DNA of 64,000 bases from Micromonospora sp. WMMD980. GTDB lineage: Bacteria; Actinomycetota; Actinomycetes; Mycobacteriales; Micromonosporaceae. Made by a program: the position numbers and the translations under genes. Below the pieces are notes generated by a model. That model was not told the DNA's origin. It did not search any database and saw only the letters and a program-made list of their open reading frames with translations. Below are positions 1 through 64,000 of this stretch, in pieces. Location of the stretch: assembly GCF_029626035.1 (NCBI RefSeq), contig NZ_JARUBE010000003.1, forward strand, positions 3,224,001-3,288,000. The letters run 5' to 3'. How positions within the stretch are numbered: position 1 is the stretch's first letter; each line of letters opens with the position of its first letter.

Positions 1-1
1 C

Positions 2-958
2 CGCGCGCCGGTGGTCCTCTGCCCGACGCTGAAAGCCCTGGACGAGGCCCTGGTGCCCAGCCTCCGGGCCGCCTTCTACGTCAACCACGGCGCGAAGAAC
101 GCCCACTGCATCCGGTTCCACCAGCTCACCCACGTGCAGTTGCACCACGGCGACAGCGACAAGGCGCCCAGCGCCAACCCGGTGTCCGCCATCTTCGACA
201 AGATCTTCGTGGCCGGGCCGGCGGCGATCGACCGCTACGCCCGCGCTGGCGTGGAGATCCCCGCCGAGAAGTTCGTCGTGGTCGGCCGCCCCCAGGTCGA
301 GGCCATCGAGGTACGCCGGGAGCCGGCGCCCGCGTCGGCGCACCCGACCGTCCTCTACACCCCGACCTGGACCGGGCACCACGCCGACGCCAACTACTGC
401 TCGCTGCCGGTGGCGGAGACGCTGATCCGCCGGCTGATCGACCGCGGCGCGGCGGTGATCCTGCGCGCCCACCCCTACACCGACCGGAACCCCGCCTCGG
501 CCCGGCAGCTCGCCCGGCTCACCGAACTGCTCGCGGCCGACCGGGCGAAGACCGGCCGGCCGCACCTGTGGGGCGCGGCGGCGGCGGGGGAGCTGACGCT
601 CACCGAGTGCGTCAACCGCGCCGACGCGCTGGTCTCCGACGTCTCCGGCGTCATCTCCGACTGGCTCTACTCCGGCAAGCCGTACGCGGTCACCGACACC
701 GGCGTGGACGGCGAGCACTTCGTCGCCCGGTTCCCGCTGGCGTCCTGCGGCTACGTGCTGCGCCGGGACATGTCCAACGTGGACGAGGTGCTCACCGCGC
801 TGCTCGACAGCGACCCGAAGGCCGCCGAGCGCTGGGCGGCCCGCAGCCGCTACCTCGGCGACTTCCCCGCCGACCGCTACGCCGAGGCGTTCCTCGACGC
901 CGCCCGCCGGGAGCTGGAGCCGGACTTCGCCGTCCCGTCGCCGCGCGCCGCCGTCTGA
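2..958 (+). CDS. CDP-glycerol glycerophosphotransferase-like protein (5' end outside window)
   Basis: The frame is open from the first bases, so the N-terminus lies upstream of the window; 318 codons are visible before TGA. The protein resembles the C-terminal catalytic half of the TagB/TagF family, which moves glycerol-phosphate units from CDP-glycerol onto wall teichoic acid or related glycopolymers at the inner membrane face. Supporting marks are the early NHGAKN segment, a RAHPYTDRNP segment about half way, and VSDVSGVISDWLYSGKPYAV, which corresponds to the family's S-D-x-S-x-x-x-x-D motif. The true substrate cannot be read from the sequence; actinomycete members may build other polyol-phosphate glycans. 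It ends four bases before the convergent hydrolase gene. Confidence 0.8.
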   Translation, partial: RAPVVLCPTLKALDEALVPSLRAAFYVNHGAKNAHCIRFHQLTHVQLHHGDSDKAPSANPVSAIFDKIFVAGPAAIDRYARAGVEIPAEKFVVVGRPQVEAIEVRREPAPASAHPTVLYTPTWTGHHADANYCSLPVAETLIRRLIDRGAAVILRAHPYTDRNPASARQLARLTELLAADRAKTGRPHLWGAAAAGELTLTECVNRADALVSDVSGVISDWLYSGKPYAVTDTGVDGEHFVARFPLASCGYVLRRDMSNVDEVLTALLDSDPKAAERWAARSRYLGDFPADRYAEAFLDAARRELEPDFAVPSPRAAV

Positions 959-962
959 CCCC

Positions 963-1736
963 TCACAGGTACGCGTCGAGCAGCGCGAGCACCGCCGCCG
1001 GGTCCTCGACGTGCGCGTTGTGGCCCAGCCCCGGCAGCGTGGCCGCCGGAACGCCCAGCTCCTTGAGCTGCGCGTCGGTCACCATCGGATCCAGCTCGCC
1101 CCGCGCCAGCAGCACCGGCACGTCGACGGCGGCCAGCAGGGCGGGCAGGCGCGGCGCCCCCACCGCGAAGGCGGCCGGATCCATCGCCAGCCGCCAGCGA
1201 CCGTCACCGCGCTGGGCGTGGCCGTCCTCGCGGCGCAGACCCGCGTCGACCACCGGATGGTCGGGGGCGAACAGCCCGGCCAGCCCGGAGACCCGCAGAT
1301 AGCGTCGGGCCGCCTCGTCGCGGGTGGCGAACCAGGTCACCGGCCGGGCGGCCAACTCCTCCGCCTTCGCCAGCTCCGCCGGTGACCAGGCCACCTTGAT
1401 GCCGAGCCCCACCACGGCGTCGACCGGCAGCCCGCGCTGCCGGGCGGCCAACGCCAGCGCCACCACGCCACCGAGCGAGTGCCCGAGCAGCACGAGCCGG
1501 TCGTTCGGACCGAGCCGAACCGACCCGAGGCCGTCCGCCGCACGCTGCGCCAGGGCCGCGAACGAATACTCCGGCAGCGGCGGTGACCAGCCGTGGCCGG
1601 CCAGGTCGGGGGCGAGTCAGCGGCCGGGCCAGCGACGCTCCAGCAGTGGCGCCCACGGCAACCACACCTCGCCGGTGGCGCCCATGCCGTGCAGGAGCAC
1701 CAGGTGACGGGTCGCCGTCGCCGCCGTATCGCCCAT
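963..1736 (-). pseudogene. alpha/beta hydrolase interrupted by an in-frame TGA
   Basis: A single reading frame encodes a complete alpha/beta hydrolase except for one TGA at 1617-1619. Upstream of the stop is MGDTAATATRHLVLLHGMGA, containing the oxyanion-hole HGMG; downstream the same frame continues with LAPDLAGHGW, then the nucleophile elbow GHSLGG, the acid region ARGELDPMV and the catalytic histidine in LPGLGHNAHVED. No frame change is needed: only one codon is wrong, and CGA (Arg) to TGA would explain it. Without the stop the product would be about 257 residues, normal for the family. The ATG at 1734-1736 is chosen because it directly precedes the first beta strand. Either a real nonsense mutation or a base error. 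Confidence 0.75.
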
Positions 1737-1922
1737 ACGGCGCAGTCTGCCACCGGACGGACACGCAAGGCGAGACCGAACCCGCCCCGGTCGAGCTTGC
1801 ACTGCGGCCCGCGCCACGCCGGCGGTGGACGGGGCGTGGCGAGGTTCCCGGCCGGTGGGCGTTCCGGACCGGGTCGGCGGCGTCCGCGCACCCGCAGGGT
1901 TCGCGGGGCTAGTGAGGGGCGG

Positions 1923-1973
1923 GTGGAACGCTACGGATGTCTGCGCGGCCCCGAGACGCCCATAACGTTCCAC
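1923..1973. repeat. palindromic repeat unit 1
   Basis: The left arm begins GTGGAACGCTACGGATGTC and the right arm ends CGCCCATAACGTTCCAC. Reversed, the right arm reads GTGGAACGTTATGGGCG, so the arms pair over about 20 bases with a few mismatches around a GC-rich loop. A second, closely related unit follows 22 bases later. The unit resembles small intergenic palindromic elements that can fold into hairpins in RNA or DNA. Confidence 0.6.
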
Positions 1974-1995
1974 TCACGGGGCGCGCGGGGCTTGG

Positions 1996-2043
1996 GTGGA
2001 ACGCTATGGGCGTCTGCGGGGCGTTGCGGCGCCCATGGCGTTA
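1996..2043. repeat. palindromic repeat unit 2
   Basis: It starts GTGGAACGCTATGGGCGTC and ends CGCCCATGGCGTTA, so AACGCTATGGGCG pairs with CGCCCATGGCGTT with one mismatch. Its left arm differs from that of unit 1 at only a few positions, showing that the two are copies of one element. Confidence 0.6.
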
Positions 2044-2235
2044 GTCGTGTGGCGAATTGTGGTGGGGTGGCACGGGGGTGCCGCCGGGTGGGGTCGGTGT
2101 CCGGTTCGGGGGTGGTGGGCGGCACCCTGGCGGTGGAATCGGGGCGGGGTGCGGGGCGTTGTAGACGGGTGAACGACCGAGGAAGGCGCCCGCGCCGCGA
2201 GCCCCGAGGCCGGCCGGCAGGAGTCCGCCGGCTGC

Positions 2236-2298
2236 GTGCGCCGGCCCGACGTGCTGGTGCTCGACGAGCCGGCCAACGGCCTCGGCCCGGCTGAGCCC
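2236..2298 (+). pseudogene. remnant of an ABC transporter ATPase (Walker B region)
   Basis: The frame from 2236 reads RRPDVLVLDEPANGLGPAEP. This is the Walker B segment (VLVLDEP) followed by the D-loop-like ANGL of ABC-2 type ATPases, where ANGLDP is usual. No Walker A, no LSGGQ-type signature immediately before it and no downstream H-loop can be found in any frame, so this is a short relic rather than a gene. Chance resemblance is unlikely given about 15 consecutive matching positions, but the boundaries are only approximate. Confidence 0.5.
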
Positions 2299-2479
2299 CG
2301 AGCCGGTCGACTCGCATCCCGTGCGGTGACGGCCCCGGGAATGGCGGTGGCCGCCCGGTCGTTGCACACACTCCCGGCGCCGCACCGCGAGCAGCCGAAC
2401 CCCCCTGATCTTTTGAGCGCCTGACGGTGCCCGCACCCCGCCCCCGCGGGTGTGTTGACCCCCGAATGGAGCCCCCACC

Positions 2480-3031
2480 ATGAACACGATCCTGCGTAAG
2501 AGCATCCTGGGTGTCGCTGGTCTGGCTTTCACCGGTGGTGTGTTCGCCGGTCCGATCGCCGCGCACGCCGACACCCCCGCCCACGCCGCCACGCCGGTCA
2601 CGGCCGCCGCGAGCGTGCAGGGTGAGCAGTCGAGCATCAGCCTGAACGACGAGCAGACCGCGAACGTGAAGGCGATCGTCGCGGCGACGAAGAAGGCCGG
2701 CCTGCCCGAGCGCGCCGCGGTCGTCTCGATCGCCACCGCCCTGCAGGAGTCGAAGCTGGAGAACCTCGGCCACCTCGGCGACCGCAACGACCACGACTCG
2801 CTGGGCCTGTTCCAGCAGCGCCCCTCCAGTGGTTGGGGCACGCCCGAGGAGATCACCGACCCCGAGCACGCCACCCTGGCGTTCCTGAAGGGCCTGAAGC
2901 AGGTCGACGGCTGGCAGGACATGCCGCTGACCGAGGCCGCCCAGACCGTGCAGGTCAGCGCCTACCCGGACGCCTACGCCCAGTGGGAGAAGCAGGCCAC
3001 CGACCTGGTCGCCCAGCACTGGACCAAGTAA
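2480..3031 (+). CDS. secreted protein of the lysozyme/transglycosylase-like type
   Basis: The 183-residue product starts with a classical signal peptide (MNTILRKSILGVAGLAFTGG, with a likely signal-peptidase site after AHA near residue 30), so it should act outside the membrane. The mature part contains AVVSIATALQESKLENL, GDRNDHDSLGLFQQRP and SSGWGTPEEITDP. The ES pair after a hydrophobic helix and SLGLFQQRPS recall the catalytic helix and substrate loop of goose-type lysozyme/lytic transglycosylase folds; closely similar actinobacterial proteins are often left as hypothetical or misnamed. A GGAG lies about nine bases before ATG. A strong hairpin directly after the stop ends the transcript. 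Peptidoglycan cleavage is inferred, not shown. Confidence 0.7.
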   Translation: MNTILRKSILGVAGLAFTGGVFAGPIAAHADTPAHAATPVTAAASVQGEQSSISLNDEQTANVKAIVAATKKAGLPERAAVVSIATALQESKLENLGHLGDRNDHDSLGLFQQRPSSGWGTPEEITDPEHATLAFLKGLKQVDGWQDMPLTEAAQTVQVSAYPDAYAQWEKQATDLVAQHWTK

Positions 3032-3038
3032 GACATGC

Positions 3039-3072
3039 GAAGGCCGGCACCCGAGAACGGGTGCCGGCCTTC
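3039..3072. terminator. bidirectional hairpin terminator
   Basis: A perfect 15-bp stem, GAAGGCCGGCACCCG against its reverse complement, with the four-base loop AGAA. It lies seven bases after the stop of the secreted protein (plus strand) and 18 bases after the stop of the C39-like gene (minus strand), so it can serve both convergent transcripts. There is no long T run, as is common in high-GC actinomycetes. Confidence 0.85.
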
Positions 3073-3090
3073 ACGCGTGCCGGAAGGAGG

Positions 3091-3927
3091 TCAGGCGGAG
3101 TAACCGCGCGTGGCCATCCAGTTCGCCAGGTCGATGGTGGTGACCCAGTAGGAGGGCAGCGACGGGTCGGCCGAGTCGGCGATCCGCACGGTGCGACCGT
3201 CGTTCTGGTAGCCGACCACGGCGATGTAGTGGCCGCCCGGGAACGAGTGCCAGCGGCCGTCGGTGTCGGTGGCGTCGCCGGCGATGTTCGAGACGACGGC
3301 CCGACCGTTGCCGACCGCCCGGACGACGTCGGCCTGGAGCTGGTCGATCTGCGCCCGGGTGGCCGCCCCGGGGATCATGCGGGTCCGGTACGGGTCGCCC
3401 TTGACCTGCTGGTTGAGCACCCGGGTGGTGTCCTCGGCGGAGTTGGTGCCCATCTCGGTGGTGCCGAGCGCGACGGCCAGGGTGTCCTGGCTGCGCTCGA
3501 TGCCGGTGGCGCTGAGCGCGTTGCGCACCGCGGCCGGCCCACAGTAGTAGTAGGTGGTCTGCGCCTGGTAGTCGTAGTCGAGCACCTTGCGCGACGGCGG
3601 CTTCGGCGCGGCCTTGCGGGTGGTGGTGTCCGGGTCGGCGGCCTTCGTCGAGGGTGAGGCGCTGGCGCTGGGCCGGGGTGACGCGCTCGGTGACGCGCTC
3701 GGCGACGGGACGGCGATCCGGGCCTCGCTGCGGCTGGCGGTGTCGCCGAGCCGGGAACCGAGGTCGGCCACCGAGGCGGTGTTCTCCGTCCGGGCCGGGG
3801 CGCCGTCGGTGGTGAGTGCGGTGCCGGCGCCGGCGGCCAGCACGAGGGCGGCGGCCGAGCCGGCCATGATCTGGTATGGGCGCTCGGTCGCGAGCCGCCG
3901 CAGCTGACGCTTCAGGTGGTGCTTCAC
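3091..3927 (-). CDS. membrane-anchored or secreted C39-like cysteine peptidase
   Basis: Start GTG at 3927 is preferred over upstream possibilities because GGAGGAACACC sits directly before it and the N-terminus then becomes a basic stretch (VKHHLKRQLRRLATERP) plus a hydrophobic segment (AAALVLAAGAGTAL), a signal or anchor. A Ser/Pro/Ala-rich linker (SPSASPSASPRPSASASPS) leads to a C-terminal domain of about 150 residues. That domain carries QTTYYYCGPAAVRNALSATG (catalytic Cys), GGHYIAVVGYQ (His) and IADSADPS (Asp/Asn), the pattern of C39/papain-like peptidases. Total length is 278. The long 5' leader contains a c-di-AMP riboswitch, so expression is probably tied to cell-wall or osmotic state. 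The substrate is unknown; a wall-associated role is inferred from the leader. Confidence 0.8.
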   Translation of the reverse strand: MKHHLKRQLRRLATERPYQIMAGSAAALVLAAGAGTALTTDGAPARTENTASVADLGSRLGDTASRSEARIAVPSPSASPSASPRPSASASPSTKAADPDTTTRKAAPKPPSRKVLDYDYQAQTTYYYCGPAAVRNALSATGIERSQDTLAVALGTTEMGTNSAEDTTRVLNQQVKGDPYRTRMIPGAATRAQIDQLQADVVRAVGNGRAVVSNIAGDATDTDGRWHSFPGGHYIAVVGYQNDGRTVRIADSADPSLPSYWVTTIDLANWMATRGYSA

Positions 3928-4135
3928 GGTGTTCCTCCACGGGGGTGAGCGGCACGCGCCGGCCCGGCGCGCGGAGGAACTCACACGCGCTGGCGGGCGG
4001 CAGGGCCGCGGGAAGCGACGCCCGGACGACCGGGCGGGCAAGGGGTCGGGTGCGGGTCGCCGGTCAGGCGAGCGTCGGCACCCGGTGGCCGTGGAGGCGG
4101 GGGGACGATCGGGGGGTGGTGGGCACGGGCGCGAT

Positions 4136-4267
4136 CTCCTTCCGTGGCCGCCGACCGGGTTAGCTGACGGATTCGGGCGGGAAGTACGCCCTACCGCGGC
4201 CGTGGCTCGCGGATTCACCCCGGTGTTGCTGTGGGTCCCCGGTTCGTGTGTGCACGATTAGGCGGGT
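4136..4267 (-). promoter_or_regulatory. cyclic-di-AMP riboswitch (ydaO-yuaA leader)
   Basis: Read on the minus strand, the element has the conserved blocks of this riboswitch class in order and at the usual distances: CGCCTAATCGTG, then CCGGGGACCCACAG, then CCGGGGTGAATCC, then CCCGAATCCGTCAGCTAACC, then GGTCGGCGGCCACGGAAGGAG. GGGGACCC, GGGGTGAATC and GAATCC-(A/T)CAGCTAACC are nearly invariant in the known family, for example in the Bacillus subtilis ydaO leader. The aptamer ends about 208 bases before the GTG of the C39-like peptidase gene and lies inside its transcript. In other actinobacteria this class controls cell-wall hydrolases and c-di-AMP binding usually lowers expression. The direction of control here is inferred. 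Confidence 0.9.
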
Positions 4268-4314
4268 CGGCGCGGCGTCGCCATCGGCGATCGAGAACCG
4301 CACCGGACGCGCCG

Positions 4315-4343
4315 ACACTACCGGTGGGTACACGCCGTGCCAA
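4315..4343 (-). promoter_or_regulatory. probable sigma-70-type promoter of the riboswitch transcript
   Basis: On the minus strand TTGGCA (4343-4338) is followed after 17 bases by TAGTGT (4320-4315). This would start RNA near 4308, about 40 bases before the riboswitch aptamer and about 380 bases before the C39-like start codon. The hexamers are imperfect, but their spacing and position fit. Confidence 0.45.
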
Positions 4344-4580
4344 GCGGCCTCACCTGCGGAAACGCCAGTGTCGACTACAGATTCGGAACAGCCGGTCACC
4401 CACTTCCCTCAATGGGACAAGGGGCGACGACGGCACCGGCAGGCGGAAAGCGGGACATCCGGACGGCGGGAAAACGGGCATCGGGCGCGGCACCGGCCAT
4501 CGGCCCCGGCGACCGGCGGCCGAGGCACGCTGGTGACCGGCCTCACCACACTCGGTAACGATTCGGCCGACGCCGGCCGC

Positions 4581-5345
4581 TCAGCCCACCCGGGCCGGCC
4601 GCCAGCGGGCGCCCGGCACGGCCGCCGGGACCGCGACGCGGGTCGCGGCCGGCGCCCGGGACGTCGGGACGGGCCGCAGCGCCACGGCCGCCGCGTACGC
4701 CTCGGCGGCGAGCGCCCGGGCCGACTCGGCGGCCAACTCGGCGTCCCGCCAGGCCAGGCGCTCCCGCTCGGCGGTCGCCTCCCAGCCGGCCCGCCGCCCG
4801 TCGCGGATCGTGCGGGCCAGCACGATCTCCTGCTCCGCCGGGTGGCGGCGCGGATCCCACCCGTTGCGGTGGGCCAGCACGTCGGCGAGCTGGCGGGCCG
4901 TCAGGTCACCCCGCCAGTGCGCCGTCATGGCGGCGTGGTGCAACCAGCGTTCCCGCGCCGCGTACTCGTGCGGGGTGTGCGGGGTGTGCGGGGCGGGCAG
5001 CGCGCCGGCGCCGGCCAGGCGGCGGGCGGCGGCGTCCGCCTCGTCGTAGGCGGTCCAGGCCCCGGCCGCCTCGCTCTGCGCGGCCAACCACTGCTCGCGG
5101 CGGCGGCGGGCGGTCTGCGCGGCGCCGGCGGCGGCCACCGTCACCTCGTCGGCGTAGCGGGCGAGATCGGCGCGGTGGGCGGCTTCGACGTCGACCGGAT
5201 CGGGATCGACCTCGGCGGCGCCGTCGCGTTCGGGACGGGCGACCAGCACGGCGAGCAGGACGAGGGCGAGCACGGTCAGGGCCGACCAGATGGCGGCGGC
5301 CTCGGGGACGTCGGTGAGGAAGTTGAGCAGAACGGTCTGCGACAT
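4581..5345 (-). CDS. single-span membrane protein of unknown function
   Basis: Starting at ATG 5343-5345 (MSQTVLLNFLTD) the product is 254 residues. An N-terminal segment, AAIWSALTVLALVLLAVLVA, is one transmembrane helix. The rest is hydrophilic, rich in Ala, Arg and Glu, probably mostly helical, with a short THPT-like repeat (PHTPHTPHE) in the middle. The frame extends further upstream, but the extension is Pro/Arg-rich and lacks a hydrophobic start, so the ATG beside the membrane segment is preferred. I do not recognise a family. It follows the small membrane protein at 5521-5895 on the same strand with a 175-base gap; whether they share a transcript is unclear. Confidence 0.6.
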   Translation of the reverse strand: MSQTVLLNFLTDVPEAAAIWSALTVLALVLLAVLVARPERDGAAEVDPDPVDVEAAHRADLARYADEVTVAAAGAAQTARRRREQWLAAQSEAAGAWTAYDEADAAARRLAGAGALPAPHTPHTPHEYAARERWLHHAAMTAHWRGDLTARQLADVLAHRNGWDPRRHPAEQEIVLARTIRDGRRAGWEATAERERLAWRDAELAAESARALAAEAYAAAVALRPVPTSRAPAATRVAVPAAVPGARWRPARVG

Positions 5346-5484
5346 GGTGGGCACCTGACGGAAGACGAGGGCGGGAGGATTCGCACGGGCCGGTCGGGGC
5401 GGGGCGCGGCCGGGATACGGACGCCGCCCACCGCCGACGGGCGGGCGCGGGTGAGGTTCGGCGAACGGCGGCACCGGCGGGCCC

Positions 5485-5540
5485 GTGGCGGGTCAGCGGG
5501 CGGGCGGCGCTCGTGGCGGGTCAGCGGGCGGGCGGGGCCC
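5485..5540. repeat. 28-bp tandem duplication
   Basis: GTGGCGGGTCAGCGGGCGGG begins two successive copies at 5485 and 5513 with a 28-base period; the copies differ only in the last bases. The second copy contains the stop codon of the minus-strand gene at 5521-5895. The duplication lies in its 3' end and the spacer that follows. Confidence 0.7.
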
Positions 5541-5895
5541 GTGGTCCGGCGAGGGCCGGCGGCTGGCGGCCCGGGAGCGAGAGCCGGCCCACCGGTGCCG
5601 GGGCGGCGCCCGCCAGCGGCGGCTCCGGAGCGCCGGCGGGTGCCGCCTGCCGTGCGGCGGCGGAATCACGCCGCCGCTCGGCGGCGAGATCGCCGCGCTC
5701 CGCCCGGGGGTCGGCGGCACCGCGCACCGTCAGGCCGGTGATGGGACCGGACGGGACCGGCGCGGTCGCGGGGGCGCCGGCCGGCAAGGTGGCCGCGCCG
5801 AGTGAGAAGGCGACCACCACGGCCAGGCTGGCCAGCATCCGTGCGGCCCAGCGCGCCACCCACCACACGGGGCAGGTGAGCGCGATCGGAAGCAC
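5521..5895 (-). CDS. small membrane or exported protein, unknown function
   Basis: The 124-residue frame begins MLPIALTCPVWWVARWAARM, followed by a second hydrophobic stretch (ASLAVVVAFSLGAATLP), so it is probably membrane-inserted or exported. The remaining two thirds are Ala/Pro/Arg-rich without recognisable motifs. Its 3' end lies inside a 28-bp tandem duplication. No family is recognised; evidence for a real gene is the hydrophobic N-terminus and its placement in line with the neighbouring minus-strand gene. Confidence 0.4.
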   Translation of the reverse strand: MLPIALTCPVWWVARWAARMLASLAVVVAFSLGAATLPAGAPATAPVPSGPITGLTVRGAADPRAERGDLAAERRRDSAAARQAAPAGAPEPPLAGAAPAPVGRLSLPGRQPPALAGPRAPPAR

Positions 5896-6005
5896 GGGTA
5901 CAAATTACCCCCGATCCCACCACCGCGCACCGCCGCTCGGCGTGTCGCGACGCACGACCGTCGACGCCGTCACCCCGCCCGGGACGCCCGCCACGCCCGG
6001 ACGGC

Positions 6006-7184
6006 TCAGTCCGGCCGGCGCCGCCCGGCGTACTCGATCGAGCGGGCGTCGTCGTCGGCGGCCGGCCTCGGCGCGGGCACGCCCGGCGCGGCGGCGGCCG
6101 ACTCCGGGTGGGCGCGCCGCGGCGGGCCGAGGCGGCGCATCATCGGCACCTCCACCCAGCGGTGCAGGGCGGCGGCGAGCGCCAGGGTGAGCGCCAGGAA
6201 GCCGAGCACCGCGAGCGGGCCCCGCCACCCGGGCAGGCCGGTTCCCCAGTCGCCGGTGAGCCGCAGGACGGTCACCATGACCAGCACGTGGACCAGGTAG
6301 AACGCGAACGAGACCTCGCCGAGCCAGAGCATCGGACGCGACCGCCACGGGGTCCGCCGGCCCCGCACGTCGGCGTCCGCCGCGGCGGCGATGACCAGCA
6401 GGTACGCCACGGCGAGCAGCGCCGCCCAGAACTCCGCCGGGATCCACAGCGCGGCGACCACCCAGGTGGCGACGAAGATCAGGCTGGCCACGGTGAGGTC
6501 GGGGCCGCGCCAGCGTCGGCGGCGCATCAGCTCGGCGGCGGCCGCGCCCATCCAGAACTCGAAGGACCGGGTGACCGGGAAGATCTGGGTGAACCACCAG
6601 CGCTGGTCCTCCGGCACCAACTGCTGCGCGGGCCAGAGCGCCAGGATCAGCAGCGGCGCGGCGGCCAGCACCACCCGCAGCCAGCCGGTGCCGGACCGGC
6701 GCAGCCACGGCACCACCAGCGGCAGGCACAGGTAGAAGGCCAGCTCGCAGGAGAGCGACCAGCTCACGTTGTTGACGCTGTAGAAGTAGCCGTTGAGCGG
6801 GATCCACGCCTGGACCAGGAACAGGTTGCCGATCGCGGCCCACGGCAGGACCGGGTCGGCGAACCAGGCCGCCACGGCCAGGGCCGCCACGAACGTCACC
6901 AGGTGGTTCGGGTAGATCTTGGCGAACCGGCGGCGCAGAAACGTCCTCGCGCGCTCGCCGTCGCGGTACGACCAGACCAGCACGAATCCACTGAGGATGA
7001 AGAAGAACTCGACGCCGGAGAGCCCGAGACTGAAGGTCTTGTCCATCACCGCCTTCCACTGCGGCTCGGCGATGATCCGCATGGTGCCCGCGTGGAAGCC
7101 GAAGACCAGCAGGGCGGCGATCCACCGCAGCCCGGTCAGCGACGGCAGCCGCGGCGCACGGGTGGTGGTCGGGGCACTGGTCAT
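6006..7184 (-). CDS. acyltransferase 3 family membrane protein (OafA/NolL type)
   Basis: The 392-residue product carries the features of membrane O-acyltransferases that add acetyl or other acyl groups to polysaccharides, lipids or antibiotics. LPSLTGLRWIAALLVFGFHAG near the N-terminus has the conserved R and the H of the F-x-x-H motif; GLSGVEFFFILSGFVLVWSY and RRRFAKIYPNHLV follow, then about eight further hydrophobic helices, ending in a VEVPMMRRLG segment typical of the family. The ATG at 7182-7184 is preferred over a GTG three codons earlier because GTAGGG lies at proper distance. It is divergent from the pyruvyl transferase gene; together with the teichoic-type transferase upstream this suggests surface-glycan work. 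Confidence 0.85.
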   Translation of the reverse strand: MTSAPTTTRAPRLPSLTGLRWIAALLVFGFHAGTMRIIAEPQWKAVMDKTFSLGLSGVEFFFILSGFVLVWSYRDGERARTFLRRRFAKIYPNHLVTFVAALAVAAWFADPVLPWAAIGNLFLVQAWIPLNGYFYSVNNVSWSLSCELAFYLCLPLVVPWLRRSGTGWLRVVLAAAPLLILALWPAQQLVPEDQRWWFTQIFPVTRSFEFWMGAAAAELMRRRRWRGPDLTVASLIFVATWVVAALWIPAEFWAALLAVAYLLVIAAAADADVRGRRTPWRSRPMLWLGEVSFAFYLVHVLVMVTVLRLTGDWGTGLPGWRGPLAVLGFLALTLALAAALHRWVEVPMMRRLGPPRRAHPESAAAAPGVPAPRPAADDDARSIEYAGRRRPD

Positions 7185-7331
7185 CCCGGGCACCCTACCG
7201 GGTGGTGAACCGTGGGCTCCCGCGCGGCGACGTCCGGACGGTCACCGGCGGGCGGCGGATAGGATTTCCGTTCCCGCACCTGTGGGCACCCGCCGGCGTC
7301 CGCCGGCCCGTATCGGAAGGTGAGCAGCCGG

Positions 7332-8657
7332 ATGCACCAGAGGATCCTCCTCCGCGCCCGCAAGGGCCCGTTCGACGTCCTGACGCCGGAGGAGACCTTC
7401 AGCCGCAACTGGATCAGCGACAACACCGGCAACCTGGTGTTCAGCCACGCCGCGCACAAGCTGCTCGCCACCTCCACGGCGGAGATCACCGCGACCCGCA
7501 AGCCCGCCGACCCGCGCGACGCCGACGAGATCAACGAGCGACACGACGTCTTCGTCGTCCCGCTCGCCAACGCCTTCCGCCGCAGCTTCGCGCACCGCCT
7601 CGAACCGCTCACCCGGCTGATCGAACGGCTCAAGATCCCGGTGGTGGTCCTCGGCGTCGGCGTGCAGACGAACGTCGACGGCGACCGGGAGTACCTGCGC
7701 CCGATCGACGACGCGGTCAGCGCGTTCTGCCGGGCGGTGCTCGACCGCTCGCACAGCATCGGGGTACGCGGCGAGATCACCGAGAGCTACCTGCGCACCC
7801 TCGGCTTCTCCGCGGTGGAGCAGATCGGCTGTCCGTCGATGTTCCTGCACGGCGACAACTTCCGGCTGGAGAAGGGCCGGCCCGAGTTGACCACCGACGC
7901 CCGGATCGCGCTGACCATCTCCCCCTACGTCGCCTCGATGACCGAGGTGGTCCGCCACCACCGGGAGCGCTACCCGAACCTGTGCTACATCCCGCAGGAC
8001 CTGCGGACCCTCGGCACGCTGCTCTACGGTGACGCGCCCGAGCACCGGGGCAAGAGCAGCGAGATGCCGTTGCACACCTCGCACCCGCTGTTCGTCGAGG
8101 ACAAGGTGCGGATGTTCGTCGACCCGTGGACCTGGATGACGCACCTGTCCGGCTTCGACTTCAACTTCGGCACCCGGATCCACGGCACCATCACGGCGCT
8201 GATCGCCGGCACCCCCGGCTACCTCTTCGCGCACGACTCGCGCACCCTGGAACTGGCCCGCTACTTCGACATCCCGCACCGGATCATGCGGGATGTGCCG
8301 GCCGACGTCGACGCCGCCGACCTCTACGCGGAGGCCGACTACACCGCGCTCAACGCCGGCCACAAGGACCGCTTCGACACGATCACCAGGTTCCTGGCCA
8401 AGCACGACCTCGGCACCTCGTTCGCCGACGGCGACAGCGCGGCGGCGTTCGACAGGCGGGTCCGCGAGACGGAGTTCCCGCCCGCCGTCCGGCCCGCCGC
8501 CGCCACCCCACCCGCCGAGCTGGTGACCCGCATCCAGCGGCTCCGCGACGAGAATCTCAAACTCACCGACACCCTCCGCACGCTGCGCACGCAGGGGCTG
8601 CGCGAGCGGATCAAGCAGGCCGTCCCGGACCCGGTCCGCCGGCTACTGCGGCGCTGA
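7332..8657 (+). CDS. polysaccharide pyruvyl transferase family protein
   Basis: The 441-residue protein matches the family that attaches pyruvate ketals to sugars of exopolysaccharides or wall glycans. Seen in order are SDNTGNLVFSHAAHKLL near residue 30, DVFVVPLANAFR, VVVLGVGVQTN, a GVRGEITESYLRTLGF segment, a cysteine-containing IGCPSMFL and FNFGTRIHGTITALIAGTPGYL, the usual G-(T/S)-R-x-H-(G/x)-x-x-x-A-(L/I) signature. The C-terminal 60 residues look like a short coiled coil (TRIQRLRDENLKLTDTLRTL). ATG 7332 with GGAAGG 11 bases before it is preferred to the GTG at 7320, which overlaps that ribosome binding site. The substrate sugar cannot be told. Confidence 0.85.
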   Translation: MHQRILLRARKGPFDVLTPEETFSRNWISDNTGNLVFSHAAHKLLATSTAEITATRKPADPRDADEINERHDVFVVPLANAFRRSFAHRLEPLTRLIERLKIPVVVLGVGVQTNVDGDREYLRPIDDAVSAFCRAVLDRSHSIGVRGEITESYLRTLGFSAVEQIGCPSMFLHGDNFRLEKGRPELTTDARIALTISPYVASMTEVVRHHRERYPNLCYIPQDLRTLGTLLYGDAPEHRGKSSEMPLHTSHPLFVEDKVRMFVDPWTWMTHLSGFDFNFGTRIHGTITALIAGTPGYLFAHDSRTLELARYFDIPHRIMRDVPADVDAADLYAEADYTALNAGHKDRFDTITRFLAKHDLGTSFADGDSAAAFDRRVRETEFPPAVRPAAATPPAELVTRIQRLRDENLKLTDTLRTLRTQGLRERIKQAVPDPVRRLLRR

Positions 8658-8685
8658 CGGGTAGTACGCCTGTACGATCACGGAC

Positions 8686-9324
8686 GTGTCCGAGATCGCG
8701 TACCAGCCCTCGATGCTCGACCTGGCCGAGCACGGCCCGACCCTGGGCCCGCTCGTCGGTCGGCTGCGCCGGCACCACCTGAGCCGGGGCGCCTGGGTCG
8801 ACCATCTGAGCGGCTGGGTGCGGGGCTCCGACGCGGTGCTCGACACGCTGCGCCGCGACGTGCCGTGGCGGGCCGAGCGCCGCACCATGTACGACACCGA
8901 GGTCGACGTGCCGCGCCTGCTCTGCTGGTATGCCGGCGGCCGTCCGTTGCCGCACCCGGCGCTGACCGCCGCCCGAGACGCGCTCACCGCGCACTACGCG
9001 CCGGAGCTGGGCGAGCCGTTCGTCACCGCGGGTCTGTGCCTCTACCGCGACGGGCGGGACAGCGTGGCCTGGCACGGCGACACCCAGGGCCGGTCCGCGC
9101 ACACCGACACCATGGTCGCGATCGTCTCGTTCGGCTCGCCGCGCGCGTTGCTGCTGCGCCCGCGCGGCGGTGGCGGCGCCAGCCTGCGCTTCCCGCTCGG
9201 CCACGGCGACCTGGTGGTGATGGGCGGTTCCTGCCAGCGCACCTGGGAACACGCCGTGCCGAAGACCACCCGGCCGGTCGGCCCCCGGGTCAGCGTGCAG
9301 TTCCGCCCCGCCGGGGTGGCCTGA
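8686..9324 (+). CDS. AlkB-like 2-oxoglutarate/Fe(II) dioxygenase
   Basis: The 212-residue protein has the AlkB arrangement: a lid region with WRAERRTMYDTEVDVPRL, then FVTAGLCLYRDGRDSVAWHGD containing the H-x-D iron ligands, SFGSPRALLLRPR, a distal histidine in TWEHAVPKT and the 2-oxoglutarate-binding arginines in GPRVSVQFRP. AlkB proteins remove alkyl groups from DNA or RNA bases by oxidation. This shorter actinobacterial type may act on nucleic acids or protein; the substrate is not readable. TACGAT lies seven bases before the GTG start and there is no good ribosome binding site, so the messenger may be leaderless. Confidence 0.85.
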   Translation: MSEIAYQPSMLDLAEHGPTLGPLVGRLRRHHLSRGAWVDHLSGWVRGSDAVLDTLRRDVPWRAERRTMYDTEVDVPRLLCWYAGGRPLPHPALTAARDALTAHYAPELGEPFVTAGLCLYRDGRDSVAWHGDTQGRSAHTDTMVAIVSFGSPRALLLRPRGGGGASLRFPLGHGDLVVMGGSCQRTWEHAVPKTTRPVGPRVSVQFRPAGVA

Positions 9325-9406
9325 CCTCCCGTTCTCCGCCCGTGCTAGAAACAACTCCCAGGGTCGATCACACCCCTCACACGGATGTGCAGGGCAAGGC
9401 GATGAC

Positions 9407-10048
9407 GTTCCGCTGATCACCGGCTTCCCGCCGGCCACCACGCTCTTCTTCTCCGGGTTGGGCACCCTGCTGTTCCTGCTGGTCACCGGCAATCGGCTGC
9501 CGTCGTACCTCGGGTCGTCGTTCGCGTTCATCGCCCCGGTGATCGCCGCCAAGACCGACGGCGGCATCGGCGCGGCGCTCGGCGGCATCGTGGTCGCCGG
9601 CGCCGTGTTGGCGCTGGTCGGCGTGGTGGTGCACCTGGCCGGGGCGCGGTGGATCGACGCCCTGATGCCCCCGGTGGTGACCGGCGCGATCGTCGCGCTG
9701 ATCGGGCTCAACCTGGCGCCGGTGGCCTGGGACGGCGGCGGCGCCGGCACCGGCGTCAGGGCCCAGCCGCTGATCGCCGTGCTCACCCTGCTCGCGATCC
9801 TGGTCACCACCGTGGTGTTCCGCGGCTTCCTGGCCCGGCTGTCGATCCTGCTCGGCGTGGTGGTCGGCTGGCTGGTCGCCGCGGTGACCGGTCAGCTCGA
9901 CCAGGAGGCGCTCACCGGGTTGCGGCAGGCGGCCTGGCTCGGGCTGCCGGAGTTCCACACGCCCAGCTTCAGCCTCCGCGCCGTGGTCCTGGTCATCCCG
10001 GTGATCCTGGTGCTGTCGGCGGGGGGCGGCGGGGCAGGGGCGGCGTGA
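9407..10048 (+). pseudogene. fragment of an NCS2 uracil/xanthine permease
   Basis: The frame reads VPLITGFPPATTLFFSGLGT, then SYLGSSFAFIAPVIA and seven or so hydrophobic helices up to RAVVLVIPVILVL, a close match to the central part of nucleobase-cation symporter-2 uracil permeases. It lacks about the first 50-60 residues, with no start codon in frame close by, and the last 170 or so, including the conserved C-terminal half with the ENIG-type motif. Homology stops abruptly near 10018, after which the frame reads Gly/Ala and terminates. Both ends are therefore missing; transport is not expected. It lies between an AlkB-like gene and the convergent parC gene. Confidence 0.75.
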
Positions 10049-10066
10049 GCCGCGCCCGACCCGGGG

Positions 10067-12556
10067 TCAGTCGCGGTCGATGTGGTGGCCGACGACGGTG
10101 GGGCCGAGCATGACGGCGAAGCCGGATCCGTCGCGGCGCGGGTCGGCCGGGGGCAGGTCCACCGGGTCGCCGGTCGCCGTCGCGCCCACCGGCCGCGGGC
10201 CGATCCACGCCACGGACAGGTCCGTCTCACCCTTGAGGAGCCGCTGGGCGCGCACGCCGCCGGTCGCCCGGCCCTTCGCCGGGTACGCCTTGAACGGCGT
10301 CACCTTGACCGTGGCGCCCGTCGACGTGACCACCATCGGCTCACCGTGCTGCGCGTCGTCGGCGCGCACCGCGCCGAAGAACACCACCCGCGCCCCGGCG
10401 GGCAGGCTGATGCCGGCCATCCCGCCGCCCTTGACGCCCTGCGGCCGAACCAGCGACGCGGCGAAGCGCAGCAGCGACGCCTCCGAGGAGACGAACGACA
10501 GTGTCTCGGCGCCGTCGGTCAGCCAGGACGCGCCGACCACCTCGTCGCCGTCGCGCAACGAGATCACCTCGAACTCGTCCGAGCGGACCGGCCAGTCCGG
10601 CGCGCACACCTTCACCACGCCCTGCCGCGTGCCCAGCGCCAGCCCGGGCGACCCGGCGGCGGACGGGCCCAGCGGCGCCAGCCCCACGACCGTCTCCCCC
10701 GGCGCCAACGGCGCCAACTCGGCGGCCGACATGCCACCGCGCAACGACACCGTGCCGGACTGCTCCGGCAGCACCGGCAACGGCAACACGTCGATCTTGA
10801 TCGCGCGGCCGGCGCTGGTCACCAGCAGCACCCGTCCCCGCGCGGTGGAGTGCACCACGGCGCGTACCGCGTCGTGCTTGACCCGGCCGCTGCGCCGCCG
10901 CGCCTCGGCCGCCTCCTCCGACTCGGCCGCGGTGCGCGCCACCAGGCCGGTCGCGGAGAGGATCACCTGGCACGGGTCGTCCGCCACCTCCAACGGGCCG
11001 GCCGGCACCGACGCCGCGAGGACCTCCTTGAGGTCACCGTCGACGAGCGTGGTGCGCCGCTCGGTGGGGAACTGCTTCACCACCGCGGCCAGCTCGTCGG
11101 AGACCAGTTTCCGCAGCACCTTCGGGTCGTCGAGGATCGTCGACAGCTCGGCGATCTCGCCGCGCAGCTTCTCCTGCTCGGCCTCCAGCTCCAGCCGGTC
11201 GTACCTGGTCAGCCGGCGCAGCGGCGTGTCCAGGATGTAGGTCGCCTGGATCTCGGAGAGCCGGAACTTCTGCATCAGGCCGTCCTTGGCCGCCTGGGCG
11301 TCCTCGCTGGCCCGGATCAGCCTGACCACCCGGTCGATGTCGAGCAGGGCGACCAGCAGGCCGTCGACCAGGTGCAGCCGTTCCTCCCGCTTGCGCTTAC
11401 GGTAGGCGCTGCGTCGGGTCACCACCTCGTAGCGGTGCGACAGGAACACCTCGAGCAGTTCCTTGAGCCCGAGCGTGCGCGGCTGGCCGTCCACCAGCAC
11501 CAGGTTGTTCACGCCGAACGACTGCTCCAGCGGGGTGAGCCGGTAGAGGTCGGCAAGCAGCGCCTGCGGGTTGACGCCGACCTTGCACTCGACGACCAGG
11601 CGGGTGCCGTTCTCCCGGTCGGTGAGGTCCTTCACGTCGGCGATGCCGGTCAACCGCTTGGTCTTGTTGACCTCGTTGGTGATGGCGGCGATGACCTTCT
11701 CGGCGCCGACGCCGTAGGGCAGCTCGGTGACCGTGATGGCCTGCCGGCCCCGGCTGCCCTCCAGCGGGCCGATCTGCACCCGGCCGCGCATCCGCACCAC
11801 ACCACGCCCGGTCTCGTAGGCCCGGCGCACCTCGTCCAGACCGAGCAGCAGCCCGCCGGTGGGCAGGTCGGGGCCGGGCACGAACTCCATCAGCCGGTCC
11901 AGCGTGGCGTCCGGGTGGTTGATCAGCCACCGGGCGGCCTGCACGACCTCACCGAGGTTGTGCGGGATCATGTTGGTCGCCATCCCGACCGCGATGCCCG
12001 ACGCGCCGTTGACCAGCAGGTTCGGGAAGGCCGCCGGCAGCACGGTGGGCTGGGTCAGCGAGCCGTCGTAGTTGGGCTCGACGTCGACGGTGTCCTCACC
12101 CAGCTCACCGACGAGCAGCATCGCCTCCCGCGACATCCGGGCCTCGGTGTAGCGCGCGGCGGCCGGGCCGTCGTCGGGTGACCCGAAGTTGCCGTGCCCG
12201 TCGATGAGTGGGGCGTTGAGCGAGAAGTCCTGTGCCAGCCGCACCATGGCGTCGTAGATCGCCGTATCGCCGTGCGGGTGGTACTTACCCATCACGTCAC
12301 CGACGATCCGGGCGCTCTTCACGTGCCCCCGGTCCGGGCGGTGGCCCTGCTCGTACATCGACCAGAGGATGCGCCGGTGCACCGGCTTGAGCCCGTCCCG
12401 GGCGTCCGGCAGGGCGCGGGAGTGGATGACCGAGAACGCGTACTCCAGGTAGGAGTCGGAGACCTCGGTGACCAGCGGGTTGTCGAAGACCCGGGCGCCG
12501 GCCCGGTCGAAGGCGGAGAGATCCGCCTTGGCGCGGTCGTCCTTGCGGCGTGCCAT
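10067..12556 (-). CDS. parC: type II topoisomerase subunit A (ParC/GyrA-like)
   Basis: The 829-residue protein is a full-length A subunit that breaks and rejoins [13 protein letters not shown] starts at ATG 12554-12556 with GGAAGGAAG just upstream. The N-terminal domain carries [31 protein letters not shown] (the quinolone-resistance region) and AARYTEAR, whose Tyr136 is the DNA-linking residue. The coiled-coil and gate follow, then a C-terminal beta-propeller region. A gyrase-specific GyrA-box is not evident to me, consistent with the second, topoisomerase-IV-like pair many actinomycetes carry besides gyrAB. It lies 32 bases behind parE on the same strand, clearly one operon. Confidence 0.9.
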
Positions 12557-12588
12557 GGTGCAGCTTCCTTCCGAAACGAACGCGGTGG

Positions 12589-14646
12589 TCAGGCGTCGAT
12601 GGCGTCGCGGTCGACGCGGTCGGCGGAGTCGATCAGCCAGTTGCGGCGGGGCTCGACCTTCTCGCCCATGAGCAGCTCCAGGACGCGCTCGGCGGCCTCG
12701 ATGTCGTCGAGCGTGATCCGCCGGACCGCCCGGGTGGCCGGGTTCATGGTGGTCTCCCACAGCTCGTCGGCGTCCATCTCACCGAGGCCCTTGAAGCGCG
12801 GGATCGGGGTGACGATCTGCTTGCCGGCCTTCTCCAGCTTGCGGACCGCCGCCTCCATCTCGGCCTGGGTGTAGGTGTAGGTGGTCTGCGGGTTGCGCCC
12901 CTTCGTGGTGATCTTGTGCAGGGGTGGCATCGCGGCGTAGAGCCGGCCGGCCTCGATCAGCGGCCGCATGTAGCGGGCGAAGAGCGTGATCAGCAGCGTC
13001 CGGATGTGCGCGCCGTCGACGTCCGCGTCGGCCATGATGAGCACCCGGCCGTAGCGCAGCGTGGACAGGTCGAACGTGCGCCCGGAGCCGGCGCCGAGCA
13101 CCTGCACGATCGCGGCGCACTCGGCATTGTCCAGCACCTGCTGGAGGTTGGCCTTCTGCACGTTGAGGATCTTGCCGCGGATCGGCAGCAGCGCCTGGTA
13201 TTCCGACGAACGGGCCATGCGACTCGTGCCCAACGCGCTGTCGCCCTCCACGATGAACAGCTCGCTGCGCTCGACGCCGGTGGCCCGGCAGTCGACGAGT
13301 TTCGCCGGCATGGCCGCGCCCTCCAACGCGGTCTTGCGGCGGGCGGCGTCCTTCTGCTGCTTCTGGGTGAGCCGGACCCGGGCCGCGTCGACGATCTTCT
13401 GGAGCACCGTCCGGGCCTCGGCCTTGGTGCGGCGGTCGTCCAGCCAGCTCTTGAGGTGTGCCTCGACCAGCCCCTGGAGCACCTTGGTGATGCCGGCGGT
13501 GGACAACTCGTCCTTGGTCTGCGAGGTGAACTGCGGCTCCGGGATGCGCACGTGCACCACCGCGGTCATGCCCTCCAGGACGTCGTCCAGGGTGGGCGCG
13601 TCCTCCTTGGGCTTGAGCAGGCCGCGGGCGGTGCGGGCGGCCTCGGCGAGGGTGCGGGCCAGGGCGCGTTCGAAGCCCTTACGGTGGGTGCCGCCGTGGG
13701 CGTTGCGGATGGTGTTGGTGAAGCACTCCACGGTGCGGTCGTAGCCGGTGCCCCAGCGGAACGCGATCTCGACCTCGGCGCGCCGCTGCACGTTCGACTG
13801 CATGACGCCGTTGGCGTCGGCGGCGTTCTCGCGGTAGGTGCCCTCGCCGGTGACCAGCAGCGTGCCGGACACCGGCCGGTCGCCGGCCGGGGCGAGGAAC
13901 TCCACCATGTCGGTCAGCCCGTCGGGGAAGTGGAATCGCTCCTCGGCGACCTGCTCGCCGGTCTCGTCGCGCAGCCGGTAGGCCACGCCGGGCACGAGGA
14001 AGGCGGTGTTGCGCAGCTTGAGCCGGACCGCCTCGACGTCGAGCGCGGCGCCGGTCTCGAAGTAACGGGGGTCGTGCCACCAGCGGATCGAGGTGCCGGT
14101 GCGCTGGCCTCGCTTCATGGCGCCGACGATCTGGAGACCGGGCCCGGGGGTGAACGGCGCGTCGGGGCCGTCGCCGTCGAAGATCCCGGGCACGCCGTGC
14201 CGGAACGACATGGCGTGGACCTTGCCGCCGCGTCGGACGGTGACGTCGAAGCGGCGGGACAGCGCGTTGACCGCGGAGGCGCCCACGCCGTGCAGACCGC
14301 CGGAGGTCTTGTAGCCCGAGCCGCCGAACTTGCCGCCCGCGTGCAGGCGGGTGAGCACCAGCTCGACACCGGAGATGCCGGACTTGGCGTGCACGTCGGT
14401 GGGGATGCCCCGGCCGTCGTCGTCGACCTGCACCGAGCCGTCGGCGCGCAGGATGACGTCGACGGTGGTGGCGTGACCCGCGACACCCTCGTCGGTGGAG
14501 TTGTCGAGGATCTCGTTGACGAGGTGACCCACGCCACGGCTGTCGGTCGAGCCGATGTACATGCCGGGGCGCTTGCGGACGGCGTCGAGGCCCTCCAGAT
14601 GGGTCAGGTCGTCGGCCCCGTAGAGCGTCTCAGGCTGTGCGGTCAA
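12589..14646 (-). CDS. parE: type II topoisomerase subunit B (ParE/GyrB-like)
   Basis: The 685-residue protein is the ATPase partner of the A subunit encoded next. It has EGLDAVRKRPGMYIGSTDSR, the GHKL ATPase residues in VNEILDNSTDEG and DDDGRGIPT, KTSGGLHGVGASAVNALS, then the Toprim motifs ELFIVEGDSALGTSRMARS and LIMADADVDGAHI and the C-terminal PRFKGLGEMDADELWETTMNP. The start is taken as TTG at 14644-14646 (TTG ACC GCA CAG), because GGGAG lies nine bases before it, no ATG or GTG is available there in frame, and homologous proteins begin just before this LYGADDLTHLEGLDAVR region. No intein is visible. Confidence 0.9.
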   Translation of the reverse strand: MTAQPETLYGADDLTHLEGLDAVRKRPGMYIGSTDSRGVGHLVNEILDNSTDEGVAGHATTVDVILRADGSVQVDDDGRGIPTDVHAKSGISGVELVLTRLHAGGKFGGSGYKTSGGLHGVGASAVNALSRRFDVTVRRGGKVHAMSFRHGVPGIFDGDGPDAPFTPGPGLQIVGAMKRGQRTGTSIRWWHDPRYFETGAALDVEAVRLKLRNTAFLVPGVAYRLRDETGEQVAEERFHFPDGLTDMVEFLAPAGDRPVSGTLLVTGEGTYRENAADANGVMQSNVQRRAEVEIAFRWGTGYDRTVECFTNTIRNAHGGTHRKGFERALARTLAEAARTARGLLKPKEDAPTLDDVLEGMTAVVHVRIPEPQFTSQTKDELSTAGITKVLQGLVEAHLKSWLDDRRTKAEARTVLQKIVDAARVRLTQKQQKDAARRKTALEGAAMPAKLVDCRATGVERSELFIVEGDSALGTSRMARSSEYQALLPIRGKILNVQKANLQQVLDNAECAAIVQVLGAGSGRTFDLSTLRYGRVLIMADADVDGAHIRTLLITLFARYMRPLIEAGRLYAAMPPLHKITTKGRNPQTTYTYTQAEMEAAVRKLEKAGKQIVTPIPRFKGLGEMDADELWETTMNPATRAVRRITLDDIEAAERVLELLMGEKVEPRRNWLIDSADRVDRDAIDA

Positions 14647-14849
14647 CTGGTCGTACTCCCAGGTCTCGGCGGCGTGGTGCCGTTCACCGTGTGATGCCCC
14701 ACGGCGATCGCCGGGCGCGGCGCGCCGCAGCGAGCCTAGCCCGGCGCTCCGACAGCTCCGTGTCACCGGGTGCGGTGCGTTGTCCGGTTACCCTGCGGGC
14801 CGGGTTCGTGCCGCCGCCGTCGTGGCAGCGCCCGCAGCAGGAGGTGTCC

Positions 14850-15503
14850 GTGGGTGACAACGACGTGACCGGCCTGTCATCTTCCCGGCCGGCGGCCGGG
14901 GACGACCCGGTCGGCCGGTTCGAGCGGCTCTACGCGGAGGCCGAGCGCGGCGCGGCGGAGGCGCCCTGGGACCTGGCGGCGCCGCACTCGCTGGTCGCGG
15001 AGTGGACCGCGCGGGTCCGGCCGGACGGCTCCGGCCGCCGCGCCGTGGTGGTCGGGTGCGGCTTCGGCCGGGACGCGGAGCACCTGGCCGGGCTGGGCTT
15101 CGACACCGTCGCCTTCGACGTGGCACCGAGCGCGGTGCGGGAGGCGCGGCGCCGACACGCGGGCTCGACGGTCCGGTACGAGGTGGCGGACCTGTTCGCG
15201 CCGCCGGCCGCCTGGTCGGACGGGTTCGACCTGGTGCTGGAGAGCATGAACGTGCAGGCGTTGCCGGTCGACAGGCGCGCGGCCGCCACGGCTGCGGTGG
15301 GACGGCTGGTCGCGCCGGGCGGGCTGCTGCTGGTGATCGCGGCGGGCCGGCGGCCGGACGAGACGGTGGCGGGCCCGCCGTGGCCGCTGACCCGGGCCGA
15401 GGTCGAGTCGTTCGGCGTGGGCGGGCTGGCGGCGACGCGGATCGAGGAGATCACCGCCCCGGACGGCGGACTGCGCTGGCGCGCGGAGTTCCGCCGGGGC
15501 TGA
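14850..15503 (+). CDS. class I SAM-dependent methyltransferase
   Basis: Starting at GTG 14850, five bases after AGGAGG, the product is 217 residues. The Rossmann fold is clear: motif I is RRAVVVGCGFGRDAEHLAGL, followed by the acidic end of strand 2 in VAFDVAPSAV, YEVADLFAPP, FDLVLESMNVQALP (motif IV) and LVAPGGLLLVIAAG. The order and the small size resemble thiopurine/tellurite-type methyltransferases. The substrate is unknown. The gene is divergent from parE with about 200 bases between the two starts. Confidence 0.8.
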   Translation: MGDNDVTGLSSSRPAAGDDPVGRFERLYAEAERGAAEAPWDLAAPHSLVAEWTARVRPDGSGRRAVVVGCGFGRDAEHLAGLGFDTVAFDVAPSAVREARRRHAGSTVRYEVADLFAPPAAWSDGFDLVLESMNVQALPVDRRAAATAAVGRLVAPGGLLLVIAAGRRPDETVAGPPWPLTRAEVESFGVGGLAATRIEEITAPDGGLRWRAEFRRG

Positions 15504-15599
15504 GCCCGATGTCCGGCCATTGACGCCCGTCACACGCCCGTGATCTGATCGCCCACCAAAGAATCTTTCACGTTTCGATGGATGAGGGTGAGGTGGGGC

Positions 15600-16856
15600 A
15601 TGTCCGTGTTCCGTCGTTCCGTGCTCGCGGCGGCGCTGGCGCTCGCCACGGTGGCGCTGCCCGCCGCCGCGGCGCCGGCGCGGCCCGCCGCCGCGGCGCT
15701 GCCCACCGCCGCGGTGGCGTTGGGTGACAGCTTCATCAGCGGCGAGGGCGCCGGCGCGTACGCCCCGGTGGTCGACGTCAACGGCGTCGCGCAGGGCTTC
15801 CCCGGCTGGTCGGCCGCGAACGCCAACGCCTACTTCTGCCACCGCTCGCCGAACGCCTCGCTGTTCCGGGCCGACCTGCCCGGCATCTCCGCGCGGTTCA
15901 ACCTGGCCTGCTCGGGCGGGCAGCCGTACGACATCGCCAACGCGTCGGCCACCCGCGCCAAGGGGCGACAGGTGGCCGCCCAGCTCGACCAGCTCCGGTC
16001 GGTCGCCCGCACCCACGACATCGACCTGGTGCTGGTCGGGCTCGGCTCGAACAACAGCTCGTTCACCTTCGGCAGCGTGGCGGAGAAGTGCGCCAACCGG
16101 TTCATCGCCGACGCGTGGACCGGGTGGTGGGAATTCTGGGCCTACCTGGGCGGGCCGGTGGAGCAGAAGCCGTGCACCGACGCCGACCTGGGGACCTCCG
16201 CGCAGTTCGCCTCGGCCACCGCGGAGACCACGGCGGCGCTGCGGCAGCTGCTCACCACGCTCGACGAGGTGGACGCGGACGGCCAGCACCGGGTGGTGTT
16301 CCAGGACTACACCAACCCGCTGCCGTACGAGTTGGAGCAGAGCTACTGGAGTGAGGACAGCCGCGACGACACCCGGGACAAGTTCCGCGCCCTGGGCGCC
16401 GAGCGGTACGCGGCCGGCTGCCCGATCCACCGGGCCAGCCTGGCGCCCGGGCAGCGCTTCTCCCAGGGGCTCGGCTCCCTGGTCGGCTCGGTGCGCACCA
16501 CGCTCGCGGCCGAGTTCCCGAACGACGACCTGGTCTATCTGAACGTGCAGCGGGCGTTCGACGGCGCGCGGCTCTGCGAGTCGGCGGGCAGCCCGGCCAA
16601 CGCCCTCGCCACCCCGATCCGGCTGATGGACGGCCCGAGCGGCGTCTTCGTCACCAGCCTCTCCGGCTACGACAAACTCGACATCCAGCGGATCGCGAAC
16701 GCCTGCGGCACCTACTTCCAGACCTGCCAGGAGTCGTGGCACCCGAGCGCGGCCGGCCACCAGGTGCTCGGCCGGTGCCTGAGCGGCGCGGCGGTGACCG
16801 CCGCCCGCACGGTCTCCTGCGTGCGCGCCCCGGACGGCACGATCGCGGTCGGCTGA
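15600..16856 (+). CDS. secreted GDSL/SGNH-family hydrolase
   Basis: The 418-residue product has a signal peptide (MSVFRRSVLAAALALATVAL, cleavage probably near residue 34). Block I is AVALGDSFISGEGAGAY with Ser44 as nucleophile; block III is VLVGLGSNNSSF (the G-x-N position); the C-terminal ESWHPSAAGHQVLG carries the catalytic Asp/His-like D-x-x-H equivalent as WHP. Several paired cysteines suggest disulfides outside the cell. Such enzymes cleave ester bonds in lipids or polysaccharides. AGGTGGGG precedes ATG 15600. A terminator hairpin follows the stop. Confidence 0.8.
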   Translation: MSVFRRSVLAAALALATVALPAAAAPARPAAAALPTAAVALGDSFISGEGAGAYAPVVDVNGVAQGFPGWSAANANAYFCHRSPNASLFRADLPGISARFNLACSGGQPYDIANASATRAKGRQVAAQLDQLRSVARTHDIDLVLVGLGSNNSSFTFGSVAEKCANRFIADAWTGWWEFWAYLGGPVEQKPCTDADLGTSAQFASATAETTAALRQLLTTLDEVDADGQHRVVFQDYTNPLPYELEQSYWSEDSRDDTRDKFRALGAERYAAGCPIHRASLAPGQRFSQGLGSLVGSVRTTLAAEFPNDDLVYLNVQRAFDGARLCESAGSPANALATPIRLMDGPSGVFVTSLSGYDKLDIQRIANACGTYFQTCQESWHPSAAGHQVLGRCLSGAAVTAARTVSCVRAPDGTIAVG

Positions 16857-16858
16857 GC

Positions 16859-16900
16859 GGCGGGGCCGGCGTTCCCCGCCCGGGGGACGCCGGCCCCGCC
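16859..16900. terminator. bidirectional hairpin terminator
   Basis: A 19-bp stem begins GGCGGGGCCGGCGT and is closed by a GCCC loop; its only irregularity is one T-G pair. It starts two bases after the stop of the plus-strand hydrolase gene and ends eight bases before the stop of the minus-strand methyltransferase gene, serving both convergent units. Confidence 0.85.
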
Positions 16901-16908
16901 GTAGTCGG

Positions 16909-17541
16909 TCAGGGTCGGATCGCGACGCCGAGCACGTGCGGCGAGGCGGGGACCGGGATGCCGGTCCGGGGGAAGCGGAACCGGTCGACCTCGGTCACCG
17001 TGAAACCGGCGGCCCGGATCGCGGCCAGGGTGTCGCGCGCGGTGTGACAGCCGGCGCAGAACAGCGGCCAGAGCGTCGCGTCGGCGACCCGCTGGGCCCG
17101 GCGCAGGCCCGGTGTCTGCGCCACCACGTGCTCATAGAAGCGCAGCTCACCGCCGGGGCGGAGGATCCGCCGCGCCTCGGCCAACGCCGCCGCCTGATCC
17201 GGCACCGAGCAGAGCACGAGCGAGAACACCACCGCGTCGGCGGCGCCGTCGGCGACCGGCAGCGCCTCGCCGGTGCCGGCGGCCACGGTCACCGGCACCG
17301 GTGCCGCGGGCGCGGCGGCACGGGCGAGGGCGCGCAGCCGCGGCTCGGGCTCGACGGCGAGCACCCCGGTCACGGCCGGCGGGTAGTGCGGCAGGTTGCG
17401 CCCGTTGCCGGCGCCGACCTCGACCACCCGGCCGCGCAGCCCGGCGACCAGGCGACGCCGGTGCGCGGCCATCCCGGCCGCGTCCAGGGCGACGCTGGCG
17501 CGGGCGAACTGCCGGGCGAAGATCGGGTGGGAGACGCCCAT
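16909..17541 (-). CDS. class I SAM-dependent methyltransferase downstream of an Rrf2 regulator
   Basis: The 210-residue product has motif I in GRVVEVGAGNGRNLPHYPP, the acidic strand-2 end in VLAVEPEPRLRALA, GTGEALPVADGAADAVVFSLV (motif IV) and LRPGGELRFYEHVVA. This resembles UbiE/phosphatidylethanolamine-type methyltransferases. Near the C-terminus a FCAGCHTARDT segment contains two cysteines. Its ATG overlaps the TGA of the Rrf2-type regulator (ATGA at 17538-17541), so the two are translationally coupled, and the regulator probably controls it. The substrate is unknown. Confidence 0.8.
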   Translation of the reverse strand: MGVSHPIFARQFARASVALDAAGMAAHRRRLVAGLRGRVVEVGAGNGRNLPHYPPAVTGVLAVEPEPRLRALARAAAPAAPVPVTVAAGTGEALPVADGAADAVVFSLVLCSVPDQAAALAEARRILRPGGELRFYEHVVAQTPGLRRAQRVADATLWPLFCAGCHTARDTLAAIRAAGFTVTEVDRFRFPRTGIPVPASPHVLGVAIRP

Positions 17542-17978
17542 CAGCGGGCCGCCGGGGCCGCGCCGAGGCCGAGCAGGAGCGGGCCGGCCGCGCCGTCGAC
17601 CAGGTCGCCGAGGCGTACGCCGTCGAGCACGGCGAGGAAGGCGGCCCGGGCGCGGCGCAGTTCGCCGCGCAGCCGGCAGCCGGCCACGAGCGGGCAGGCC
17701 GGCTCGGCGCAGTTGACCACCTCGCCGTCGCCCTCGAACGCGCGGACCACCTGCCCGACGGTCAGCTCGCCGGCGTGCTCGGCGAAGGCCACGCCGCCGG
17801 AGCGGCCCCGGATGGTCACCAGGACGCCGAGCCGCTGGAGCCGCTGGACCACCTTGGCGACGTGACTGCGGGGCAGCGCGAGCCGGGCGGCCAGCTCGTC
17901 CACCGTGGCGCGGCGCGGGGCAGCGGCGGTCGACATGGCGATCCGCAGGGCCATGTCGGTCGACCGGTTGAGCCTCAC
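17541..17978 (-). CDS. Rrf2-family iron-sulfur regulator, NsrR-like
   Basis: The 145-residue protein has the Rrf2 winged helix: STDMALRIAMSTAA, ATVDELAARLALPRSHVAKV (recognition helix) and LVTIRGRSGGVAFAE. The C-terminal part carries three cysteines as C-x4-C-x5-C in NCAEPACPLVAGCRL. This is the spacing that binds a [4Fe-4S] or [2Fe-2S] cluster in the nitric-oxide sensor NsrR and differs from IscR. A role as nitric oxide or redox sensor is thus likely but inferred. The start is GTG 17978. The gene leads a two-gene operon with the methyltransferase and is divergent from an alpha/beta hydrolase, so it could control both through the 135-base spacer. Confidence 0.8.
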   Translation of the reverse strand: MRLNRSTDMALRIAMSTAAAPRRATVDELAARLALPRSHVAKVVQRLQRLGVLVTIRGRSGGVAFAEHAGELTVGQVVRAFEGDGEVVNCAEPACPLVAGCRLRGELRRARAAFLAVLDGVRLGDLVDGAAGPLLLGLGAAPAAR

Positions 17979-18113
17979 GACCCGACCCTAACGAGTCGAC
18001 GCCGATCGCGACACGGGTGGCTTCCGGTGCCCGAGTCACCTGCGCCGCGCGCCCGTCGGCGGCGAGGACCGTCCGACCACCGCTTGCTACTCGCCGGTAG
18101 CTAAGCTGGGCCG

Positions 18114-18983
18114 GTGAGTGACGAGTACACGCAGGAGTACGTGGACGTCGACGGCGCGCGGATCGGCGTGCAGGTCCACCCGGAACCGGACGGGCCGCCC
18201 GGCGCGCCGGTGGTGGTGATCTGGCCGGCGATGGGGGTCCGCGCCCGCTACTACCGGCCGTTCGCCGCCGCGCTGCGCGACGCCGGGCTCGCGGTGGTCG
18301 TGGCGGACCTGCGCGGCACCGGAGAGAGCACCCCCGCCCCGGCCCGCACCTGCCGGTACGGCTACGGCGAGTTGGCCACCGACGTCGGCGCGGTGCTCGA
18401 CGCGCTCAAGCCCCGCCTGGACGGGCGGGTGCGGGTGCTGCTCGGGCACTCCCTCGGCGGCCAGGTCGCCGTGCTGCACCAGGCGCTGCACGACGCCGGC
18501 CGGGTCGACGGGCTGGCCCTGGTGGCCGTGGGCCTGCCCTGGTGGCGGCGGTATCCGGGGCGGCGCGGCTGGGGTGTGCTGCCGTACACGCAGGGCATCG
18601 CGGCCCTGACCCGGCTGGTCGGTGTCTGGCCCGGGTGGGGCTTCGGGGGCCGGCAGGCCCGGGGCGTGATCCTGGACTGGGCGCACACCGCCCGCACCGG
18701 GCGGTTCCCGACGCTCGACGGGGTGGACACCGAGGCCGCCGTGCGGCGGATCCGGACACCCGTGCTCGCGGTCAGCGTCGACGACGACCAGTACACGCCG
18801 CACGAGACACTCGACCACCTCTGCGACAAGCTGACCGCCGCGCCGCTGACCCGGCACCGCTACACCGCCGCCGAGGCGGGCGCCGCGCTGGACCACTTCA
18901 CCTGGGTCCGCGCCGCCGCGCCGCTGGCCGCCCGGGTGGCCGCGTTCGCGGGCTCGCTGCCGTCCCGCGTTCCGGGGGCGTGA
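18114..18983 (+). CDS. alpha/beta hydrolase
   Basis: The 289-residue cytoplasmic protein carries the oxyanion region VIWPAMGVRARYY, VADLRGTGES, the nucleophile elbow LLGHSLGGQVA, the acid AVSVDDDQYTPHET and the histidine ALDHFTWVR. Its length and the insertion between nucleophile and acid fit the serine-aminopeptidase-like hydrolases. Start GTG 18114 lies seven bases behind a TAAGCT, and no ribosome binding site is visible, so translation may be leaderless. The substrate is unknown. Confidence 0.75.
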   Translation: MSDEYTQEYVDVDGARIGVQVHPEPDGPPGAPVVVIWPAMGVRARYYRPFAAALRDAGLAVVVADLRGTGESTPAPARTCRYGYGELATDVGAVLDALKPRLDGRVRVLLGHSLGGQVAVLHQALHDAGRVDGLALVAVGLPWWRRYPGRRGWGVLPYTQGIAALTRLVGVWPGWGFGGRQARGVILDWAHTARTGRFPTLDGVDTEAAVRRIRTPVLAVSVDDDQYTPHETLDHLCDKLTAAPLTRHRYTAAEAGAALDHFTWVRAAAPLAARVAAFAGSLPSRVPGA

Positions 18984-19002
18984 GCGCGCCGAGGACGGGT
19001 AT
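18978..19002 (+). promoter_or_regulatory. sigma-B-like promoter
   Basis: GCGT (18978-18981) is followed after 15 bases by GGGTAT (18997-19002). This matches the GNNT-N14-16-GGGTA(C/T) consensus described for the general-stress factor sigma-B in Streptomyces. It overlaps the end of the hydrolase gene and lies 36 bases before the start codon of the membrane protein gene at 19038. Confidence 0.45.
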
Positions 19003-19037
19003 GCCGCACCGCCCGAACACGGCGGAGGGGGATCCAG

Positions 19038-19667
19038 ATGTCCGAACGGCACACCGCGTTGCGCTCGATGCACGACCTGGGCCTGGCGGCCTGGTTCGGC
19101 GGCTCACTGATGGGGGCGCTCGGCGTCAACGGCGCGGCGGCACGAATCGACGACACGACTCAGCGGCTGCCGGTCGCCTCGGCCGGGTGGGCCCGGTGGA
19201 CCCCGGTGAACGCCGCGGCGATCGGGGCGCACCTGGCCGGCGCGGTCGGCGAACTGGTCACCGAGAGCCCGCGGGTGGCCCGGCAGTCCGGCGTGGGCAC
19301 GGCGAGCGCGGTGAAGACCGCGCTGACCGTCGGTGCGCTGGCGGTGACCGGCTACAGCCGGCTGGTCGGCATGCGGTTGGAGAAGGCGGGCGGGCCGCCC
19401 GTCGAGGGCACCACGGAACCCCACCACCACACGCCGGCGAACGTCGCCGCCAGCCAGCGGCAGATGAAGCTGCTCCAGTGGGCGGTGCCGGCGTTGACCG
19501 GGGCGCTCGTCGTGATGACCGCGTACATGAGCGAGCAGCAGAAGCCGACCCAGGTGTTGCGCGGGATGCTGGACCGCGCCGGCGGGCTGGTGTCCACGCC
19601 GAGGAACCTCGGCAAGATGGCCGCCGTGGGCGCGGTGGGCCGGCATCTGGTCACCTCCGGCCGCTGA
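19038..19667 (+). CDS. conserved actinobacterial membrane protein
   Basis: The 209-residue product has hydrophobic segments around GLAAWFGGSLMGALGVNG, VNAAAIGAHLAGAVGELV, VKTALTVGALAVTGYSRLVG and QWAVPALTGALVVMTAYM, so about four membrane spans. The rest is short hydrophilic loops. GGAGGGGG lies eight bases before ATG. I recognise no catalytic motif. A sigma-B-like promoter precedes it, which would place it in the stress response; a hairpin terminator follows. Confidence 0.65.
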   Translation: MSERHTALRSMHDLGLAAWFGGSLMGALGVNGAAARIDDTTQRLPVASAGWARWTPVNAAAIGAHLAGAVGELVTESPRVARQSGVGTASAVKTALTVGALAVTGYSRLVGMRLEKAGGPPVEGTTEPHHHTPANVAASQRQMKLLQWAVPALTGALVVMTAYMSEQQKPTQVLRGMLDRAGGLVSTPRNLGKMAAVGAVGRHLVTSGR

Positions 19668-19670
19668 GAC

Positions 19671-19720
19671 CACCGCGCGGCGGGTGACCCACATCGGGGT
19701 GGGCCACCCGCCGCGCGGTG
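19671..19720. terminator. bidirectional hairpin terminator
   Basis: A perfect 16-bp stem (CACCGCGCGGCGGGTG and its reverse complement) encloses an 18-base loop that can extend it with CCCAC/GTGGG. It lies directly after the membrane protein gene (plus) and five bases beyond the stop of the small minus-strand gene. Confidence 0.85.
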
Positions 19721-19725
19721 CCCGC

Positions 19726-19920
19726 TCAGGAGCCGGTGCCGTCCTCACCCGGGCGGCCCGGCGCGGCCTGCTCGTTCGCCGGCGCCGGCGACCCGGCCAC
19801 CGGGTGCCCGGTGTCGTCCACCACGCCCGGCGCCATGCTGCCGCCGTGCGCCTCCTCGGCGTCCCGGGTCGCCCGGGGATCCCGGTCGTCCGGGGCCGTC
19901 TCGTCCCACCGCTCGTCCAC
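19726..19920 (-). CDS. small acidic hydrophilic protein
   Basis: GTG 19918-19920 follows a strong GAGGGGGG ribosome binding site. The 64-residue product (VDERWDETAPDDRDPRATRD and onward) is acidic, Gly/Pro-rich and without hydrophobic segments, probably disordered. It follows the DUF72 gene on the same strand with a 56-base gap and ends at a shared terminator. No family is recognised. Confidence 0.5.
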   Translation of the reverse strand: MDERWDETAPDDRDPRATRDAEEAHGGSMAPGVVDDTGHPVAGSPAPANEQAAPGRPGEDGTGS

Positions 19921-19976
19921 GTGTCCCCCCTCGCTCTCGTCCCCGGCCGGTACCCGCGAGGTCGGCCGGAAAACCT

Positions 19977-20867
19977 TCAGGCCCGCGCGCCGGCGGGCAC
20001 CACGCCGAGCAGGTCGGCGAGGTGGGCGGCGTCGCGCTGCGCCTGGTCCCCGCAGCAGTTGTTCATCAGCACGTGCAGCTCGGCGCACTGGTCGGCCAGG
20101 TCGCGCAGCAGCCCGGACCAGTGCCGCAGCTCCCGGTCGCCGTAGGCGTAGCGGAACCGCTCCTGCTTGTCGCCGCTCTCCCAGGCCGCGCTGTGGCCGT
20201 GGAACCGCACCACGGCAAGGTCGGTGGTGGCGACCAGGATCGGCGGCACCGAGGAGGCGTGCCCCTGCGGCATGTCCACGCAGCCGTAGCCGAGCCCGTG
20301 CTCGCGCAGGAACGTCACGGTGTCGGCCATCGCGTCCTCGGCGAACCAGGAGGAGTGGCGCAGCTCGACGGTGACCGGATGGGGCCGGCACCGCTGCGCG
20401 GCGGCCACGATCCGCCGCCGGGCCGCGTCGCCGCGGGCCAGCCAGGGCGGGAACTGCAACAGCACGGCGCCGAGCCGGTCGGCCGCCGCGAGCGGCGCCA
20501 GCGCCGCGTGGAACCGGTCCCACAACTCGTCGTACGCCCCGGCGGTCAGGTCGCGCCAGCGGATCCGGCTCGGCCCGCCGGCCGGTCGCAGGTCCTTCGG
20601 CAGCGCGTCGACCGGGGTGTGGTGGCCGGTGAACAGCCGGAACACCTTGACGTCGAAGGTGAAGCCGGGCGGGGTGGCGTCCGCCCAGGCGGTGGTGGTC
20701 TCCACCGCCGGCACCGCGTAGTACGAGGTGTCCACCTCGACCAGTCCGAAGTGCTCGGCGTACCAGCCGAGCCGGCCGGCCGGGGTGTTGGTCCCGCGCG
20801 GATACCAGCCGGAGCGGACCAGCATCGCATCGGCCCACGAGGACGTACCGACCTTGATGACACCCAT
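19977..20867 (-). CDS. DUF72 family protein
   Basis: The 296-residue product begins MGVIKVGTSSWADAMLVRSG and contains the family marks W-Y-P-R-G, YAEHFGLVEVDTSYYAVP, GFTFDVKVFRLFTGH, LLQFPPWL, VTVELRHSSWF, and VVRFHGH. DUF72 proteins have a TIM-barrel-like fold; their biochemical role is not established. ATG 20865-20867 is used. A second, only moderately similar DUF72 gene is at 42727. The gene lies upstream of the small acidic protein and is divergent from a DinB gene. Confidence 0.85.
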   Translation of the reverse strand: MGVIKVGTSSWADAMLVRSGWYPRGTNTPAGRLGWYAEHFGLVEVDTSYYAVPAVETTTAWADATPPGFTFDVKVFRLFTGHHTPVDALPKDLRPAGGPSRIRWRDLTAGAYDELWDRFHAALAPLAAADRLGAVLLQFPPWLARGDAARRRIVAAAQRCRPHPVTVELRHSSWFAEDAMADTVTFLREHGLGYGCVDMPQGHASSVPPILVATTDLAVVRFHGHSAAWESGDKQERFRYAYGDRELRHWSGLLRDLADQCAELHVLMNNCCGDQAQRDAAHLADLLGVVPAGARA

Positions 20868-20987
20868 GTCGTCCAGTTCACCGCGAGCCGGACCGGCCGG
20901 CAACCGGAGGCTGCGGTGTGGAGCGCGGGCGATGTCGGTGCGGGGTCGTACCGTGACGTCGGGTCGTCGATCGGAAGGAACGGGTGG

Positions 20988-21494
20988 ATGGACGTCAGCG
21001 ATCAGGTTCTCACCGGCGAGCGGGCCGATCTGCTCGACTCGTTGCGCCGGCACCGCGACTTCCTGCGGCAGACCGTGGCGGGGCTCGACGACGAGCAGGC
21101 GGCACGCCGCAGCACGGTCAGCGAGCTGTGTCTCGGCGGGCTGGTCAAGCACGTCGCGAGCACGGAGCGGAGTTGGGCGCGGTTCGCGACCGGCGGCGCC
21201 GAGGCGATGCGCGGCGAGGCGGTCGACTGGGCCGGCCAGTTCCGGATGGTCGAGGGCGAGACGCTGGCCGGGCTGCTCACCGAGTTCGACCGGGTGGCCG
21301 CCGAGACGGACGCGCTCGTCGCCACGCTCGACCTGGACGCCGCGCACCCGTTGCCCGACGAGCCGTGGTTCGCCCCGGGCGCCGCCTGGACGGTCCGCCG
21401 GGTGCTGCTGCACCTGATCGCCGAGATCGCCCAGCACGCCGGCCACGCCGACATCATCCGGGAGTCGATCGACGGGGCGAAGACGATGGGCTGA
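20988..21494 (+). CDS. DinB-family protein
   Basis: The 168-residue four-helix protein reads ERADLLDSLRRHRDFLRQTV, ELCLGGLVKHVASTERSW, and VRRVLLHLIAEIAQHAGHAD. The three histidines in these helices (H in LVKHV, HLIAE and QHAGH) are the metal ligands of the DinB/YfiT superfamily, which in actinobacteria includes mycothiol-dependent enzymes. GGAAGGAA precedes ATG 20988. The reaction is unknown; a thiol transferase or related role is only possible. Confidence 0.8.
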   Translation: MDVSDQVLTGERADLLDSLRRHRDFLRQTVAGLDDEQAARRSTVSELCLGGLVKHVASTERSWARFATGGAEAMRGEAVDWAGQFRMVEGETLAGLLTEFDRVAAETDALVATLDLDAAHPLPDEPWFAPGAAWTVRRVLLHLIAEIAQHAGHADIIRESIDGAKTMG

Positions 21495-21577
21495 CCGGCC
21501 GGAGGTGACCGGTCTCACCCGGTGCGCCGGCTCCGGCGTGTGACACCGGGGCAGGGGGCGGCGCTGAGGGTCACGAG

Positions 21578-22519
21578 ATGGACGCACCCCGCCTGGACCA
21601 GGAAACCGTCGAGCGCCTGCTCGACGGTTCCTCGGGCGACGCCCCCGCCGCCCCGGGAGGGCTCGTCCGGTGTCTCGACGCCGTGCGTGCCGGGCCCCGG
21701 CCCGGGGAACTCGACGGCGAGGCGGCCGCCGTCGCGGAGTTCCGCGCGGCCCGGGCGACGGCCGCCCTCGGCGGCCGGCAAACGTTTGCCGACTCCGCCC
21801 GCCGACCGCCCGTGGGCGCCGGCGATCACGCGGACGACCGACCCGCCCGACGGTTCGCCACCCTGCTCGGCGCCAAGGTCGCCCTCGCCACCGCGGCCGC
21901 GACGTTGACCGGGGGCGTAGCGCTGGCCACGGTGACCGGAAACCTCCCCGGGGCCGGTCGGGGCGAGGCCCCGCCGCCCCACCGCGACGCCTCGGCCGCC
22001 CCGTCCACGACCGGCTCGACGCCCACCATCCGCCCGACCCGCCCGGCCACCGGCCCGACCGCCGGGCTCCCCGACCCCACGTCGCCGGCCGGGCTCTGCG
22101 CCGCCTACCGGGCCGTCGGCGAGGTCGAACGGGGCCGCGCCCTCCAGGCCCCGCCCTTCGCCGGCCTGGTCGCCGCCGCGGGCGGTCCGGAGCGGGTGCC
22201 CGGCTACTGCGCCGGGCTGCTCGACGCCGCCGGCTCGCCGGGCCCGACCGGACCGCCGTCGGGAACGGGGCCGACCGGCCCGCCCGGCGCGACACCGACC
22301 CGGGACGTGCCGGACCCGGACACCGGCCGACCCCCGGCCGGCACCGCCGCCCCCACGTCCGGCGCAGCCGCCCCCACGCCCGGCGCCGCCCGGACGCCGG
22401 GAGACCCCGCGTCCGGCGTCCGGCGGACCCCGGCCGGCCGGGGATCCGGCACGGTCCGGCCCCCGTCCGGCGACGAGCCCGACCCGGACCGGTCGGCGAC
22501 CGGACGGCACGACGACTGA
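21578..22519 (+). CDS. membrane protein with low-complexity C-terminus
   Basis: The 313-residue product starts with LDQETVERLLDG, a short helical cytoplasmic region, then has one membrane segment near residue 105 (KVALATAAATLTGGVALATV). A Ser/Thr/Pro-rich linker leads to a small extracellular region with LCAAYRAVGE and RVPGYCAGLLDAAG (two cysteines), and the last 100 residues are Pro/Gly/Thr repeats. The layout resembles membrane partners of ECF sigma factors seen in actinomycetes, but no anti-sigma motif and no sigma gene lie beside it. Function unknown. Confidence 0.6.
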   Translation: MDAPRLDQETVERLLDGSSGDAPAAPGGLVRCLDAVRAGPRPGELDGEAAAVAEFRAARATAALGGRQTFADSARRPPVGAGDHADDRPARRFATLLGAKVALATAAATLTGGVALATVTGNLPGAGRGEAPPPHRDASAAPSTTGSTPTIRPTRPATGPTAGLPDPTSPAGLCAAYRAVGEVERGRALQAPPFAGLVAAAGGPERVPGYCAGLLDAAGSPGPTGPPSGTGPTGPPGATPTRDVPDPDTGRPPAGTAAPTSGAAAPTPGAARTPGDPASGVRRTPAGRGSGTVRPPSGDEPDPDRSATGRHDD

Positions 22520-22542
22520 CAACCGGCTGGTAACTTGCGCCG

Positions 22543-23244
22543 ATGACCCCCCGGCGTCGCCGACCGGCGATCCTCCTCCGCGTGGCCGTGGTGCTCGGTG
22601 TGGTGGCCGGCATCGTGCTCACCGCGCTCGGCCCGGCCACGGTGACCGGCCTGCTGCCCTACTTCACCATCCAGAGCAACCTGGCCGTCGGCGTGCTCGC
22701 CGGCTACGCCGCCTGGTGCGCGGCGCGGGACCGGCCGGAGCCACCGAGCGTGCTCAAGGGCGCGGTGACCCTCTACATCACCATCACCGGCACGGTCTAC
22801 CACCTGGTGCTGGCGAACCCCGCCAGCCCGTTCGCGATGGCCCAGCCGGACCGGCAGCCGGGCGAGTGGTGGGGCAACCAGCTCCTGCACACCGTGGTGC
22901 CGCTGCTGGCGGTCGCCGACTGGGCGCTGTTCGACAGGCGCGGCCGGCTCCGCCCCCGATACGCCGCCTGGTGGTTGGCGTTCCCGCTGGCCTACCTCGG
23001 CTTCGCGCTGGTACGCGGGCTCGTCGTGCACAGCTACCCGTACCCGTTCCTCGACGCCGGGCAGCTCGGCTACGACGGCGTCGGCCTCAGCGCGGTCGCC
23101 TTCGCCGTCGTGTTCTGGCTGCTTGGCCTGCTCTTCGTGGGCGTAGACCGGCTGCTCGCCCGCGCCGCCCCCGCTCCCGCTCCGGTCGCCCGTGAGGAGG
23201 GGCACCCGGTCAACGCCTCCGGCGGAGAAGCGGTCCCCTCCTGA
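22543..23244 (+). CDS. Pr6Pr-family membrane protein
   Basis: The 233-residue protein has six predicted spans and the family's features: FTIQSNLAVGVLAGYAAW near residue 45, TLYITITGTVYHLVL, QLLHTVVPLLAVADW, a PRYAAWWLAFPLAYLGFALV segment and SYPYPFLDAGQLGY. Pr6Pr proteins are six-helix membrane proteins of unknown role. TAACTT lies close before ATG 22543 without a ribosome binding site, so the transcript may be leaderless. It ends 17 bases before the convergent debranching-type gene. Confidence 0.8.
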   Translation: MTPRRRRPAILLRVAVVLGVVAGIVLTALGPATVTGLLPYFTIQSNLAVGVLAGYAAWCAARDRPEPPSVLKGAVTLYITITGTVYHLVLANPASPFAMAQPDRQPGEWWGNQLLHTVVPLLAVADWALFDRRGRLRPRYAAWWLAFPLAYLGFALVRGLVVHSYPYPFLDAGQLGYDGVGLSAVAFAVVFWLLGLLFVGVDRLLARAAPAPAPVAREEGHPVNASGGEAVPS

Positions 23245-23261
23245 CCGGGTGAGCGGACCGG

Positions 23262-24627
23262 TCAGGCGGCGCGGCGGACATCGCCCGCCTGGCCGACGCG
23301 CATCCGCCGGCCGCCGTCCCGGTCCCGGCCGTACGCGTCGGTGCGCCCCCACCGGCCCGGCACGTCGAGCAGCTCGATCCGGCCGTAACCGGCGGGGATC
23401 GCGGGGTCGACCAGCAGGTTGTCGGCGCACGGGCGCAGCCCCAGCATGGTCGCGAGCAGCATCAGCAGGCCGCCGGAGGCCCACGACTGCGGCCGGCCCG
23501 CCGCCGGCAGCTGCACCGGGTACTTCGTGAGCCGGCGCGGGTAGCCGGCGATCACCTCCGGCACCGACCCGCCGAGCGTCTCCGCCACGGCGAGCACGCC
23601 GGCGGCGACCCGGGCCGCCTCGTCGTCGTAACCGTAGCGACGCAGGCCGGCGGCGACGAGCGCGTTGTCCGACGGCCAGACCGCGCCGAGGTGCGCGCCG
23701 ACCGGGTTGTACGGCCGTTGCCCGTCGGCGTACGTGCGGACCCCCAGCCGGTGAACAGGGCCGGCCCACAGAGGTGCGCGGCCAGCGAGTCGGCCCGCTC
23801 CGGTTCGACGATGCCGCTCCAGAGCAGATGCCCGAGGCCCGAGGTGAGCGCGTCGACCGGTGTGCCGTCGGGGGTGATGGCCAGCGCGTAGTAGCCCCGC
23901 TGCGGCAGCCAGAAGTCCTGGTTGAACCGTTCCCGCAGGCGCGCCGCGTCGGCCTCCAGCCGCGCGGCGTACTCCGGGTCGCCCCAGAACTCGCGGGCCA
24001 GCCGGGCGCCCCGGATCCGCGCGTCGTACGCGTACCCCTGGAGTTCGCAGGTGGCCCGCGGGTAGGGCGGCACCACGCCGTGCCGGTCGACGATCGCCTC
24101 CGGCGAGTTGCGCCAGGTCTGGTTGGCCACCCCGTTGGTGGTGTTGCGGGGCTGGTAGCGCAGGTAGCCGTCGCCGTACGGGTCGCCGTACCCGGTCAGC
24201 CAGTCCAACGCCATCCGGGCCGGGTGACGCAACTCCCGGACCAGGTCGGCGTCGCCGGTCCAGCGTTCGTACTCGTCGAGCAGGACCACGAACAGCGGGG
24301 TGGTGTCGGCCGCACCGTAGTAGAGCGCGGTGGGCTCGTCGTCGAACGCCGCCGCCTCGCCGTACCGCAGCTCGCTGAGGATCTTGCCGGGTTCCTCGTC
24401 GTGGTAGTCGTCGAGCTGGCCGCCCTGTGCCAGCGCGAGCATCCGCAGCGTCGCCGGGGCAGCGACTGCAACCGCTCGCCGTCGACCGTGAGCACCCAGT
24501 GGGACAGGAACCGGGTGTCGAAGGAGAACAGGCCGATCGGGGCGCACGGGTGCGCCTCCAGGTCACCCTGCGCGTCGCCCATCGCGAACGCGTTGCCGGC
24601 GAGGACGGAGACCAGTTCCTGTCTCAT
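23262..24627 (-). pseudogene. glycogen-debranching-type amylo-alpha-1,6-glucosidase, internally deleted and frameshifted
   Basis: Three frames carry consecutive pieces of one protein. The first (from ATG 24627) reads MRQELVSVLAGNAFAMGDAQ to VLTVDGERLQSL, the usual N-terminus. Near 24457 it jumps to another frame, ATLRMLALAQGGQLDDY, which in intact relatives lies some 250 residues further on, so most of the N-terminal domain and the start of the (alpha/alpha)6 barrel are missing. At the CCCCC run 23741-23745 one base is lacking: the frame changes between LFTGWG and VRTYADGQRPYNPVGAHLG, then runs to the end (GRDRDGGRRMRVGQAGDVRR). Family length is about 700; about 450 codons remain. Its ATG overlaps the stop of the SCP2 gene. 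Confidence 0.8.
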
Positions 24628-25007
24628 CGGGCCACCGGCCGGTAGGGGAAGCCGGCCACGTCCCGGGGGTGCCGGGCGCCGGGCGGGCCGGGGAAGAGCC
24701 GGCGCAGCGTCATCAGCAGCCGCAGGTTGCCCTGCCCGGAGAGGTCGTTGCGCAGCAGCGCCGCGGCCAGGTGCAGGCGTCCGGCGGCGATCCGGTCGAA
24801 CACCTCCCGGTCGGCGCGCACCACCAGGTCCGCCTCCTCGGCCGAGCGCTCGACCCGGACGTCCTGGCGGTCGATGGTCAGGTACCAGTGCTCGGTCCGG
24901 CCTCCTTCCCGCATGTCCAGGCGGACCGTGCCGGACGTGGTCTCCGGCAGCTCGGGGTGCCGGCCGGCCGCCGCCCGGGCCAGGTGCTCCGCGGCCGAGG
25001 TGCTCAT
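24624..25007 (-). CDS. SCP2 sterol-binding domain protein
   Basis: The 127-residue protein is a stand-alone SCP2-type domain: TVRLDMREGGRTEHWYLTI, VERSAEEADLVVRADREVFDRI, GRLHLAAALLRNDLSGQGNL, LLMTLRRLFPGP. SCP2 folds hold hydrophobic ligands in a beta-sheet cradle. GGGAGG stands before ATG 25007. Its TGA overlaps the ATG of the debranching-type pseudogene (24624-24627), so the two genes are translationally coupled; this pairing in related genomes suggests a common role that is not understood. Confidence 0.75.
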   Translation of the reverse strand: MSTSAAEHLARAAAGRHPELPETTSGTVRLDMREGGRTEHWYLTIDRQDVRVERSAEEADLVVRADREVFDRIAAGRLHLAAALLRNDLSGQGNLRLLMTLRRLFPGPPGARHPRDVAGFPYRPVAR

Positions 25008-25141
25008 CGTGCCTCCCGTGTCCGGTGGTGGCGGCCCGGCGTGCGCGGCGTCGCCCGTGCCGCAGCGTTCCCGCCGCCCGGGTGAGACCAACTCACCCGC
25101 TCCGGGTGAGACGGGCCGGGGCGCCGGGTACTGCGACGGGC

Positions 25142-26119
25142 ATGTCGACGGACGGGGACGCCACCGCGGAACGGGTGCTGCTGGCGCTGCTGACCATGCA
25201 GCGGGAGTCCTGGGAGCAGGGCCTCACCGGGCAGGCGTTGCTGGATCTCGGCCGGCCGGACGCGGCGCTGCTGGTCGCCGACGCCGCGGTGACCCGGCAA
25301 CGGCCCGACGGCCGCCTCGGCGAGCTGGCCGGCTCGATCGGCGCGGTCAACGGCGCCGCCTGCGGCGAGGTGGTCCGGCACGCGGCGACCACCACCGGCG
25401 AGCCGAGGTACGCCGCCGCGCTCGCCGCGCAGCTCGACTGGCTGACCCGCCGGGCGCCCCGGGCCACCGACGGCACCCTGTTCCACCTGCTCGACAGCCG
25501 TCAGGTGTGGGCCGACACGGTCTACATGGTGGTGCCGCTGCTCGCGTTGACCGGCCGGACGGAGCTGGCCGCCGCCCAGGTGGCCGGGCACCGCCGCCGG
25601 CTGCACGACCGGGCCACCGGCCTGTACGCGGCGCGTTGGGACGAGGACCGGGGCGAGCTGGACCGGCCGGAGCCCTGGGGCACCGGCAACGGCTGGGTGG
25701 TCGCCGGGATCGCCCGGGCGCTGCGCCTGGCGCCCGAGTGGCCGGCGGGGTGGCGCGCCGAGCTGGCCGGGCACGCCGAGGAAGTGCTGACCGCCTGCCT
25801 GCGGCACCGCACCGAGGACGGGCTCTTCCCCGACGTGCTCGACGACCCCGGATCGTTCCGCGAGGCCAACACCGCCCAACTGCTCGGCTACGCGGCGTCG
25901 ACCGGGGTGGCGGACGGCTGGCTGCCACCGTCGTGGCTCGACACCGCGGCGGAGCTGCTGGCCGCCGCCGGCCGGCGGATCGACGGGTACGGGCGGGTCA
26001 CCGGCGTCAGCGGCGCGCCGGACTTCGCCGGCCCGGGCACCTCCCCCGAGGCGCAGGCCGGCCACCTGCTGGGGCGGGCCGCGCTGCGTCGCGCCCGGAC
26101 GACGGTCAGTCCCGGGTGA
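25142..26119 (+). CDS. glycoside hydrolase family 88/105-like protein
   Basis: The 325-residue protein resembles unsaturated rhamnogalacturonyl/glucuronyl hydrolases with an (alpha/alpha)6 barrel: LTMQRESWEQGLTGQALLDL, HLLDSRQVWADTVYMVVPLL containing the catalytic-site Asp of the W-(A/V)-D-T motif, EPWGTGNGWVVAGIARALRL, LFPDVLDDPGSFREANTAQL and the C-terminal GTSPEAQAGHLLGRAALR. The enzymes usually release unsaturated uronic acids from short oligosaccharides by hydration. No signal peptide is seen, so it acts inside the cell. The last 14 bases overlap the convergent DinB gene. Confidence 0.75.
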   Translation: MSTDGDATAERVLLALLTMQRESWEQGLTGQALLDLGRPDAALLVADAAVTRQRPDGRLGELAGSIGAVNGAACGEVVRHAATTTGEPRYAAALAAQLDWLTRRAPRATDGTLFHLLDSRQVWADTVYMVVPLLALTGRTELAAAQVAGHRRRLHDRATGLYAARWDEDRGELDRPEPWGTGNGWVVAGIARALRLAPEWPAGWRAELAGHAEEVLTACLRHRTEDGLFPDVLDDPGSFREANTAQLLGYAASTGVADGWLPPSWLDTAAELLAAAGRRIDGYGRVTGVSGAPDFAGPGTSPEAQAGHLLGRAALRRARTTVSPG

Positions 26120-26615
26120 CCAGCCCGCGCACGTAGGCGGCCTGCCCGACGTGCTGGAGGTCGTCGTCGAGCACGCTGACCAGTCGCACGCCGAGCGTGA
26201 CCGGCGGGTCCCAGCTGTCGTCCACCACCCGGTCCAGGTCGGCCGGGCCCAGCCCGCGCAGGTACGCCAGGCTGCGCTCGACGACCGCCCGGTGGTAGCC
26301 GAGCAGCACGCCGCCGTCCTCCGGTCGCACGGCGGCGATCTGCTCCGGCCCGTGCCCGTAGCCGGTGTCGTCGGGGTCGGGGCGCAGGCCGCACCGCCCC
26401 GCCCAGTCGCCGGTCACCCAGAGCTGTTCGACGCCGAGCAGGTCGGCGACGTGGTGGTCCTGGATCCGGGTCAGATGCCAGATCAGCCAGCCCACCGGGT
26501 TGGCTCCCTCGGCCGGGGCCTGCCGCAACCGCTCCGGGTCGAGCCCGTCGAGCGCCCCGGCGACGAGGTCCGGCAACCGTCCGTACGCCTCGGTCAACAG
26601 GTCGTGCACGTCCAT
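26106..26615 (-). CDS. DinB-family (DUF664-type) protein
   Basis: From ATG 26613-26615 the product has 169 residues. It reads MDVHDLLTEAYGRLPDLVAG, NPVGWLIWHLTRIQDHHVAD and LVSVLDDDLQHVGQAAYVRG. Histidines in WHLTR, DHHVA and QHVGQ occupy the metal-ligand positions of the DinB four-helix bundle. It differs from the DinB protein at 20988 in the conserved WHLTRIQDHH segment typical of the DUF664 branch. Function unknown; a thiol-dependent transferase or isomerase role is known for some members. Confidence 0.8.
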   Translation of the reverse strand: MDVHDLLTEAYGRLPDLVAGALDGLDPERLRQAPAEGANPVGWLIWHLTRIQDHHVADLLGVEQLWVTGDWAGRCGLRPDPDDTGYGHGPEQIAAVRPEDGGVLLGYHRAVVERSLAYLRGLGPADLDRVVDDSWDPPVTLGVRLVSVLDDDLQHVGQAAYVRGLVTRD

Positions 26616-26752
26616 GTGCGCCTCGCTTCCCACCGTGTCGTGCCGTCGGACGGGCAGTACCGCCCATCGTGCCCGGCAAACCTGCACCCCTCCGCTGACC
26701 ACCGGCCGCCGCCGGCCGTGGTCGGCCACCCGGCCGAGCGTAGATTGGCCTG

Positions 26753-26770
26753 ATGAGGCGGAGCCGGTGA
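26753..26770 (+). CDS. possible five-residue leader ORF before the MEDS gene
   Basis: ATG 26753 starts a frame of five codons (MRRSR) whose TGA overlaps the GTG start of the MEDS gene (GTGA at 26767-26770). TAGATT lies six bases before the ATG, at the distance expected when an actinomycete transcript begins with its start codon. A leaderless micro-ORF could thus carry ribosomes to the MEDS start, which itself has only GGCGGAG upstream. This is an interpretation of spacing; no coding bias can be tested in five codons. Confidence 0.3.
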   Translation: MRRSR

Positions 26771-27594
26771 CCGGCGGGAACGCGGCGGACCGGGGCTACG
26801 GCCACGCCTGTCTCGTCTACGACGACCCGGCGGCGCTGCACGCCCGGACGGTCGAGCAGGTCGGCCTCGGGCTCGCGGCGGGTGAGCAGGTCTGGCTGTT
26901 CGGCCCGGAGCAGCCGGACGCGGTGGCCCGCCGGCTGGCGTCGGTGCCCGGGTTCGCCGACGCGTGGCGGCGGGGCACGGTGCGGCTGTTCCGCGTCGGC
27001 GAGGCCTACCGGCACGACGAGGCCGTCGACCCTCGGTCGCAGGTCCGGGCCTACGCGCGGGCCACCACCGAGGCGCTGGCCGCCGGGCACACCGGCCTGC
27101 GGGTGCTGGCCGAGGCGACCGACCTGGTCCGCACCGCCGCGCAGCGCGAGGCGTTCGCCCGCTACGAGCACCGCGTCGACCACTGGATCCGGCACCGGCC
27201 GATGTCAGCGGTCTGCGCCTACGACCGCCGGGTGCTCGGTGACGCGGCGATCGCCGAGCTGGCCTGCCTGCACCCGGAGACCAACGCCGAGGTGCCGTTC
27301 CGGTTGCACTCCGGCGGCGACGGCGCGGCGGCCGCGCTCGCCGGCGAGCTGGACGCCGCCGGCGAGCACCTCTTCGCCGTCGCGCTGGAGCGGGCCGACC
27401 CGCAGCCGGTGGCGGGGCGGCTCGTCCTCGACGCGACGAACCTGCGGTTCGTTGACCACCGCGCGTTGCTGCTCCTGCGCGACCACGCCCGCCGCCGGGG
27501 CGCGGTCGCGGTGTTGCGCACCCGCCGTCCGGCGCCGGCCCGGCTGATCGAGCTGCTGGGGCTGACCGACGTCCGGGTGGAGGTGGTCCGGTGA
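26767..27594 (+). CDS. MEDS-domain and STAS-domain regulatory protein
   Basis: The 275-residue product starts with a MEDS domain (methanogen/methylotroph DcmR sensory): YGHACLVYDDPAALHARTVE, LAAGEQVWLFGP, RVLAEATDLVRTAAQREAFA, and AYDRRVLGDAAIAELACLHPE. From about residue 195 an anti-sigma-antagonist-like STAS domain follows: GRLVLDATNLRFVDHRALLL, ending LLGLTDVRVEVVR. The usual phosphorylatable Ser/Thr is replaced near LRFVDHRAL. Such proteins are thought to pass hydrocarbon, light or redox signals to sigma-factor partner switches. Its last four bases overlap the start of the following MEDS gene, showing one operon. Confidence 0.8.
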   Translation: MTGGNAADRGYGHACLVYDDPAALHARTVEQVGLGLAAGEQVWLFGPEQPDAVARRLASVPGFADAWRRGTVRLFRVGEAYRHDEAVDPRSQVRAYARATTEALAAGHTGLRVLAEATDLVRTAAQREAFARYEHRVDHWIRHRPMSAVCAYDRRVLGDAAIAELACLHPETNAEVPFRLHSGGDGAAAALAGELDAAGEHLFAVALERADPQPVAGRLVLDATNLRFVDHRALLLLRDHARRRGAVAVLRTRRPAPARLIELLGLTDVRVEVVR

Positions 27595-28440
27595 GGACGG
27601 GCCCGGCGGCCGGTCACCGCGGCTACCACCACGAGGCGTTGCTCTACGACTCCGACGACGAGTTGCTGGCCGTGGTGCTGCCGTTCCTCCTCGGCGCAAT
27701 CGAGGCCGGCGAGCGCGTCGCGGTGAGTTTCGGCGAGCACAACGGCGCGCTCCTCCGCCGGGCGCTGCCCGCCGGCGCCGACGTCACCTTCCTGCCCGGC
27801 GGCGACGTCTACGCCGGCCCGCCGCCGCGATCCGCTCCTACCGCGAGTGCCTCGGGTCGTTCCTGGCCGACGGTCCGTCGCAGATCCGGATGGCCGGTGA
27901 GCTGCCGCCGCTCCTGCTCGGCGCGACCTGGGACGCCTGGGCCCGCTACGAGTCGGCGATCAACCACGTCTACGACGACTTCCCGCTCTGGGGCATCTGC
28001 GCCTACGACAGGCGGGTGGCGTCGCCGCACGTGCTGGCCGACGTGGCGCGCACCCATCCCCGGCTGATCCGGCCGGACGGCGTGCGCGAGTCGACGGGCG
28101 TCTACACCGACCCGGCGAGCTATCTGGCCGAGTGCCGGCCGACGGCGTCGACGACCTGGTGATGGCCGTCAGTGAGGTGGTGGGCAACGCGCTGCGGCAC
28201 GGGACGCCACCGGTGCGCCTGCGCCTGTGGTCCGCGCCGGACCGGATCGTGGTGGCCGTGCACGACCGGGGCCCCGGCCCCAAGGACCCGTACGCCGGCT
28301 TGCTGCCGGCGGGCGACGGGACCGAGGGCGGCCTGGGGTTGTGGATCACCCACCAGAGCTGCGACCACGTGACCCACCACCGGGACGCCGACGGTTTCAC
28401 CATCCGACTGACGGCGGGTGATGCGCACTTCCCGGTCTGA
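27591..28440 (+). pseudogene. MEDS-domain protein with HATPase (anti-sigma kinase) domain, frameshifted and deleted
   Basis: Three frames hold one protein. The first gives GYHHEALLYDSDDELLAVVL up to DVTFLPGGDVYA. In the GC-rich run 27811-27829 one base is missing and the second frame continues with AAIRSYRECLGSFLADGPSQ and MAGELPPLLLGATWDAWARY, ending with DPASYLAEC. Near 28130 there is a second break; the third frame starts DGVDDLVMAVSEVVGNALRHG and ends GGLGLWITHQSCDHV, an RsbW/SpoIIAB-type HATPase with its N-box and G-box. Around 40 linker residues normally found between the two domains are absent. The intact protein would sense through MEDS and phosphorylate STAS proteins, possibly the one encoded next to it. 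Confidence 0.75.
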
Positions 28441-28560
28441 CCGGCCGTCCGACCGGCGGGCCGGGGGCGGGGCGGGCTCGACGGCGCGCGCGGACACGGT
28501 ACCGTTGCGCCTCATCGTGCCCCGCGGCCCGGCGCTGGCGAACCCACGGAGGATGGCGCA

Positions 28561-30114
28561 ATGTCCAACGGTGAGGAACCGTTCGCACCCCACGACGACG
28601 TGTCCGCGCGACCGCGGTTCGACCCGGCGTTGCGCGGCTACGACAAACGCCAGGTGGACCGCTACGTCGAGCAGATGGACGGCGAGGTCGGCGCGCTGAC
28701 CGTCGCGCGCGACCGGGCGTACGCCCAGGTCCGTGAGCTGACCGCGCAGGTGCAGCGGGCGCAGGCGGAGGCGGGCGAGCTGCGCGACCGCCCGACGGCG
28801 GTGGACCGGGCGTCCTTCCGGGACCTCGGGCCGATGGTCGACCAGATCCTCGACCTGGCCGAGAAGCAGGCCGGCCAGATCACCGAGATGGCCACCAAGC
28901 GCGCCGACGACTTCCAGGCGCAGGCGGAGAAGGTGCTGGTCGCGGCGCAGGAGCAGGCCGCCCGGGAACGGCGCGAGCTGGAGGAGGAGCTGTCCACCCG
29001 CCGGGCTGAGCAGGAGCGGGCGGACGAGGAGCGGCGGGCCGTCGCACAGGCGGAGCTGACCGCCGCGCGGGAGCTGGCGGAGAAGCTGCGCGCCGAGGGC
29101 CAGGCGGTGCACGACCGCGCCCAGCAGGAGGCGAAGCGGATCACCGAGCAGAGCACCCAGCAGGTCGAGCAGGCCCGGTCCGCGTCCGAGGCGCTGGTGA
29201 AGGCCGCGCGCACCCAGATCCAGCAGGAGGTGCAGGCCAACCGCAGCAAGGCCCAGCAGGAGCTGGCCCAGTGGCAGGCCACCATGGCCCGGGAGCTGGA
29301 CGAGCGGCGGGCCGCGGCCGAGCAGGAGCTGGCCGACCGGGCGGTGGCCGCCGAGCGGGACATCGCCGCGCTGGTCGCCGAGGCCCAGCAGTACGCCACC
29401 GAGGTACGCGAGCGGGCCGACGAGGAGAACGCCGCGCACCAGGAGCAGCTCGCCGGCGTGCAGCGCGACGTCCAGCAGCGGCAGGAGGCGCTGGCCCAGC
29501 TCAAGACCGAGCTGGAGACCGTCGGGCGGGAGCTGGCGGAGACCCGCGGTGAGATCGCCACGATCGAGCAGGCGGGCGCCGAACTGGAGGAACGGCTGGT
29601 CGGCGTACGCCGGGACCTGGCCACCGAGACCAAGCGGCTGGACGAGGCCCGGCGCGCGGCGGAGTTGGCCGAGCAGCACGCCAAGGAGACCCGGGCCCGG
29701 GTGCAGCGGGAGGCCAAGCGGGTGGCGGATCTCGCCGCGGCGGCGGTGATGGCGGCGGCCGCGGGTGGCGGCGCGACCGCCGAGTATCCGCAGGTGGCGG
29801 CGCGCCTGCTCGGGCCGGCGGCGGCCGCCGAGGCGGTGCCCGCCGGGCCGCCCGAGAACGGGCGCGCCGAGGTCGAGCGCCCGGAGAACGGGTGGCCCGA
29901 GAACGGCCGGGCCGAGCGGGCCGACAGCGAACGGCCCGAGGCGGAGCGGTCCGACGCCGAGCGGGGTGAGACGGAGCGGCCGAGCGCCGAGCCGTTCATC
30001 GAACGGCTGGACGGGCCGAGCTTCGACGCGTTCGCGGTGCGTACGCCGGCTCCTCGCCCGGCGCCCGAGGCGGAGAGCACCGGGCCGGACTCCGACGTCC
30101 GCACTCCCGCCTGA
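28561..30114 (+). CDS. DivIVA-like coiled-coil cytoskeletal protein
   Basis: The 517-residue protein opens with a DivIVA-type N-terminal segment, PRFDPALRGYDKRQVDRYVE, the membrane-curvature-binding region of polar-growth proteins. From about residue 45 to 400 it is almost uninterrupted heptad-like coiled coil rich in Glu, Gln, Ala and Arg (for example AEQERADEERRAVAQAELTA). The final 120 residues are a disordered tail with Glu-Arg-Pro repeats (ERPENGWPENGRAERADSER). The layout recalls Streptomyces Scy/FilP/DivIVA proteins that organise hyphal tips. GGAGG precedes ATG 28561. It is monocistronic as far as can be seen. Confidence 0.8.
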   Translation: MSNGEEPFAPHDDVSARPRFDPALRGYDKRQVDRYVEQMDGEVGALTVARDRAYAQVRELTAQVQRAQAEAGELRDRPTAVDRASFRDLGPMVDQILDLAEKQAGQITEMATKRADDFQAQAEKVLVAAQEQAARERRELEEELSTRRAEQERADEERRAVAQAELTAARELAEKLRAEGQAVHDRAQQEAKRITEQSTQQVEQARSASEALVKAARTQIQQEVQANRSKAQQELAQWQATMARELDERRAAAEQELADRAVAAERDIAALVAEAQQYATEVRERADEENAAHQEQLAGVQRDVQQRQEALAQLKTELETVGRELAETRGEIATIEQAGAELEERLVGVRRDLATETKRLDEARRAAELAEQHAKETRARVQREAKRVADLAAAAVMAAAAGGGATAEYPQVAARLLGPAAAAEAVPAGPPENGRAEVERPENGWPENGRAERADSERPEAERSDAERGETERPSAEPFIERLDGPSFDAFAVRTPAPRPAPEAESTGPDSDVRTPA

Positions 30115-30149
30115 GCACCTGCGGCCGCCCACCGCCCTTGCCAAGCTTC

Positions 30150-30180
30150 TTTGCCATATGCAAATATGTGGATCAATTTG
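30150..30180. promoter_or_regulatory. AT-rich inverted repeats before the SH3-like gene
   Basis: TTTGC-N5-GCAAA (30150-30164) overlaps CAAAT-N10-ATTTG (30161-30180). This AT-rich patch in very GC-rich DNA lies 28-58 bases before the start of the secreted SH3-like protein and may include its promoter or an operator. A GCAAA-N12-TTTGC arrangement also occurs at 46981-47002 before the NIT-HAMP kinase remnant. Confidence 0.35.
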
Positions 30181-30207
30181 CACGCACGGATCCGGGAGTT
30201 GATGGGC

Positions 30208-30582
30208 ATGCGCAGAGCTTCCTCGATCGGCGCGGCGATCGTCCTGACCGTCGCCGCGGCCGGTGTCGCGGTGGTGACCGGGGCCGCGCCGGCCAGCGCG
30301 AGCTGCAGCCACTCGCACTCCAACGTGGACAACAAGTTCGGCCAGCTCTTCAACGCCACGAACGTCAACATCCGCACCGGTCCGCACACCACCTGCGGGT
30401 CGCTGGGCTACGGCCAACTGTCCCACAACGTCGACTTCCACTGCTTCGCCAGCGGCGACCGGGTCAGCGCGAACGGGCACACCACCTACACCTGGACCTA
30501 CCTCCGGGACACCACCACGGGCGTCTCCGGCTGGGTAGCCGACGCCCTGCTCGACAACCTGGGCGGCAACGTCGCCTGCTGA
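30208..30582 (+). CDS. small secreted SH3-like domain protein
   Basis: ATG 30208 is preferred because GGGAG lies nine bases upstream; an ATG two codons earlier is too close to it. The 124-residue product has a signal peptide (MRRASSIGAAIVLTVAAAGV, cleavage probably after ASA). The mature part has a bacterial SH3-like pattern, NVNIRTGPHTTCGSLGYGQ and TWTYLRDTTTGVSGWVADALL, with four cysteines, which suggests disulfides. Such domains commonly bind peptidoglycan or receptors. The gene is followed closely by the iminopeptidase gene. Confidence 0.7.
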   Translation: MRRASSIGAAIVLTVAAAGVAVVTGAAPASASCSHSHSNVDNKFGQLFNATNVNIRTGPHTTCGSLGYGQLSHNVDFHCFASGDRVSANGHTTYTWTYLRDTTTGVSGWVADALLDNLGGNVAC

Positions 30583-30624
30583 CCGGGCCACGCCGGGCCC
30601 GCCGGGCCGGCACAATCGGCGGGC

Positions 30625-31581
30625 ATGACCGGAACCGACCTCCACCCACCCGTCGAGCCCTACGCCACCCATCGCGTCCCGGTCGGTGACGGCCACGTCC
30701 TGCACGTGGAGGAGGTGGGGCGGCCGGACGGCGTACCCGTGGTCTTCCTGCACGGCGGGCCCGGCGGTGGCCTGGTGCCGGCGGCGCGGCGGTTCTTCGA
30801 CCCCCGGCGCTACCGCGCGGTGCTGTTCGACCAGCGCGGCGCCGGGCGCAGCACGCCGTTCGGCGAGGTGCGCGCCAACACCACGTGGCACCTGGTGACC
30901 GACCTGGAGACGATCCGGCGGCGCCTGGGCATCGACTCGTGGCTGGTCTTCGGCGGGTCGTGGGGGGTCACGCTCGGCCTGGCCTACGCACAGGCCCACC
31001 CGCAGCGGGTCACCGGCCTGGTGCTGCGCGGCGTGCTGCTGCTGCGCCGCGGTGAGCGGGACTGGTTCTACCAGGGCGGCCTGCGCCACCTCCAACCCGA
31101 GGAGTGGGACCGGTTCGTCGCCCCGATCCCGCCGGCCGGACGTGACGACGTGCTGGCCGCCTACCACCGGCGGCTGCACGGCCCGGACGCCGACGAGGCG
31201 CGCGCCTGCGCGCGGGCCTGGGGCCGCTGGGAGGCGGTGAACTCGTCGCTGCGACCCGACCCGGCGGCGCTCGCCCACTTCACCGCCGACGATCAGGCGC
31301 TGCCGATCGCCCGGATCCTGTCGCACTACGCGGTGCACGGCGGCTTCCTCACGGAGGGCCAACTCCTCGACGGCGTGGACCGGATCCGCCACCTGCCCGC
31401 CGTGATCGTCAACGGCCGCTACGACCTGTGCTGCCCGCCGGCGTCCGCCTACGACCTGGCCCGCCGGTGGCCGGAGGCGGAGCTGCGGATCGTGCCGGAG
31501 GCCGGACACTCGGCGGCCGAGCCGGGCGTCACCCGGGAGTTGCTGCGCGCCGTCGACCGGATCGCCGACCGGATCGGCTGA
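30625..31581 (+). CDS. pip: proline iminopeptidase
   Basis: The 318-residue alpha/beta hydrolase carries the marks of prolyl aminopeptidases: VVFLHGGPGGGLVPAARRFF, VLFDQRGAGRSTP, the nucleophile motif VFGGSWGVTLGLAYAQAHP, a cap domain with RWEAVNSSLRPDP, the acid in IVNGRYDLCCPP and the histidine in IVPEAGHSAAEPGV. The DQRGAGRS and GGSWG signatures separate this family from other hydrolases. It removes N-terminal proline from peptides in the cytoplasm. CACAAT lies shortly before ATG 30625 and no ribosome binding site is obvious, so a leaderless transcript is possible. Confidence 0.9.
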   Translation: MTGTDLHPPVEPYATHRVPVGDGHVLHVEEVGRPDGVPVVFLHGGPGGGLVPAARRFFDPRRYRAVLFDQRGAGRSTPFGEVRANTTWHLVTDLETIRRRLGIDSWLVFGGSWGVTLGLAYAQAHPQRVTGLVLRGVLLLRRGERDWFYQGGLRHLQPEEWDRFVAPIPPAGRDDVLAAYHRRLHGPDADEARACARAWGRWEAVNSSLRPDPAALAHFTADDQALPIARILSHYAVHGGFLTEGQLLDGVDRIRHLPAVIVNGRYDLCCPPASAYDLARRWPEAELRIVPEAGHSAAEPGVTRELLRAVDRIADRIG

Positions 31582-31631
31582 GCCGTCGGGTGCCCTGGCC
31601 TTCCGGGAGCGCCGCTGGCAAGATCGGCCGG

Positions 31632-32465
31632 GTGACGGGTGCGCTGTACGCGGTCAGTGACCTCCACGTGTCGTACGCGGAGAACCGTGCGGTGGTGGAC
31701 GGCCTGCGGCCGGAGAGTGCGGACGACTGGCTGATCGTGGCCGGCGACGTCGGCGAGGCGTTCGCCGACATCGAGCGCACGCTGCGGCTGCTGCGCGACA
31801 GGTTCGCCCGGGTGGTCTGGGCGCCGGGCAACCACGAGCTGTGGACCCACCCCACCGATCCGGTGACGCTGCGTGGGGTGGCGCGCTACGACGCGCTCGT
31901 CGCGATGTGCCGCGAGCTGGGTGTGCTCACCCCGGAGGACGACTACCCGGTGTGGCACGGCGACGGCGGCCCGGTCACCGTGGCACCGCTGTTCCTGCTC
32001 TACGACTACACCTTCCGTGCCCCGGGCACGACGACGAAGGAGGAGTCGTTGCGCGCCGCCTACGCGTCCGGCGTGGTGTGCACCGACGAGATGCTGCTGC
32101 ACCCCGACCCGTACCCGGATCGGGAGTCGTGGTGCCGGGCGCGGCTGGCCGCGACCGCGAGGCGCCTGGACGCGACCGACCCGGCGTTGCCGACGGTGCT
32201 GGTCAACCACTGGCCGCTGGTCCGTCAGCCCACCGAGGTGCTCTGGTATCCGGAGTTCGCCCAGTGGTGCGGCACCGAGCACACCGCCGACTGGCACGTC
32301 CGGCACCGGGCGGCCGTCGCGGTCTACGGCCACCTGCACATCCCCCGCACCACCCACTACGACGGGGTGCGATTCGAGGAGGTCTCGCTGGGCTACCCGC
32401 GCGAATGGGGCCGCCGGGGCGGCGCCCCCCGGCCGATGCGCCGGGTCCTCGGCGGCGCCGCGTGA
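31632..32465 (+). CDS. metallophosphoesterase coupled to a PPTase gene
   Basis: The 277-residue protein has the calcineurin-like metal motifs: YAVSDLHVSYAEN (D-x-H), IVAGDVGEAF (G-D), WAPGNHELW (G-N-H-E), VLVNHWPLVRQP and VYGHLHIPRTTH (G-H-x-H). It probably binds two metal ions and hydrolyses a phosphoester or pyrophosphate. Start GTG 31632 stands seven bases after CAAGAT, again resembling a leaderless promoter. Its stop overlaps the GTG of the phosphopantetheinyl transferase gene (GTGA at 32462-32465), a pairing conserved in actinomycetes that suggests a role in coenzyme A or carrier-protein chemistry; the exact substrate is unknown. Confidence 0.85.
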   Translation: MTGALYAVSDLHVSYAENRAVVDGLRPESADDWLIVAGDVGEAFADIERTLRLLRDRFARVVWAPGNHELWTHPTDPVTLRGVARYDALVAMCRELGVLTPEDDYPVWHGDGGPVTVAPLFLLYDYTFRAPGTTTKEESLRAAYASGVVCTDEMLLHPDPYPDRESWCRARLAATARRLDATDPALPTVLVNHWPLVRQPTEVLWYPEFAQWCGTEHTADWHVRHRAAVAVYGHLHIPRTTHYDGVRFEEVSLGYPREWGRRGGAPRPMRRVLGGAA

Positions 32466-33151
32466 TCGAGACCCTGTTGCCGACGGCGGCGGTGGCCGTC
32501 GAGGCGTTCGCCGACGAGCCGGACGAGCCGCCGTACCCCGGTGAGGAGGACCTGCTCACGCGCGCGGCCCCGAGCCGCCGCCGCGAGTTCGTCACCGCCC
32601 GGCGCTGCGCGCGCGAGGCGCTGGCCCGGCTCGGGTACGCGCCGGCGCCGATCCGCCCCGGCCCCCGGCGGGAGCCGCTCTGGCCGGCCGGGGTGGTGGG
32701 CAGCATCACCCACTGCGACGGTTACCGGGCGGCGGCGGTGGCCCCGGCCACCGCGCTGGCGTCGCTGGGCGTCGACGCCGAGCCGCACGAGCCACTGCCC
32801 GACGAGGTGCTCGGCGTCGTCACCACGGCCGGCGAGCCGGCACGGCTGGCCGGGCTGCGTGCCGTCGACGCGGGGGTGCACTGGGAGCGGTTGCTGTTCA
32901 GCGCGAAGGAGTCCGTCTACAAGGCGTGGTACCCGTTGACCGGTCGGTGGCTCGGGTTCGAGGAGGCGGAGGTGACGTTCGATCCAGCGGGCCGGTTCAC
33001 CGCCCGGCTGCTCGTCGACGGGGCACGCAGCGACGGCGGGCCGCCGTTGCGCGCGCTCGACGGTCGCTGGCGGGTGGCCGGTGGGCTGGTGGTGACCGCC
33101 GTCGCGGTGCCCAGCGATTCGTCCTTGTTTGCCCGGCCCGACCCAGGGTAG
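32462..33151 (+). CDS. 4'-phosphopantetheinyl transferase, Sfp/EntD type
   Basis: The 229-residue enzyme transfers phosphopantetheine from coenzyme A to the serine of carrier domains. Diagnostic segments are RRREFVTARRCAREALARLG, PLWPAGVVGSITHCDGYRAA, the Mg-binding LGVDAEPHEPLP and the LLFSAKESVYKAWYPLTG helix (W/F-S-x-K-E-(S/A)-x-x-K). EntD-like features are the conserved SITHC and VVTTAGEPAR. It could prime the three carrier domains of the NRPS-PKS at the end of the window, though these enzymes often serve several pathways. Its final codons contain the sigma-B-like promoter of the catalase gene. Confidence 0.9.
   Translation: MIETLLPTAAVAVEAFADEPDEPPYPGEEDLLTRAAPSRRREFVTARRCAREALARLGYAPAPIRPGPRREPLWPAGVVGSITHCDGYRAAAVAPATALASLGVDAEPHEPLPDEVLGVVTTAGEPARLAGLRAVDAGVHWERLLFSAKESVYKAWYPLTGRWLGFEEAEVTFDPAGRFTARLLVDGARSDGGPPLRALDGRWRVAGGLVVTAVAVPSDSSLFARPDPG
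33127..33151 (+). promoter_or_regulatory. sigma-B-like promoter of the catalase gene
   Basis: GTTT (33127-33130), 15 bases, then GGGTAG (33146-33151) fits GNNT-N14-16-GGGTA(C/T) except for the last base. It overlaps the stop codon of the PPTase gene and lies 46 bases before the catalase ATG. In Streptomyces coelicolor a clade-2 catalase (CatB) is known to be controlled by sigma-B, which makes the match meaningful. Confidence 0.5.
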
Positions 33152-33197
33152 GGGGCTGAGGGCCTGGTCATTTCACCGCAACGGAGGACAGGTCCTG

Positions 33198-35459
33198 ATG
33201 GATTCCAGCAAGTCCGCCCAGGTCGTCAAGGGCGCCGTCGAGGCCGCCGTCGAGAAGGTCGGCGAGGCACTGACCCCGGACGTGCCGGGCGCGCCGGGCA
33301 GCGCGCCACCATCGCTCGAGGAGCCCACCGCGCCACACGGCCCGCTGCCGCCCAAGGACGAGCAGGGCGCGCCGGACACCCGTACCCCGACCGGCGCCGA
33401 GACCGGCGTGCCGCAGATCGCCGAGGGTCAGCAGGGCGCGTACCTCACCACCGCCAACGGTGCGCGGCTGCGCGACACCGACCACTCGCTGAAGGCCGGC
33501 CCCCGCGGCCCGGTGCTGCTCCAGGACCACCACCTGCGCGAGAAGATCATGCACTTCGACCACGAGCGCATCCCGGAGCGGGTGGTGCACGCCCGGGGCG
33601 CCGGGGCGCACGGCGTCTTCGTCGCGAACGGCGCCGCCGAGAAGGTCACCCGCGCCGGCTTCCTGAAGAGGGGCCGCGAGACGCCGGTCTTCGTCCGGTT
33701 CTCCACGGTGCTGGGCTCGCGCGGCTCGGCGGACACGGTCCGCGACACCCGCGGCTTCGCCACCAAGTTCTACACCGACGAGGGCACGTTCGACCTGGTC
33801 GGCAACAACATGCCGGTCTTCTTCATCCAGGACGCGATCAAGTTCCCGGACATCATCCACGCCGGCAAGCCACACCCGGACCGGGAGATCCCGCAGGCGC
33901 AGAGCGCGCACGACACGTTCTGGGACTTCGTCTCCCTGCACACCGAGGCGCAGCACCACACCATCTGGAACATGTCCGACCGGGGCATCCCGCGGTCCTA
34001 CCGGACCATGGAGGGCTTCGGCGTGCACACCTTCCGCCTGGTCGACGACGCCGGGGCGACGGTGCTGGTGAAGTTCCACTGGAAGCCGAAGCTCGGGGTG
34101 CACTCGCTGGAGTGGGAGGAGGCGCAGCTGATCAACGGCATGGACCCGGACTTCCACCGCCGCGACCTCTACGACGCCATCGAGGCCGGCGCGTACCCGG
34201 AGTGGGAGCTGGGTATCCAGGTCTTCCCGGACACGCCGGAGGAGACGTTCGCCGGGATCGACCTGCTCGACCCGACGAAGATCGTGCCGGAGGAGCTGGC
34301 GCCGGTGCAGCCGATCGGCACGCTGACGCTCAACCGGACGCCGACCAACTACTTCGCCGAGGTCGAGCAGGTGGCGTTCCACGTCGGGCACCTGCCGCCG
34401 GGCATCGACGTCACCAACGACCCGCTGATGCAGGGCCGGCTCTTCTCGTACCTGGACACGCAGCTCACCCGGCTGGGCGGGCCGAACTTCCCGCAGATCC
34501 CGATCAACCGGCCGCACGCCGACGTCAACGACATGCTGCGCGACGGTTTCCACCAGCACGCGGTGCACGCCGGGGTGGCGCCGTACCGACCGAACTCGCT
34601 CGACGGCGGCAACCCGTTCCCGGCCGGCGACCGGGAGCACGCGTTCGTCGACGTCCCGGTGACGGTGGCCGAGGCGCCGAAGGTGCGGGCCGCGCCGGCC
34701 AGCTTCGACGACCACTACAGCCAGGTCCGGCTCTTCTGGGCGAGCATGTCGCCGGTGGAGCGGGAGCACATCGTCCGGGCGTACACGTTCGAGCTGGCCA
34801 AGTGCTACCACCAGGAGATCAAGGAGCGGCAGCTCCGGTGCCTGGCCAACATCGACCCGGTGCTCTGCGAGCAGGTCGCCACCGGCCTGGGCCTGCCCGC
34901 GCCGCAACCCACCGTGCCGCCGGCCGAGGTGCAGCCCAGCCCGGCGCTGTCCCAGGTCGGCCGGGAGTGGCCGGCCGACGGCCGGGTGGTCGGCGTCGTG
35001 GTCGACGCGGACGGCGACCTGGACGACGTGGCGCAGGTCCAGCGGGCGGTGTTCGACGCCGGCATGGTGCCGCTGCTGATCGCCGCGCACGGCGGCACGG
35101 TCGGCGGGCTGCCGGTGCAGCGCACGTTCGCCACCGCCCGTTCGGTCGAGTTCGACGCGGTCCTGCTGGCCGGCGCTCCGGCGCCGGCGCCGGACGCGTT
35201 GCCGGCGCGGGACGCCAAGGCCGGCGCGCCGGGCTCCCCGACCGTCGACCCGCGGGTGCTGCTGCTGGTCGAGGAGGCGTGGCGGCACGCCAAGGCGATC
35301 GGCGCGTGGGGCGGCGGGGCCGAGGTGCTCCAGCGGGCCGGGGTGACCGGCTCGCCGGGCGTGGTCGCCGGCGGCTCCGGCGCCGAGGCGCTCGACGCGG
35401 TGCGGCGGCTGATGGCGGCGCACCGGGTCTGGGAGCGGTTCCCGGCCTCGGTCGCCTGA
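33198..35459 (+). CDS. katE: large-subunit (clade 2) monofunctional catalase
   Basis: The 753-residue protein decomposes hydrogen peroxide. After an N-terminal extension, [28 protein letters not shown] begins the catalase core with the distal-side His in [27 protein letters not shown] and [17 protein letters not shown] follow with the distal Asn/Phe region, and the heme-ligand tyrosine lies in [14 protein letters not shown]. After residue 590 a C-terminal flavodoxin/GATase-like domain ([39 protein letters not shown]) identifies the large clade-2 type. GGAGG precedes ATG 33198. A sigma-B-like promoter is upstream and a strong terminator downstream. The gene is thus probably part of the general or osmotic stress response. 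Confidence 0.95.
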
Positions 35460-35469
35460 GTTCGTCCGT

Positions 35470-35508
35470 GTGGGGCGGTCCCGTCCGGGACCGCCCCACT
35501 GCTTTTTT
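35470..35508 (+). terminator. rho-independent terminator of the catalase gene
   Basis: A perfect 13-bp stem (GTGGGGCGGTCCC and its complement) with loop GTCC is followed by TGC and six T residues (35503-35508). This is a textbook intrinsic terminator, ten bases after the catalase stop. Confidence 0.9.
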
Positions 35509-35533
35509 CATCGACCTGTCTAACTATTACGAT
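35505..35533 (+). promoter_or_regulatory. possible promoter of the GH99-like gene
   Basis: TTTTCA (35505-35510) and TACGAT (35528-35533) are 17 bases apart, in an AT-rich stretch that contains CTAACTATTA. The first hexamer overlaps the T run of the catalase terminator. The start codon at 35598 lies about 60 bases downstream. Confidence 0.35.
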
Positions 35534-35597
35534 GTCCCGTCGCAGACTGCCATGATGACCGTCAATTTCTTCCTCCTCCCCGAAGGAGCGGTCCCCC

Positions 35598-37274
35598 ATG
35601 GCGCCCACCCGCCGAACCTTGATCCGGTCCCTGGTGGCCGGGTCCGCGCTCGCCGCGCTGCCCGACCTCGCGCTCACCCCCGCCCCCGCGACCGCCGCCA
35701 GCCCTGCCGGCGACGTGGTCGGCAAGGTCACCGTCGGCTACCAGGGCTGGTTCAGCTGCCCGGGTGACGGCGCCCCGATCGGCGGCTGGTGGCACTGGAG
35801 CCGGGACCGGTTCCAGTCCCCCGCACCGGCCAACACCACGATCGTGTCCTGGCCGGACATGCGGGAGTACACCCGCGGCTACCCCACCGCCTACCCGAAC
35901 CTCGGCGACGGCCGGCCGGCGACGCTCTTCTCCTCCTACGACCAGCAGACCGTGGACACCCACTTCCGCTGGATGCGCGAGTACGGCTGCGACACCGCGG
36001 CGTTGCAACGGTTCAACCCGTTCGGCGACGAGGGACCGACCCGCGACGCCATGGCGGCAAAGGTCCGCTCGGCGGCCGAGCGCTTCGACCGCAAGTTCTA
36101 CGTCATGTACGACGTGACCGGCTGGACGGCGATGCGGACGCAGCTCAAGGAGGACTGGACGACGAGGATGTCGGCGCACACCGCCTCACCGGCGTACGCC
36201 CGGCAGAACGGGCGGCCGGTGGTCTGCGTGTGGGGTTTCGGCTTCGCCGACGACGGCCGCCCGTTCGCGCCCGACGCCTGCCTGGACGTGGTGCGCTGGC
36301 TCAAGGCCCAGGGCTGCTACGTGATCGGCGGGGTACCGACCTACTGGCGGCAGGGGATCAACGACTCCCGCCCCGGCTTCGGCGAGGTCTACCGGGCGTT
36401 CGACATGCTCTCGCCGTGGATGGTGGGGCGCACCGGGACGCTCGACGGGCTGGACTGGTTCCACGCCAACGTCAACGTCCCCGACCTGGCCGACTGCGCG
36501 GCCCACGGCATCGACTACCAGCCCTGCGTGATGCCCGGCGACCTCTCCGCCGGCCACCGCCGGCACGGCGACTTCTACTGGCGGCACCTCTACAACATGG
36601 TGCGGCTCGGCGCGCAGGGGCTCTACGTGTCGATGTTCGACGAGTTCAACGAGGGCAACCAGATCGCGAAGACCAGCGAGACCGGGGCGTCCACCCCGGC
36701 CGGGACCGGGATCCGGGCGCTCGACGAGGACGGCACGGCCTGCTCGGCGGACTACTACCTGCGGCTCACCGCCGACGGTGGCCGGATGCTCAAGGGGCAG
36801 TTGGCGCTGACACCGGTGCGGCCCACCCCGCCGGTGGTCGGGGGCGGCCAGCCGCCGACCGGCGACCTGGCGGCCGGGCGGCCGGCGTCGGCGAGCAGCC
36901 AGCAGGGCGGACCGTACGGTCCCGGCAACGCGGTCGACGGCGACCGGGGCAGCTACTGGGAGTCGGCCAACGGCGCGTTCCCGCAGTGGTGGCAGGCCGA
37001 CCTGGGGGCCACCTGGCCGGTGGCGCGCCTGGTGCTCGCGCTGCCGGCCGGGTGGGCGGCCCGGACGCAGACGCTCTCGGCGCAGGGCAGCACCGACGGG
37101 GCGACGTTCGGCACGCTCACCGGCCCGGCCGACGTCCGGTTCGACCCGGCCACCGGCAACCAGGCCACGCTCACGTTCCCGGCCACCGGAGTCCGGTACC
37201 TGCGCGTGCGGTTCACCGCCAACACCGGCTGGCCCGCCGGACAGCTCGCGACGTTGTCCGCGTACGCCTCGTGA
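35598..37274 (+). CDS. secreted GH71/GH99-like glycoside hydrolase with F5/8C (CBM32-type) domain
   Basis: The 558-residue protein begins with a twin-arginine-like signal (MAPTRRTLIRSLVAGSALAA). The catalytic part (about residues 40-400) reads GKVTVGYQGWFSCPGDG, TIVSWPDMREYT, MREYGCDTAALQRFNPFGDE, FYVMYDVTGWTAM, VVCVWGFGFADDGRPF, GVPTYWRQGIND and YVSMFDEFNEGNQIAK, matching the TIM-barrel GH99-like group that includes endo-acting mannan or arabinosidase-like enzymes. Residues 425-558 form a discoidin/F5-8C-type carbohydrate-binding domain (LAAGRPASASSQQ, VDGDRGSYWESANG, WWQADLGATWPVARLVL). GAAGGAG precedes the ATG. Tat export implies folding before secretion. Next to the chitinase gene it suggests use of fungal or plant polysaccharide. 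Confidence 0.8.
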   Translation: MAPTRRTLIRSLVAGSALAALPDLALTPAPATAASPAGDVVGKVTVGYQGWFSCPGDGAPIGGWWHWSRDRFQSPAPANTTIVSWPDMREYTRGYPTAYPNLGDGRPATLFSSYDQQTVDTHFRWMREYGCDTAALQRFNPFGDEGPTRDAMAAKVRSAAERFDRKFYVMYDVTGWTAMRTQLKEDWTTRMSAHTASPAYARQNGRPVVCVWGFGFADDGRPFAPDACLDVVRWLKAQGCYVIGGVPTYWRQGINDSRPGFGEVYRAFDMLSPWMVGRTGTLDGLDWFHANVNVPDLADCAAHGIDYQPCVMPGDLSAGHRRHGDFYWRHLYNMVRLGAQGLYVSMFDEFNEGNQIAKTSETGASTPAGTGIRALDEDGTACSADYYLRLTADGGRMLKGQLALTPVRPTPPVVGGGQPPTGDLAAGRPASASSQQGGPYGPGNAVDGDRGSYWESANGAFPQWWQADLGATWPVARLVLALPAGWAARTQTLSAQGSTDGATFGTLTGPADVRFDPATGNQATLTFPATGVRYLRVRFTANTGWPAGQLATLSAYAS

Positions 37275-37291
37275 CTCATCGAAGTCCATCG

Positions 37292-37320
37292 TTGACGACT
37301 TAGTTAATACTCTTTAATAT
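37292..37320 (+). promoter_or_regulatory. sigma-70-type promoter of the chitinase gene
   Basis: TTGACG (37292-37297), exactly 17 bases, then TAATAT (37315-37320). The spacer is AT-rich (contains TTAGTTAATAC). This is close to consensus and unusual in so GC-rich a genome. Transcription would begin near 37327, about 50 bases before the chitinase ATG. Confidence 0.7.
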
Positions 37321-37376
37321 TTGGTCCACCTCGAGGAAGACCCCCTGTCCGCCCCCGTCCTCCGGGAAGGCCCTCG

Positions 37377-38749
37377 ATGCACAGACCCCACCTCCGGCGA
37401 CGCCTCGCCGCCGGTGCGCTCGCGCTGTCCACCGCCGTCGCGACGCTCGCCCTCACCCCCTCCGCCGCCGAAGCGGTGGTGCTGCCCAACGGCTTCAAGA
37501 GCGTCGGCTACCTGCCGTCCTGGAGCGGCAGCGTCAACAGCATCCAGTACGGCAGGCTCACCCACGTCAACTACGCCTTCGTGCTGCCCAACGGCGACGG
37601 CAGCCTGCGGGCCGTGGAGAACCCCGGCAAGCTCTCCTCGCTGGTGTCCCTCGGGCACGCCGCAAACGTCAAGGTCTCCATCGCCATCGGCGGCTGGAAC
37701 GACGGCGACGACTCGGCGTTCGAGGCGCTCGCCGCCAACTCCGGCGCCCGCGGCGCGTTCGTCAACAACGTGGTCGCCTTCGTCAACCAGTACAACCTGG
37801 ACGGCGTCGACATCGACTGGGAGTATCCCGACCCGGGCGCGTCGGCCAGCAACTACACGCTGCTGATGCAACAGCTCGGCAGCGCCCTGCACAGCCGGGG
37901 CAAACTGCTCACCGCCGCCGTCGTCGCCGAGGGCTACTACGTCAACGGGGTGCCACGGCCGTCTTCGGCGCGGTCGACTGGCTGAACATCATGGCGTACG
38001 ACGGCGGCAGCCCGCACGCCAACTACGACTGGTCGATCGCCGCCGTCAACGGGTGGAAGGCGCGCGGCCTGCCCGCCGCCAAGGCGGTGCTCGGCGTGCC
38101 CTTCTACAGCCGGCCCGGCTACTACACCTACGCCGCGCTGGTCGGCATGGACCCGGCCAACGCCAACCGGGACTGCACCACGGCCGGCGGCGCCCAGCAG
38201 TGCTACAACGGCGTCCCGACGGTCAAGCGCAAGACGCAGTGGGCGATGGCCAACGCGGGCGGGATGATGAACTGGGAACTGTCCCAGGACACCACCGGCG
38301 CGACCTCGCTGGTCACCGCGATCTACGACACCGTCACCGGTGGCAGCACCCCGCCGCCGTCCGGACGCACCGGCCCGATCACCGGCATCGCCGGCAAGTG
38401 CGTCGACGTCGCCGCCGCCGGCACCGCGAACGGCACGGCGGTGCAACTCTACGGCTGCAACGGCACCGCCGCGCAGAGCTGGACCGTGGCCGGCGACGGC
38501 ACGCTGCGGGCGCTGGGCAAGTGCCTCGACGTGACGAGCGCGGGCACCGCGAACGGCACGAAGATCCAGCTCTGGGACTGCAACGGCACCGGCGCCCAGG
38601 TCTGGCAGGCCCAGGGCAACGGGACGCTGCGCAACCCGGTGTCGAACCGGTGCCTGGACGCCACCGACAACAGCTCCGCCGACGGCACCCGACTCCAGAT
38701 CTGGGACTGCTTCGGCGGCGCCAACCAGGTCTGGCGACTGCCGGCCTGA
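37377..38749 (+). pseudogene. secreted GH18 chitinase with ricin-B domain, one frameshift
   Basis: The first frame starts with a signal peptide (MHRPHLRRRLAAGALALSTA) and gives KSVGYLPSWSG, LTHVNYAFVLP, VSIAIGGWNDG and DGVDIDWEYPDPG, the GH18 catalytic D-x-x-D-x-D-x-E motif with the proton-donor Glu. It breaks after EGYYVNGV near 37953. The second frame continues at once with TAVFGAVDWLNIMAYDGG, VLGVPFYSRPGYYTY and MMNWELSQDTTGATS, then a C-terminal ricin-type beta-trefoil (KCVDVAAAGTANGTAVQLYG and two further QxW-type repeats). One base appears to be missing between GTG and ACG. If the sequence is right, translation stops before the substrate-binding half; if one base was missed, it is a normal 457-residue chitinase. 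Confidence 0.85.
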
Positions 38750-38754
38750 CACCG

Positions 38755-38791
38755 GCTCGACGGGACGGCCGGGTGCGTCGTCCCGCCGAGC
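38755..38791. terminator. hairpin terminator between convergent genes
   Basis: GCTCGACGGGACG pairs with CGTCCCGCCGAGC (one mismatch) around an 11-base loop, located six bases after the chitinase stop and eight bases from the stop of the minus-strand cyclophilin gene. Confidence 0.6.
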
Positions 38792-38798
38792 GGTCGGG

Positions 38799-39557
38799 TC
38801 AGCGGCCCCGCTTGGCCCGGCAGATCTGCACCGGGTGGGCCGGCGCGCCGTCGACCGGCGCCGGATCCTCCGGCGTGGCGGCGATCCCGCCGGCCGCGAT
38901 CCGGTCCAGCGTGGCCAGCCCGGCCGCGTCCACCCGGCCGAAGACGGTGTAGTTGGGACGCAGCGCCGAGTCGCGCTGGACCAGGAAGAACTGGCTGCCG
39001 TTGGTGTCCGGCCCGGCGTTCGCCATGGCCAGCGTGCCCCGGGCGTAGAGGCGGCGGACACCGGTCGGGTCGGTCGGCGCGGGCGGCAGGTCGGTGGGCA
39101 GCTCGTCGCGGTACCGGTAACCCGGGCCACCCTCGCCGGTGCCCGACGGGTCACCGCACTGCAGCACCGTCAGCGTCGGATACGCGGTGAGCCGGTGACA
39201 GGGCGTCCGGTCGTAGAACCGGTGCCGGGTCAGGTGCAGGAAGCTCTGCACCGTGCACGGCGCCTGCTCGCGGTCCAGGATCAGCCCGATCGGCCCCTGG
39301 TTGGTGCGCAGCGTGACCCGTACCGTCCCCCGGTCCGGCGTGCGGCGCGGGTCCGGCGGCAGCGGCACCGGCCGGGCCGCCGGCTCGTCCGGCGTCGGCG
39401 TGTACGCGCACGGCCCCTTGGTCGGCGCGGGGTCGGCGGCCGGTGCCGCGGTCGCGGCGACGGCGGAGCCGGCGACCAGCGCGGCGGCGACCACCGTCAC
39501 CCCGGCGAGACGGGCCAGCAGCGGCAAGGCGGCGTGCGGTCGGGTTTCGCTCGACAC
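38799..39557 (-). CDS. exported cyclophilin-type peptidylprolyl isomerase
   Basis: From GTG 39555-39557, preceded by GGGAGGACCCAC, the product has 252 residues. The N-terminus VSSETRPHAALPLLARLAGV plus TVVAAALVAGSAVAATAA is a signal peptide or anchor. The domain from about residue 75 is a cyclophilin: GTVRVTLRTNQGPIGLILD, TVQSFLHLTRHRFYDRTPCHRL, LQCGDPSGTGEGGPGYRY, GTLAMANAGPDTNGSQFFLV and YTVFGRVDAAGLATLDRI. The catalytic Arg is replaced by His at C-H-R-L in the F-H-R-(V/I) position, with Arg following. It likely assists folding of secreted proteins. Confidence 0.85.
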   Translation of the reverse strand: MSSETRPHAALPLLARLAGVTVVAAALVAGSAVAATAAPAADPAPTKGPCAYTPTPDEPAARPVPLPPDPRRTPDRGTVRVTLRTNQGPIGLILDREQAPCTVQSFLHLTRHRFYDRTPCHRLTAYPTLTVLQCGDPSGTGEGGPGYRYRDELPTDLPPAPTDPTGVRRLYARGTLAMANAGPDTNGSQFFLVQRDSALRPNYTVFGRVDAAGLATLDRIAAGGIAATPEDPAPVDGAPAHPVQICRAKRGR

Positions 39558-39732
39558 GTGGGTCCTCCCTGGACTCGTGGTACCAGAACGACCGGAGTCT
39601 ATGGAGCCGATGAGTCGGTGTCGACGGAAAGTCGGTTGCCGGGCGTGGCGGGGTCCGGGAGGGTGTCGGTCATGACGTTCTGACGGACCGCACCCCGCCG
39701 CTTCCCGCACCCCTGCAAAGAAACGAGCGTCC

Positions 39733-40851
39733 GTGCCCGCCTCCGTCTCCGTCTTCTCCTCCCCCGGCAGCTGGATCGAGTCCGCCGCGCTCGACCAGTG
39801 CCACCAGATCGCCGCCCTCGACGGCATGACGCACGTCGCCGCCATGCCGGACCTGCACCCCGGCAAGGGCGCGCCGATCGGCGCCGCCATGGCGTCGACA
39901 GTTCTCTATCCATTCCTGGTCGGCTCCGACATCGGCTGCGGCATCGCGGTGTTCCCGATCGCGCTGCGCCGGGCCGTGCCGGAGCGGCTCGCCGCCCGGT
40001 TCCCCGACCTGGACCGGGCCCTGCACCCCGACCGGGACGCCGACGACCCGGCCTGGTCGGTGCTGACCGGCGACGTGCCGGCCGGGCACCTCGACGGCCT
40101 CGGCACGGTCGGGCGCGGCAACCACTTCGTCGAGCTGGCCCGGGTCGGCGCGATCGAGGCACCGGAACACGCCGGCCGGCTCGGGCTGGCCGCCGGCGAC
40201 CTGGTGCTGGTGGTGCACTCCGGGTCGCGCGGGCTCGGCGAGCGGATCCTGCGCGAGCACACCGAGGCGCACGGCGCCGGCCCCGCGCCCGACCCGGCCG
40301 CCTACCTGGCCCGGCACGACGACGCGGTGCGCTGGGGCTCGCTCAACCGGCGGCTGCTGGCCGCCCGGGTGGCCCACGCGCTCGGCGCCGAGCCCACCGA
40401 GCCGGTCGTCGACCAGTGCCACAACCTGGTCGAGGTCCGCGACGGGCACTACCTGCATCGCAAGGGCACCGCCCCGGGCGACGGCCGGGACGTGCTGGTC
40501 GCCGGCACCCGGGGCACACCGTCCCACCTGGTGGCCGCGCACGCCGGCGCGGCGGCGAACCACTCGGTCGCGCACGGCGCCGGCCGGAAGATGTCCCGCG
40601 CCGACGCGCTGCGCCGGGGCAAGGCCAAGCACACCGTCGAGGAGCTGCGCCGCACCCCGCTCGGGTCGCTGGTGGTGTGCGGCGACCGCCAACTGCTGTT
40701 CGAGGAGGCGCCCACCGCCTACAAGCGCATCGAGCAGGTGGTCGGGGACCTGGTCGCGCACGACCTGGCCACCCCGGTCACCACCACGGTGCCGCTGGTC
40801 ACCTACAAGACGCCGGACGTCGCGGCGGGCCGCCGGCGGGGGCGACGATGA
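39733..40851 (+). CDS. rtcB: RtcB-family RNA ligase of the prfH-linked type (RtcB2-like)
   Basis: The 372-residue protein has the RtcB metal and nucleotide sites: AAMPDLHPGKGAPIGAAMAS, VGSDIGCGIAVFP (Asp66, Cys69), GTVGRGNHFVEL, VLVVHSGSRGLGE, QCHNLVEVRDGHYLHRKGTAP and NHSVAHGAGRKMSR with His281 as the guanylylated residue. RtcB joins 2',3'-cyclic phosphate or 3'-phosphate ends to 5'-OH ends with GTP and manganese. It is about 100 residues shorter than housekeeping RtcB, as in RtcB proteins that accompany PrfH and reseal cleaved 16S rRNA. GTG 39733 starts the gene; its stop overlaps prfH (ATGA). This linkage, rather than tRNA repair, defines the likely job. Confidence 0.9.
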   Translation: MPASVSVFSSPGSWIESAALDQCHQIAALDGMTHVAAMPDLHPGKGAPIGAAMASTVLYPFLVGSDIGCGIAVFPIALRRAVPERLAARFPDLDRALHPDRDADDPAWSVLTGDVPAGHLDGLGTVGRGNHFVELARVGAIEAPEHAGRLGLAAGDLVLVVHSGSRGLGERILREHTEAHGAGPAPDPAAYLARHDDAVRWGSLNRRLLAARVAHALGAEPTEPVVDQCHNLVEVRDGHYLHRKGTAPGDGRDVLVAGTRGTPSHLVAAHAGAAANHSVAHGAGRKMSRADALRRGKAKHTVEELRRTPLGSLVVCGDRQLLFEEAPTAYKRIEQVVGDLVAHDLATPVTTTVPLVTYKTPDVAAGRRRGRR

Positions 40852-41453
40852 CGGACCTGTTCCTGACCGCCGGGTGCGGGCCGCAGGAGTGCGCCTGGGC
40901 GCTGGGCCGGCTGCTGCCGCGCCTGGAGGCCGACGCCGCCCGTCGCGGCCTGCGCGCCGTTCGGGTCGAGACGGTGCCCGGCGAACGTCCGGGCACCTAC
41001 CGGTCGGCGCTCGTCCGGATCACCGGTACGGGCGCGGAGGAGTTCGCCGGCGGCTGGACCGGCACGCTCTGCTGGCAGGCGGCCAGCCCCTACCGGCCGG
41101 GCCACGGGCGGAAGAACTGGTACGTCACCGCCCGGCCGCACCGGACCGACGTGGTGGACACCCCGTTCCACGAGGCCGACGTCGAGATGGTGCCGTGCCG
41201 CACCGGCGGGCCGGGCGGTCAGCACCGGAACAAGGCCAGCACCGCCGTCCGAGCCACCCACCGTCCGCCCGGCCTGACCGTGGTGGTGGACACCGAACGG
41301 CACCTGCACCTCAACCGCCGGATCGCCGTCGACCTGCTGCGCCGGCGGGTCGCCGAGGGCGACGAGGCGGCCCGACGCGCCGGCACGACGGCGCGCTGGC
41401 GGATTCACGACGAGCTGGTCCGCGGCGACCCGGTCCGGGTGGAACGGCCGTGA
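40848..41453 (+). CDS. prfH: peptide chain release factor homolog PrfH
   Basis: The 201-residue protein is a short class-I release factor homolog. The central RTGGPGGQHRNKASTAVRATH contains GGQ (residues 123-125), which triggers peptidyl-tRNA hydrolysis. The N-terminal domain, LFLTAGCGPQECAWALGRLL and onward, differs from RF1/RF2 and lacks their codon-recognition PxT or SPF loop, as in PrfH. PrfH is reported to release peptides from ribosomes whose decoding centre was cut in 16S rRNA so that RtcB2 can repair it. Starts overlap on both sides (ATGA with rtcB, GTGA with the phosphotransferase gene), giving a tightly coupled three-gene operon. Confidence 0.9.
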   Translation: MTDLFLTAGCGPQECAWALGRLLPRLEADAARRGLRAVRVETVPGERPGTYRSALVRITGTGAEEFAGGWTGTLCWQAASPYRPGHGRKNWYVTARPHRTDVVDTPFHEADVEMVPCRTGGPGGQHRNKASTAVRATHRPPGLTVVVDTERHLHLNRRIAVDLLRRRVAEGDEAARRAGTTARWRIHDELVRGDPVRVERP

Positions 41454-42424
41454 CGCGTACGTTCCTGCGGCCGGACGACGTCCGCGACCTGGTGCGCGAC
41501 CGGCTCGGCACGGACCGGCGGGTCACCACGCTGGACCGACTGACCGGCGGCACCAGCAAGGGCGTCTACCGGATCACGCTCGACGACGGCACGACGGTGA
41601 TCCTCTACGTCTGGTCGGCGGAGGAGAACTACTGGCCGGCGTCGGCGACGGTCCCGGACGATCCGTTCACCGAGGCGTCGGGCGCGGATGTGTTCGCCAC
41701 CAACCACGCCGCGCTCACCGCCGCCGGGGTACGCGTGCCGCACCTGATCGCCCGCGAGCCCGCCGGCCGCCACCTGGACGCCGACGTCGCGCTGGTGGAG
41801 GACGCCGGCGGGGTGACGCTGGAGGCGTTGCTGACCCGCGACCCCGAGCGGGCGGCCGAGCCGCTGGCCCGGCTCGGGGACGCGCTACGGCGGATGCACA
41901 CCACGGTCGGCGGGCGTTACGGCCGGCTCGCCGACGTCGCCCGGGGCACCACACCGGCCCGGCCCGCCGAGGACGTGGTCCTGGACCGCGCGCTCGGGCA
42001 CCTCGCCGCCGCGGCGGCCCGGGACCCCCGACCGGCCGCCGCGCGGGACCGGATCGCCGTCCACCTGCGCGGGCTGCGCGATCGGGTGTCGCCGCGCCGG
42101 GCGTACGCGCTGGTGCACGGCGAACTGGGCCCGGACCACGTCCTCGTCACCCCGGCCGGTGAGCCGGTGATGATCGACTTCGAGGGCCTGACCTGGTTCG
42201 ACGTCGAGTGGGAGCACGTCTGGCTCCGGCTGCGCTTCGGCGACGACTACCCGGCGCTGCGTCCGGTCCCGCTCGACGCCGACCGGCTGGAGTTCTACCG
42301 GTACGCCCAGGTGCTGTCGTTGATCGAGGGTCCACTGCGGATCGCCGGGACCGACTTCCCGGACCGGCGGTGGATGCTCGACCTGGCCGAGCGGAACATC
42401 GCCGAGGCGCTCGCCGTGCTCTGA
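41450..42424 (+). CDS. aminoglycoside-phosphotransferase-like kinase in the rtcB-prfH operon
   Basis: The 324-residue product belongs to the APH/choline-kinase fold. It shows a nucleotide-binding hairpin (LTGGTSKGVYRITLDDGTTV), a long insertion, the catalytic-loop motif YALVHGELGPDHVLVT (H-G-(D/E)-x-x-x-x-N-like, with Glu replacing Asp and His replacing Asn) and VMIDFEGLTWFDVEWEHVWL (the D-F-(E/D) metal-binding motif). The replacement of the catalytic Asp may mean altered or weak kinase activity. Its GTG overlaps the prfH stop, so it is made with RtcB and PrfH. Many relatives phosphorylate aminoglycosides or small metabolites; here a link to ribosome damage is possible but unproven. Confidence 0.8.
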   Translation: MTRTFLRPDDVRDLVRDRLGTDRRVTTLDRLTGGTSKGVYRITLDDGTTVILYVWSAEENYWPASATVPDDPFTEASGADVFATNHAALTAAGVRVPHLIAREPAGRHLDADVALVEDAGGVTLEALLTRDPERAAEPLARLGDALRRMHTTVGGRYGRLADVARGTTPARPAEDVVLDRALGHLAAAAARDPRPAAARDRIAVHLRGLRDRVSPRRAYALVHGELGPDHVLVTPAGEPVMIDFEGLTWFDVEWEHVWLRLRFGDDYPALRPVPLDADRLEFYRYAQVLSLIEGPLRIAGTDFPDRRWMLDLAERNIAEALAVL

Positions 42425-42726
42425 GTCGCTCCGACGCTCACGCCCGGCGACTTGGATGTCACGGTGCCGTCTCATTTCGCAACAATGAACGCCCGATGAA
42501 CGGTTCGCCAATTGACGGCCGGGCGGCCCGGTCATCGAATGTCGACGTGGCGCGCCGTGCCGACGCTGACCGGTTGCTCGCCGACGGCGGCGGACGCGGC
42601 TGACCGCGGACGGAGGGCGCGCCGAGCCTCCTCCCGGCCCGGCCCGATCCGGCTCGTCGACGGAAGGCGGATACGGTGGGCGCGGCGCGGGCGGTCCGGT
42701 CCCGACGCGACGAGGGAGGGAGCCGG
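42425..42726. other. intergenic region without recognised gene
   Basis: The first half is AT-richer (CATTTCGCAACAATGAACGC and GCCAATTGACG around 42470-42520) and may carry a promoter, but no pair of hexamers with proper spacing is convincing. A 35-codon frame from ATG 42496 has no ribosome binding site and no homology that I recognise. The end carries GGGAGGGAG, the ribosome binding site for the DUF72 gene. Confidence 0.5.
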
Positions 42727-43578
42727 ATGCGCCTGCACGTGGGGTGCGCGATGTGGACCCACCGGTCCTGGCCGGGGCGTTTCCTGCCGCACCCGTTGCC
42801 GGCCCACGAACGGTTGCGCGCGTACGCCGGCTGGTGCGACGCGGTGGAGGGCAACACCACGTTCTACGCGACGCCGGCCCGGGAGACCGTGGCGTCCTGG
42901 GCGGAGCAGACCGACCCCGACTTCCGCTTCCTGGCGAAGCTGCCGAAGGTAATCACGCACGAGCGCCGGCTCACCGGCGGCGAGGCGGAGCTGCGGGCGT
43001 TCCTGCACGCGATGGAACCGCTCGGGCCCCGGGCGGACACCCTCTGGGTGCAGTTGCCCGGCTCGTTCGGCCCGGGTGACGTGCCCGACCTCGACCGGTT
43101 CCTCCGCGCCCTGCCCACCGACCACAGGTACGCCGTCGAGGTCCGCCACCCGGCGTTCCTCACCGACGCCGGCGCGGCCCGCACGTTGGCGCGGACCCTC
43201 GACCGGGCCGGCGCGGAGTGGGTGCCGTTCGACACCACCGTGTTCTTCCGCACGCCGCCGACCAGCGACGCGGAACGAGAGGCGTGGACGCGCAAGCCGC
43301 GCCTGCCGTCGCGTACCGAGGCGCTGACCGACCGGCCGGTGGTGCGCTACCTCGGCCGTGACGACCCGGCCGCCACGGTCGAGGGCTGGCAACCGTGGCT
43401 GGACGTGGTCACCGGCTGGCTGCGCGAGGGCCGCTCACCGACCGTGTTCGTGCACACCCCGGACAACGCGGACGCCCCCGACCTGGCCCGACGCTTCCAC
43501 GACCAGGTCCGTGCCCGCCTGCCCGAGTTGGCGCCGCTGCCCGAGCCGACGCCGGTCGGCCCGGCCACGCTCTTCTGA
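42727..43578 (+). CDS. DUF72 family protein (second copy)
   Basis: The 283-residue product begins MRLHVGCAMWTHRSWPGRFL and carries RLRAYAGWCDAVEGNTTFYA, FRFLAKLPKVITHERRL, LWVQLPGSFGPGDVPDLDRF, YAVEVRHPAF and VVRYLGRDDP, the marks of DUF72. It is not a recent duplicate of the protein at 19977-20867: core motifs agree but lengths and surroundings differ. GGGAGGGAG stands before ATG 42727. The reaction is unknown. A terminator follows. Confidence 0.85.
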   Translation: MRLHVGCAMWTHRSWPGRFLPHPLPAHERLRAYAGWCDAVEGNTTFYATPARETVASWAEQTDPDFRFLAKLPKVITHERRLTGGEAELRAFLHAMEPLGPRADTLWVQLPGSFGPGDVPDLDRFLRALPTDHRYAVEVRHPAFLTDAGAARTLARTLDRAGAEWVPFDTTVFFRTPPTSDAEREAWTRKPRLPSRTEALTDRPVVRYLGRDDPAATVEGWQPWLDVVTGWLREGRSPTVFVHTPDNADAPDLARRFHDQVRARLPELAPLPEPTPVGPATLF

Positions 43579-43602
43579 ACCGGCCACGCCGCGTCCGCCG
43601 AC

Positions 43603-43650
43603 CTTTGGGTGCGGTTGTCGTCGCCCCAGCGACCACAACCGCACCCAAAG
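43603..43650. terminator. bidirectional hairpin terminator
   Basis: A perfect 16-bp stem, CTTTGGGTGCGGTTGT and its complement, continues with a small bulge into GTCG/CGAC around a short loop. It lies between the convergent DUF72 and histidine kinase genes, 24 bases and 10 bases from their stops. Confidence 0.85.
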
Positions 43651-43660
43651 CCCGGCCGGG

Positions 43661-45079
43661 TCAGGCCGGGGTGAGCGGCAGCAGCACCACGAACCGGGTG
43701 TCGCCGGGCTCGGACCGCACCCGGATGTCGCCGTGGTGCTTGTTGACCACGATCCGGTACGAGATGTCCAGCCCGAGGCCGGTGCCCTCGCCCACCGCCT
43801 TGGTGGTGAAGAACGGCTCGAAGATGCGCGGCCGCACCTCGGGCGGGATGCCCGGACCGGTGTCGCGGATCTCGACGGTCAGGCGGTCGTCGGTGCGCCC
43901 GGTGCGGACCGTCAGCGTGCCGTCGCCGGCCATCGCGGCGAGCGCGTTGTCGATCAGGTTGGTCCAGACCTGGTTGAGTTCGGCCGCGTACGCCGGGACG
44001 GCGGGCAGGCTCCGGTCGTACTCCTTCACCACCCGGACGCCGGCCGGGATCTTCGCCTGGAGCATGACCAGCGTGGCGTCGAGCAGGTCGTGCACGTCCA
44101 CCGTCTGGTAGGGCGCCCGGTCCAGTTGGGAGTACTGCTTCGCGGCGCCGACCAGCCCGGAGACCCGGGTGACCGCGTCGTCGATCTCACCCATCAGCAG
44201 CTCGGTGTCGATGGTGTAGGTGATCCAGTGCACCGCCGACTCCAGGTCGTCGCCGCCGACCGCCGCGTCGACCTGGGCGAGCCAGCCGCTGTCGAGGCCG
44301 CCGGCCACGAGCGTCGGCGCCAGCTCCCAGGCTCCCCGTACCCCGTGCTCCTCCAGCCAGTCGCCCAGCTCGTCCTCGGCGTCGCTGGCCGCCAGCGGCG
44401 AGAGCGCGGTGGCCGCGGCGGCCCGCTTCACCGCTTCCTCCTGCAACGCGACGAGGTCGTGCAGCCGCCGCCCGTCGAGCCGGCCGTCGGCGATCATGGC
44501 GAGCTTGTGCCGCATCTTCGCGACCCGCCCACGCAACGCCGAGGTGGCCCGGACGGCGGCCGCCGCCGGGTTGTTCAGCTCGTGGGTGAGCCCGGCCGAG
44601 AGCGCGCCCAGCGCCAGCAGCCGTTCCCGCTCGCCGACGATGGTCTGCGTGTTGCGCATCCCGATGAACAGGCCCTCCAGCAGGTGGGTGGCCATCGGGA
44701 ACCAGCCGCGCATGGCCGCCGCGATGATCTCCGCGGGCAGGGCGAACACCGCGGCGTCGGTGACCGCGCGCAGGCTGTTGCGGTAACGCTGCTCGGCCGG
44801 GTCACCGAGGTACGCCTGCATGGCGCCGCCGTAGACGCCACGCTGAGCCGTCCGGCTCACCTCCACCTCGTCGCCCTGGACCCGCTGGTGCATCGCCACC
44901 GTGCCGTCGAGCAGCACGAAGAAGCAGCTCGCCGGCTCGCCCTCGACGTAGACCGCCTCGCCGGCGCGACGTCGCTCCACCCGGCCGTGCTCGGCCAGGT
45001 GGGCGAGCTGCTCCGGGGTGAGCGACTCGAAGAGGAAGAGCTGCCGCAGCTCGTCCGGGGTGAGCCGGTCGCCGGTCAT
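43661..45079 (-). CDS. histidine kinase with N-terminal cyclic-nucleotide-binding domain
   Basis: The 472-residue soluble protein starts with a cNMP-binding fold (LFLFESLTPEQLAHLAEHGR, GEAVYVEGEPASCFFVLLDG, VEVSRTAQRGVYGGAM). From residue 150 comes LLALGALSAGLTHELNNPAA, the H-box with the phosphorylated His, then ELNQVWTNLIDNALAAM (N-box), RDTGPGIPPEVRPRIFEPFF (G1/F) and GTGLGLDISYRIV (G2). No membrane span is seen. GGAGG precedes ATG 45079. Its start overlaps the stop of a thioredoxin-reductase-like remnant (45076-45079); such kinases commonly stand beside cNMP/thioredoxin-reductase-type genes, so a redox role is plausible. No response regulator gene is adjacent. Confidence 0.85.
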   Translation of the reverse strand: MTGDRLTPDELRQLFLFESLTPEQLAHLAEHGRVERRRAGEAVYVEGEPASCFFVLLDGTVAMHQRVQGDEVEVSRTAQRGVYGGAMQAYLGDPAEQRYRNSLRAVTDAAVFALPAEIIAAAMRGWFPMATHLLEGLFIGMRNTQTIVGERERLLALGALSAGLTHELNNPAAAAVRATSALRGRVAKMRHKLAMIADGRLDGRRLHDLVALQEEAVKRAAAATALSPLAASDAEDELGDWLEEHGVRGAWELAPTLVAGGLDSGWLAQVDAAVGGDDLESAVHWITYTIDTELLMGEIDDAVTRVSGLVGAAKQYSQLDRAPYQTVDVHDLLDATLVMLQAKIPAGVRVVKEYDRSLPAVPAYAAELNQVWTNLIDNALAAMAGDGTLTVRTGRTDDRLTVEIRDTGPGIPPEVRPRIFEPFFTTKAVGEGTGLGLDISYRIVVNKHHGDIRVRSEPGDTRFVVLLPLTPA

Positions 45080-45461
45080 TGGGCCTCCAGGTATCGGTGC
45101 ACGAGCGAGACCGCCATCGCGCCCTCCCCCACCGCCGAGGCCACCCGCTTCACCGAGTCGGCCCGCACGTCGCCGGCCGCGAACACGCCCGGTATGCTGG
45201 ACTCCAGGTGGTAGGGATCGCGGGGCAGGGACCAACCGGCCGGCCGGCGCCCGCCGCGGGTCAGGTCCGGCCCGGTCAGCACGAAACCCCGACGGTCCCG
45301 GACGACCGCGCCGTCGAGCCAGTCGGTGTGCGGCTCCGCGCCGATGAACACGAACAGCCACGAGGTGTCGACGTCGCGCGTCTCGCCGGTGCGCATGTCC
45401 CGCAGCGTCACCCGCTCCAGGTGCTCCTGCCCGGCGCCGCCGACCACCTCGGTTCGTGGTG
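45076..45461 (-). pseudogene. C-terminal fragment of a thioredoxin-reductase-like FAD oxidoreductase
   Basis: Only about the last 125 residues remain: [73 protein letters not shown] and VKRVASAVGEGAMAVSLVHR. G-V-F-A-A-G-D-V is the FAD-binding C-terminal motif of the thioredoxin reductase family. The N-terminal FAD domain, the CxxC/NADPH part and any start codon are missing. At about 45460 the sequence changes directly into a NIT-HAMP kinase gene in another frame, so a deletion has joined the two. The reading frame remains open upstream only as a non-coding shadow. Confidence 0.75.
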
Positions 45462-46958
45462 CCGGACCCGCCCCACGCCCACCCCGCCGAGCACCAGCAG
45501 GCTGGCGTTGATCCGGCCCATCCGGGTGGCGAGATTGTCCAGCGCGTAGAGCTGGTGCAGCCGGTCCGGGTCGGTCTCGTCCCGCTCGACCTTGTCGACC
45601 TGGGCCAGCACGGCATCGACCAGGCGCTGCTCGCGCCGACTGAGGTGGATGAAGATCTCCGCGGTGTTGGCCCGCATCACCGCCTGCTCCGCGGCGGTGC
45701 GCACGGCGGTCCGGTGCACCGCGCTGAACGCCTGCCCGACCTCGCCGATCTCGTCGTCGCCGGAGACCTCCACGGCGTCGACGGCCTGCCGGCGGGCCAG
45801 CTCGTCCGGATCGACCGAGGCGCTGTCCGGCTCCTGCAACCGGGCCACCACCTGGGGCAGCCGTTCGAAGGCGACAGTGTTCGCCGCGTCCCGCAGCCGG
45901 CGCAGCCGCCTGGTGATCTGCCGGGCCACCGCCCACGTGACGAGCGCGGTCAGCAGCAGCGCCAGCAGGGCGGCCGCCGCCTCGACGACGGTGCGCCGCC
46001 GTTGCTCGGCGTGCGCGGTGCGGATGTCGTCGAGCACCGCGCCGTCGACCCGCAGCCGCAGCTCGGCCAGGCGTACCGACCATTGCTGGGTGGCGGCGAG
46101 CCAGGTGCCCAGGTCCAGTTGGAGGCGGTCCCCCGCCGCCGTGCGGGCCACCTGGTCGAGCAGGCGTTGCAGCCGCAGCGCGTTCTCGCCGCTGCCGGCC
46201 TGTTCCCACCAGCCCTGCCAGGCCGGCCGGGCGAGCGCCAGAAAGGCGAGCGTCGCCTCGGTGAAGCCGGTGCGGGCGGCGGTGATGTCCTGCTGCAACG
46301 CGGGCGTCACCTGGCCGGCGGTGACGGCGCGCAGCACCGCGACCTGTTGCTGGCCGACCGCCTCGGACACCTTGGACAGTGCGGCGGAGGCCCGGATGCC
46401 GTCGGCGATCCGCGGCTCGACCACGCCGAGGGTGACGCTCTCGCGCAGGCCGAGCAGGTCGGCGATGACGATGCGGTAGCTGAACGTCATCGCCGACACC
46501 GAGGCGCGCTCGGCGGTGCGTACCTGGGCGCGCAGCGGGGCGAGGCCGGCCAGCGCGGCGTCGATCCGGGGCAGGACGGCCCGTTCGGCGGCGGCGCCGG
46601 CGGGCACCCGGGCGCGCTGCCGGCGGAACCCGGTCACCGCGGCGTCGGTGGCGGTGGTGGCGTCGGCGAAGGCGTCCTGCTGGGCGGCGGCACCCCGGGT
46701 CAACAGGTCGGCGGCCACGATCCGTTCTTGCTGGAGGCGGTGCGCCAGTCCGCCTGCCTCGGCACCGAGCTGAGCGAGCTGGCCGAGGTCGCTGGCGCGG
46801 GAGGTCTGCCGGGCGCTCTCGGTCAGCGCCAGCCCGGCGAAGCCCATCACGGCGACGAGCGGGGCGGCCACGATGAGGCGCATCCGCCCGCCGATGCGCC
46901 AGCGACGGCGGCGGGTCGGGTAGGGTCGGGCCGCGTGGGAACTCGTGCTCGACGCCAC
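45408..46958 (-). pseudogene. NIT-HAMP sensor histidine kinase truncated before its kinase domain
   Basis: GTG 46956-46958 with GGGGAG starts a protein with a membrane helix ([20 protein letters not shown]), a nitrate/nitrite-sensing-type extracellular domain ([32 protein letters not shown]), a second helix ([20 protein letters not shown]), a HAMP region ([20 protein letters not shown]) and the dimerisation helix ([40 protein letters not shown]). Homology ends at GVGVGRVRH near 45462; the ATP-binding domain that should follow is absent, and 17 unrelated residues precede the stop. The downstream sequence is the end of a thioredoxin-reductase-like gene. The remaining product could still dimerise but cannot phosphorylate. 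Confidence 0.75.
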
Positions 46959-46980
46959 TGCTGACTCCCCGCACTGATCG

Positions 46981-47002
46981 GCAAAGTTCTATCTGCATTT
47001 GC
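46981..47002. promoter_or_regulatory. inverted repeat before the NIT-HAMP kinase remnant
   Basis: GCAAA and TTTGC are 12 bases apart, within an AT-richer stretch 23-44 bases upstream of the GTG start of the minus-strand kinase gene. It may be part of the promoter or an operator; it resembles the TTTGC/GCAAA arrangement at 30150. Weak evidence. Confidence 0.25.
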
Positions 47003-47137
47003 GGATTGCACGTCCCATTGCGCCGGAAGCCATGCGTCGAGGCCAGACCAGGCCGTGGTACAAACAGGCCGTACCAGCATCTGTACCCAGAGTTGGCGGC
47101 GCGGGTGACCGCCCCGACCCGCGACCGCCGGGCCCGG

Positions 47138-47593
47138 TCAGCGCCGGTCGGCCGCCGGCGGCGGGCCGTCGGGCTCGGGCTGCGCGAGCACCTGGCCGAT
47201 CAGTTCCCGCAGCTCGTCGATCGCCGCCACCACGGCCTGCGGGTCGCGCGGGTCGCGCCGCGCGGCGGGCGCGCCGGCGGGATCCGGCCGGGCCGGCTCG
47301 CCGAATCGGGGCCCCCGGCGCCCGTCCGCCGCCAACTGCTCCGCGGCGACCCGCGGCCACAGCTCGCACAGCCGGCCGCCGGTGGCGAGCACCTCGTCGC
47401 AGCGCACGGCGAACTCCTGGCTGCCGAACCGCCGCCCGGACTCGACGGCGGCGACCGTCTCCCGGCTGAACCGCACCCGCTCGGCCAGCGCCCGCTGGGT
47501 CAGGCCACGCCGGGTCCGCCAGCGGCGCAGCTCGACACGGAACTGGTGGCTGGCGGCGGAGGGGGCGGCGTTCGACGCGGGCGTGCGATCCAT
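47138..47593 (-). CDS. XRE-family helix-turn-helix regulator
   Basis: The 151-residue protein has an XRE-type DNA-binding domain at residues 18-75: FRVELRRWRTRRGLTQRALA, ERVRFSRETVAAVESGRRFG, SQEFAVRCDEVLATGG. The C-terminal part is short and Pro/Arg-rich with a helical piece (AVVAAIDELRELIGQVLAQP); the DUF5753 ligand domain common in actinomycete members is missing. ATG 47591-47593 with GAAGGTGAG upstream is the start. It follows the P450 gene on the same strand after 166 bases. Targets are unknown. Confidence 0.8.
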   Translation of the reverse strand: MDRTPASNAAPSAASHQFRVELRRWRTRRGLTQRALAERVRFSRETVAAVESGRRFGSQEFAVRCDEVLATGGRLCELWPRVAAEQLAADGRRGPRFGEPARPDPAGAPAARRDPRDPQAVVAAIDELRELIGQVLAQPEPDGPPPAADRR

Positions 47594-47759
47594 GTGCTCA
47601 CCTTCGCGACGCCGGACCGGCATCGGCAGGAGATCGAGGGTGGGTGACTACCGGGCGTTCGCAGGGGGTCATTCTTAACCCACCGGCGCGCGGGTGTGAA
47701 GACGCGACTGCGTAGCGTGTCCGCCCGCCCCGACCGCCCGGCACCCCCGTCGGCACGCG

Positions 47760-49017
47760 TCACGCCGCCGGTCCGTGGCCGGACGGCACCGCCGCGGCGA
47801 CGGTGACCGGCAGCGTCCGGTGGGCGCGGAACGCCAGGTTGGGCCGGAAGGCGCGGTGCTGTCCGGGCGCCGGGCGCAGGTCCGGCAGGGCCGCGGCGAG
47901 GCGGGTCAGCGCGGTGCCGGCCTCCAGCCGAGCCAGCGCCGCCCCGATGCAGAAGTGTGGGTCCGTGGCCGAACGAGAGATGGTCGTGCGCGTCCGACCG
48001 GTCCGGGTCGAAGCGGTCCGGGTGACGGAAGGCCGCCGGGTCGCGGTTGGCGGCGCCGATCAGCAGCAGGCACCGCGCCCCGGCGGGGATGGTGACCCCG
48101 CCGAGCGTGACCGGCCGGTTGGTCACCCGCAGCCAGCCGTCGATCGCGGGCGCGAAGCGCAGCGTCTCGGTGAGGAACGCCGGCACCCGCTCCGGGCGTT
48201 CGGCGAACGACCGCCACCTCTCCGGTTCGGACAGTGCCCGCTCCAGCGCGTGGGCGAGCAGCCCGGCGGTCGTCTCGTGCCCGGCGACCAGCAGGTTGAA
48301 CACGATGCTCGACACCTCGGCGACGGTCAGGACCTCGTCGTCGCCGTGCCGGTACGCGAGCAGCTCGGTGACGTAGTCGTCGCCGCCACCGTCGAGCCGG
48401 CGCCGGACGAGATGCTGGCAGTAGCGCCAGAACTCCAGCAGCCCGCCGGCCAGCCGCACCTGCTCGGCCGGGTCCGGCCGCCCCCAGATCAGCGCGATCT
48501 GCCCGTCCGCCCAGGCCCGGATCCGCGGCACGTCGCGCGCCGGCACCCCGAGGATGTCCAGCAGCACCAGCAACGGCAGCTCGGCGGTGAACTCGGTGAC
48601 GAGGTCGATCTCGGCGCCGGCCCGGGCGGCCAGCCGCGCCACCAGCTCGTCCACCCGGCGGCGGACGAGCCGGCCGTAGCGCTGCTCGACGCGTTCCGGG
48701 GTGTTGGCGAAGGTGACCCGCAACGCCCGGCGGGTCCGCGGATGTGTCGGCGGATCGGCCGCGGCGGTGGTGGGCGGCGCGTCGATCTGCACGACCAGGG
48801 CCAGCGCCTCCGGGCAGACGTCGTAGACCGGGGCCAGGGTGAGGGCGTTGCCGAAGGACCGCGCGTCGGCGAGCGCGCGCCGGACGTCGGCGTGTCGAGT
48901 GATCAGCCACAGCCCGAGTTCCTCGTCGTGGTGAACCCCGCCGCCGCTCTCCAGCAGCCGGGCCCAGACGCCCGCCGGGTCGGTGAGATACGCTCCCGCG
49001 AACGGATTCAACCGCAT
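47760..49017 (-). pseudogene. cytochrome P450 with one frameshift at the heme loop
   Basis: ATG 49015-49017 with AGGAGGTG upstream starts a P450: LWLITRHADVRRALADARSF, IDAPPTTAAADPPTHPRTRR, LVAGHETTAGLLAHAL (I-helix), LTETLRFAPAIDGWLRVTN (ExxR) and DRFDPDRSDAHDHLSFGHGP. At 47958 one extra base shifts the frame: the expected HFCIGAALARLEAG, with the heme-thiolate Cys, is read in the next frame and continues to a natural end at TGA 47760-47762. In the sequence as given, translation would run on in the wrong frame to 47500 without a heme ligand. Without the extra base the protein has about 418 residues, normal for bacterial P450s. The substrate is unknown. Confidence 0.85.
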
Positions 49018-49242
49018 GACCACCTCCTGCGCTACCGACCACCTTCCTTACCGTGCGCTACCGGGCAAACACGCGCCAAGATTTGTCGGCATCAATCTAT
49101 TTCGGCCGCTTTCCCGCAACTTGCGCCCTGGTCCTTGCCCTTCTCACCACCGCCGGACGGCGGGTGCGGATACGGGGATGCGCGCCGCGACGGTGCGGCT
49201 GACCCGCAGGCCGCCGGGACGCGGCTGGTCCGCCCCTGACGG

Positions 49243-49290
49243 CCGCGGGCCGGCCCGGCGCCGGAGGAACCGACGCGGACCGGCCCGCGG
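49243..49290 (-). terminator. hairpin after the beta-propeller gene
   Basis: CCGCGGGCCGG and its complement (49280-49290) form an 11-bp stem around a 26-base loop, directly downstream of the minus-strand gene ending at 49301. GC-rich and without T run; a plausible terminator. Confidence 0.45.
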
Positions 49291-49300
49291 GCCGACCGGC

Positions 49301-52300
49301 TCAGCCGGTGACGGTCACCGAAACGGTACGGGGCGGCTGCTGGTACTGCCCGTGGTTGTCCATCCCGCGGATCGTCACCGAGTAGGTGCCGGCCGGGACG
49401 GCCGGTGACGTGTACGCGAAGTTCGACCCCGGTGAGCCCGGGCTGGTGAGGAACGTCGCGATCCAGGTGCCGGCCCGGCCGAACGTGCCGGCCGCGTTCA
49501 TCCCCTGTCCGGCGCTGTTGGTGATCTGCAGCTCCACCCGCTGCATCCCGACGTCGTCCACGGCACGGCCGGAGACCACGATCCGACCGCCCGTGTACGC
49601 CTCGCCCTCGGCCGGCGTGATGCCCGGCTCCAGCGTCGGGTCGAGGTCACCGGGGTAGACGAGGTACTTCGCGGTGGCGCCGGCGGTCGACCCGTCCTGC
49701 TGGCCGGCGGTGTCCACGGCCCACGCCTCGACGCTGTACGTGCCCTTCGTGGGCAGGTCGATCGCGAGCGTGAACGCCGTGGAGGTGGCGTCCGGGTCGG
49801 CGAGCGTCGCGTCGACGGTGGCGAACGCGGCGGCCATCGTGCCGCCCGGCTGCACGTACCGGCCGGTGTCCAGGTCGCGCAGCGCCACCCGGACGGCCCG
49901 GACGCCCTTGTCGTCGGTCGCGGTGCCGGCCAGGTCCAGGTGCAGCCGGTCGACGTTCTGGTCGGTGCCGGTGAAGGTGAGCAGACCGTTCGGGAAGGCG
50001 TCGCCGGGCACCTGGGCGGTGACGGTGAGCCGGCCCAGGTCGCCGGTGGCGGTGGTCAGGTCGAGCCGGTCGGTGGCGCGTACCCGGAAGTCGTAGACGC
50101 CGGGGGTGAGCGGCACTGTGGTGAACGACCAGTCGAACGTCGCGGCGTCCAGGTTGAGCGGCGAGATCCGGTGGTACGCGGCCACCGAGTCGCTCCCCCA
50201 GGTGCCGTCCGCCGCCAGCGCCTCGCGGGTGGTGTTGTTGCGCAGGTAGATCTCGACCGACTTCAGGGCGTCCTCGTCGCGGGCCGTGCCGGCGAACGTG
50301 ACCCGGGTGCCCGGCGCGACCGTCAGCGGCGCGGCGGCGGTCGGCGGGGTCATCGCCACCGGGGCGGTGATGGCCACGGTCGGCGGGACGCCGTTCGCCG
50401 AGACGGTCCAGTCCCGGTCGTCGCTGCGCAGATCGCTCTGCCCGGTCGTGTCGACCGCGGTGGCGCTCATCTTCCACTGCCCCTCGGTCGGCAGCGTCAC
50501 CTCGTACTGCCAGGTGGTGGACGTCGCGCCGATCACGTCCGGCTCGCCCCGGAAGGTGTGGTAGACCGCCGCGACGCTGCCGTCGTCCTGGAGGTAGCGG
50601 TTGTCCGGGGTGCGGAACGAGTAGATCATCGCGCTGACGCCGTTGTCGTCGGTGGCGGTGCCGGTGGCCACGAAACTCTTCGTGGCCAGCAGCCCGGCGG
50701 CCGGCGCGGTGATCCGGGTCGACGGCGGCAGGTCGTCGAAGCGGAACGCCTCGATCTTCTTGACCGCCTTGGTGGTGTCGCCGGCGCCGTCCCGGCCGAA
50801 CGTCTTGGCCTGGATCTGGTAGACGCCGGCCGGCAGGGACACCGGCAGGGTCCAGGCGGTGGAGGTGGCGTTCGGCGCGGCGAGCGTGGCGTTGATGCCC
50901 TTGAAGTCGCCCCAGGTCTTCAGGTCGGCCTGGAGATAGCGACCGGTGTTGCGGTTCATGACCTCCACCTGCACGCGGGCCACGCCGGCCGGCGCGAGCC
51001 CTTGCCCGGCGAGGTCGAACGTCTCGCCGGCCGGCTTCACCGCGCCCTCGATCGGGGTGGTGACCGTGGTGTCCAGCGACGACGGCGCGGGCAGGGTGGA
51101 CAGGTCGAAGAAGGCCACCCGGCCGGTGTTCTTCCCGCCCTTGACGTTGCCGTCGCCGCCGACGAGCAGGCCGCGCGAGGTGGCCAGCATCGCCTTCTCC
51201 CCCTCGTACGAGTCGGAGCCGGGGTTCCACTCCAGCGCGGTGCCGGTGACCGGGTCCAGCGCGCCGAGGTGGTCGCGGCGGACCACCTGGTCGCCGAGGC
51301 CGTAGCCGCTGAGCCCCTGGCCGGTGCCGTAGCCGACGTTGTCCAGGCCGGGCCAGGGCACGTTCGAGGTGGGCGACTCCTGCCAGCTGAAGTGACCGCC
51401 GACGTAGACGGCGGTGGCGGTGATGGCGACCGAGTAGATGCTGTCGAAGTGTCGGGAGATCCAGAGCGGCTCGACGTGGTCGTTCCCGGTAAGCGGGTAG
51501 GCGATCGCGGTGTCGTTGATCGGCGGGCGGTCGCCGCCCGAGCCGCTGGTGACCACGAAGTATGAGTCGTCCGGCGCGATGTCGCCGGCGAAGACGCGCT
51601 GGATGCCGCCGACGAAGGAGAGGTTGTCCTCCCACAGCCGGGTCCGCCACGGCAGCAGCGCCTTGCTGGCGGTGCCGATCAGCGCCACCCCGTAGCGGTC
51701 CTGCCCGGCGATCTGACGGCCGGTGTGCACCACCAGCAGCTTGCTGCGGTCGTGGGTGAGCTTGAGCTGCTGCACGGTGAGCAGGCCGCCGACCCCGATG
51801 CCGCCGGTGAGCGGCAGGTTGAACGCGGTGTCGACCGCGCCGGTGGTCGGGTTGAGCGCGGCCAGGCCGCTGCGGGCGACGCCGTTGACGGTGCTGAACT
51901 GACCGCCGACGTAGACCGCGGTGGGGCTCACCGCCAGCGCGGTCCCCCGCGCGCTCGCGTTCGCGGTGAACGCGGCGACCGGCGCGCCGGTGGTCGGGTT
52001 GAGCCGGGCGATCTTGCGCTTGGTGACCCCGTTGATCGTGTTGAACGAGCCCGTGATGTAGAGCGACGACCCGTCGGGCGACGCCTCGACGGCGGCCACC
52101 GCGCCGTCGATGTTGGGCCGGAAGCCGGTGTCCACCTTCCCGGTGTCCAGGTTGTACGCCGCGAGCGAACGCTGCGCGACGGCGGTGCCACCGACGTTCG
52201 TGATCGACGTGAAGGTGCCGGCGACGAAGACGCGGTTGCCGATCACCTCGATGTCGGTGATCCCGCCGTCGGTGATCCGTGGCGTGTCGGTGCGGGGCGT

Positions 52301-52516
52301 GGCGGGCACCAGCCGGGTGTCCCCCGGCGTGGCCAGCGCCCTGGTGGCGACCGTCCGCGCCGCGCCGAGCGCGGCGCTGCTTCCGGTGGCCCGTACGCCG
52401 GTGCGTCCGGTGGCGCCGGCATCCGCGACGGTGACGGTCGCGGCGAGCGCCGGCACCCCCGCGACGACGACCGCGCCGGCGGCGAGCACCGCGACCGCGC
52501 GACTCCAAACTCGCAT
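49301..52516 (-). CDS. large secreted beta-propeller protein with Ig-like domains
   Basis: The 1071-residue protein starts with a signal peptide (MRVWSRAVAVLAAGAVVVAG, cleaved near residue 25). Residues 80-470 form repeats such as VFVAGTFTSITNVGGT, LYITGSFNTINGV, VYVGGQFSTVNGVARSGLAA and VYVGGHFSWQESP, resembling delta-60/DUF5122-type beta-propeller blades. The rest (470-1071) holds about five Ig-like beta domains with related motifs (ITAPAAGLLATKSFVATGTATDDNGV, split by linkers; FAGTARDEDALKSVEIYLRN; LAGTATDDKGVRAVRVALRD; VSGRAVDDVGMQRVELQI). No sortase signal or C-terminal anchor is seen. GGGAGAG precedes ATG 52516. It may bind polysaccharide or surfaces; no catalytic motif is recognised. 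Confidence 0.8.
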   Translation of the reverse strand: MRVWSRAVAVLAAGAVVVAGVPALAATVTVADAGATGRTGVRATGSSAALGAARTVATRALATPGDTRLVPATPRTDTPRITDGGITDIEVIGNRVFVAGTFTSITNVGGTAVAQRSLAAYNLDTGKVDTGFRPNIDGAVAAVEASPDGSSLYITGSFNTINGVTKRKIARLNPTTGAPVAAFTANASARGTALAVSPTAVYVGGQFSTVNGVARSGLAALNPTTGAVDTAFNLPLTGGIGVGGLLTVQQLKLTHDRSKLLVVHTGRQIAGQDRYGVALIGTASKALLPWRTRLWEDNLSFVGGIQRVFAGDIAPDDSYFVVTSGSGGDRPPINDTAIAYPLTGNDHVEPLWISRHFDSIYSVAITATAVYVGGHFSWQESPTSNVPWPGLDNVGYGTGQGLSGYGLGDQVVRRDHLGALDPVTGTALEWNPGSDSYEGEKAMLATSRGLLVGGDGNVKGGKNTGRVAFFDLSTLPAPSSLDTTVTTPIEGAVKPAGETFDLAGQGLAPAGVARVQVEVMNRNTGRYLQADLKTWGDFKGINATLAAPNATSTAWTLPVSLPAGVYQIQAKTFGRDGAGDTTKAVKKIEAFRFDDLPPSTRITAPAAGLLATKSFVATGTATDDNGVSAMIYSFRTPDNRYLQDDGSVAAVYHTFRGEPDVIGATSTTWQYEVTLPTEGQWKMSATAVDTTGQSDLRSDDRDWTVSANGVPPTVAITAPVAMTPPTAAAPLTVAPGTRVTFAGTARDEDALKSVEIYLRNNTTREALAADGTWGSDSVAAYHRISPLNLDAATFDWSFTTVPLTPGVYDFRVRATDRLDLTTATGDLGRLTVTAQVPGDAFPNGLLTFTGTDQNVDRLHLDLAGTATDDKGVRAVRVALRDLDTGRYVQPGGTMAAAFATVDATLADPDATSTAFTLAIDLPTKGTYSVEAWAVDTAGQQDGSTAGATAKYLVYPGDLDPTLEPGITPAEGEAYTGGRIVVSGRAVDDVGMQRVELQITNSAGQGMNAAGTFGRAGTWIATFLTSPGSPGSNFAYTSPAVPAGTYSVTIRGMDNHGQYQQPPRTVSVTVTG

Positions 52517-53426
52517 CGAGACAACTCTCCCTGATCCGCCCGGACGGCCCCCTCGGGTGGCTCCCGACTCCTCCCGTCCGCGTGCCGGACGTCACCGTAG
52601 GAGGCAAGGACTTCTCGCGATACGTCGCCGCACGGGTTATCGACCGCTCGTCATCAATTTCGGCCACACGGCGGTCCCGGTCCGCCGATCGGGTGGCCCT
52701 CCTGACCGTTCATTCGCCCACCACGCCCGGATGCTGGCCGGTGGCGGCGGACGAAAGGGACATCGGCGGGCCGGAGACGCCGACCGCGGCGCGCCGAGTG
52801 GGCTTAGGAGACGTTCAGGTGACCGGTCGGGCGGAGAATGTCGACAGAAACCGGGAAACGGGGACCGGGGCGCGGCGGAGCGGATTTCCGACGCGGGGCC
52901 GACCCACCGGCGCAATTGTCGAATCAATGACGGGTCGGCATGGTCCACCCCGGACGACGGGTGCCCGCTCTCGGCCCGGTGGGCCCGCGTCAGGATTGAT
53001 CGTGACGCTAATCGATCGAAGATCGCCCTGTCAACGAAACCCCTTCTGAGCACTGCGAACAGGCAGGGAAGGCGGACGCCCCGGACCGGCGGCAACACTG
53101 CGCGCACCCGTCATATCCCGCCACAGTGGGTCGACGACCGATACGAGCGACATCACCCCGGCGGTTGCCGGAACTGCGGCGCGGCACGCCGCAATCGCAT
53201 TTCTTACCGGCACCCGGGAATTGGCCGAACGTGTTGCCTCAGGCACCGAACGCGTCGACCGCCGGAACGATCCGGGGATCGGCGGGCGAAGATTCCCGGT
53301 GCCATGATGGGCGAGGTTCCCCATCGAGGAATCCTGATCTTTTCCCTCACCCGGCCGATTCGGGCGCGTCCGTGCGCGCCCGGACGGAGCCCACCCGGCG
53401 GTCGGGCAGTGACGAAGGCGGAGGCG
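52517..53426. other. 910-base divergent spacer upstream of the NRPS-PKS gene
   Basis: No gene is supported. The region must contain the promoters of the minus-strand propeller gene and of the plus-strand megasynthase. AT-richer patches lie near 52640-52670 (TCATCAATTTCGG) and at 52993-53030, where TTGATC, ATCGATCGA and GATC repeats cluster. A 156-codon minus-strand frame at 52637-53107 is Arg/Pro-rich without ribosome binding site and is not accepted. The last bases carry GGCGGAGGCG before ATG 53427. Confidence 0.5.
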
Positions 53427-56400
53427 ATGACCGACGTCCTGCGGACCCGGCCACCGGCACCACCGGCGCGGCCCGACCCCGGCCGTTCCGCGCCGGCGAC
53501 CGCGGCCCAGCGCCAGATGTGGCAACTGGACCGGCTCGACCCGGGCTCGGCCGGTTACCTGGTGCCGTCGGCCTACCGGCTGCACGGCCCGCTCGACGTG
53601 CCGGCGCTGTCCGCGACGCTCGACGACCTGGTGACCCGGCACGCCGCGCTGCGTACCACGCTCGCGCCCGCGCCCGGCGGCGACGACACCCGCCTGGTCC
53701 AGGTGGTCCACCCGCCGCGCCCGGGTCTGCTGCGGGTGCACGATCTCAGCGGCCTGCCGAGCTGGCAGCGAGACCGGGAGGTGGTCGCCCGGCTGCGGGC
53801 CGCCGCGCGCGAGCCGCTCGACCTGGCGCGCGGGCCGGTGCTCCGGGCCGAGCTGGTGCGCTGCGCGCCGGAGGAGCACGTGCTCCTGCTGACGTTCCAC
53901 CACGTCGCGATCGACGAGTGGTCGCTGGACATCCTGCACCGGGAGTGGGAACGGCTCTACCCGGCCCACCGCGCGGGGCGGCCCGCCGCGCTCGACCCGG
54001 TCGCCGGTGACTGCCGCGACCACGCGGCCCGGCAGCGGGCCTGGCTCGCCGGGGCGGAGGCGAAGGCCCAGCTCGACTACTGGCGGGAGCAGCTCGCCGG
54101 CGCGCCCGCGGCGCTCGACCTGCCCACCCGGGGGCCGCGCCCGGCGGTGCCGTCCGGCGCGGGGGCCGTTGTCGCGGTGCCGCTGGAGGTCCCCGCCGAG
54201 GAGCTGGCCGCGTTCTGCCGGCGGGCGCGGGTGTCGCCGTACATGGTGCTGCTGGCGGCGCTGCAGGTGCTGCTGGCCCGGTGGACCGGCGAGCGGGACG
54301 TGGTGGTGGGCACGCCGGTGGCCGGCCGGCGCGACCCGGAGGCACGGCAGCTCGTCGGCCTGCTGCTCAACACCGTCGCGATCCGCGCCCGCCTGGACGA
54401 CGATCCGTCCTTCGACACGCTGCTGGGCCGGGTGCGCGGCGCCGTGCTCGACGCCCTGAGCCGCGCGGAGCTGCCCTTCTCGACGGTGCTGGAGACGCTG
54501 CGCCCGACCCGCCGGGCCGGCTTCGACCCGCTGTTCCAGGTGATGTTCGTGTACGGCCGCGAGGCGGAGCCGCCCCGCCTGGACGGCCTCCAGGTGAGCG
54601 CCGTCGAGGTGCCCGTCGAGACCGCCAAGTTCGACCTCACGGTCGCCGTCCGGGAGGGCGCCGGCGGGCTGCGGACCGTGCTGGAGTACCGCACCGACCT
54701 GTTCGAGGCCGAGACGATGACCCGTCTCGCCGGGCACTACCAGACGCTGCTGGCGTCGCTGCTGACCGACCCGGGCGCGCCGGTGGGCTCGGCCGCGATG
54801 CTCACCCCCGCCGAGCAGCGGCACCTGGCCGGCGAGAACCGCACCGCCACCCCGGCCGAGCCGGACGAGCTGGTCCACGCGCTGATCGAGGAGCAGGCCC
54901 GGCGTACCCCCGACGGGGTGGCGGTGACCGACGACGAGGCCGCGCTGAGTTACCGGGAGCTGCACGCGCGGGCCGACGCCCTGGCCGAGACGCTGCGCGC
55001 GCGGGGTGTCGGGGTCGGCGCGCTGGTCGGGGTGCTGCTACCCCGCGCGGTCGGCTTCACCGTGGCGGTGCTGGCGGTGCTGCGGGCCGGCGCGGCCTAC
55101 GTCCCGTTGGATCCGGCGAACCCGCCGGCCCGGCTACGGCACCTGATCGACGACGCCGACGCCCGGACCGTGCTCACCTGCCCCGAGCTGGCCCACCTGG
55201 TGCCCGGGGATGCCGCGCTGCTGGTCCCGGGGCCGGACGCGCCGACGGCGGCGGCCGAACCGGCACGCGGCGGCGGCCCGCGGCGACGACCGCGCCGCCG
55301 GCCCTCGCCCACCGCGCACGACCTGGCGTACGTCATCCACACCTCCGGGTCGACCGGCCGGCCGAAGGGCGTGGCGGTCACCCACCGGGGGGTCGCGAAC
55401 TACGTGCGCTGGGCCACCCAGGCCTACCGGCTGCGCGCCGGTGACGTGGTCCCGCTGCACTCGTCGGTCGGGTTCGACCTGACCGTGACGAGCCTGCTCG
55501 TGCCGCTGGCCGCCGGCGCCACGGTGCGGATGATCGGCGAGCACCTCGGCCCGGCCGCGCTGGGCGAGGCGCTACGCGACACCGCCACCCCGTTCGGCCT
55601 GGTCAAGATCACCCCGGCCCAGTTGGAGCTGGTCACCCATCAGCTCCGCACCGAGGAACTGGCCGGACGCACCCGCTGCTTCGTCATCGGCGGCGAGAAC
55701 CTACGCGCCGACCAGATCGCCCCATGGCGGACGCACGCGCCGGAGACCGCGCTGGTCAACGAGTACGGCCCGACGGAGACGGTGGTCGGCTGCGCCGCCT
55801 ACGAGGTGGAGCCGGACGCCCCGGCCGACGGTTCGGTGCCGATCGGCCGGCCGATCGCCAACACCGCGCTCCACCTGCTCGACGGATGGGGCAACCCGGT
55901 GCCGGTGGGTGTCGTCGGTGAGCTGTACGTCGGCGGCGCCGGGGTGGCCCGCGGCTACCTGGGGCAGCCGGACCGCACCGCCGAGCGGTTCCTGCCCGAC
56001 CCGTTCGCCGGCGTGCCCGGCGCGCGCCTCTACCGCACCGGCGACCTGGCCCGCCGCCGCCCGGACGGGGTGCTCGACTACCTGGGCCGCACCGACCGGC
56101 AGGTCAAGGTGCGCGGCTACCGGATCGAGTGCGGCGAGGTCGAGACGGCGATCCGGCGGCACCGGCCGCGCGCCGACGTGACCGTCCAGGTGCGCCGCGA
56201 CGACCCGACCGACCCGCGCCTGGTGGCCTACCTGGCCGGCGACGGCGCCGACCCGGCGGGGCTGTCCGCCACGCTCGCCGCCGAGCTGCCGTCCTGGCTG
56301 GTGCCGGCCGCGTTCGTCCGGCTCGACGCGCTGCCGCTGACCGGCAACGGCAAGGTCGACCCGGACGCGCTGCCCGCGCCGGGCCCGCGCGGCGTCCACC

Positions 56401-59400
56401 AGCCCGCAACGACCGTCCGGACCGGGTCCGAGGTCGCCGGTCGGGAGCCGGCCGGTCCCGGCGCCACCACGCCGGACAGCCGCCGGACCGTCGCCCCGGC
56501 CCGGTGGGACGCCGACCGGGTACGCCTGCAACGGCTGGTCGTCCAGGTGTGGCGCGAGGTGCTGGGTGTCGAGGAGATCGGCCCCCGGGACAGCTTCTTC
56601 GACCTGGGCGGGCACTCGATGCGGCTGCTGGCCGTGCTCGACCGGCTGCGCGCCCGGCTCGGCGACGTGCTGACCGCCACCGACCTGTTCCGCCACCCCA
56701 CGCCCGAGTCGCTCGCCGCGTACCTCATCGGTGTCACGGCCACCGACGCGGACCCGCAGCCGGCCGCGCAGGCCCCACCCGCCGCGGCGACGACCGCCAC
56801 CGCCGGTCCGGCCGACGGCCTGGTCGCGGTGGTCGGCATGGCCTGCCGGTTCCCCGGCGCCCGCACGGTGGACGAGTTCTGGGCGAACGTCCGCGACGGG
56901 GTGGAGTCGGTCCGGGAGTTCACCGTCGAGGAGATGCTCGCCGACGGCGCGGACCCGGCCCGGATCGACGACCCGGCCTACGTGCGGGCCGGCACCGTCC
57001 TGCCCGGCATCGACGAGTTCGACGCCGCCTTCTTCGGCGTCACCCCGCGTGAGGCCCAGACGCTGGACCCGCAGCACCGGCTGCTGCTGGAGTGCGCCTG
57101 GCACGCGCTGGAGCACGCCGGTCACGACCCGTCCCGGCACGGCGGCCGGGTCGGCCTGTTCGCCGGCTCGGGACGCAGCTCCTACCTCCTCGACCACCTC
57201 GCCGGTCACCCGGAGCTGACCGGCGGGCTCAGCGAGCACCAGATCTCGCTCGGCAACGACAAGGACTTCCTGCTCAGCCGCGTCGCCTACCAGCTCGACC
57301 TGACCGGGCCCGCGGTGACCGTGGCGACCGCCTGCTCCACCTCGCTGGTGGCCGTGCACCTCGGCCGGCAGAGCCTGCTGCGCGGCGAGTCCGACGTGGT
57401 GCTGGCCGGCGGTGTCAGCGTCTTCCCCGCCCAGCGGCGCGGCTACCTCTGGCACGACGGCGGCATCTACTCCCCCGACGGGCACTGCCGGCCGTTCAGC
57501 GCCGACGCGCGCGGCAGCATCGAGTCCAGCGGGGTGGGGGTGGTCGTGCTCAAGCGGCTGGCCGACGCGCTCGCCGACGGCGACACGGTCTACGCGGTGA
57601 TCCGCGGCTCGGCGATCAACAACGACGGGGCACGCCGCACCGGCTACACCGCGCCCGGCGTCGCCGGCCAGGTCGAGGTGATCAGCCGGGCGCTCGCCGA
57701 CGCCGGGGTGCGCCCCCGCTCGGTGGGCTACGTGGAGGCGCACGGCACCGGCACCAGCCTCGGCGATCCGATCGAGGTGGCCGCGCTGACCGAGGCGTTC
57801 CGGCGCGACACCGACGCACCGGGCTTCTGCGCGCTGGGCTCGGTGAAGGCGAACATCGGGCACACCGACGCGGCAGCCGGCGTGGCCGGGCTGATCAAGA
57901 CCGTGATGGCGCTGTGGACGCGTACCCTGCCGCCGACCATCAACGTGGCCGAGCCGCACCCGGCGATCGACGTCACGACCGGCCCGTTCCGGCTCGACCG
58001 GGCCGCCGGGGTGTGGGCGGCGGACGGCCCGCGCCGGGCCGGGGTCAGCTCGTTCGGCATGGGCGGCACCAACGCGCACGTGGTGCTGGAGGAGCCGCCG
58101 CCGGCGCCGGCCCCACCCCCCGCCCCGGCCGGGCCACGGCTGCTGGTGGTGTCGGCGCGTACCCCGGCCGCGCTGGAGCGCGCCACCGGGCAGCTCCGCG
58201 ACCACCTCGACGCCCACCCCCGGGTGGCGCTCGCGGACGTGGCGGCGGCGCTCGGCCGCCGGCAGCCGATGGCCCACCGCCGATACGTGGTGGCGGCGGA
58301 CGTCGCCGACGCGGCGTCCGCGCTGGACACGCCGCAGCGCCGGTTCACCGGCACGCACCCGGGCGGCCGCCGGACGCTGGTGTTCGCCTTCCCCGGGCAC
58401 GGCGCCCAGCACGTCGCGATGGGCGCCGGGCTGCACCGGTCCGAGCCGACCTACCGGGCGGTGGTGGACGAGTGCGCCGAACTGCTCGGCGCGGATCTCG
58501 GCCGGGACCTGCGCGCCGTGCTCGACCCGGCCCCGGGCGGGCACGGCGCGGCGCAGCGGCTGCTCGACCGCCCCGCCCTGGTGCAGCCCGCGCTCTTCGT
58601 CACCGAGTACGCGTTGGCCCGGACGCTGCTGGCCCGGGACGTGCGCCCGGACCTGATGGTCGGGCACAGCCTCGGCGAGTACGTGGCCGCCTGCCTGGCC
58701 GGCGTCTTCCCCCTCGCCGACGCGCTGCGCCTGGTGCGGGTGCGCGGCGAGCTGGTGGAACGGACGCCGGCCGGGGCGATGCTCGCGGTGGGCCTGAGCG
58801 AGGCGGCGGTGACCACGCGGCTCGACGACGGGCTGTCGCTGGCCGCGGTCAACGCCCCGGAGCTGTGCGTGGTGTCCGGCGACCCGACCGCGGTCGACCG
58901 GCTGCGGAACCGGCTGGCCGCCGACGGCGTCGACTGCCGGCCGCTGCGGGTGGCCCGGGGCTACCACTCCGCGCTGCTCGACGGGATCCTGGACGAGTTC
59001 GCCGCGCACGCCGCCGCCGTCGACTACGCCGAACCCGACCGCCCCTACCTGAGCAACCTGACCGGCGGCCCGGTCACGCCGGGCCTGGTCACCGACCCGG
59101 CGTACTGGGTGCGGCACCTGCGCGAGCCGATCCGGTTCGCCGAGTCGGCAGCGCTCTGCGCCGAGCAGGAGGCCGCCGTGGTGGAGGTGGGCCCCGGGCA
59201 CGCGCTCGGCGGCCTGGCCCGGCTCGCCGGGGTGCGCCCGGCCCACGCGGTGGCGGCGATGCGGCACCCCCGTGCCGACGCCGACGACCGGGCGACGCTG
59301 CTCGACGCGGTGGGGCGGCTCTGGCTGGCCGGCGTCCCGGTCGACGTGGACCGGTTCCACGGCGACGGCGACCGGTGGGTCCCGCTGCCCGGCTACCCGT

Positions 59401-62400
59401 TCGAGCGCGGGCGCCACTGGATCGCGCCCGCGCGCCGACCGGACCCGGTCGCGCCGCCCGCCGGCCCGGATCCGGTCGCTGTCGCGGCAGCCGGGCCGGG
59501 CGACGCGTCGGCGGTGACGTCGTCCGGGGGTACCGGCACTGTCGACGCCGGCAACCGGCCGGAGCTGAGCACCGCCTACCTGGCGCCGGCCGGCGCGGCG
59601 CAGGAGTCGGTGGCCGAGGTCTGGGCCGATCTGCTCGGCATCCGGCCGATCGGCGCGCACGACGACTTCTTCGAGCTGGGCGGGCACTCGCTGCTCGCCA
59701 CCCAGGTGGTGGTTCGGCTGCGCGCCCGCCTGGGCGTCGCGGTGCCGCTGGAGACCGTCTTCGCCCGGCCCACCGTCGCGGCGCTGGCGGCGGCGCTGCC
59801 CGCCACCGGCGGCCGAGCAGCGCCGCCGACGACGGACCCGCCCCTGGCCGAGGTCGGGACCGGCAGCGCCGGGACGACGCTGGTCGCGGCCGCCGCGACC
59901 GGGCGGGACCGGCGGTCCACGGCGGACCGGACCGGCGACGCGGCCGGAACCGGGGTGGGCACGTCGCGCGGGAACCCGGCCGGCGCCGGCGCCCCGGTGG
60001 TCGACCTCGACGGGCCGGCGGTCGCCGACCGCATCCCCCGCGCCGCGCCGGACGCCGGCCCGGCGCCGCTCTCCTCCGGCCAGCACCGCCTGTGGTTCCT
60101 CGACCGGGCGTACGCGCAGAACGCCTACACCGTCGGCACGACGCTGCTGCTCGACGGCACGCTCGACCTGGACGCGCTGCGCGCCGCGCTGGCCGGGCTG
60201 GTGCGCCGGCACGAGGCGCTGCGCACCGTGTTCCCGCTCGGCCCGGACGGCGACCCGGTGCAGCGGGTGCTGCCGGCCGCGCCGGTGGAGCTGCCGGTGG
60301 TGACCGCCCCGGCGGACCCGGACCCCGCCGGGCCGCGGAGCATCGTCGAGCCGGCGGTGGCCGAGGCGGTGCCCGGGTGGGTGCACGCCGCGCTCGCCGC
60401 CGACGTGCGGCACCCGTTCGACCTGGCCACCGGGCCGCTGTTCCGGGCCGTGCTGCTGCGCGTCGCCGACGACCGGCACGTCCTGTCGCTGACCATGCAC
60501 CACGCCGTCTCCGACGGCTGGTCGCTGGGCGTGGTGGCCCGCGAGGTGGCCACGCTCTACGCCGCCGCGCGGCGGGGAGACGCCGACCCGCTGCCCGAGC
60601 TGGCCGTCCAGTACGCCGACTTCGCGCGCTGGCAGCGCGGTCGGCTCGCCGACCGCGACAGTCCGGACGTGGCGTACTGGCGGGCACAGCTCGCCGGGGT
60701 GCCGGCCGCGCTGGAGCTGCCCACCGACCGGCCGCGCCCGCCGGTGCAGACGTTCGACGGCGCGGTCCGCACGCTGCTCCTGCCCCGGCCGGCCGCCGAC
60801 GCGGTGCGCCGGTTCGGCGCCGCGCACGGGGCGACGCTGGCGATGACGTTGCTGGCCGCGTGGCAGACGCTGCTGTTCCGGTGGACCGGCCAGCACGACG
60901 TCTGCGTCGGCACCCCGGTCGCCGGCCGGGTCCGGGCCGAACTGGAGCCCATGGTCGGCTTCTTCGTCAACATGCTGCCGATGCGGACCGTGCTCGACGG
61001 CGACTGGACCTTCGCCGAGCTGCTCGGGCGGGTCCGGCGCACCGCGCTGGACGCGTACGCGCACCAGGAGGTGCCGTTCGAGCGGCTGGTGGATCTGGTC
61101 GACGCGCCCCGCGACCTGAGCCGCAACCCGCTGTTCCAGGTGATGTTCAACCTGCTCAACGTGCCCGAGCAGCGGGACACCGACGCGGCCGGGGTGCGGA
61201 TGACCCCGTTCGCGGTGGAGCCCGGCATCGCCCAGCAGGACCTGGCGCTGTACGCGTACGAGGTGGCCGAGGGACTGCGATTCCGGCTGGAATACAACAC
61301 CGCGCTGTTCGACGCGTCGACCGCCGAGCGGATGGTCGGCCACCTGGAGACGCTGCTCGCCGCCGCGGTCGCCGCCCCGGACACCCGGCTGGCGGCGCTG
61401 CCGCTGCTCACCGAGGCCGAACACGCCCGGTTCGCCGGGTGGAACGACACCGACACGCCGGCCGGCTGGGACACCCCGCCCGGCCGGGTGCCGACGCTCG
61501 TCGACCTCGTCGCCCACCAGGTGGCGGCGGGTCCCGACCGGCCGGCCGTGACGTTCGGCGGCACCACGCTCGACTACGCCACGCTCGACGCGCGCGCCAA
61601 CCGGCTGGCGCACCGGCTGCGCCGCGCCGGCGTCGGCCCGGACGTGCCGGTCGCGGTCTGCCTGCCCCGCTCGCCCGACCTGCCGATCGCGCTGCTCGGG
61701 GTGCTCAAGGCCGGCGGGGCGTACGTGCCGGTGGACCCGGAGTACCCGGTGGAACGACAACGGTACGTGTTGGCGCACAGCGGGGCCCCGGTGCTGGTCA
61801 CCGAGGCGGGCCTGATCGACCGGTTCGGGTTCGACGGCACGGTGCTGACACCGGACGCGGCCGGGGAGCCGGACACCGTGCCCCCGCCGTCGGTCGGGCC
61901 GGACCACCTGGCGTACCTGATCTACACCTCCGGCTCGACGGGCCGGCCCAAGGGCGTCCGGGTCACCCACGGCGCGGTGGTCAACACGCTCGCCGCGATG
62001 CGCGAGCGGCCCGGCCTGACCCGCGACGGCACCATGCTGGCGATGGCCAGCTTCGCCTTCGACATGTCCGTGCCGGAGCTGTTCCTGCCGCTGGTGGTCG
62101 GCGCCCGCATGCTGCTGGTGGACCGGGACGTCGCCTACGACGCGTCCCGGCTGGCCGCGCTGCTCGCCGCCGAGCGGGTCACGCTGGCCCAGGGCACGCC
62201 GACGACCTGGCGGCTGCTGATCGAGTCCGGGTGGGCCGGAACCCCCGGGCTCACCGCGGTCTGCGGCGGCGAGGCGGTGCCCGCGCCGCTGGCCCGGCAA
62301 CTGGCCGGCCGGGTCGACGCGCTGTGGAACCTGTACGGCCCGACCGAGGCCGCGGTCTGGGCCACCATGGACCGGGTCACCCCCGACGAGACCCGGCCCA

Positions 62401-64000
62401 CGATCGGCCGGCCGATCGGCAACATGCGGGCGCACCTGCTCGACGCGGCGTCGCGTCCGGTCCCGGTCGGCGTGCCCGGCGAGATCCACCTGGGCGGGCC
62501 GGGACTGGCCCGCGACTACCACGGCGACCCGGCGCTGACCGCCGCGCGTTTCGTGCCCGACCCGGACGGCGTCGGCCGGCTCTACCGCACCGGTGACCTC
62601 GGCCGCCGGCTCGCCGACGGCCGGATCGAGTTCCTCGGGCGGGGCGACTCGCAGGTGAAGGTGCGCGGGTTCCGGATCGAGCTGGGCGAGATCGAGGCGG
62701 TGCTGCGCCGCCACGACGTGGTCCGCGACGCCGCCGTGGTGGTCCGCGAGGACGCGGGCGAGAAGGCCGTGGTGGCCTACCTGACCCTGGCCGACGGGCC
62801 CGAGCCCGACACCGGGAGCGAGCTGACCGCCGACTTCGCCGCCGACCCGGCGCCGTGGCGGGCGTTCGTGCGGGCCTGGCTGCCGGACTACATGGTGCCG
62901 TCGGCGTTCGTGCCGCTGAACCGGATGCCGCTCAACGCCAACGGCAAGGTCGACCGGGCGGCGCTGCCCGCGCCCCGCCGCGACCGCGCGGCGGCCGGCG
63001 CCGGTGAGCCGGACACCCCGCTGCGGGCGGCGCTGGCCCGCCGCTGGGCGGAGGTGCTCGGCTACGACCGGGTCGGCATCGACGACGACTTCTTCGACCT
63101 GGGCGGCGACTCGTTCCGGGCGATCAAGGCGCTGGCCGGCAGCGACCCGGCGATCAGCGTGCTCGACCTGTTCCGCCATCCGACCATCCGGGCGCTGACC
63201 GAGCACCTGGACGCCACCGGCGGCTCGGCCGGGAAGCTGCTGCACGAGCTGACGCCGGCCCGGCCGGGCACGACGACCACGTTGACGCTGCTCTGCGTAC
63301 CGTTCGGCGGCGGCTCCGCGATCACCTTCCAGCCGCTCGCGGACGCCCTGCCGGCCGGGGTGTCGCTCTACGCGCTGGAACGCCCCGGGCACGACCTGAA
63401 CCGCCCGGACGAGCCGATGCTCGACCTGGACGAGCTGGTGGACCGCTGCGTGGCCGAGGTGGTCGGGCAGCTCACCGGGCCGGTCGCGGTGTACGGGCAC
63501 TGCGTGGGCGGCGCCGAGGCGGTCGAACTGGCCCGCCGCCTGGAGGCGGCGGGCGTCGAGGTGACCGGCGTGGTGATCGGCGCGCACTTCCCCGCCCCCC
63601 GGCTGCCCGGTCGGGTGTTCGGCTGGCTGCGCCGGTGGTTTCCGGTGGAGCGCTGGGCGTCGAAGCGGCGCACGCTGGAGTCGCTGCGCGCGATGGGCTT
63701 CTTCACCGAGGTCTTCGACGCGGCCGAGAAGGACTTCGTGATGCGGGTCGTCCTGGCCGACGCGGCCCGGGGCGAGGACTACTACACCGACGTCTACGCC
63801 GCCGGCCTGCCGGCGAAGCTGTCCGCGCCGCTGGTCTGCGTGGTCGGCGGCGGTGACCGGGCCACCGAGCTCTACCAGGAGCGCTACCTGGAGTGGGAGT
63901 TCTTCGCCGACCGGGTGTCGCTGGAGGTGATCGACGGCGCCGGGCACTACTTCGCCAAGCACCAGCCGGCCGAGCTGGCCGGAATCATCCTGGCGCACTG
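53427..64000 (+). CDS. hybrid NRPS-PKS megasynthase C-A-T-KS-AT-T-C-A-T-TE (runs to window end)
   Basis: One frame is open from ATG 53427 to the last base (3524 full codons; the final two bases, TG, could begin a TGA). Domains: condensation (HHVAIDEWS, 158-166); adenylation 1 (TSGSTGRPKG 639, NEYGPTE 778); carrier (DLGGHS, Ser1064); ketosynthase (Cys1303, His1439, His1479); acyltransferase (GHSLGEY, Ser1748; GYHS 1845-1848); carrier (ELGGHS, Ser2088); condensation (HHAVSDGWS, 2358); adenylation 2 (TSGSTGRPKG 2834, LYGPTE 2969); carrier (LGGDS, Ser3229); thioesterase (GHCVGG, Cys3359; GGDRATE, Asp3477; GAGHYF, His3507). No ketoreductase, dehydratase, methyltransferase or epimerase is seen. The N-terminal condensation domain implies an upstream acyl or peptidyl donor not in this window. 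It should build X-(Asn-like)-malonyl beta-keto-(Gly-like) and release it by the Cys thioesterase. Confidence 0.9.
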   Translation, partial: MTDVLRTRPPAPPARPDPGRSAPATAAQRQMWQLDRLDPGSAGYLVPSAYRLHGPLDVPALSATLDDLVTRHAALRTTLAPAPGGDDTRLVQVVHPPRPGLLRVHDLSGLPSWQRDREVVARLRAAAREPLDLARGPVLRAELVRCAPEEHVLLLTFHHVAIDEWSLDILHREWERLYPAHRAGRPAALDPVAGDCRDHAARQRAWLAGAEAKAQLDYWREQLAGAPAALDLPTRGPRPAVPSGAGAVVAVPLEVPAEELAAFCRRARVSPYMVLLAALQVLLARWTGERDVVVGTPVAGRRDPEARQLVGLLLNTVAIRARLDDDPSFDTLLGRVRGAVLDALSRAELPFSTVLETLRPTRRAGFDPLFQVMFVYGREAEPPRLDGLQVSAVEVPVETAKFDLTVAVREGAGGLRTVLEYRTDLFEAETMTRLAGHYQTLLASLLTDPGAPVGSAAMLTPAEQRHLAGENRTATPAEPDELVHALIEEQARRTPDGVAVTDDEAALSYRELHARADALAETLRARGVGVGALVGVLLPRAVGFTVAVLAVLRAGAAYVPLDPANPPARLRHLIDDADARTVLTCPELAHLVPGDAALLVPGPDAPTAAAEPARGGGPRRRPRRRPSPTAHDLAYVIHTSGSTGRPKGVAVTHRGVANYVRWATQAYRLRAGDVVPLHSSVGFDLTVTSLLVPLAAGATVRMIGEHLGPAALGEALRDTATPFGLVKITPAQLELVTHQLRTEELAGRTRCFVIGGENLRADQIAPWRTHAPETALVNEYGPTETVVGCAAYEVEPDAPADGSVPIGRPIANTALHLLDGWGNPVPVGVVGELYVGGAGVARGYLGQPDRTAERFLPDPFAGVPGARLYRTGDLARRRPDGVLDYLGRTDRQVKVRGYRIECGEVETAIRRHRPRADVTVQVRRDDPTDPRLVAYLAGDGADPAGLSATLAAELPSWLVPAAFVRLDALPLTGNGKVDPDALPAPGPRGVHQPATTVRTGSEVAGREPAGPGATTPDSRRTVAPARWDADRVRLQRLVVQVWREVLGVEEIGPRDSFFDLGGHSMRLLAVLDRLRARLGDVLTATDLFRHPTPESLAAYLIGVTATDADPQPAAQAPPAAATTATAGPADGLVAVVGMACRFPGARTVDEFWANVRDGVESVREFTVEEMLADGADPARIDDPAYVRAGTVLPGIDEFDAAFFGVTPREAQTLDPQHRLLLECAWHALEHAGHDPSRHGGRVGLFAGSGRSSYLLDHLAGHPELTGGLSEHQISLGNDKDFLLSRVAYQLDLTGPAVTVATACSTSLVAVHLGRQSLLRGESDVVLAGGVSVFPAQRRGYLWHDGGIYSPDGHCRPFSADARGSIESSGVGVVVLKRLADALADGDTVYAVIRGSAINNDGARRTGYTAPGVAGQVEVISRALADAGVRPRSVGYVEAHGTGTSLGDPIEVAALTEAFRRDTDAPGFCALGSVKANIGHTDAAAGVAGLIKTVMALWTRTLPPTINVAEPHPAIDVTTGPFRLDRAAGVWAADGPRRAGVSSFGMGGTNAHVVLEEPPPAPAPPPAPAGPRLLVVSARTPAALERATGQLRDHLDAHPRVALADVAAALGRRQPMAHRRYVVAADVADAASALDTPQRRFTGTHPGGRRTLVFAFPGHGAQHVAMGAGLHRSEPTYRAVVDECAELLGADLGRDLRAVLDPAPGGHGAAQRLLDRPALVQPALFVTEYALARTLLARDVRPDLMVGHSLGEYVAACLAGVFPLADALRLVRVRGELVERTPAGAMLAVGLSEAAVTTRLDDGLSLAAVNAPELCVVSGDPTAVDRLRNRLAADGVDCRPLRVARGYHSALLDGILDEFAAHAAAVDYAEPDRPYLSNLTGGPVTPGLVTDPAYWVRHLREPIRFAESAALCAEQEAAVVEVGPGHALGGLARLAGVRPAHAVAAMRHPRADADDRATLLDAVGRLWLAGVPVDVDRFHGDGDRWVPLPGYPFERGRHWIAPARRPDPVAPPAGPDPVAVAAAGPGDASAVTSSGGTGTVDAGNRPELSTAYLAPAGAAQESVAEVWADLLGIRPIGAHDDFFELGGHSLLATQVVVRLRARLGVAVPLETVFARPTVAALAAALPATGGRAAPPTTDPPLAEVGTGSAGTTLVAAAATGRDRRSTADRTGDAAGTGVGTSRGNPAGAGAPVVDLDGPAVADRIPRAAPDAGPAPLSSGQHRLWFLDRAYAQNAYTVGTTLLLDGTLDLDALRAALAGLVRRHEALRTVFPLGPDGDPVQRVLPAAPVELPVVTAPADPDPAGPRSIVEPAVAEAVPGWVHAALAADVRHPFDLATGPLFRAVLLRVADDRHVLSLTMHHAVSDGWSLGVVAREVATLYAAARRGDADPLPELAVQYADFARWQRGRLADRDSPDVAYWRAQLAGVPAALELPTDRPRPPVQTFDGAVRTLLLPRPAADAVRRFGAAHGATLAMTLLAAWQTLLFRWTGQHDVCVGTPVAGRVRAELEPMVGFFVNMLPMRTVLDGDWTFAELLGRVRRTALDAYAHQEVPFERLVDLVDAPRDLSRNPLFQVMFNLLNVPEQRDTDAAGVRMTPFAVEPGIAQQDLALYAYEVAEGLRFRLEYNTALFDASTAERMVGHLETLLAAAVAAPDTRLAALPLLTEAEHARFAGWNDTDTPAGWDTPPGRVPTLVDLVAHQVAAGPDRPAVTFGGTTLDYATLDARANRLAHRLRRAGVGPDVPVAVCLPRSPDLPIALLGVLKAGGAYVPVDPEYPVERQRYVLAHSGAPVLVTEAGLIDRFGFDGTVLTPDAAGEPDTVPPPSVGPDHLAYLIYTSGSTGRPKGVRVTHGAVVNTLAAMRERPGLTRDGTMLAMASFAFDMSVPELFLPLVVGARMLLVDRDVAYDASRLAALLAAERVTLAQGTPTTWRLLIESGWAGTPGLTAVCGGEAVPAPLARQLAGRVDALWNLYGPTEAAVWATMDRVTPDETRPTIGRPIGNMRAHLLDAASRPVPVGVPGEIHLGGPGLARDYHGDPALTAARFVPDPDGVGRLYRTGDLGRRLADGRIEFLGRGDSQVKVRGFRIELGEIEAVLRRHDVVRDAAVVVREDAGEKAVVAYLTLADGPEPDTGSELTADFAADPAPWRAFVRAWLPDYMVPSAFVPLNRMPLNANGKVDRAALPAPRRDRAAAGAGEPDTPLRAALARRWAEVLGYDRVGIDDDFFDLGGDSFRAIKALAGSDPAISVLDLFRHPTIRALTEHLDATGGSAGKLLHELTPARPGTTTTLTLLCVPFGGGSAITFQPLADALPAGVSLYALERPGHDLNRPDEPMLDLDELVDRCVAEVVGQLTGPVAVYGHCVGGAEAVELARRLEAAGVEVTGVVIGAHFPAPRLPGRVFGWLRRWFPVERWASKRRTLESLRAMGFFTEVFDAAEKDFVMRVVLADAARGEDYYTDVYAAGLPAKLSAPLVCVVGGGDRATELYQERYLEWEFFADRVSLEVIDGAGHYFAKHQPAELAGIILAH

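Follow-up and report, generated by a model that had tools for sequence, protein, structure and literature searches.

Does a gene that overlaps a known ribosome-repair pair belong to the repair system? The question is raised by a locus in Micromonospora sp. WMMD980, within a stretch of 64,000 nt (the window; GCF_029626035.1, contig NZ_JARUBE010000003.1, positions 3,224,001–3,288,000, forward strand). Three genes run head to tail there on the plus strand, each overlapping the next: rtcB (39733–40851), prfH (40848–41453), and a third gene (41450–42424). An earlier note on this DNA had suggested that the third gene might add a further layer to ribosome repair. The reading favored here, with reasonable confidence, is of a known repair pair behind whose prfH an APH-fold gene was likely inserted in one lineage, the product probably being a small-molecule kinase outside RNA repair.

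The rtcB-prfH pair and its surroundings

The RNA ligase homologue RtcB (372 aa) is of the release-factor-associated RtcB2 type, scoring above the curated NCBIfam cut-offs for NF007153 (464.5 bits) and TIGR03073 (299.5 bits); a second, canonical RtcB is encoded elsewhere in the genome (C3:1806854–1807966). PrfH (peptide chain release factor H, 201 aa) passes the curated NCBIfam cut-off for TIGR03072 (183.6 bits), carries the GGQ motif as GGPGGQ, and has PrfH structures as its nearest solved chains (7sa4, E = 5e-35; 9mor, E = 2e-30). The two genes share an ATGA (40848–40851, +), and their spacing is −4 in all 21 loci where both were called (two of these, L017 and L063, being one contig). On these grounds they are predicted to be a pair of the known RtcB2-PrfH type, which rescues ribosomes and reseals rRNA, as the earlier note had recognized. 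The E. coli pair guards against colicin E3, and RtcB acts on 2′,3′-cyclic phosphate and 5′-OH ends (PMC9223846); PrfH and RtcB2 genes are described as closely spaced (PMC1586002). The colicin-E3-type cytotoxic domain PF09000 and the aminoglycoside-producer 16S methyltransferase PF07091 had no match in the Micromonospora genome, but the control genomes were likewise without a match to either.

The second overlap, a GTGA shared by prfH and the third gene (41450–41453, +), is also present as the earlier note described, and the third gene may be translationally coupled to the pair. Upstream lies a cyclophilin-type peptidyl-prolyl isomerase gene (38799–39557, −; PF00160 was matched on a longer frame, 38799–39890), and downstream a gene for a DUF72 protein (42727–43578, +; PF01904 on a longer frame from 42676). 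Both flanks hold this position in mapped loci that have the third gene and in others that do not.

Fold and relatives of the third protein

The third protein (324 aa) is confidently predicted, from an AlphaFold2 model and PDB matches, to have the APH/fructosamine-kinase fold that had been proposed for it. It has no match to Pfam PF01636; 12 of the 27 members of one family set do match at E ≤ 0.1 (best 6.7e-17). The family is actinobacterial and large, at least 988 of 7997 scored candidates being homologues by E ≤ 0.001, and is found in Micromonosporaceae, Streptosporangiaceae, Streptomycetaceae, and others; one survey of family loci counted at least 16. Among solved structures, the one nearest in sequence is ComG, an antibiotic kinase (8agy; E = 5e-7, residues 88–246), and antibiotic kinases are the majority of the 50 fold matches shown. 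Reading a substrate from the fold was tried and rejected: aminoglycoside, fructosamine, choline, steroid, and macrolide kinases score alike, and because fructosamine-3-kinase and choline kinase match equally well, the fold tells no substrate. The protein is likely a small-molecule kinase, an activity and a substrate class that we infer.

One possibility, not the likeliest, is that it is a dedicated resistance kinase recruited beside the repair pair because the two respond to attack on the ribosome, so that the drug would be disarmed and the ribosome mended. This is a special case of the favored explanation rather than a competitor to it. The abundance of antibiotic kinases among the fold matches speaks for it, as do the self-resistance role of ComG, the co-occurrence of the family with prfH (below), and the many different neighborhoods in which family members sit, as is often so with resistance genes; the equally good fructosamine-3-kinase and choline kinase matches weigh against it, as does a linkage to prfH that arose once as far as seen.

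A rebuilt active site

The place of the HxD..N catalytic loop is taken by HGELGPDHVLV (42116–42148, +), with Glu for Asp and His for Asn. Alignment-based residue counts cover the best 120 of the 988 homologues. H223, E225, H230, D243, and E245 are present in 120/120 of these and in 40/40 locus members, and K37 and Y53 in 120/120; of 17 active-site and landmark positions, 13 are invariant and four vary in one to five rows. Both loop substitutions pointed out in the earlier note are thus confirmed, and the idea that they mark the window copy is ruled out, since Glu225 and His230 are family-wide. The loop string itself varies (HGELCAEH in L096 and L097) around a constant Glu and His; a pattern for the string misses 21 of the 120 rows, all of which are included in the residue counts. 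Eight positions, none among the 17 checked, separate nine near copies almost consistently from the 111 others (gene context was seen for some of the nine only), and on this sequence evidence a substrate shift in the linked clade is possible.

The family also lacks the helix C Glu, and His replaces the second metal ligand. Seven APH-fold proteins of the same genome (of 20 hits, those whose full loop was caught by the pattern) have Arg or Lys where the family has Tyr53 on beta3 (120/120), and HxD..N where it has Glu and His, in an alignment of low identity. As judged from residues, the family's putative kinase site is conserved but non-canonical. Macrolide kinases too have His for Asn, and an invariant Lys in the family's glycine-rich loop might take over from the absent beta3 residue, as happens in WNK kinases.

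Such a protein could conceivably be a pseudokinase, or use the kinase fold for a different chemistry, having been inserted at the locus by chance and being functionally unrelated to the pair. Tyr for the beta3 Arg/Lys, the missing helix C Glu, HxE for HxD, and His for the second metal ligand all fit this, the more so beside the seven APH-fold proteins of the genome that keep the usual residues; but the replacing residues (K37, Y53, E225, H230, D243, E245) are invariant, which favors chemistry of some kind, and the macrolide kinases show that one of the changes is not peculiar to this family. We consider it improbable. Also doubtful is a bolder proposal, in which the family is a new, widespread actinobacterial APH-fold class whose rebuilt site (HGE...H, Tyr for beta3 Lys/Arg, a WNK-like glycine-loop Lys) disarms a ribosome-targeting compound, and which has been wired through its start/stop overlap into the RtcB2-PrfH operon in one Micromonospora clade as a disarm-and-repair system.

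Distribution of the third gene and prfH

A search of 160 genomes of the genus found the family in 48 (partial hits included) and prfH in 105 (103 over the family cut-off), with the two as neighbors in six, as called by eye from coordinates. Five of the six linked loci are intact; in the sixth the third gene is mostly deleted, yet rtcB-prfH is kept. In the other 99 of the 105 prfH-bearing genomes there is no third gene behind prfH. Twenty prfH loci from these 105 genomes were examined, of which five are linked (four intact, one deleted), the window being the sixth linked locus. Fifteen of the fetched loci lack an intact linked copy: the deleted one, four “empty” loci of the form cyclophilin-rtcB-prfH-DUF72, and ten in other surroundings; one more was counted apart. 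Two of the four genomes with empty loci have a family member elsewhere. Genes at the loci were called by a codon-usage script, which places starts and small genes approximately; the script missed the rtcB of L073, which tblastn detects.

Beyond the genus the linkage does not recur among the matches listed. Those for 300 Micromonosporaceae genomes, a sample that shares about 106 with the genus search, include one further case within 2 kb, on opposite strands and with another called gene in between, and no same-strand adjacency of family and prfH appears outside the genus among the matches listed. In 394 genomes of the class, the family is found in 20 and prfH in four, and both together only in two linked-clade genomes; all 18 family carriers outside the genus are without prfH. 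The survey of prfH neighborhoods called for in the earlier note thus finds the third gene behind prfH in 6 of 105 prfH-bearing genomes of the genus, in a single Micromonospora clade, and a conserved repair component can be rejected.

Family and prfH do co-occur, with an odds ratio of 3.6 (p = 0.002) in the genus and 3.5 (p = 8e-5) in the rest of the Micromonosporaceae sample (194 non-genus genomes; prfH counted at E ≤ 1e-40, against 1e-30 in the genus, from matches listed down to weak ones), kinship being ignored in both. The 35 unlinked family loci mapped (some genomes are included twice, and L016 is cut by a contig end) lie in many different neighborhoods, and in M. endophytica, whose single genome is represented by both L003 and L085, the family gene has a 4-base overlap with an unrelated upstream gene.

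Origin of the arrangement

The junction reads ...CCGTGA in all six linked loci, while prfH in the syntenic gene-free loci ends in CCCTGA (three) or CCGTAG (one). In three of these four (L065, L068, L069), from which the boundary was drawn, the sequence from three bases past the prfH stop realigns with the window from 42640 on (offset 1187); the realigned stretch is short (73–76% identity over 72–86 columns, E = 3e-4 to 2e-7). With the downstream DNA picking up again about 1.2 kb farther along the window, this looks like an insertion, which would comprise the third gene and about 215 bp 3′ of it (41454–42639, +). The linked third-gene copies group with six database proteins in a single clade (99/98), and the rtcB tree likewise unites the linked and the empty loci (99/99); members shorter than 301 aa (L009, L013, L016) and the deleted copy were left out of the tree analysis. 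At best fit the linked label changes twice on the rtcB tree, although a single change is still compatible with it, so the empty sister loci may instead have lost the gene; insertion is the direction we infer. A search of the window's genome for a donor locus, via the neighbor of the unlinked G008 copy, found no trace (best hit 73% identical, not syntenic).

The five intact linked copies have dN/dS of 0.25–0.48 (median 0.33; prfH, 0.33). As the overlap is kept in 6/6 loci and dN/dS resembles that of prfH, the linkage appears to be tolerated and the third gene functional. The earlier note had allowed that the third gene might be linked only in this strain, or be an ordinary kinase there by chance. 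Most of this stands, the linkage being limited to one clade (6/48 family-bearing and 6/105 prfH-bearing genomes); pure accident is the part that fits poorly, given the kept overlap, dN/dS well below 1, and co-occurrence with prfH in two samples.

A role in repair itself, in which the third protein would aid RtcB2-PrfH by phosphorylation of RNA ends, of a ribosomal component, or of a signal, could draw on that same retention, selection, and co-occurrence, and on accessory genes being known for RFH-RtcB systems in general (PMC6514570), but is very unlikely: nearly all prfH genomes of the genus and all class-sample carriers outside it do without the combination, sister loci keep rtcB-prfH without the third gene, the pair persists in a linked genome where that gene is mostly deleted, the active-site residues are those of unlinked copies, and a 5′-end kinase would oppose RtcB, which needs 2′,3′-cyclic phosphate and 5′-OH ends (PMC9223846).

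A probable accessory gene

On the preferred explanation, the third gene is an accessory gene restricted to one clade and likely coupled to a repair pair of known type. An insertion immediately after prfH in a single Micromonospora lineage would have brought it there. If the pair works as published for E. coli, then on a ribosome whose decoding center has been cleaved PrfH would free the stalled peptide and RtcB2 would reseal the 16S rRNA; RNA repair would not need the third protein. The latter may borrow the expression of the operon, helping under the same kind of attack by phosphorylating a small molecule, for example a ribosome-targeting antibiotic. Should it inactivate such an antibiotic, the co-occurrence with prfH would join two layers of ribosome defense.

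A start/stop overlap does not prove a shared mechanism, and what the locus offers is an example of a repair pair that carries an overlapping gene in one lineage. Of more lasting interest is the family to which the third protein belongs, with its at least 988 relatives and its conserved non-canonical site.

Comparison with known systems

The Micromonospora locus shares with the E. coli ATCC25922-type RtcB2-PrfH operon the gene order and both protein families, for which its proteins score over the curated cut-offs; it differs in its extra overlapping gene, and the activity of its pair is predicted. Among the papers listed in literature searches, none treats Micromonospora together with RtcB, none combines prfH with “aminoglycoside phosphotransferase,” and none prints the loop motif HGELGP; those on macrolide-kinase motifs offered nothing of use. 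Further genes are known to gather around the RFH-RtcB two-gene core (Burroughs and Aravind, 2019; PMC6514570), and in this the Micromonospora locus is similar. That paper describes a TPR protein, a Pol-beta nucleotidyltransferase, a zinc-ribbon protein with a charged helix, and another charged helical protein; neither “kinase” nor “phosphotransferase” appears in its main text, and its complete accessory list is said to be in its supplement.

Among kinases of the same fold, APH(4)-Ia, APH(9)-Ia, APH(2″), and the fructosamine-3-kinases are 10–20% identical to the third protein. These are known for a canonical HxD..N loop. ComG, the best sequence match among solved structures, is a corramycin phosphotransferase, a self-resistance kinase that inactivates the antibiotic and has DFE instead of DFG (PMC10996006), where the third protein has D-x-E. 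The two are 21% identical in the fold alignment, and the ComG loop is HGD..N where that of the third-gene family is HGE..H. ComG belongs to a biosynthetic cluster, whereas the third gene overlaps an rtcB-prfH pair.

The rtcB-prfH pair and its overlapping neighbor

The window lies within a 6.83 Mb genome (G000:C3:3224001-3288000), and the earlier note's reading of it as holding rtcB and prfH with an overlapping third gene is borne out: rtcB (39733-40851), prfH (40848-41453), and the third gene (41450-42424; 324 aa) are consecutive on the forward strand, with a 4-base overlap at each junction. The first two pass curated NCBIfam cut-offs, as release-factor-associated RtcB and release factor H, and the nearest solved chains to the window prfH product in a search of solved structures are PrfH chains. 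A separate canonical rtcB, 1.46 Mb away in the same genome, is as expected for an RtcB2-type pair. In this published type of repair pair, PrfH frees the peptide from ribosomes cut in the decoding center and the rRNA is then resealed by RtcB2; E. coli cells are protected by it against colicin E3 (PMC9223846). The rtcB-prfH pair in the window is of this type and would act in the same way.

Fold and active site of the third protein

At the thresholds used, the third protein has no NCBIfam, PADLOC, or Pfam APH match; within its alignment, 12/27 members do match Pfam APH. The proposed APH fold is nonetheless upheld by a confident predicted structure (pLDDT 93.8) and by a fold search, in which fructosamine-3-kinase, APH(4), APH(9), APH(2''), choline, and macrolide kinases all fall within ~2 Z units. 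The fold match alone does not point to a substrate class. The closest sequence among solved structures is that of ComG, a kinase that inactivates the peptide antibiotic corramycin by phosphorylation (PMC10996006).

The active-site loop (HGE...H, window 42116-42148) had been called unusual. Its residues are real, but they are not special to this copy: the loop is common to the family (P0005-P0123, homologous proteins), H223, E225, H230, D243, E245, K37, and Y53 are invariant in an alignment of the best 120 of 988 homologs, and E225, H230, and D243 are kept in 40/40 locus members, including distant ones ~45-50% identical. Besides the invariant loop, the family has a Tyr at the place of the beta3 Lys/Arg and an invariant Lys in the glycine-rich loop. 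The seven other APH-fold proteins of this genome that could be aligned (it has 20 PF01636 hits) show HxD and Asn, with Glu on helix C and Arg/Lys on the third strand. Judged from these alignments, the family has a consistent, conserved, non-canonical site; it would be a working kinase whose residues have moved, or else a kinase fold put to other chemistry. Eight positions separate nine near copies from the 111 others nearly consistently, none of them at a checked active-site place.

Distribution and linkage to prfH

Among 160 searched genomes of the genus (Micromonospora), the family is found in 48 and prfH in 105, and the two adjoin in six: the window, G101, G047, G092, G087, and G059. In the last of these (the same record as locus L017, and counted once) a ~643 bp deletion took most of the third gene, with rtcB-prfH kept. 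Unlinked copies, at 15 named and 20 genus loci, lie in many different neighborhoods; one, in the single M. endophytica genome among them, overlaps an unrelated upstream gene by four bases, so close overlaps of this kind are found with genes other than prfH as well.

In the 300 genomes of the family sample (Micromonosporaceae) there is, among the matches listed, one further case less than 2 kb from prfH, in G328, on the opposite strand and 1.8 kb apart with a called gene between. This member (L102, G328:C10:112000-128000; 49% identical) represents a second, apparently independent closeness, of which chance alone would give ~0.03 in 71 genomes, by a rough estimate. The class sample (394 genomes) has the family in 20 and prfH, common in Micromonosporaceae, in only four at a stricter E-value; both occur only in G000 and G092. 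In this sample prfH is absent from 18/18 other family carriers, which shows the family to be independent of prfH, and says little about avoidance because prfH is so rare there.

History of the locus

Twenty loci from the 105 prfH genomes were inspected, plus the window's own. Of the twenty, 15 are without the third gene, four carry it intact, and one has the copy with the deletion. Four of these 15 (L065, L068, L069, L074) are the same cyclophilin-rtcB-prfH-DUF72 locus without a third gene ("empty"), and in two of the four genomes (G008, G034) a family member is present at another site. From 3 bases past the prfH stop, the DNA of L065, L068, and L069 realigns to the window at offset 1187, counted from the prfH stop, with 73-76% identity and E-values from 3e-4 to 2e-7; by this resumed alignment, ~1.2 kb, the third gene and ~215 bp behind it, is extra in the window, exactly behind prfH. 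L074 DNA behind prfH has no match to the window, matching L063 instead (E 4e-24). The GTGA overlap is present in 6/6 linked and 0/4 empty loci.

Linked and empty rtcB loci form one clade (99/99), as do the intact linked third genes with six database proteins (99/98), one of them near-identical to the L060 copy. On the rtcB tree the linked loci alone need two changes, with one also compatible, so that the gene may also have been inserted earlier and then lost from the empty sister loci. Linked third-gene copies have dN/dS of 0.25-0.48 (median 0.33), and six unlinked copies 0.17-0.27; medians for rtcB and prfH are 0.15 and 0.33. The linked copies are constrained, somewhat more loosely than the unlinked.

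In L068 and L069, two other small genes (105-112 aa, 209 aa) lie between prfH and DUF72, so this spot varies in more than one way. The gap between third gene and DUF72 in L061 and L063 holds a 330-aa protein, with a GGDEF-type domain at its end by eye, and a small opposite-strand gene. Elsewhere, a chitinase-like gene with a ricin-type end (by eye; window 37377-38749) is split into two frames (202 + 252 aa), as in L069 (162 + 294 aa); in L060, L062, L065, and L068 it is unbroken, at 456-458 aa. At window 45076-45447, where linked relatives have a gene of 555-728 aa, just a 123-aa end is present, reductase-like by eye; the neighboring gene encodes a sensor with NIT and HAMP domains.

Possible function

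The third gene is likely an accessory small-molecule kinase sharing the expression of the rtcB-prfH operon. Given its sporadic distribution in changing neighborhoods and the match to ComG, an antibiotic seems a more likely substrate than a housekeeping metabolite.

Counting against a simply accessory kinase is the co-occurrence of family and prfH, in tests that ignore relatedness: prfH is in 40/48 genus carriers vs. 65/112 non-carriers (p 0.002), in 34/42 vs. 65/112 without the six linked genomes (p 0.008), and in 37/62 vs. 39/132 among family-sample genomes outside the genus (p 8e-5). The odds ratio, likewise ignoring relatedness, is ~3.5 in both sets (160 genus and 194 other family genomes). 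Should this association be genuine, family and prfH may respond to one shared pressure, and a resistance kinase recruited beside the repair pair would be favored. Phosphorylation of RNA ends is unlikely, because RtcB needs a 5'-OH end (PMC9223846).

Relation to published systems

That RFH-RtcB pairs gather accessory genes around them is already described, with TPR, nucleotidyltransferase, zinc-ribbon, and charged proteins named and no kinase mentioned in the main text (PMC6514570). Neither "third gene" nor "kinase" appears in the abstract or the passages found of the paper that described the pair in 2006 (PMC1586002). The arrangement with an overlapping third gene looks like a clade-limited form of a known kind, and was not found in print in the literature searched.
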